Positions 1-22,262 of a stretch of DNA of 22,262 nucleotides are shown here, one piece after another. Numbering within the stretch: position 1 is the first letter of the stretch; each line of letters opens with the position of its first letter. The position numbers and the translations under genes are program-made. This stretch comes from a virus. The notes below the pieces were generated by a model, which was not told the DNA's origin, did no database searches, and saw nothing but the letters and a program-made list of their open reading frames with translations. The stretch covers positions 1-22,262 of IMG/VR virus record IMGVR_UViG_3300032053_000586. One strand, 5' to 3'.

Positions 1-2419
1 CCATCTCCCCCTGAATTGCCATCTGTTCTTTCATCTGTTGAGACTGAGCCTTCTGCTGCCATTTCATAGTCACCCATTGAGATTCTCCTTGAATTTCTGC
101 CTCTAATAATTGTTGTTTTTTAATCGTACCCGCTCTACGAGTAGCCTCCCTCTCCATAATTTGGTCTTCTTTCTCAGAATCAAATTCAGCATCTGCAAGT
201 AAAGATTCATCCGATAACTTTTTAGCTTGATTAAGTTGAAATAGATACGCCTTTCTTTGTAGATCATCAGCCATTTTAAAGGGCTTAAATCTAGTTCTAA
301 CTTGTGACCAACCTAGATATGCCGCGGTATTTTTAATTATCCATTTAAGTAAAGATTTATGATCCTGAAGATACCCTAGGAAAGTATTTTCTAACATTCT
401 AAGAGATACATTACTCGCAGAAAAACTAAGCCCTCCAAAAATCAATTCAACAGGTACTCCCATACCTGCTATAATCTGCTCTGATTCTAATCTAATTTCC
501 TGATTCAGCATAAGAGCTCGACCATCTCCACCTATAGTCTGATTCCCTATAGGTAAAGGTAGGATAGGAATATAATTACTATTATGAGTAGCTACCCCCC
601 ATGTACAAAACGTACTATCCCCGTCCATCTCAAAGCCAATAACAGTTTCAGTAGTAGCATCGTATTTTCCAGAAATACGATACCAAAAATAACCATCTTT
701 AAATTCACCTAATGCGGAGTTTAGAATTTCCGGAGAACTACATTTACCCCATTTGAATTTTAAGAATTGTGTGTAAGAGCCTGAAATTTTAATAGTATAA
801 TAACGTAACGCATCCAAGGTTTCAAATTCGTAAAAATTTAACTCTGGAACGATACCGAGAGATAAAAGAATTTGACGGATATCCTCAGCTAAATTTATAT
901 TACGCGTATAAAAGTTTACTTCGGAGACTTTTATTTCACCAATTACATCAACGAGTGCCCTTAAAAATTTAAATAAAAATTCTTCATCTGCAAGTTTAAT
1001 GTTTCTGGGTATTACTTTTTCGAATGTACCTATACTAAACGCTAAATCGGTATACGCTCCTAAATTACTCGTGTTGATAATTGGAACTTGGTTAAGTAAC
1101 CTTTCATATACTGGGTAGCCTACATAATCCCCACATTTTAAATCCTTAACTTCTATAAACTCAGGCTTATTTATGACTTTGTCCTCACTAGATTTTGCAA
1201 TAGACCATATAGGATGATTTTCAGAATAAATAGTCTGTACCGCGGCTAAGCCATCTATCTTTAATTTATAAACCCGCTCATTTTCACGAAGAGGGCGCTC
1301 CCATTTTTTAATTACTTTACAAAATTCACCTAGTTTATTTTTAAGTAAATCCCCCTCTGTAATATATTTAGCCTGACGAATACCATCTATTGTTTCAACA
1401 TAGGATTCTGGAGTAATACAATCCGCTCTCCAACGCTTTATTTCAGAAGCTACTTGATCTCTCCAACTTAAAAGATTTACAGAACTATATGGATCTGAAC
1501 TTGCTGAACCCGATTGTGGAAATAAAATCCTTAATGGAACAATATGTTCCAAACATATAGACTCTTGAGCCTTTCGCATAATCTGAAGATAGAAAGTATT
1601 TTTTAGAACTGGAAGGATCATGGGTGTTCCCCAACCCCTATCTTTTCCAGCAAGAGTGGGTCGTTTAAAATGATAAATATTATTTTTTGAAAAGACTACT
1701 GCCTTTCGTTGACGCATAGATTCTATAAACAATTGGGGAATAGTTTCAACTGTAGATTTTTTACCTATAATCACATCATTTTTAAGTGTGGTAGGAATTT
1801 CGTAATAATATTCATAATCTCCAGTAATTTCATTATACCGAATATCGACATCTTCTGGATTCCAACGTAGAAGCCGAATACCATTGGGAGCTTTAATATA
1901 ATGATCATGAACTTTAGCTGGCCCATGATGACTACAGTAACGACAAGCTATAATGAATTGAAAATTTTGAAACCTATAATCTGCATCCTTAGCAAATTGT
2001 TTTTTCTTACACTGAGGGCATTCTAGAAGTTTAATAAACGGATAAAAAATACTTATAAGTGCATTACCATAAACATGGTAATCTAATCCAACTTCAACTT
2101 GAAAAGCTCTATAACGTAAATGATCTAAAAGGAAACTACCCCATAAATCTTTTAATTCTGGTCTTTCTGTGTCGAACAAAACATCCGTAATTGGATATTC
2201 AGACATTTTGAATACTACAGCATTAATTAAAGGGTTAACTAAAAAATAATACCTGCACCATCGGAACATCATCTTTACAGTGGCAGGCAAGTACGTGTGA
2301 GCTATATCAAAAAATGGACTTGGATACTGAAGACCAAATTCATTTGAACCACTAATTCTTCCACGTAAGGGAGAAAACCTAAGAGCACTCTGCGCACCAA
2401 TCATTCCAATATCAGACAT
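1..2419 (-). CDS. Phage portal protein interrupted by an intein (partial, C-terminus off window)
   Basis: An open frame runs from an ATG at 2419 (AGAGG six bases upstream) to the window edge, giving 806 codons. Residues 1-333 and 614-806 are the exteins. Residues 334-613 are an intein, described separately. The N-extein has the aromatic-rich start of portal proteins and a two-CxxC zinc-ribbon-like insert (C134, C137, C159, C162). The C-extein opens with NYIPILPLPIG followed by an IGGDG stretch, a block I know from phage portal proteins, then helical regions and a Gln-rich coiled-coil-like tail. Portals form the dodecameric ring at the capsid vertex through which DNA enters and leaves. It follows the 296-residue gene by one base, the last virion gene visible in this minus-strand operon. 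Family assignment rests on the C-extein motif and position; the splicing elements are seen directly. Confidence 0.82.
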   Translation of the reverse strand, partial: MSDIGMIGAQSALRFSPLRGRISGSNEFGLQYPSPFFDIAHTYLPATVKMMFRWCRYYFLVNPLINAVVFKMSEYPITDVLFDTERPELKDLWGSFLLDHLRYRAFQVEVGLDYHVYGNALISIFYPFIKLLECPQCKKKQFAKDADYRFQNFQFIIACRYCSHHGPAKVHDHYIKAPNGIRLLRWNPEDVDIRYNEITGDYEYYYEIPTTLKNDVIIGKKSTVETIPQLFIESMRQRKAVVFSKNNIYHFKRPTLAGKDRGWGTPMILPVLKNTFYLQIMRKAQESICLEHIVPLRILFPQSGSASSDPYSSVNLLSWRDQVASEIKRWRADCITPESYVETIDGIRQAKYITEGDLLKNKLGEFCKVIKKWERPLRENERVYKLKIDGLAAVQTIYSENHPIWSIAKSSEDKVINKPEFIEVKDLKCGDYVGYPVYERLLNQVPIINTSNLGAYTDLAFSIGTFEKVIPRNIKLADEEFLFKFLRALVDVIGEIKVSEVNFYTRNINLAEDIRQILLSLGIVPELNFYEFETLDALRYYTIKISGSYTQFLKFKWGKCSSPEILNSALGEFKDGYFWYRISGKYDATTETVIGFEMDGDSTFCTWGVATHNSNYIPILPLPIGNQTIGGDGRALMLNQEIRLESEQIIAGMGVPVELIFGGLSFSASNVSLRMLENTFLGYLQDHKSLLKWIIKNTAAYLGWSQVRTRFKPFKMADDLQRKAYLFQLNQAKKLSDESLLADAEFDSEKEDQIMEREATRRAGTIKKQQLLEAEIQGESQWVTMKWQQKAQSQQMKEQMAIQGEM
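581..1420 (-). other. Intein inside the portal gene, with decayed LAGLIDADG endonuclease
   Basis: This is an in-frame 280-codon insertion, portal residues 334-613. Block A is CITPESYVETIDG, starting with the nucleophile Cys1. Block B is SENHPIW (His69 of the intein). Blocks F and G are VIGFEMDGDSTF and VATHN, ending in His279-Asn280, followed by Ser as the first C-extein residue. These are the residues needed for class 1 protein splicing, so splicing is predicted to be functional and to join RWRAD to SNYIP. Intein residues 136-190 resemble a DOD homing endonuclease: VIPRNI, then FLRALVDVIGEI, then AEDIRQILLSLGI. In the LAGLIDADG-like motif (LRALVDVIG) the catalytic Asp before the Gly is Ile, so cutting activity is probably lost. 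Like many inteins it sits next to the most conserved host-protein motif. Confidence 0.92.
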
Positions 2420-2420
2420 A

Positions 2421-3311
2421 CTATTCCTCTGCTGGTATTACACGTCCACGAGCCCTTAATTTATTACTTGCAGTATCTATTGTTTTACCTACTGAACTAC
2501 CTAATCTACCTATCCCACTTCCCATTAATGCCCCCCCAACCCACATAGGAGGAGCTGCAGCCCAACCAAGAGCAGAAGCAGCTCCTCCTAACCCTTTCTC
2601 TAACCGTCCAGGTCCCTCTTCTTCTGGAGTCTCTACTACCCCTTTAATACCCCCAGCAACCCCCCCTACCGTAAGTAATTTTCCTAAAGCTCCGCCTCTC
2701 CTCCAACCAGACCGGATAGTATCTATTGGATGGGACATTAACCCATATAGTGCTCCTGGAGCATTTAGATACCCCTTATTAAAAGCGTCTTCTTGTATTG
2801 GATTAGTAACCACCCATTTTTTTACTTTAGAAGCCAGTTGATCAGCTTGCTCAGAAGTAAGCTGATGGGGATCCATCTTAAACATTGTTTGCGCTGTTGG
2901 CTGATTTGATAAAATACCTAGTTCCCTAGCTTTAGTTAATGGATCATCTCCTAAACCTTGACCAGTTAATCCGTATCTTTCTCGCTGTAGAAATTTACTA
3001 CCAGTTCTTTTCACAGCTTCTCGGCCAGCTTTTGTTGCTAAAATTCTACCCCCTGCTAAAGAACTTCCTGCAAGGGCCCCGTGAAAAAAATTACTGCCAG
3101 TATCACTTTGAATATCTTGAGGGTCTGTTATAGCATGCCTAGCCACATTAGCAGTACCACCTAAACCCGCACCTAGCATGAGTTGCCCACCATAGCTTTT
3201 TGGAATATTTGAAATGTACTTACCCATTGTGCCTAAAAATTTTGGAACTGCTGCAGTTTTACTAAGCTCATCAGCAAAAGCTAGCATTTGTCGTGAAGAA
3301 ATATGTGTCAT
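2421..3311 (-). CDS. Gly/Ala-rich virion-associated protein of unknown function
   Basis: This 296-residue protein is not recognised by family. It has glycine- and alanine-rich, weakly hydrophobic segments around residues 41-57, 74-92, 206-225 and 239-272, separated by charged linkers (for example ETPEEEGPG near 227-235). No clear signal peptide or enzymatic motif is visible. Such composition occurs in phage internal or membrane-interacting virion proteins, but that is inference. Its ATG overlaps the TGA of the preceding 283-residue gene as ATGA, and its TAG is one base from the portal ATG, so the three are translationally coupled. An AAGG lies eight bases before the start. Placement directly before the portal argues for a structural or DNA-ejection role. 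Confidence 0.7.
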   Translation of the reverse strand: MTHISSRQMLAFADELSKTAAVPKFLGTMGKYISNIPKSYGGQLMLGAGLGGTANVARHAITDPQDIQSDTGSNFFHGALAGSSLAGGRILATKAGREAVKRTGSKFLQRERYGLTGQGLGDDPLTKARELGILSNQPTAQTMFKMDPHQLTSEQADQLASKVKKWVVTNPIQEDAFNKGYLNAPGALYGLMSHPIDTIRSGWRRGGALGKLLTVGGVAGGIKGVVETPEEEGPGRLEKGLGGAASALGWAAAPPMWVGGALMGSGIGRLGSSVGKTIDTASNKLRARGRVIPAEE

Positions 3312-4159
3312 ACAAGTAACCTTAATTGATCTTTTAGTTGTTCTTGTCTTAGAATCAGATAATCATTAGCTACTTTCAATTTTGCAGTTTGAATATCTGC
3401 AGTCGTCTCTGTAAAAATAGACGTCGGATATTTTGCCCAGTCTTCTTTAGGTATCTTAATGATTTCACGATATCTATTCTGTACGGCTGCTATAATAGCC
3501 TCCCCGTTTTCTATTTTAGAATCTTTAAGAACTTGGATAAGAGGTTCTTGACAAAATGATATAGGTTTAGGAGCATAAAATACTCCCTCATCTACCATAC
3601 AAGCAGCTACCCAGTGCTGTACTTCAGGAGAGAACTCCTCTCCTGAACGCACCATATCGGATATCTCAACTGCATTAAATAACTGAGCTATTGAAGGTTT
3701 TTGCAGCGCTACAAAATCTGGAATATTGTTATTTAATGCCTGAGTAATCCAACAAAAAACCTCCCATTTTGTCCAAAACCATTCATTGATATGCAAGGTT
3801 CTAAGTGCCTGAATCTTAGCACATGTATGATCACTGATAGACGGAACTCTAAAATCACCCTTTATTTCGTGCCAAAGAGTTTGAGGTTCCCAAAGTATCC
3901 AATCTAAATCGTATTTAGCCAGTAAAGCAATATCAAATACAATAGGATGAGTATCATGATGGACATATAAGTTTTTCTTGGTTATAGGAGCCAGAACACT
4001 TAAAGACCCACCAGGTAATTTAGGATCCGGAGGGGCTTTAGTTTCTTTATGGTCAGCATTAGAAGTAGCATCTTCTATTGCAGAAGGTGCAATAGAAGAA
4101 TCTACAGTTTGTCCAATCTTTTCCAGAATGGACAATAATGTTTCTTCATGATTAAACAC
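3308..4159 (-). CDS. Unrecognised 283-residue protein in the virion operon
   Basis: The protein begins with a GTG codon five bases after the stop of the IPT-like gene, with no good Shine-Dalgarno, so it is probably translated by coupling. An acidic, Pro-rich, low-complexity N-terminal region (about 1-60) precedes a compact Trp-rich core. The core carries WILWEPQTLWHE and NEWFWTKWEVFCWITQAL, then an alpha-helical C-terminus rich in Lys and Gln. I do not recognise the family. Its size and position between a decoration-like protein and the portal would suit a head-completion or neck protein, which is a guess from context only. Confidence 0.7.
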   Translation of the reverse strand: MFNHEETLLSILEKIGQTVDSSIAPSAIEDATSNADHKETKAPPDPKLPGGSLSVLAPITKKNLYVHHDTHPIVFDIALLAKYDLDWILWEPQTLWHEIKGDFRVPSISDHTCAKIQALRTLHINEWFWTKWEVFCWITQALNNNIPDFVALQKPSIAQLFNAVEISDMVRSGEEFSPEVQHWVAACMVDEGVFYAPKPISFCQEPLIQVLKDSKIENGEAIIAAVQNRYREIIKIPKEDWAKYPTSIFTETTADIQTAKLKVANDYLILRQEQLKDQLRLLV

Positions 4160-4164
4160 ACGTA

Positions 4165-5124
4165 TTACGTGAGCAATACAGCGCTAAGAGATTCTGAATA
4201 AATACCATTTGAAGATACCGTAATATTAACTGTGTCTAAAGTTGCTCTACTAGTAAGTGCAGGTACTGTTACAATAATAGAGGTATCTGTCCATTGACTT
4301 GCAGCTTGTTTAGGAAGTGCTTCTATTCCAGAAACCCATACTTTATTACCTGCGTATAGTCCAGCTCCCCCAACAAGATTTGCTTGTGAAGCTACTAAAA
4401 CAGTACCTGAACCAGCTCCACCTGCTACCGCAAAAATAACACCAATACAGGAAAGCGCACCATTAATTTGTGCAGTAACTTCAGTAGCAGTGTTTCCAGC
4501 AGTTGCTAAAGTAACTGTTAATAGATTAGACCCGCCAATTTCCCATGTTCCTGTAAAAGCTTCTGTAACACCCGCAGCATTCGTAAATTTTACAGTAGTT
4601 GCGCTACCACCAGCTACAATTGGAAAAGTGCCATTATTTGCTGGAGTTGTAGCTCCAGCAATAACAATACTGGTGCCAATATCGTTAGTACTATAAAGAG
4701 TACTTGTAGTTGTAAGAGTCACAGTGGAACCTGAAATTGAAAGACTGGACCCTACACCACTACGAGAAAGAACTGCAGCTAGAGTAGCACCTTGAACAAT
4801 TTTACAGCTTAAACCACTATCCCCAGGTTTTTGACATGTAACTGCTACCGCGGCTGCACCTGTTCCAAAAGTCTTAGTATCAAACGTTTGGCTCTGTAAC
4901 AAATTTCTACCCATTAATGTAATATCCCCACCTGCAGCTTTTACTACTCCACTACTTACATCTAACCAATCTAAATGAGGAAAGCTTGCTCTAGCTTCAT
5001 TATTTTGAAACCCCTCCTCAACATCCCTCCTGAGATCGGCTACTTCTTTATTTGTACCATGTGCATAAGAAAAATGAGCGCGAAATGCCCTTTCTGAACC
5101 AAAAGATTTACTCTGTTTTGCCAT
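4165..5124 (-). CDS. Beta-rich IPT/TIG-like virion surface protein
   Basis: This 319-residue protein is rich in Thr, Ala, Gly, Val and Ser. After a charged, probably helical N-terminus (1-50) comes a strand pattern typical of IPT/TIG immunoglobulin-like domains (GGDITLMGRNL near 65-75). The matching end of such a domain (WTDTSIIVTVPAL followed by VNITVSSNG) lies in the last 45 residues. Between them are about 170 residues of repetitive beta-like sequence with GTSIVIAG and NNGTFPIV patterns, suggesting that a second domain is inserted in the first. Phage proteins of this type usually decorate the capsid or tail. The start is an ATG with AGGAG upstream. The coding sequence is richer in G+C than its neighbours, as expected from its Ala/Gly/Thr content. 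Confidence 0.7.
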   Translation of the reverse strand: MAKQSKSFGSERAFRAHFSYAHGTNKEVADLRRDVEEGFQNNEARASFPHLDWLDVSSGVVKAAGGDITLMGRNLLQSQTFDTKTFGTGAAAVAVTCQKPGDSGLSCKIVQGATLAAVLSRSGVGSSLSISGSTVTLTTTSTLYSTNDIGTSIVIAGATTPANNGTFPIVAGGSATTVKFTNAAGVTEAFTGTWEIGGSNLLTVTLATAGNTATEVTAQINGALSCIGVIFAVAGGAGSGTVLVASQANLVGGAGLYAGNKVWVSGIEALPKQAASQWTDTSIIVTVPALTSRATLDTVNITVSSNGIYSESLSAVLLT

Positions 5125-5142
5125 TTTACTACGTTCTCCTAA

Positions 5143-6402
5143 TTAAGGTTGAGGATCATTAGCCATATGCATAATAATGCGTTTTGAGTCTAATGGAAGA
5201 GATTCAAAAGTTTCTCTAGGTTTCTTCATAAATTCATCTGTTAATTCACAACCAAATTTGCTTTTTAATTTGTTATAGCCCTTATGTGAAAGACATTTAA
5301 GCATGTCTTCATCAACTCGGTCTCCACAATATTCAAATGTCCAGTCTGTTCCAGCTTCCTTAATAACCCCATAAGTTGAATACCATGGATCACAAACTGC
5401 ACTATCCCAATGATAGTGCAGACCTGTCACTTCGTCTATTTGTTGTAAAGCCTCGCAAAATATTTCCGGAGAGATTTCAGCCCTTTTCTCCATTAAACTT
5501 TTAAGTAAATCTCGTTCTGGGGAATCTTCTGTCCAGAATTGCATTCTTGTACATACTGCAGCTTCCAATTCATCATTAGAAGCATATGTATTACTCGCAT
5601 ATTTATGTATTTTAGGGTTTAAGTCAACTATTAATTCCTCAGCTCTAGAAACTAAATTAGTACAATAAGTTTTTCTATCTTCAGGATGAAGTGTGTCCCC
5701 ATTTTCAAAAAACCATTGAGAAGCTAATTTTACTTCATCATAAGAATCCACTGGAAACTGCTGCCCTAAACAAAACCTTTTAGACGCTAACTTTTCAACT
5801 CGTAAAGGTGCCGTTTTTCCAGTAATATCCACATAAGATTGAAAAACTTCAGCTATTTTTTCTCCACTTTCAAGTTTATTACTCTGATTCGGCATAATTT
5901 CAGTAGCAGAAAGATCACTGAGTTTTGGAATCATAGCACGATGTCTATTTACACCCTTTTCTATTTGATCTTTCATATACGTTCCATGCATTCCCGCATT
6001 TAAAATTTTCGTAGGGTTTTTTATAGCTGATACAGCTAAACTTTCTAATGATGCTAGTTTTTTTAATTGAGAAGGGGGGGCTATATCATACCAATGACAT
6101 GCACAAATTAGATTTGCTGCTGCAGTTTTTTGTGCTTCCTCAGGTAGCTTATGATTAGTTTCTAAAAAATAAATAACATTAATAGCAGTATTGCCTTTAT
6201 CCGTACAGGCAAATTTACGAATTTCTTTTCCTTGGTCTACTGCAACTAATGCAAATACATCATTAGGTAACTGATCTCGCTTATCTTCATTAAGAAATTG
6301 TGCCTCTTTAATAAAGAGAGGTACAGATTCAAAAGGTAATTTTTGCTTTAAAATACTTCCATTAGGATCATCATAAAAATCTATAATAGTGCCAGTATGC
6401 AT
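5143..6402 (-). CDS. Unrecognised 419-residue protein, first gene of the virion operon
   Basis: This is the first minus-strand gene after the divergent control region, with a strong GGAGAGG ahead of its ATG. The protein is soluble-looking and mostly helical. The stretch FACTDKGNT followed by a helix and PEEAQKTAAANL looks like a conserved block. A later segment (about 205-260) has the pattern KLAS..F...NGDTLHPEDRKTYC. I recall similar unnamed proteins in large environmental phages but cannot attach a function. Scaffold, protease-associated or other head roles would fit the position and are only inference. No transmembrane segment or known catalytic motif was seen. Confidence 0.72.
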   Translation of the reverse strand: MHTGTIIDFYDDPNGSILKQKLPFESVPLFIKEAQFLNEDKRDQLPNDVFALVAVDQGKEIRKFACTDKGNTAINVIYFLETNHKLPEEAQKTAAANLICACHWYDIAPPSQLKKLASLESLAVSAIKNPTKILNAGMHGTYMKDQIEKGVNRHRAMIPKLSDLSATEIMPNQSNKLESGEKIAEVFQSYVDITGKTAPLRVEKLASKRFCLGQQFPVDSYDEVKLASQWFFENGDTLHPEDRKTYCTNLVSRAEELIVDLNPKIHKYASNTYASNDELEAAVCTRMQFWTEDSPERDLLKSLMEKRAEISPEIFCEALQQIDEVTGLHYHWDSAVCDPWYSTYGVIKEAGTDWTFEYCGDRVDEDMLKCLSHKGYNKLKSKFGCELTDEFMKKPRETFESLPLDSKRIIMHMANDPQP

Positions 6403-6432
6403 AGACTATACCTCTCCTGTGATATTAGTATG

Positions 6433-6462
6433 ATACTACGACCCCAACGTATATAAGGTCAA
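6433..6462 (-). promoter_or_regulatory. Candidate leftward promoter for the virion operon
   Basis: On the minus strand TTGACC (6462-6457) is followed after 18 bases by TAGTAT (6438-6433). A start near 6426 would leave a leader of about two dozen bases containing the GGAGAGG ribosome site of the 419-residue gene. The -10 match is only partial. A perfect TATAAT on minus (6487-6482) is an alternative -10 but lacks a good -35. Confidence 0.4.
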
Positions 6463-6475
6463 GATGGGCAAAAAA

Positions 6476-6506
6476 TTGACAATTATAGGTATAAGGACCT
6501 TATACA
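6476..6506 (+). promoter_or_regulatory. Candidate rightward promoter for the replication operon
   Basis: A perfect -35 hexamer TTGACA (6476-6481) is followed by TATACA (6501-6506) at a long 19-base spacing. The -10 and spacer overlap the ATAAGG palindrome, so a bound repressor would block it. The leader to the ATG at 6546 would be about 33 bases. Confidence 0.42.
6489..6505. promoter_or_regulatory. Palindromic operator candidate
   Basis: The 17-bp sequence GTATAAGG-A-CCTTATAC has 8-bp perfect arms around one central base. Its right arm also pairs as a 9-bp inverted repeat with TATAAGGTC at 6452-6460 (GACCTTATA at 6496-6504). It overlaps the rightward -10 region, and the distal half-site overlaps the leftward -35. 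This is the arrangement expected for a dimeric regulator, although no repressor gene is visible in the window. Confidence 0.5.
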
Positions 6507-6545
6507 AACCCCTAAAAACTAGCCACTAACAAAAGGAGGTAACTC

Positions 6546-6911
6546 ATGGGTTACGAAGATAACTTAAAAGAGGATTCCCCAGATAGACCTCTATGCTGGG
6601 GAAGTTCTAAAAATTATGATTTAAATGATACAGAATGTGATGATTGTAGAGAGAAGTATTCTTGTAAAAGAGAAATTGACCGCGCTTTAAAAACTACAAA
6701 TCATCAACCATCGTATAGAATACCTGTTACAAATTACCAAACAAGCCAACGACAAAAATTTGAAAGTCCACCACTATCTGAAAATAGAGAATCCGGAATA
6801 ATTAGAAAAGGGGAATCAGTAATAATTAGATTTATTAAAGACGCTATTACTGGAGCGCTTAGAGGAATGTTTTATGAAATGTACTCTTTTTTCTCCAATT
6901 TTAGATTATAA
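6546..6911 (+). CDS. Small Cys-rich protein, first gene of the replication operon
   Basis: This 121-residue protein starts at an ATG with the strongest ribosome site in the window. Residues 15-42 contain four cysteines (C17, C31, C34, C40) in a CWGS...ECDDC...SCKRE pattern, which suggests a zinc or iron-sulfur site. I have seen similar short motifs in unnamed phage proteins. The middle is polar and basic. The last 35 residues are amphipathic to hydrophobic (around VIIRFIKDAITGALRG) and could contact a membrane or form a helix bundle. As the first gene behind the candidate operator it is likely expressed early and highly. Its function is unknown. Confidence 0.7.
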   Translation: MGYEDNLKEDSPDRPLCWGSSKNYDLNDTECDDCREKYSCKREIDRALKTTNHQPSYRIPVTNYQTSQRQKFESPPLSENRESGIIRKGESVIIRFIKDAITGALRGMFYEMYSFFSNFRL

Positions 6912-6933
6912 ATTACGTGTATAATTTATAATC
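6904..6933. repeat. Perfect 12-bp AT-rich inverted repeat over the stop codon
   Basis: GATTATAAATTA (6904-6915) and its exact complement (6922-6933) flank a 6-base loop. The left arm contains the stop codon of the Cys-rich gene. No T-run follows, so it is not a typical intrinsic terminator. It contains a TATAAT (6920-6925) without a convincing -35. It may be a protein-binding site or a weak mRNA hairpin. Confidence 0.5.
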
Positions 6934-6968
6934 AACACTCTAATAACTTTAAAGCTATCGAGAGTAAA

Positions 6969-8402
6969 ATGTGTATTATAAACCCAGATCCTGAAGTAGG
7001 ATATTATAGTAAGAATCTTATACTGCCCAAAAAATACATTAATTCTCAATCAATTAAAGCTGGGTTAGAATTTCCAGTAATAGGTAATGAGGGATTAGAG
7101 TATTTACAACTCTGGGAAGAAACAAAATATCATCTCATTATTCCTAGAGATTTTATTTCTAAAGCTACAGTCATTACATTTCCCTTTCCAATTTTATCTA
7201 TGTTACCTTCCTCTTTATTAATAGTGCCATTTATTAGCCGTATCATTTTAGACTTACAAAAACCCTCTGATTATAGACAAAGGGATGCCGCAAAATCTAT
7301 GATTAATTCTAAAGGTGGGATTCTAAATTTAAGATGCGGAGGAGGTAAAACTGTAATAGCTTTATATCTTATGTATATTCGTAAAGTGCCTGCTCTAGTT
7401 ATTGTTAATAATACTACCTTAATTAACCAATGGCGCGAAAGAATAGACCAGTTTCTTGATGTACCTGGAGGTATAGGAATTATTCAAGGACCTGTAAACA
7501 AGTGGGACTGGGAAGGGAGGGGGATATGTATAGCAATGGTACATACTTTAAGTAGACGACACAAAGAACTTCCTACAGGAATAGACGAATATTTCGGATT
7601 AGAAATTTATGATGAATGTCATCATTTTTCAGCGAAGCATTTTTTACCTACAGCGTCTTTATTTTATGGAGAACGACATGGACTAACAGCTACTACAAAA
7701 AGAGAAGACGGATTAGAAGCTATGTATTTGTATCATCTCGGTCCCATTTATCATAGAGATTTAATGCAGGATTTAAAACCAGAAATTTATTTTCAACAAT
7801 GCCCTATTCAAATAAATCTTACGAATTCTAGTATAAAAAGAGCTGTTACAGATAAATCTGGAAGGCCTAGCATTCCTAAATTAAGAAACTATATTAGTTG
7901 TTTACCTGAGTGCTTAAATTTTATTGCTGAAAAATTAAAAAACCCCATAAATAAGAATAGAAAAATTTTAGTATTAAGTCATAGTGTTAATCAATTACAA
8001 ATGTTAAATAAAATGTTTAGTAATTCTGGATTATGTATTGGTAAAAAAAGTCCAGAAGATAGGTTAAATGCATTAAAGACAAAACAAATAACTTTCGGAA
8101 CTTTACAATTAGTTAAAGAGGCTTTAGATGAAGACTCTTTAGATACGCTATTCTTTTTAACCCCATTTGGTAGTCAAGATATTGAAGAGGGCGGATTTAA
8201 TACATTACAGCAGGGAATGGGGAGAGCTCAAAGATTTCGAGAAGGTAAAAAAACACCAATAGTTGTATTTATAGACTATATGTTTATTCCAAAATTACAT
8301 AGAATGATTACCACTTTAAAAAGACAACTAATAAATTGGCCTATAGATCAAGGTGGTCCTCTAAGTTATACAACAATTCAACCTTACAAAGAGAGGTTAT
8401 AG
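6969..8402 (+). CDS. SF2 DNA helicase (UvsW/XPB-like)
   Basis: This 477-residue ATP-dependent helicase has superfamily 2 motifs in order. Motif I is CGGGKT (K127), motif Ia is in LVIVNNTTLINQW, motif II is DECHH (215-219), motif III is GLTATTKRED (about 238-247), and motif VI is QGMGRAQR (about 415-422). The N-terminal 95 residues form a separate small domain before a Q-motif-like DYRQRDA. Phage enzymes of this type (T4 UvsW is the known model) unwind branched DNA, reverse replication forks and drive branch migration. The ATG follows a modest GAGAG. The stop is three bases from the next ATG, so the operon continues. The helicase family is certain from the motifs; the UvsW-like role is inferred from the neighbouring recombination genes. 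Confidence 0.9.
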   Translation: MCIINPDPEVGYYSKNLILPKKYINSQSIKAGLEFPVIGNEGLEYLQLWEETKYHLIIPRDFISKATVITFPFPILSMLPSSLLIVPFISRIILDLQKPSDYRQRDAAKSMINSKGGILNLRCGGGKTVIALYLMYIRKVPALVIVNNTTLINQWRERIDQFLDVPGGIGIIQGPVNKWDWEGRGICIAMVHTLSRRHKELPTGIDEYFGLEIYDECHHFSAKHFLPTASLFYGERHGLTATTKREDGLEAMYLYHLGPIYHRDLMQDLKPEIYFQQCPIQINLTNSSIKRAVTDKSGRPSIPKLRNYISCLPECLNFIAEKLKNPINKNRKILVLSHSVNQLQMLNKMFSNSGLCIGKKSPEDRLNALKTKQITFGTLQLVKEALDEDSLDTLFFLTPFGSQDIEEGGFNTLQQGMGRAQRFREGKKTPIVVFIDYMFIPKLHRMITTLKRQLINWPIDQGGPLSYTTIQPYKERL

Positions 8403-8405
8403 TAA

Positions 8406-8876
8406 ATGGAAACATCCTTTTTAATACGGCCTGCTACAAAAGGAAGTATAGCAATTTGTTACTTAACTTCAGAAGCTCTAGATTTAATTAGTGAGTATCA
8501 CAAAATTATTACAGATATAGGACAATTAAAAGAGTTACAACTAACACTTACAGCCCCTTGGACAATATCCCCTATCTCATTAAAAATCGATAGCCCTTCA
8601 TGGAATGAAATAGATACTCTTATGCGTATTGTAGATAACCCAGGCGTACTAAAAGAATCTATAGTAAAAGAAATAGAAGAACTTTCCGATTTAAACCGTA
8701 GATCTATTATTCATATATCTTGTATTGATTCAACAGTCTGGTGGGAGTTTCCTACACTTAATACGCGTACTTATCCAATAGGTATAATAGCCATTTTTAA
8801 ACATAGAGCTATTTGCACTAATATACGTGTACCCGATTTTTTTAAAGATAACAACGAAATACAAAGTTTTCTATAA
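8406..8876 (+). CDS. Unrecognised 156-residue protein
   Basis: It starts three bases after the helicase stop, with GAGAGG in the helicase C-terminus as ribosome site. The sequence alternates strands and helices. It includes an acidic helix near residues 82-94 (KESIVKEIEELSD) and a Trp-containing strand (STVWWEF). No known motif, signal peptide or membrane segment is seen. The tight coupling suggests that it works with the helicase or in the same early pathway, which is inference. Confidence 0.65.
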   Translation: METSFLIRPATKGSIAICYLTSEALDLISEYHKIITDIGQLKELQLTLTAPWTISPISLKIDSPSWNEIDTLMRIVDNPGVLKESIVKEIEELSDLNRRSIIHISCIDSTVWWEFPTLNTRTYPIGIIAIFKHRAICTNIRVPDFFKDNNEIQSFL

Positions 8877-8893
8877 TTTAGTAGTGTACAAAA

Positions 8894-9685
8894 ATGTTAA
8901 CTAAGCTAGAAGAACTGGAATTAGAGTATAGTAATTGTACTTTATGTACTCTATGTAACCAATGTCAAACGTGTATTTTATTAAAAGAACGTCCACGACA
9001 TGTTGTTTTTGGTGAAGGTAATCCCCATGCAGATATTATGATAATTGGTGAAGCGCCAGGTAGACTAGAAAGTGAAACGGGTAAACCATATCAAGGAGCA
9101 GCTGGCGTTCTTATAAACACATTCATAGATAATGTATTCCTAGATAGATATAAAGACATATATATAACAAACACTGTATGTTGTAGACCAACTATGGAAG
9201 TAATCAATGATAGGACAAAAGAAAAATGTATTGGTAACCGACCCCCTACTAAAAAAGAATTACTAGCTTGTAGACCCAGATTATTAGAAACTATTTATTT
9301 AGTTGACCCCCTATTAATAATAACAATAGGTAAGATACCCTTAACAACTCTTTGTGGTAAAAAATCAATATCTATGCCGGCTATTCGTGGACAAATGCAA
9401 ACGCTACTTTTACCAGGAAGACATATCAAAATTCGGTACAGCGTTTTTCCAATGTATAGCGCACCTTTTTTACTTAAGACTCAAGATAATCGTCCAGAAG
9501 GGCCATGGGGTAGAACCCAATTTGATTGGGTTAAGGTATGTCATATAATAGACTACTTACGTAATGTTTATTATGGAATTCCACAACCTAACAGAGAGGA
9601 TATGGCAAATGACCGTAGAATCGAAATTGACAATGGCGAAAAAAGCAGCAGAAAAGTATCAAAAAAGCGAAGAAGAACTGAGTAA
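8894..9685 (+). CDS. Uracil-DNA glycosylase superfamily protein (family 4-like) with altered motif
   Basis: This 263-residue protein has the family 4 layout. A cysteine-rich N-terminus (C15, C18, C21, C24, C27) is followed by motif A IIGEAPGRLE (about 50-59), a GKPYQGAAG segment, and the CCRP...ACRP pair (C97 and C126) that normally completes a [4Fe-4S] cluster. About 15 extra residues with another Cys (C112) sit between that pair. The second active-site motif, normally HPAxLL-like, reads MYSAPFLL, so the usual His is Ser. Family 4 enzymes excise uracil from DNA; the changed motif makes the activity uncertain. No clear ribosome site precedes the ATG. The last 25 codons overlap the next gene in another frame and encode a very basic tail. 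Confidence 0.82.
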   Translation: MLTKLEELELEYSNCTLCTLCNQCQTCILLKERPRHVVFGEGNPHADIMIIGEAPGRLESETGKPYQGAAGVLINTFIDNVFLDRYKDIYITNTVCCRPTMEVINDRTKEKCIGNRPPTKKELLACRPRLLETIYLVDPLLIITIGKIPLTTLCGKKSISMPAIRGQMQTLLLPGRHIKIRYSVFPMYSAPFLLKTQDNRPEGPWGRTQFDWVKVCHIIDYLRNVYYGIPQPNREDMANDRRIEIDNGEKSSRKVSKKRRRTE

Positions 9686-10079
9686 ATTTATAGAAGATCC
9701 TGAACTTCATGGAATAATAGAACAGTTCCATAAACTAGTAACTGAACGAAATCAAACTCTTGAAACGGCCGTAAAATTAATAAAATACGCACTATCTGCT
9801 GGAGATGAGAAAAGTCTAGAATTACAAGGTTTAGGAGCACAAAAGAAAACAAAAACCTGGTATGATGTAGAATTTCTTGTAAATAATCTTACAGCAGAAC
9901 AAGCAATGCTTTTTTTAACAGAAGTAATAGTCTACAACATAGATGTGCCTAAATTAGAACAATTAGTACGACAGGGCGAGGTCGATCAAAATATTGTTAG
10001 TAAAGCTTATCATCAAGAATTTAGTACTGCCATTATGCCTGGAATGCCAAAACCCTACAGTCTACCTCCGCTATCTTAA
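9609..10079 (+). CDS. Helical protein of unknown function
   Basis: This is a 156-residue protein if started at the ATG at 9609, which lies about ten bases after AGAGAGGA. A longer frame from 9564 is possible but lacks a ribosome site. The first third is a charged, probably coiled helix (KKAAEKYQKSEEELSKF). A second half follows with TWYDVEFLVNNL and EQAMLFLTEVIVYNIDV, then a Pro-rich end. No known motif was recognised. It overlaps the glycosylase gene by 77 bases, and its TAA shares one base with a possible downstream ATG. Confidence 0.65.
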   Translation: MTVESKLTMAKKAAEKYQKSEEELSKFIEDPELHGIIEQFHKLVTERNQTLETAVKLIKYALSAGDEKSLELQGLGAQKKTKTWYDVEFLVNNLTAEQAMLFLTEVIVYNIDVPKLEQLVRQGEVDQNIVSKAYHQEFSTAIMPGMPKPYSLPPLS

Positions 10080-10100
10080 TGAATACAATTACATATACAG

Positions 10101-10125
10101 GTGCGGCTCGTATTTGGAGCCGCAC
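10101..10125 (+). other. GC-rich RNA hairpin between genes
   Basis: GTGCGGCTC (10101-10109) pairs perfectly with GAGCCGCAC (10117-10125) across a 7-base loop. Seven of nine pairs are G-C, in a strikingly AT-rich setting. No T-run follows, so it is not a standard terminator. It lies in the 74 bases between the stop at 10079 and the ATG at 10154, if that ATG is the true start. A role in mRNA processing, stability or attenuation is possible. Confidence 0.65.
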
Positions 10126-10153
10126 TGATAACATTGAAAAGAGAAAAATAGAT

Positions 10154-10570
10154 ATGAACGGAACAAAAAATACAGACCTCCCCTTAGGAGACGGAAATGC
10201 CTCAGTATCTTCAACTAGAGGTTTTAAACAGTGGTTTAGTACTAGAGAAGAGGGGTTAACAATTGAATCAACAGTATCTGTAACAATGCATTGTAATCAA
10301 GATTCCGAATCTATCCAAACCGCATCAGAAACTAGTTCAAATATGGCAGAACATTTAGCAGCCATAGGAATGCAAGAGATGGGCGTACATTTAAATAGCT
10401 TTAAAGATCATCAAGATCCAAGATACGAATTAATAAAAAAACAAAATCAAGTCCCAGTAACAAAAGATTTATATATACACAAGTCTGAACAATTAACAGG
10501 GCTAAACCAAACTCCTACAGCACCAGAACCCATACGTAAAAGTGAAAAAATAAGGAGATATCCTAAATGA
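10154..10570 (+). CDS. Unrecognised 138-residue phage protein
   Basis: I chose the ATG at 10154, which has AGAGAA upstream and lies just past the strong hairpin. Starting at 10079 would add 25 residues encoded by the hairpin and would give a 1-base overlap with the previous stop, so that start cannot be excluded. The core (residues 20-85) has STRGFKQWF and TVSVTMHCNQD followed by a helix SNMAEHLAAIGMQEMG. I believe this combination recurs in phage genomes without a known function. The C-terminus is polar and basic. Its stop overlaps the next ATG (ATGA). Confidence 0.62.
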   Translation: MNGTKNTDLPLGDGNASVSSTRGFKQWFSTREEGLTIESTVSVTMHCNQDSESIQTASETSSNMAEHLAAIGMQEMGVHLNSFKDHQDPRYELIKKQNQVPVTKDLYIHKSEQLTGLNQTPTAPEPIRKSEKIRRYPK

Positions 10571-10941
10571 AGCTAGCTCAAGGAAATTGCTATGTTAACG
10601 GTTTGCATTTAGTTGAAATTCATGTAGAACGCGATTTAACAAACGACCTCAGAGGATATTCGAATTCTACCCCCTTAATAAAAGTAGTTTACTCTTTAGC
10701 TACTATAAAAGAAGTTAAAAACGATACTGAAAAGCCTGTATATGAATTAACAGGGACCCACGGAAAATGCACTGAACAATCTAATTGGTCTCCTACAACT
10801 CTAGAAGCATTAAAAATATTGACTAACTCAATAGAAAACGATTTAACAAATAAACACTTTTACAACGTAAAAGGAGACGAAGATAATGACACCAACCTTA
10901 TCAACATTAACGAATATAGAGAAAGATCTTATCAAATTTGA
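10567..10941 (+). CDS. Unrecognised 124-residue protein
   Basis: The ATG follows AAGGAG and overlaps the previous stop as ATGA. The N-terminal half looks beta-rich (CYVNGLHLVEIHVERDL, then IKVVYSLATIKEV). The second half is a polar helix and an acidic tail. The final 56 bases are shared with the next gene in another frame. No motif, membrane segment or family was recognised. It belongs to the run of four small unknown or poorly known genes between the glycosylase and the DnaB-like helicase. Confidence 0.62.
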   Translation: MKLAQGNCYVNGLHLVEIHVERDLTNDLRGYSNSTPLIKVVYSLATIKEVKNDTEKPVYELTGTHGKCTEQSNWSPTTLEALKILTNSIENDLTNKHFYNVKGDEDNDTNLININEYRERSYQI

Positions 10942-11932
10942 AGACGTTAAACGAGACGTAGATACCTATAATTCATTTAATAATCCAGATATTGTATGTC
11001 CTCTAAGTGCGCTACATCTTACTAATGATTTAAGTTTAGATATAGCAGATATTGGTAAATACAATATGTCATATTGGACAAAACAACAATTAAGTACCCT
11101 ACTGGGTATAAGATGGAATAAATGGTTTGACCCTACACTTGTTAAAAATAATCAAATACAAGAAGAGGTTAATAAGCGTTTCTCAGAAAAGAGGGGCCTG
11201 TTCAAATTTCGTACTACCTCGCTACAAGAATCGACTATAAACGGAAATTACAACGGTACTATTAGAGCAATTTTAGGAAAGACTTATAAACCTATAGATG
11301 ATAGGTATATTTTTGAAAGACTGGAAAAATCGTTTAAAAACCAATTAGAAGGGCTTAGATTTTTAAAATACGATCTAACTGGAAGATGGGCTACTGATAG
11401 GAGTTCACACTACACTTTATTAGGTGATCCTATAGATATCTTAAAGAATGGAAAAGAAATTATTTTCCCAGGTATCTATATTCAAAATTCAGAAGTTGGT
11501 TATTCAGCTCTTACTATAGATGCGTATTATTATCGTTTAGTCTGTTTAAACGGCCTCATAGTGAATATCTCATCTTCTCGTTTATTATACCGACAACATA
11601 GAGCTATTAAAGATGAAGTTATGGATAATCAACTTAGTAAAGTATTTACAGAAATTCCAGTACAGTGGGGTGAGATGCGAAACTTAATGTTTAGCAGCTT
11701 TAAAAACAGTATAACAGATCCACTAGATAGACTTGAAACTGAATTAAAGTTTTTTAAAGTGCCTATGGATTTTATAAAAAAAGTAAAGTTATCTTATGAA
11801 AAAGAACCTATGCCTACTATATACGGCTTAACACAAGCTATAACACGTACAGCTAAAGAATACATACTGCCTATAGAACGATTCGAATATGAAAAATTAG
11901 GTGGAAAGGTGTTTCTTCGGTTGTCCAATTAA
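10886..11932 (+). CDS. DUF932-like phage protein
   Basis: This 348-residue protein starts at an ATG nine bases after GGAG, inside the end of the preceding gene. The middle carries the pattern I associate with DUF932: AILGKTYKPIDDRYIFE near residues 127-143, then GIYIQNSEVGYSALTID and YRLVCLNGLIV near 200-230. DUF932 proteins are common in plasmids and phages and have no established biochemical role. The N-terminal 70 residues contain a Trp-rich segment (MSYWTKQQLSTLLGIRW). Placement directly upstream of the replicative helicase suggests a replication-linked function, which is inference. Confidence 0.65.
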   Translation: MTPTLSTLTNIEKDLIKFEDVKRDVDTYNSFNNPDIVCPLSALHLTNDLSLDIADIGKYNMSYWTKQQLSTLLGIRWNKWFDPTLVKNNQIQEEVNKRFSEKRGLFKFRTTSLQESTINGNYNGTIRAILGKTYKPIDDRYIFERLEKSFKNQLEGLRFLKYDLTGRWATDRSSHYTLLGDPIDILKNGKEIIFPGIYIQNSEVGYSALTIDAYYYRLVCLNGLIVNISSSRLLYRQHRAIKDEVMDNQLSKVFTEIPVQWGEMRNLMFSSFKNSITDPLDRLETELKFFKVPMDFIKKVKLSYEKEPMPTIYGLTQAITRTAKEYILPIERFEYEKLGGKVFLRLSN

Positions 11933-11944
11933 AATTGGAAACAA
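11921..11944 (+). other. Small hairpin directly before the DnaB-like start
   Basis: CCAAT and ATTGG (11925-11929 and 11934-11938) can pair around TAAA, with TTGT and ACAA extending the stem after a two-base bulge. It spans the stop of the DUF932-like gene and ends one base before the ATG at 11946, covering the only GGA that could act as a ribosome site. This may tie translation of the helicase to that of the upstream gene. Confidence 0.35.
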
Positions 11945-11945
11945 C

Positions 11946-13424
11946 ATGACTGACGAATTGCGTCTTTTAACTAAAGTCATTGATGGGGGGGATTTAAGAC
12001 CTTTAATTAAAGCTAACATTACAATAGACCATTTTAAAACAGAACAAGGGCAGTTCTTATTTCGACTTATAAAACGCTATCATGATAATAAAGCAACATT
12101 TGGACTTGTTCCAGAACGCGCATATGTTTTAAAACGACTTCCCAAATTTCCTTTTGCTCCTGAAGAACGAATAACTCTAGAAGCAGTACTCCAAGAATTC
12201 AAACTAGGCTATCTGAAAGAAGAATTACTTCGTTTGTCCGATCATATTCAAGATTATAAGGACAATCCTGAAGAGCTATTAGACCATGTAGGAAAAATTC
12301 ACCATTCACTATCTAAATCTAATAGAATTAGTGAAGACCATATTTTATCAGCAGCTGTTGGACAAATACGAGAAAGATATGAAGTTAGAGAGAATAAAAC
12401 AGGATTACTAGGAATTCCATATCCTTGGGAACCTTTAAATGATGAAACAAATGGATTATTAAACGGTGAATTTATTATTTTTTATGGTAGACCTAAATCT
12501 CAAAAAACGTTCCTTTTATTATTGAGCGCTTATCATGCTTATGAAAAAGCCAATCGTAGAATATTAATTTGCACTAGAGAAATGACACCTATACAAATTA
12601 TGGACCGCTTTATATGCATTATGATTAACGCTCCATATGATGAATTTAAAAAGGGGCTTCTTCATACTATTCCAGTTCCAGAAGGTGGAACCATGAGAGA
12701 TAGATTCATGGACATTATGAATTCCATGTCTGGTGATGAAGAGGTTTGTAAATTTGAAACTGGAAGAAACAAAAGTGTAATTATTACAAGTGACCGGGCG
12801 GATCCTAAAGGTGGGGGGGTTCGTGGTTTACGAAGAAAAGTATTAGACTATAAACCTGATGTTTTATATGTGGACGCAGTGTATCTTATGACTGATGACA
12901 GAGAAGGTAAACAATCTATTAAACATCATAATCAAGCAGCTATTTCTCAAGATTTAAAAAATTTAGCTTTAGATTTTAATATCCCTGTCTGTGGTACAAA
13001 TCAAGCTAATCGAAATAGTGAAGATAAACCTGGTAAATCAGTATCAAATATTTCCTTCTCAGATTCTTATGGACAAGATTGTGATCTTGCAGCAGAAATT
13101 ATTAAAAAACCAACAGGTTTATATACTAATAATTTAGCTATAGTATTTACTGCTTCAAGAGAAACTACTTTAGCAGGATTTGCACTTCATGGTAATGCTT
13201 GTACAGATTTTTCATGCATAATGCAACCAAATAGAAATGGAGAGGGTATAACTCAAGTAGATAGTATGGGCAATATTTTACTTACCCCAAAAATATTTAG
13301 AAACCATGAAGATATACTAGATTTTCTTAATGACAGACCTACTACAGATAAAATACAACCTTCTGCTATAGGAGGTTTAAACGCAGCTCATGCGTTTAAA
13401 GAGGCTAGAAGAAGTAAGGGGTAA
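11946..13424 (+). CDS. DnaB-like replicative DNA helicase
   Basis: This 492-residue SF4 hexameric helicase is expected to unwind DNA at the fork. A helical N-terminal domain (about 1-125) resembles the DnaB N-domain. The RecA-type core has Walker A GRPKSQKT (181-188, K187), the ICTREMTP segment equivalent to the DnaB S-x-E-M region, Walker B VLYVD (D310) and a GTNQANR sensor (350-356). A GTG at 11901 would add 15 residues but lacks a ribosome site and overlaps the previous gene; the ATG at 11946 is preferred although its own ribosome site is weak. The primase gene follows after four bases, the classic helicase-primase pairing. The RPKSQKT loop differs from the commoner GxGKT but resembles other phage helicases. 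Confidence 0.88.
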   Translation: MTDELRLLTKVIDGGDLRPLIKANITIDHFKTEQGQFLFRLIKRYHDNKATFGLVPERAYVLKRLPKFPFAPEERITLEAVLQEFKLGYLKEELLRLSDHIQDYKDNPEELLDHVGKIHHSLSKSNRISEDHILSAAVGQIRERYEVRENKTGLLGIPYPWEPLNDETNGLLNGEFIIFYGRPKSQKTFLLLLSAYHAYEKANRRILICTREMTPIQIMDRFICIMINAPYDEFKKGLLHTIPVPEGGTMRDRFMDIMNSMSGDEEVCKFETGRNKSVIITSDRADPKGGGVRGLRRKVLDYKPDVLYVDAVYLMTDDREGKQSIKHHNQAAISQDLKNLALDFNIPVCGTNQANRNSEDKPGKSVSNISFSDSYGQDCDLAAEIIKKPTGLYTNNLAIVFTASRETTLAGFALHGNACTDFSCIMQPNRNGEGITQVDSMGNILLTPKIFRNHEDILDFLNDRPTTDKIQPSAIGGLNAAHAFKEARRSKG

Positions 13425-13428
13425 ATAG

Positions 13429-14427
13429 ATGCGTGATATTATTGAAAAAGAAGTACGAAGAAAACTTAAATATATTAGATTTTCTGGACCGGATAATATA
13501 GGAGGGCCTTGCCCCTTTCATAAAGAAGGGCAAGAACGACGAGCCTCATTCTATATCAATATAAATTCTGGGGTTTACTACTGCCATACCTGTCATGCTA
13601 CGGGTACTTTTATTCAATTCTTAAAGAGGTTAAACACTCCGTCAACTTATATAGATAGCATTCTAGAACATATAGGCACACCTTTAAAAACCTTTAAGAG
13701 TCCCGCTACTTACATTTTTGAACACAAACAACACTTTCTAAACGAAGGACTTTTAGGGGTATTTCAATATTGTCCAATTGATTTAGTTAATAAAGGATTC
13801 GACTCTGAGTTACTTTATAAGTATGAAATTGGATTTGATCGTGAATATATGAGAATTACGTTCCCCATACGCAATTTAGAAGGTCGATTAGTGGGCATTT
13901 CAGGAAGAAGTGTAATACCAGATGCGTTCCCACGATATAAAGTTTATAAATCTAAAGATATCTTACGTTTTGCATCAGATGATCCTGACACTATTACTAA
14001 ATATGAATCGTATGAAATACATAATCATAATTACTTATGGAATAGCCATAATGTATATCCTAATGCTTTTATGGGTAAACTTAAACAAGTGATTATAGTT
14101 GAGGGATATAAAGCGTGTCTTTGGCTTATTCAACAAGGCGTAACAAATGTTATGGCTCTTCAAGGAAGTCGTATGACTAGAGAACAAGAATTAATTCTTA
14201 CTAGTATAGGAGGGGACGTAATTTTATTCTTGGATAACGATAAAGCTGGAAAGGAAGGAACTTTAAATACAGGACAAAAACTTCGTAAAAGAGGCGTAAC
14301 TGTTTATTGTACAAATTACCCAAATCATTGTAATGAAGAAACGCAACCCGACAATCTAAACAAATCAGATTTATTAAGTGTTCTTAACACTACACAAAAC
14401 TGGCATCAATGGAGGTCTAATGTTTAA
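13429..14427 (+). CDS. DnaG-type DNA primase
   Basis: This 332-residue primase makes RNA primers at the fork. The N-terminal CHC2 zinc domain has C28, H31, C52 and C55 (CPFH...CHTC). A linker leads to a catalytic core with FPIRNLEGRLVGISGR (about 145-160). The Toprim domain has VEGYKA (E225) and LDNDKAG (D269, D271), the metal-binding acids. No separate C-terminal helicase-binding domain is visible; the protein is much shorter than bacterial DnaG (about 580 residues), as is usual in phages. AGGGG precedes the ATG. Its end overlaps the next gene by eight bases. Catalytic residues are all present. Confidence 0.92.
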   Translation: MRDIIEKEVRRKLKYIRFSGPDNIGGPCPFHKEGQERRASFYININSGVYYCHTCHATGTFIQFLKRLNTPSTYIDSILEHIGTPLKTFKSPATYIFEHKQHFLNEGLLGVFQYCPIDLVNKGFDSELLYKYEIGFDREYMRITFPIRNLEGRLVGISGRSVIPDAFPRYKVYKSKDILRFASDDPDTITKYESYEIHNHNYLWNSHNVYPNAFMGKLKQVIIVEGYKACLWLIQQGVTNVMALQGSRMTREQELILTSIGGDVILFLDNDKAGKEGTLNTGQKLRKRGVTVYCTNYPNHCNEETQPDNLNKSDLLSVLNTTQNWHQWRSNV

Positions 14428-15550
14428 AAAAATACCGTTTAGTCAACGAATAATGGGTTATACAACCCGTAGATCTGAAAGTTCTGGTCGTACTGGAGGA
14501 AGTGGAGGTGGGAACCTCAGTATTAGATGGAACAACAGATGGGCACCTCCACAAGGAGTATTGACAACAGGCAGGCTTTTACCCGGAAACTATATAAATT
14601 TTGAAGGAGAGGAGTCTGAGTATTTTCATTACGTGACGCATTTTGTATCTCGATCTAAAAGAGAGCTCATCTGTTCTAAAAAATATCAAATAGTTTCAAA
14701 TTGTGGAAAAGACGAATTAGTAGATATAGGAGGGAAGTGCCTTGCTTGTGAAGAGAAAGCAAAAGGAGCAGAAGATATTTCTTGGAGTCTAAAACACGTA
14801 TTTAATTGGCTACATTTAGCCAATTATCATAAGGTAGTAGCAATAGATAAAAAAAATGGAAAACTTTTAAGATATTCTAAGGGACCTAAAGAAGGAGAAC
14901 AAATATTTAATGATAAACCCTGTACAGGAAGAAATTGCGAACATTGCCAAGCTAAACTAGATAAATTTTTCGGTAATAAATGCCATTGGAGTTTGGGTTC
15001 TGGTCACCTTAATGAACTTACGGGCTTTGTTATGGATATAGCTCAAGACTGCTCTAATTGCGGAGAGGGGAGACTAAGTATTTCTGGATATGAATGTGAA
15101 AATTGTGGGCATTTAATAATAGATATTAAAACCACTAAAATGAGTGATGAAGAAATTAGAAGTTATACCTCTCGTAAAATTCAATGCAATGAATGTAAAT
15201 ATATTGGGGTGTCCATTATGCAAACGGAGTGTTCTCATTGCCAAGATCCTATGCCCCTATCTATATTTGATTGTGAATTAGAAATTAAACGACAGGGGGA
15301 AGGAACAAACTCTAGTATTCAAATACCTAGAAGAAAAAAAATAGACGTAGAAACTTATGTAGATAGAATACCTAATTTAGAAAAGCTTCTTGTGCCCTTT
15401 AATTTTAATCAAGTATTCGCGCCAGATACTTTTGAAGCTCAAGCAAAAATACTCGGAATTAGAAATCCCTATGGATCCGAGAATCCTAATGCTGATGAAC
15501 ATTGTAAAAATTATAAAAATACCACTTCGTCTTCTGAAATTCCTTTTTAG
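14420..15550 (+). CDS. Putative single-stranded DNA-binding protein with zinc ribbons and IPF tail
   Basis: This 376-residue protein starts at an ATG with GGAGGT just upstream, inside the primase end. It has a basic, Gly-rich N-terminus. CxxC pairs follow at C107/C110 and C173/C176, and two consecutive zinc-ribbon patterns lie at C211/C214/C226/C229 and C256/C259/C271/C274. A proline-rich KLLVPFNF segment leads to a polar tail ending SSSEIPF. The last residues match the C-terminal tip of bacterial SSB (IPF), which recruits replication partners. T4 gp32 is a zinc-containing SSB, though with only one site. Position between primase and polymerase supports the call. No OB-fold motif can be proved by eye, so a different zinc-binding replication factor remains possible. 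Confidence 0.55.
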   Translation: MFKKIPFSQRIMGYTTRRSESSGRTGGSGGGNLSIRWNNRWAPPQGVLTTGRLLPGNYINFEGEESEYFHYVTHFVSRSKRELICSKKYQIVSNCGKDELVDIGGKCLACEEKAKGAEDISWSLKHVFNWLHLANYHKVVAIDKKNGKLLRYSKGPKEGEQIFNDKPCTGRNCEHCQAKLDKFFGNKCHWSLGSGHLNELTGFVMDIAQDCSNCGEGRLSISGYECENCGHLIIDIKTTKMSDEEIRSYTSRKIQCNECKYIGVSIMQTECSHCQDPMPLSIFDCELEIKRQGEGTNSSIQIPRRKKIDVETYVDRIPNLEKLLVPFNFNQVFAPDTFEAQAKILGIRNPYGSENPNADEHCKNYKNTTSSSEIPF

Positions 15551-15623
15551 TATTCAATAAAAATTTTTATTAGAGTTAGAAGGGGGGTAATTTTAATATT
15601 TAATACCTATTAAGGAGGCCTTA

Positions 15624-17591
15624 ATGGCTATACAGTATATACCTCCTGTAACATGGGTAGATACCCCAGAAGAATTTGATAAGTTCAAAAAAAGAGTTTT
15701 AGATACCAAAGAATGTGCTTTAGATACTGAAACAACCGGATTAAATATAGTATCTGATCATATTCTTTTTTGGTCAGCTTGCCCTGATGAAAATAGCCGA
15801 TTTTGCTTTTCTGCAGAAATGCTAGTTCTTTTAGACCAGGAATTGATTAATTTACCTTATATAAAATGGTATTTTACTAATCAAAATTTTGATCTTAATA
15901 TGCTGCAGAATTCGGGTGTACGCACGCCTACAGGAAATTGTTATGATACTTTAGTTATGGATTGGTTATTTGATGAAAATAGACAAGGACGTCACGGACT
16001 AAAAGAAACAGCAAGAGATCATATTGGATTACATATGCGATCCTTTAAAGAAGCTTTTTTGGGTAGTCATAGAGGTGAAACTATTCAAGAACGTTTACTA
16101 AGAGGAATGGAAAACGATTTTATGGGTGCCATTTCTTATTCCTCTTTGGATGCTTGGGCAACTTTTAAAGTTTTTCATTTTCTAAAAGGCGAATTAAAAA
16201 AGTTAACTAGTTTAGATGGCGTACCTTTATGGGATCACTTCATAAAAATAGAGATGCCTTTCACACGAGTTCTTTATAACTGTAGTAGAAGGGGATTTCT
16301 AGTAGATGTGGGATATCTAGATGACCTAGGACCCAAAATTCAATACGAACTAGATAGCATTCAAAAACAAATTAATAAGATAGCAGGTAAAGAAATCAAT
16401 TCTAGAAGCCCTATGCAACTTAGAGAACTATTTTTCGATAAATTGAGGCTAGATCCAGTAAAAAGAACTGCAGGTGGAGCAAGCGGCAATAGACAATTTT
16501 CTACTGATGCAGAAAGTTTAAACATATGGGCAGAACAAGGAATTGAGCCAGCAAAATTAATGGTTCGTTATAGAAGTTTGTCTACCACTAAAAATACATT
16601 TATCGATGGGCTTAAAAAATGTATAAGTAAAGACCATAGAATACATCCTACACTTAATCAGCACATAACAGTCACTGGTCGTATAAGTAGCAGTAATCCC
16701 AATTTAATGAACATACCCAATCCAGAACACGATCAATTTTTAATTAGAGCAGCTTTTATTTCTGATCAAGGAAAACAACTAATAGTTTCTGATTATAAAC
16801 AGGGAGAGATGAGACTATTAGCCCATTATTCTCAAGACGAAAATATGATAGACGTAATACGAAAAGGGTTGGATATACATACTGGAACTGCCAGTCTTAT
16901 GTATAATTACAAATACGAAGATATAGAAGCCGCCTTAAAAAAGAAAAAGGGTGCAAATAAAGACCCGAATATTATTTTATCGCCCTTAGAAAAAAGAATG
17001 TGTGATACTAGGAGGTTCAGTAAAGCAGTGGGCTTCGGTCTAAATTATGATCAAGGACCTGGAGCACTGGCTAAGACTTTAGATATTGAAGTTCAAGAAG
17101 CTAAAAAACTAATAGAATTGTATTTTAAACCCTATCCTAAAGTTAAGCAATTTATCTACAATGTACATTCATATATTTTAGATCACGCCATGGTTGAAAC
17201 TATATTAGGTAGACCCCGCAGGTTCCATGAGTTACATGAGATAGGGCGCCGTCTAGATACAATAACTAGATGGGAATTACCGGGTTCTGCTAAATCTAAT
17301 TTAGCTCAAGCAGAACGCCAAAGTGTAAATTCTATAATTCAAGGTTCCATGGCAGATGTAGCTAAACTAGCGATGCTTAATTGTGAACACGACTTACAAT
17401 TAGAATCACTGGGTGTACAGATGCTATTGCAAATTCATGATGAATTAGTTTTTGAAGTTCCTGAAGAAAATATAGAGAAGTCTAAACCAATTATTAAACA
17501 ACATATGGAACATCCACTTAAAAAAGATCTTCTTGTACCATTAGATATAGATATGGGAACCGGGTATTCTTGGGCTTCTGCTAAAGGATAA
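15624..17591 (+). CDS. polA: Family A DNA polymerase with 3'-5' exonuclease
   Basis: This is a 655-residue replicative polymerase. The exonuclease domain (1-185) has ExoI LDTET (D34, E36), ExoII NQNFD (D90) and ExoIII YSSLD (Y172, D176), all acids present. The 5' nuclease domain of bacterial Pol I is absent, as in T7. The polymerase domain has TGRISSSNPNLMNIP (351-365), motif A VSDYKQGEMR (D390), motif B RRFSKAVGFGLNYDQ (R464, K467, F471, Y475) and motif C QIHDE (D606, E607). Motif B has Asp where the usual Gly follows the Tyr. Phe at 471 is the Pol I-like, rather than T7-like, residue for sugar discrimination. AAGGAGG precedes the ATG. Confidence 0.93.
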   Translation: MAIQYIPPVTWVDTPEEFDKFKKRVLDTKECALDTETTGLNIVSDHILFWSACPDENSRFCFSAEMLVLLDQELINLPYIKWYFTNQNFDLNMLQNSGVRTPTGNCYDTLVMDWLFDENRQGRHGLKETARDHIGLHMRSFKEAFLGSHRGETIQERLLRGMENDFMGAISYSSLDAWATFKVFHFLKGELKKLTSLDGVPLWDHFIKIEMPFTRVLYNCSRRGFLVDVGYLDDLGPKIQYELDSIQKQINKIAGKEINSRSPMQLRELFFDKLRLDPVKRTAGGASGNRQFSTDAESLNIWAEQGIEPAKLMVRYRSLSTTKNTFIDGLKKCISKDHRIHPTLNQHITVTGRISSSNPNLMNIPNPEHDQFLIRAAFISDQGKQLIVSDYKQGEMRLLAHYSQDENMIDVIRKGLDIHTGTASLMYNYKYEDIEAALKKKKGANKDPNIILSPLEKRMCDTRRFSKAVGFGLNYDQGPGALAKTLDIEVQEAKKLIELYFKPYPKVKQFIYNVHSYILDHAMVETILGRPRRFHELHEIGRRLDTITRWELPGSAKSNLAQAERQSVNSIIQGSMADVAKLAMLNCEHDLQLESLGVQMLLQIHDELVFEVPEENIEKSKPIIKQHMEHPLKKDLLVPLDIDMGTGYSWASAKG

Positions 17592-17707
17592 TGAATTAAA
17601 AAAATACTGCAGTTTTTAAATGCTTATAAAGAAACATTTTCTAAATTGAAAATTGTGTGCGAAGATTTCAGAATCACGTATTTAAATAACAAAACTTAGC
17701 GACTATA

Positions 17708-18277
17708 ATGGATCACCAAGAATTAGTAAATAAATTTGCTACAGAAATAAAGCGCCCAAAACGGTATACTCGTATGCTACTTGGCACGCTTACAAAAATA
17801 ATAAAAACGGCTTTGTTAGAAGGACACGACGTATTACTTAGAGGGATTGGGGAATTTAAGAATTCCTATTATAGTGGTGGATGGGGGCGGCATCCCAGAA
17901 CTGGGGAACCTCTACGAATCCCTCCCAAAAGAAGGGTTATGTTTTACCCTTCGCGTAGATTAAAATGGGATATAAAAGAATCAGCTCAATACTTTAGAGA
18001 AGATGACATTTCAGCTAGACGCTGGGGTATAGAGGATTACCACTCTATACCCCTTCCTCTTATAAAAGAACGAAAAAAGAGGAGCACTTTGGAGAGAAAA
18101 ATGGATAAATATGCTGTAGAAATAGACCCCGAAAAAGTACTAAAAGAAAAAAAAGCAAGCTCTAAAAGTAAAGAAATGGACCCGGATTCTAATATACCAC
18201 TAGATCCAGATCTTGGAAGCGAGCCCTATGAAAAGGAACCTAAATGGCAAAAAAGAAAGCAGAAGAAGTTGAAATAA
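17708..18277 (+). CDS. HU/IHF-family DNA-bending protein with a long tail
   Basis: This is a 189-residue protein. Residues 1-91 form an HU-like domain: an N-terminal helical half, GIGEF, then GRHPRTGEPLRI, with the DNA-intercalating Pro at position 63 as in bacterial HU, and VMFYPSRRLKWDIKE as the last strand and helix. Ordinary HU is about 90 residues. Here a further 98 residues follow, very rich in Lys, Glu and Asp, probably disordered. HU proteins bend and wrap DNA and help initiate replication and recombination. No clear ribosome site precedes the ATG. A 116-base gap upstream holds nothing else recognisable. The gene overlaps the recombinase by 34 bases. Confidence 0.85.
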   Translation: MDHQELVNKFATEIKRPKRYTRMLLGTLTKIIKTALLEGHDVLLRGIGEFKNSYYSGGWGRHPRTGEPLRIPPKRRVMFYPSRRLKWDIKESAQYFREDDISARRWGIEDYHSIPLPLIKERKKRSTLERKMDKYAVEIDPEKVLKEKKASSKSKEMDPDSNIPLDPDLGSEPYEKEPKWQKRKQKKLK

Positions 18278-19566
18278 AACTTACACGCCCACCTAAAGTA
18301 GATACCGATGTTTTAATTGAATCCATTATTGCAGATTTAGGTAGTTTCGGAGTGGTACTACAAAAGGGATCCGAATTAGAAGGTCGATTCGACCTCCGAA
18401 GACCTAGTGGTATTACCTCTTTAGATATAGATTGCGGTGGCGGATTACCTTCAGGTGGATTATCACAAATAGCGGGACCAGACGGAGTTGGAAAAAATTT
18501 ACTAGTATACAATTACTTCTCTCAAGTTCAAAAACTTTACGGTGATCATACATGCATTTTTATGCTATGTATGGAATTTCCTTTTGATAAAATGTATGCA
18601 AGAAAAATTGGATTCAAAGTACCATTTTCTGATTACGAGATACATACCGAACAACGCCGAAGGCAAATTTATGAAGAAAACCCACTTACTAAAATAGAGA
18701 TAGCAGAACTTAAAAGCTCAACAGGTTGTGGAGAATTCCACATCCTTAGAGGACCATCAGAAGCTAATTTACAGGCTGTAGTTACTCTAGTAGACTCCAA
18801 TGCTTATCAGATAGGGGCTATTGACTCCTGGGACTCCATGCTAACCACTTCAGAAGATGAAGTGGACTTAGGAGACAACCCTAAAATCGCCTCTGCCTCT
18901 GGCATCCAGAGCCTATGGATGAAGAAAATTCAAGGTGCTCTAATGCCTCGTAAAAGATGCCCTTCATGTTTCAGTATGGATTTGAACTTTAAAAAGCACA
19001 ACGAAGGAAGTTATAACTACATATGTAAATGCGGGTGGAAAGGCCGTAGGCCTTTTCTAGAAGAGAATGAGACAACAATCATTGGTATTCGGCAAGTAAG
19101 GGCTAACTTATATAAAACAAGTATGAGACAAAGAGAATGGAAAGTAGGCGGGGCTTGGGCATTAAAACATGGAAAACTAATAGATATTCAACTTAGACCA
19201 GGAGAGATGTTATATTATAAAGATTCCAAAGATTCTGAAAATTCTAGAACTAAAATAGGAAAAGAGCTAGTATACGAAATAACTAAGGGAAAAGCTGGAA
19301 CTCATGAAGGTAAGGTAGGATCATTTAGGTATTACTTTGATCCTCCAAAAGTAGATATGGAGGACAATATGATAAATTATTGTACAGTTAAAAATATTAT
19401 ACACCGTGGAGGGGGTGTATATTATATCGGAGAAGAAAAGTTCTCTAGTAAAGAAGCCCTACAAACAGCAATACGCGAACCAAAATTTAAAAGTGTTTTA
19501 TGGAACATGATATTAAAAGACGCCGGTCTTCTTCACATTCGTTATGCAGATATAGAAACAAAATGA
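18244..19566 (+). CDS. RecA/UvsX-like recombinase with zinc-ribbon insert
   Basis: This 440-residue strand-exchange ATPase has a Walker A GPDGVGKN (78-85) in which the usual Thr/Ser after Lys84 is Asn. Walker B is GAIDSWDSML (D194). A core segment after the insert reads TTIIGIRQVRANLY and GGAWALKHGKLIDIQLRPG, the RecA Q-R-N and GG-alkhg block. Between the helix at 220-235 and that block lies a 30-residue zinc-ribbon insert with C239, C242, C261 and C263. The protein is longer than RecA (about 350). It would coat single-stranded DNA and promote strand invasion during recombination-dependent replication, working with the SSB-like protein and nucleases around it. The start is an ATG inside the HU gene end, with AAGGAA upstream. 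Confidence 0.85.
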   Translation: MAKKKAEEVEIKLTRPPKVDTDVLIESIIADLGSFGVVLQKGSELEGRFDLRRPSGITSLDIDCGGGLPSGGLSQIAGPDGVGKNLLVYNYFSQVQKLYGDHTCIFMLCMEFPFDKMYARKIGFKVPFSDYEIHTEQRRRQIYEENPLTKIEIAELKSSTGCGEFHILRGPSEANLQAVVTLVDSNAYQIGAIDSWDSMLTTSEDEVDLGDNPKIASASGIQSLWMKKIQGALMPRKRCPSCFSMDLNFKKHNEGSYNYICKCGWKGRRPFLEENETTIIGIRQVRANLYKTSMRQREWKVGGAWALKHGKLIDIQLRPGEMLYYKDSKDSENSRTKIGKELVYEITKGKAGTHEGKVGSFRYYFDPPKVDMEDNMINYCTVKNIIHRGGGVYYIGEEKFSSKEALQTAIREPKFKSVLWNMILKDAGLLHIRYADIETK

Positions 19567-19641
19567 AGTGAGGTCCCACAAAATTTTATAGAGTATGAGA
19601 TTAAAAAACCTCAAGCCCCCTTATCAAAACAAGGAAATAAA

Positions 19642-19806
19642 ATGGGAAAGATGCTAAAAAAGTACATAGAAGCAGATAAAAAACTTGTACGCCTACGAGA
19701 ACTCCAAATAGAACCGGAAAGTGCTGAAGAAAACGATCTCCTAGAGGAATTAGATAGTTTATGGTGGCAGCTAACTCCAGAAGAGAGGGATGAAGTCTCG
19801 CTTTAA
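19642..19806 (+). CDS. Small acidic phage protein (54 residues)
   Basis: This short frame starts at an ATG six bases after AAGGAA. Its TAA shares one base with the next ATG (TAATG). The protein has a basic helical N-terminus (MGKMLKKYIEADKKL) and an acidic second half ending LDSLWWQLTPEERDEVSL. Similar short proteins with an LW..LTPEER motif recur in phage genomes without a known role. Ribosome site, coupling and composition all support it as a real gene. It fills most of the 239-base gap after the recombinase; the 75 bases before it hold nothing clear. Confidence 0.68.
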   Translation: MGKMLKKYIEADKKLVRLRELQIEPESAEENDLLEELDSLWWQLTPEERDEVSL

Positions 19807-20327
19807 TGCAATTAGAATTAACTATCCAACCTATTGAATTTGGAAAGAAATGCTCTAATTGTAAGAAGATACGAAAAACTATTTACTATACTATCCAGCA
19901 AGATAAAAGCAATCTTATCAATTTCTTCTTATGTGATGAATGTCAAAATAAGGCCTTCTCTTTTTCCTTCTCCCCTAGAATAAGCCCCAATATAACTAAG
20001 AAGGAACGAAAAAGGCAAATAAAGATATCTCAAAATTTAGAAAAAAAGGTAGCTCTAGATGTCCAAGGAAAGGTACAACCAGGTTCTGGAAATCAAGATG
20101 CTAAAGCTGATATTCGAAAAATAAATAAGTGGAGAATAGAACATAAATATACAAACAGTAATATCGGTTATCGTCTTTTAGTAAATAGCTTATCTTCTAT
20201 AATACGGCATGCTAACTCATCTGGAGAATGGCCAGCACTAGTAATAAACTTTCGTCGTATCAGTAAGGTATTTACAGTTTTACCTTACGAACTATTCCTA
20301 TTCTTTGTGGAGAAGTTTGATGATTAA
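19806..20327 (+). CDS. Zinc-finger PD-(D/E)XK nuclease, possible junction resolvase
   Basis: This 173-residue protein has an N-terminal CxxC...CxxC zinc finger (C16, C19, C43, C46). A basic linker leads to a compact nuclease-like core: E79, GSGN (93-96), ADIRK with D102, then RIEHK with E112 and K114, and a following amphipathic helix with a conserved-looking GEWPALVINF strand. The order E..GSGN..D..ExK matches the PD-(D/E)XK fold used by Hjc-type Holliday junction resolvases and phage repair nucleases. Start and stop are coupled to both neighbours. Exact substrate (junctions, flaps or ends) cannot be told from sequence. Confidence 0.65.
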   Translation: MQLELTIQPIEFGKKCSNCKKIRKTIYYTIQQDKSNLINFFLCDECQNKAFSFSFSPRISPNITKKERKRQIKISQNLEKKVALDVQGKVQPGSGNQDAKADIRKINKWRIEHKYTNSNIGYRLLVNSLSSIIRHANSSGEWPALVINFRRISKVFTVLPYELFLFFVEKFDD

Positions 20328-21195
20328 TAAATTTATGTCTATAGAAGACATACAAAAGGGTTATCCTAAAGAGATATTAAACCACATATCCGTGGTTTCC
20401 AGAATCGAATCTTTTTTAGAAGATCAAAATGTTACACCTAACCCAATAGATATAACATTTCGTTTAAATGATTATCACAATTCTAATTACTTTAGACCTT
20501 CTGGACTAGGTAATAAAACTGGAAAGTCACTTTGTGGAAAATACCCTATAGGTTGTGCCTGTCAATTATATTACGACTACATAGGGGCCCCTTCTACAGG
20601 ACTTATTGAACCAAGACTACGAAGAATATTTGATGAGGGGTCCGCTATTCATGCTGTGTTACAAGGGTACTTAAGTACCTTTGCAGCATTAACTAGTGGA
20701 GATGAGGACTTTAATCCAGAAGCCCGTATTAATCCTAACCATAATACTATTGCAGATATGTATGATATATCCGGATCAACAGATGGTATCTATACCATCC
20801 ATGTACCTCTTCAAATAAGATTCGGAGTAGAATTTAAAACTATCAATGATGAAGGGTATAAAAAAACAAATGGGCCTCATGCAGAACATTTAATTCAGGG
20901 AACGGTATATCAAAAATGTTTAGATTTACCCTTTATGATTTTTGTTTACTATAACAAAAATGATAGCAGTATAATAGAATACGTACAAATTTATGATGAA
21001 CACAGATGGGAGGCAATAGTTAAAAAAATACAGTACGTACAAGAACACGCGATTCTTAAAACACCGCCTAATAAAGAAGATGGGTGGCATTGTAATCAAT
21101 GTAAATATAAAAAAATATGCGGTCCATCAAATCATAAAACGAATATAAAATCTGCACGAACAAGACTCTTTGAAAAAACAGGGGGCATAATTTGA
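20320..21195 (+). CDS. Cas4/RecB-like PD-(D/E)XK nuclease with Fe-S cysteines
   Basis: This 291-residue protein starts at the ATG at 20320, seven bases after GGAG and inside the previous gene end; an upstream TTG at 20305 is less likely. Nuclease motifs are RIFDEGSAIH (H111), SGSTDG (D155), GVEFKT (E171, K173) and QGTVYQ (Q193, Y197). One N-terminal cysteine (C72, with C79 and C81 nearby) and a C-terminal CNQCKYKKIC group (C258, C261, C267) fit the [4Fe-4S] cluster of Cas4/AddB-type nucleases. Such phage enzymes resect DNA ends to feed a recombinase. No CRISPR array or other cas genes are present, so a CRISPR role is not implied. Its stop overlaps the next start by three bases. Confidence 0.82.
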   Translation: MINKFMSIEDIQKGYPKEILNHISVVSRIESFLEDQNVTPNPIDITFRLNDYHNSNYFRPSGLGNKTGKSLCGKYPIGCACQLYYDYIGAPSTGLIEPRLRRIFDEGSAIHAVLQGYLSTFAALTSGDEDFNPEARINPNHNTIADMYDISGSTDGIYTIHVPLQIRFGVEFKTINDEGYKKTNGPHAEHLIQGTVYQKCLDLPFMIFVYYNKNDSSIIEYVQIYDEHRWEAIVKKIQYVQEHAILKTPPNKEDGWHCNQCKYKKICGPSNHKTNIKSARTRLFEKTGGII

Positions 21196-21800
21196 TAAAC
21201 TTCGAAATAGATTATGAGAAGGGATTAAAGTTATATGATAGCGCTTTTTCTAGTGCAGAAGACGAAGTTATTCGTATGGGTCTGCCATTAAGTTCTAGAC
21301 CTTCAGATATGAATGGAAGACTTACAGACATACCCGATTTACCTCCGGACATTAGTCTGTTAAAATTAGATACCCTTCAGAGGCTTTTAGGTCAATTTAC
21401 TGCCTGGTATGACTATGCTAATGGGCAATTACGGCTATCTTCTGCTCTACAGGATTGCTCAACTAGCAAAGCTAAGTTTGCTTGGGCTAAAATACGAAGT
21501 TGTAAAGAAGGAACCGTAGACGATAAAAATGATGCTACAAGAACAGATAGCCGATATGTTACTGTAGATACTGAATTACATCAAAGTAAAGTTAAAACAG
21601 ATTTGTTATCCGCCATGACTGAAGGTCTTAAACGTAAAATAGAAACAGTATCTAGAACGATTACAGCTCTAGATGAAAGGATGAACGTAGAAGGTAGACA
21701 AATATCTGTAACTAAAAAACAGAATTTTAGAACCCCTCAAGAATCTGCATATTCTAATAGAGTAAAGGGGTGTTCTGTATTGGATGTCTTTAAAAAATGA
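21192..21800 (+). CDS. Helical phage protein of unknown role (possible recombination accessory)
   Basis: This 202-residue protein starts at a TTG seven bases after AGGGGG, overlapping the nuclease stop; no in-frame ATG fits as well. The core, about residues 58-150, is a set of long helices with LLGQFTAWYDYANGQLRLS, then KIRSCKEGTVDDKNDATR, then LLSAMTEGLKRKIETVSRTI. Similar helical proteins occur beside recombinases and nucleases in other phages. A mediator role like T4 UvsY would fit but is only a suggestion, as no UvsY motif is visible. The short tail is polar. Confidence 0.65.
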   Translation: MINFEIDYEKGLKLYDSAFSSAEDEVIRMGLPLSSRPSDMNGRLTDIPDLPPDISLLKLDTLQRLLGQFTAWYDYANGQLRLSSALQDCSTSKAKFAWAKIRSCKEGTVDDKNDATRTDSRYVTVDTELHQSKVKTDLLSAMTEGLKRKIETVSRTITALDERMNVEGRQISVTKKQNFRTPQESAYSNRVKGCSVLDVFKK

Positions 21801-21821
21801 ATTGCTATTCTGGAGAAATGA

Positions 21822-21950
21822 ATGTGTGACTACAACAAAAAAACTATCCCATTTTATATCTTTGTAGACGAAATGGTTGAAGTACCCTTTGATTACTTTA
21901 TTAGCGAAGTTTCAGTAGATTTTCTAAGTGATGAAATAGTAAAAAACTAA
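21822..21950 (+). CDS. Tiny acidic protein (42 residues)
   Basis: A short frame starts at an ATG seven bases after GGAG, 21 bases past the previous stop, and ends at a TAA seven bases before the RusA-like ATG. The protein reads MCDYNKKTIPFYIFVDE at its start and continues with alternating hydrophobic and acidic residues. No motif was recognised. Ribosome site and fit between two genes support it, but its small size keeps confidence moderate. Confidence 0.5.
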   Translation: MCDYNKKTIPFYIFVDEMVEVPFDYFISEVSVDFLSDEIVKN

Positions 21951-21957
21951 AAAAATA

Positions 21958-22262
21958 ATGGATAATAAACTATACATTTGGATACCCTTATTACCACCCA
22001 CCTCTAATCATATCTATATAAATCGCTTTAGAGGTAAAGGACGAATGCTTAGTTCTAAAGCTAGACAGTTTAAAATTAGAGCTATGCAAGAGATTCAAAA
22101 GGACGGAAAACTCGCCCTTTTGAATCTTAAAAAAAATGTACCCTACGAATTAAAACTTATTTTCTTTTTCGAAAAGGTACTAAATAAAACATCTAAATTC
22201 GGAAATCGCTATAAAAAAATGGACCTTACTAATCGTATAAAACTTATTGAAGATACCTTATC
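21958..22262 (+). CDS. RusA-like Holliday junction resolvase (partial, cut by window end)
   Basis: The frame is open from an ATG at 21958 to the window end (101 residues seen; RusA is about 120). The N-terminus IWIPLLPPTSNHIYIN, the helix LSSKARQFKIRAMQEI, the strand PYELKLIFFFE and the segment KKMDLTNRIKLIED match the RusA pattern, with the conserved Asp residues in the last segment. RusA-type enzymes are dimeric nucleases that cut four-way junctions; here they would resolve recombination intermediates before packaging. No strong ribosome site is seen. It ends the visible recombination set. Confidence 0.82.
   Translation, partial: MDNKLYIWIPLLPPTSNHIYINRFRGKGRMLSSKARQFKIRAMQEIQKDGKLALLNLKKNVPYELKLIFFFEKVLNKTSKFGNRYKKMDLTNRIKLIEDTL

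Follow-up and report, generated by a model that had tools for sequence, protein, structure and literature searches.

What is the protein encoded between the primase and the DNA polymerase of an uncultured phage, and why does it combine several sets of paired cysteines with a C-terminal end in S-S-S-E-I-P-F? The window analyzed here is the whole 22,262-base virus record IMGVR_UViG_3300032053_000586. The same protein is found at 100% in a longer IMG/VR copy, IMGVR_UViG_3300031999_000094 (37,739 bases). The gene is a single open frame that starts with the ATG at 14420 and ends with a stop codon at 15548-15550. Very likely, its product is a single-stranded-DNA-binding protein (SSB) that the phage uses for its own replication, built on a predicted gp32-type OB fold and ending in a tail with a putative partner-recruiting motif. 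The gene and its surroundings are as follows.

14420 to 15550, plus strand: gp32-like single-stranded-DNA-binding protein with candidate zinc inserts, 376 amino acids (open reading frame, gp32 fold match and 15 distinct syntenic relatives)
14411 to 14415, plus strand: GGAGG, a likely ribosome-binding site as read from the sequence
11943 to 13424, plus strand: DnaB-like helicase, context (PF03796, 1.8e-18; phrog_19)
13429 to 14427, plus strand: DnaG-type primase, context, overlapping the start of the SSB gene (PF01807 and PF13155)
15624 to 17591, plus strand: family A DNA polymerase (PolA), context (PF00476, 1.7e-103)

The SSB gene follows the helicase and primase genes and precedes PolA, after which HU-like, RecA/UvsX-like and Cas4-like proteins are encoded. 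The order primase, SSB and PolA is present in all 15 loci whose records cover both flanks of the gene; the record of the sixteenth locus examined starts inside the SSB gene.

Other genes of this region have features of their own. The replication module includes a uracil-DNA glycosylase superfamily protein (PF03167, 5.1e-24; window positions 8894-9685), which is syntenic in relatives. The RecA/UvsX-like protein (18244-19566) carries a Cys4 zinc-ribbon-like insert (RCPSC ... CKCGWKGR) in a region conserved in the six relatives examined. A zinc insert is unusual in a RecA-type recombinase. Between the RecA-like and Cas4-like genes lies a small cysteine-knuckle protein (19806-20327), whose place is conserved in the loci that reach that far. 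The PolA gene is interrupted at one same place (query residues 469-473) in four of six loci checked, by about 280 to 1080 bases (L012 10353-10650, L014 10447-11096, L022 10590-10869 and L019 10626-11707), and is uninterrupted in L008 and L020. These interruptions, which have no Rfam match at the gathering threshold, look like introns or similar insertions.

The relatives of the SSB-slot protein were reached through its neighborhood. An IMG/VR search with the single window protein matched only itself. With the polymerase used as the route, two more loci with a protein in the SSB slot were found, at 36% identity (E 9e-88) and 24% (E 2e-22). Profiles from these two loci enlarged the set to 18 IMG/VR contigs, and two final scans added none. 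Removal of duplicates left 16 distinct members including the window, that is, 15 distinct relatives. L007, whose protein is identical to that of L008, and L021, which equals L022 from its first residues with its start cut off, were dropped. Repeat contigs were dropped as well: L001, L002 and L006 are the window's own phage, L003 and L036 repeat L012, L004 and L016 repeat L015, and L033-L035 and L037-L042 repeat contigs already in the set.

Outside this set, the window protein gave nothing above the curated cut-offs of Pfam, PHROGs and NCBIfam, and nothing up to E 10 in a PDB sequence search with the protein alone. A PDB search with a 9-row profile returned zinc fingers only, at E 0.03 or worse, and these were attributed to composition. 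A tblastn search of a phage collection (50,697 records) with five members had no match, and a pattern-based search of 84,980 bacterial and archaeal species gave 86 and 18 pattern matches and zero relatives. One of nine members matched phrog_9721, annotated as 'single strand DNA binding protein', over the OB region at E 0.011, which is a lead only. The best match in the BFVD viral structure library is A0A6J5LF59 (37% identity, E 2.6e-22), an uncharacterised protein of an uncultured Caudovirales phage. It is almost certainly a family member, with 247 residues versus 376 in the window protein. The phage proteins that rank below it in this library are largely unnamed, with a few annotated as SSB.

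The T4 protein gp32 binds single-stranded DNA cooperatively and possesses an acidic C-terminal domain and a LAST motif. An AlphaFold model of the window protein on the 16-row alignment (pLDDT 83.0, pTM 0.80) is of low confidence at residues 21-35 and 354-376. When this model was compared with known structures by VIA-align, gp32 entries took the top places: 2a1k_A with a Z score of 9.8 (187 residues, 4.9 Å), 1gpc with 9.4 (189 residues, 4.7 Å), 8gme_A with 8.1 and 2atq_B with 7.9. The alignments to these T4/RB69 entries span 181-189 residues. The best non-gp32 entry scores 3.6, and the protein is therefore regarded as a gp32-like OB-fold SSB. An earlier model on nine rows had the same four gp32 entries at the top, with Z 6.4-7.3 versus 3.9 for the next. 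Foldseek against the PDB also ranked 1gpc first, but at E 8e-3, and no match fell under 0.001. Two parts of the model are listed here.

14438 to 14479, plus strand: predicted N-terminal helix, amino acids 7-20, at the place of the cooperativity domain of gp32 (DSSP of the model)
15254 to 15340, plus strand: last OB strands, amino acids 279-307, with the conserved P-L-S-I-F-D ... G-E-x-T-x-S (P279, D284, G293 and S298 invariant in 16)

The original prediction had made its SSB identity depend on an OB fold in the predicted structure. Such a fold is present in the AlphaFold model and is closest to gp32, and the location of the gene in a replication operon points in the same direction. Sequence profiles do not connect the protein to gp32. 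PF08804 (gp32), which was matched in all seven gp32 proteins used as a positive control, is absent among the matches listed for the window protein and nine members scanned, and appears in none of the 16 records. A comparison with a gp32 profile by hhalign gave a probability of 2.2 and P 0.022, with the alignment over the OB region. The LAST motif in its strict pattern is absent in the window member. It is found in 5 of the 16 members versus 2.2 expected by shuffling, and in two of the seven gp32 controls; this was judged weak, and the motif was rejected as evidence of gp32 kinship. Judged by its modeled fold and its gene place, the protein is gp32-like, and it stands outside formal PF08804 membership.

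The cysteines of the protein are a second distinctive element. Up to three four-cysteine sites had been predicted, two of them as adjacent zinc ribbons. The cysteines are indeed conserved in the 15 relatives. However, as many as four candidate metal sites are seen in the sequences: a His-Cys3 site resembling that of gp32, two Cys4 sites and a loop of the Cys3-His type. The His-Cys3 site had been taken for a Cys4 site, and the Cys3-His loop had been overlooked.

14639 to 14749, plus strand: candidate zinc site 1, gp32-like H74/C85/C107/C110 (HCCC in 8 of 16 members)
14921 to 15007, plus strand: candidate zinc site 2, C168/C173/C176 with H189 or H196 (conserved in members)
15050 to 15241, plus strand: insert bounded by the outer candidate Cys4 site C211/C214/C271/C274 (complete in 15 of 16)
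15095 to 15196, plus strand: inner candidate Cys4 site C226/C229/C256/C259, within the outer one (complete in 15 of 16)

Site 1 has the order H-C-C-x2-C, as in the single zinc site of gp32, whose ligands are given as His64 and Cys77, 87 and 90 in PMC3012046. T4 gp32, with its one zinc site, had been contrasted with the window protein; the contrast holds for the number of sites, but the order of the first site is that of gp32, so the protein is better described as gp32 with additions. In seven of the 16 members H74, C85 and C110 are gone together, and C107 remains in six of the seven. Since these seven members form one clade, a single loss event is assumed instead of seven. L015, which does not align properly at site 1, was assigned to neither group. 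The equivalent ligands in the seven reference gp32 proteins, as read by eye, are kept in three and lost in four. With this loss and the loss in one clade here, site 1 is considered dispensable in both groups. An N-terminal Cys4 site including C95 was rejected, and C95 lies in a short insertion that is missing from most relatives. In site 2, C168, C173, C176 and H196 are present in all 16 members and H189 in 15; either His may serve as the fourth ligand.

Fourteen of the 16 members have four cysteine knuckles in the insert at residues 211-274. The two exceptions bear on how the knuckles pair. L014 has two knuckles only, in the first and fourth positions, which correspond to the outer Cys4 set alone; their spacing is as in the window, with the first lying 22 residues past the His of site 2 and the IFD motif ending 13 residues past the fourth. 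L015 also has two knuckles only, but in the second and third positions, i.e., the inner set alone, again spaced as in the window at 37 and 67 residues past the His-equivalent. Side-by-side pairing breaks both half-sites in each of these two members, and nested pairing leaves one whole site in each; nesting is therefore favored. As judged from the sequences, one Cys4 site probably lies inside the other, and the adjacent zinc ribbons of the original prediction are contradicted by both L014 and L015. The insert (model residues 216-274) resembles the zinc ribbons of MCM2/MCM4 weakly, with Z 2.5-2.6 over 47-48 residues.

The C-terminal end of the protein raises the question of partners.

15479 to 15547, plus strand: disordered C-terminal tail, amino acids 354-376 (pLDDT under 50)
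15539 to 15547, plus strand: I-P-F tip (recurs in L019 as IPF and in L018 as IAF)

PMC5872125 describes the bacterial end DDDIPF as a hub that serves more than 14 partners. The predicted bacterial SSB-style terminus is borne out at the very end of the window protein and by its recurrence, but the window tail is weakly acidic. The last 20 residues contain three D/E and two K/R, and one acidic residue stands beside the tip (TTSSSEIPF); several relatives have 6-10 D/E in the same stretch. An I-[P/A]-F end is found in three of the 16 members (SEIPF in the window, ADDGIPF in L019 and TDDDIAF in L018) and is missing from 13. In most of the remaining members, the protein finishes with a different short motif of acidic and aromatic character, for example DPDYNE, DPDFSE, EADYDK or GKANFDK. 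Among 603 other distinct ends of open reading frames (120 amino acids or more) from the loci examined, an [ILVY][PA]F end occurs once. The enrichment has a Fisher p value of 5.6e-5, or 0.045 when L018/L019 are counted once and the window is excluded because its tip was the reason for choosing it. The tip is present in the family more often than by chance.

The single such end among the 603 belongs to a bacterial-type SSB on the contig of L017 (PF00436, 3.3e-39; L043 2076-2564, the record of L017). This protein ends in DDDDIPF, and a P-loop kinase and an RRM protein are encoded nearby. The gp32-like protein of L017 itself ends in DEADFES. PF00436 has no match on the window protein and none in the record of L006, which encodes the same protein. 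It is found in one of 12 records searched, which may be incomplete, and nine of the 12 have neither kind of I-P-F tip.

The origin of the tip was examined in a tree for which every row had been shortened by its last 12 residues and L015 left out (L015 was trimmed to its first 425 residues in one analysis step). The window groups with L008, L009 and L010, none of which is tipped (support 100/100), and L018/L019 are separate. The tip label needs two changes on this tree, and one change is found in none of 200 bootstrap trees. A single origin was rejected by constraining the tipped members to one clade (p-AU 0.00096). Of most interest in this family is that a gp32-like core has thus gained an SSB-type tip by convergence.

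How could such a protein work? From the fold and the operon, we infer that the OB core would coat single strands opened by the neighboring DnaB helicase and pass the coated strands to the adjacent primase and PolA. The His-Cys3 site, if it binds metal, would hold the core together in the way known from gp32. Next to the OB fold, the Cys3-His loop and the nested Cys4 pair may form a rigid lobe held by zinc, which would enlarge the surface for DNA or partner binding. The short motif at the end of the disordered tail may recruit partners, as suggested by the recurrence of the tip and by the case of phage HK620 as described in PMC5928155. This end motif would have become a bacterial SSB-type I-P-F in the window member and independently in one other lineage.

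An interaction role of the tip is plausible on the sequence evidence, since the tip recurs in two lineages. By analogy, a phage partner is equally as possible as a host partner. The I-P-F tip may thus recruit a phage-encoded protein, for example the downstream zinc-bearing RecA/UvsX-like protein, and the likeness to bacterial SSB would then be convergence on a similar pocket; we give this a substantial chance, somewhat short of even. According to PMC5928155, the HK620 SSB binds the phage's own Sak4 recombinase through its NDYPPF end, and when the six C-terminal SSB residues were missing, Sak4 no longer joined SSB-coated DNA. Helicase, primase, polymerase and a RecA-like protein are all encoded by the window phage itself, and relatives without I-P-F mostly carry other acidic-aromatic ends (EADYDK, DPDFSE), as if tuned to partners. 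However, the three relatives nearest to the window have other tips, with DnaB, primase, PolA and RecA still syntenic and 51-68% identical. In addition, DDGIPF and DDDIAF are the bacterial tip sequence, and one related phage encodes a true bacterial-type SSB with DDDDIPF.

The host side of the question leads to a broader and more tentative proposal, which we hold as possible rather than probable. This lineage of uncultured phages would replicate with a gp32-type SSB with one zinc site nested in another, onto which a bacterial SSB tip has been grafted at least twice, and a third lineage would carry a separate, tipped bacterial-type SSB. In this view, the tip would act as an exchangeable plug through which a filament of the gp32 type gains access to host repair and restart proteins that bind SSB.

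It is rather unlikely that the window's I-P-F end is functionless, arising by chance or drift in a relaxed tail. The poorly acidic stretch before the tip, as opposed to L019 and L018, the different ends of the nearest relatives and the p value of 0.045 would fit such an origin, but the tip recurs independently in L018/L019 in an acidic context, and the one comparable end among the 603 is that of a real SSB. Least probable is a zinc-ribbon accessory factor (a primase or polymerase cofactor, or a transcription factor) on a gp32-like OB fold: the heavily zinc-bearing insert, its weak MCM likeness and the weak zinc-finger profile matches would suit it, but the place between primase and polymerase is conserved. 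Moreover, PF00436 was found in one of the 12 records searched for it and PF08804 in none of 16, so that most of these records, some possibly incomplete, yielded no other SSB of those two types.

A replicative gp32-like SSB thus remains the preferred reading, and there is good support for a family of such proteins in uncultured phages, marked by zinc inserts of an unusual kind and by a tail tip that can be exchanged. The choice of partners by SSB tails is usually seen as fixed, with phage-type tails for phage replisomes and I-P-F for bacterial ones. Related phages with different SSB tails and the same replication genes are natural pairs for testing the role of the tip. Similarly, the zinc sites lost or kept across relatives form a natural series for finding the role of each site. 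Fast-changing SSB tails and surfaces may also matter for sensing by host defence, because phage SSBs trigger several defence systems according to PMC10732053.

Among the titles and abstract openings listed from the open-licence literature, none described a gp32-like SSB as having additional zinc sites or as ending in I-P-F. A parallel for the tip is the HK620 SSB, on which a bacterial-like end, NDYPPF, recruits a recombinase; it is a different phage SSB, and the accessible part of its description has no zinc-site inserts (PMC5928155). Bacterial SSB (PF00436; E. coli SSB-Ct DDDIPF) shares the last three residues with the window protein, and acidic residues right before the tip are seen in L019 (DDGIPF) and L018 (DDDIAF) but not in the window (SSSEIPF). 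Bacterial SSB is a homotetramer. Unlike it, the window protein belongs to a different OB-fold family and has candidate zinc sites and a weakly acidic tail. With gp32 of T4/RB69, it shares the OB-fold core, the order of the His-Cys3 site, the predicted N-terminal helix, the disordered tail and, from gene order, a probable role in replication. In contrast to gp32, it has no significant sequence-profile match, LAST motif or acidic tail; instead, it carries an insert of about 64 residues with two candidate Cys4 sites, a Cys3-His loop and an I-P-F tip.
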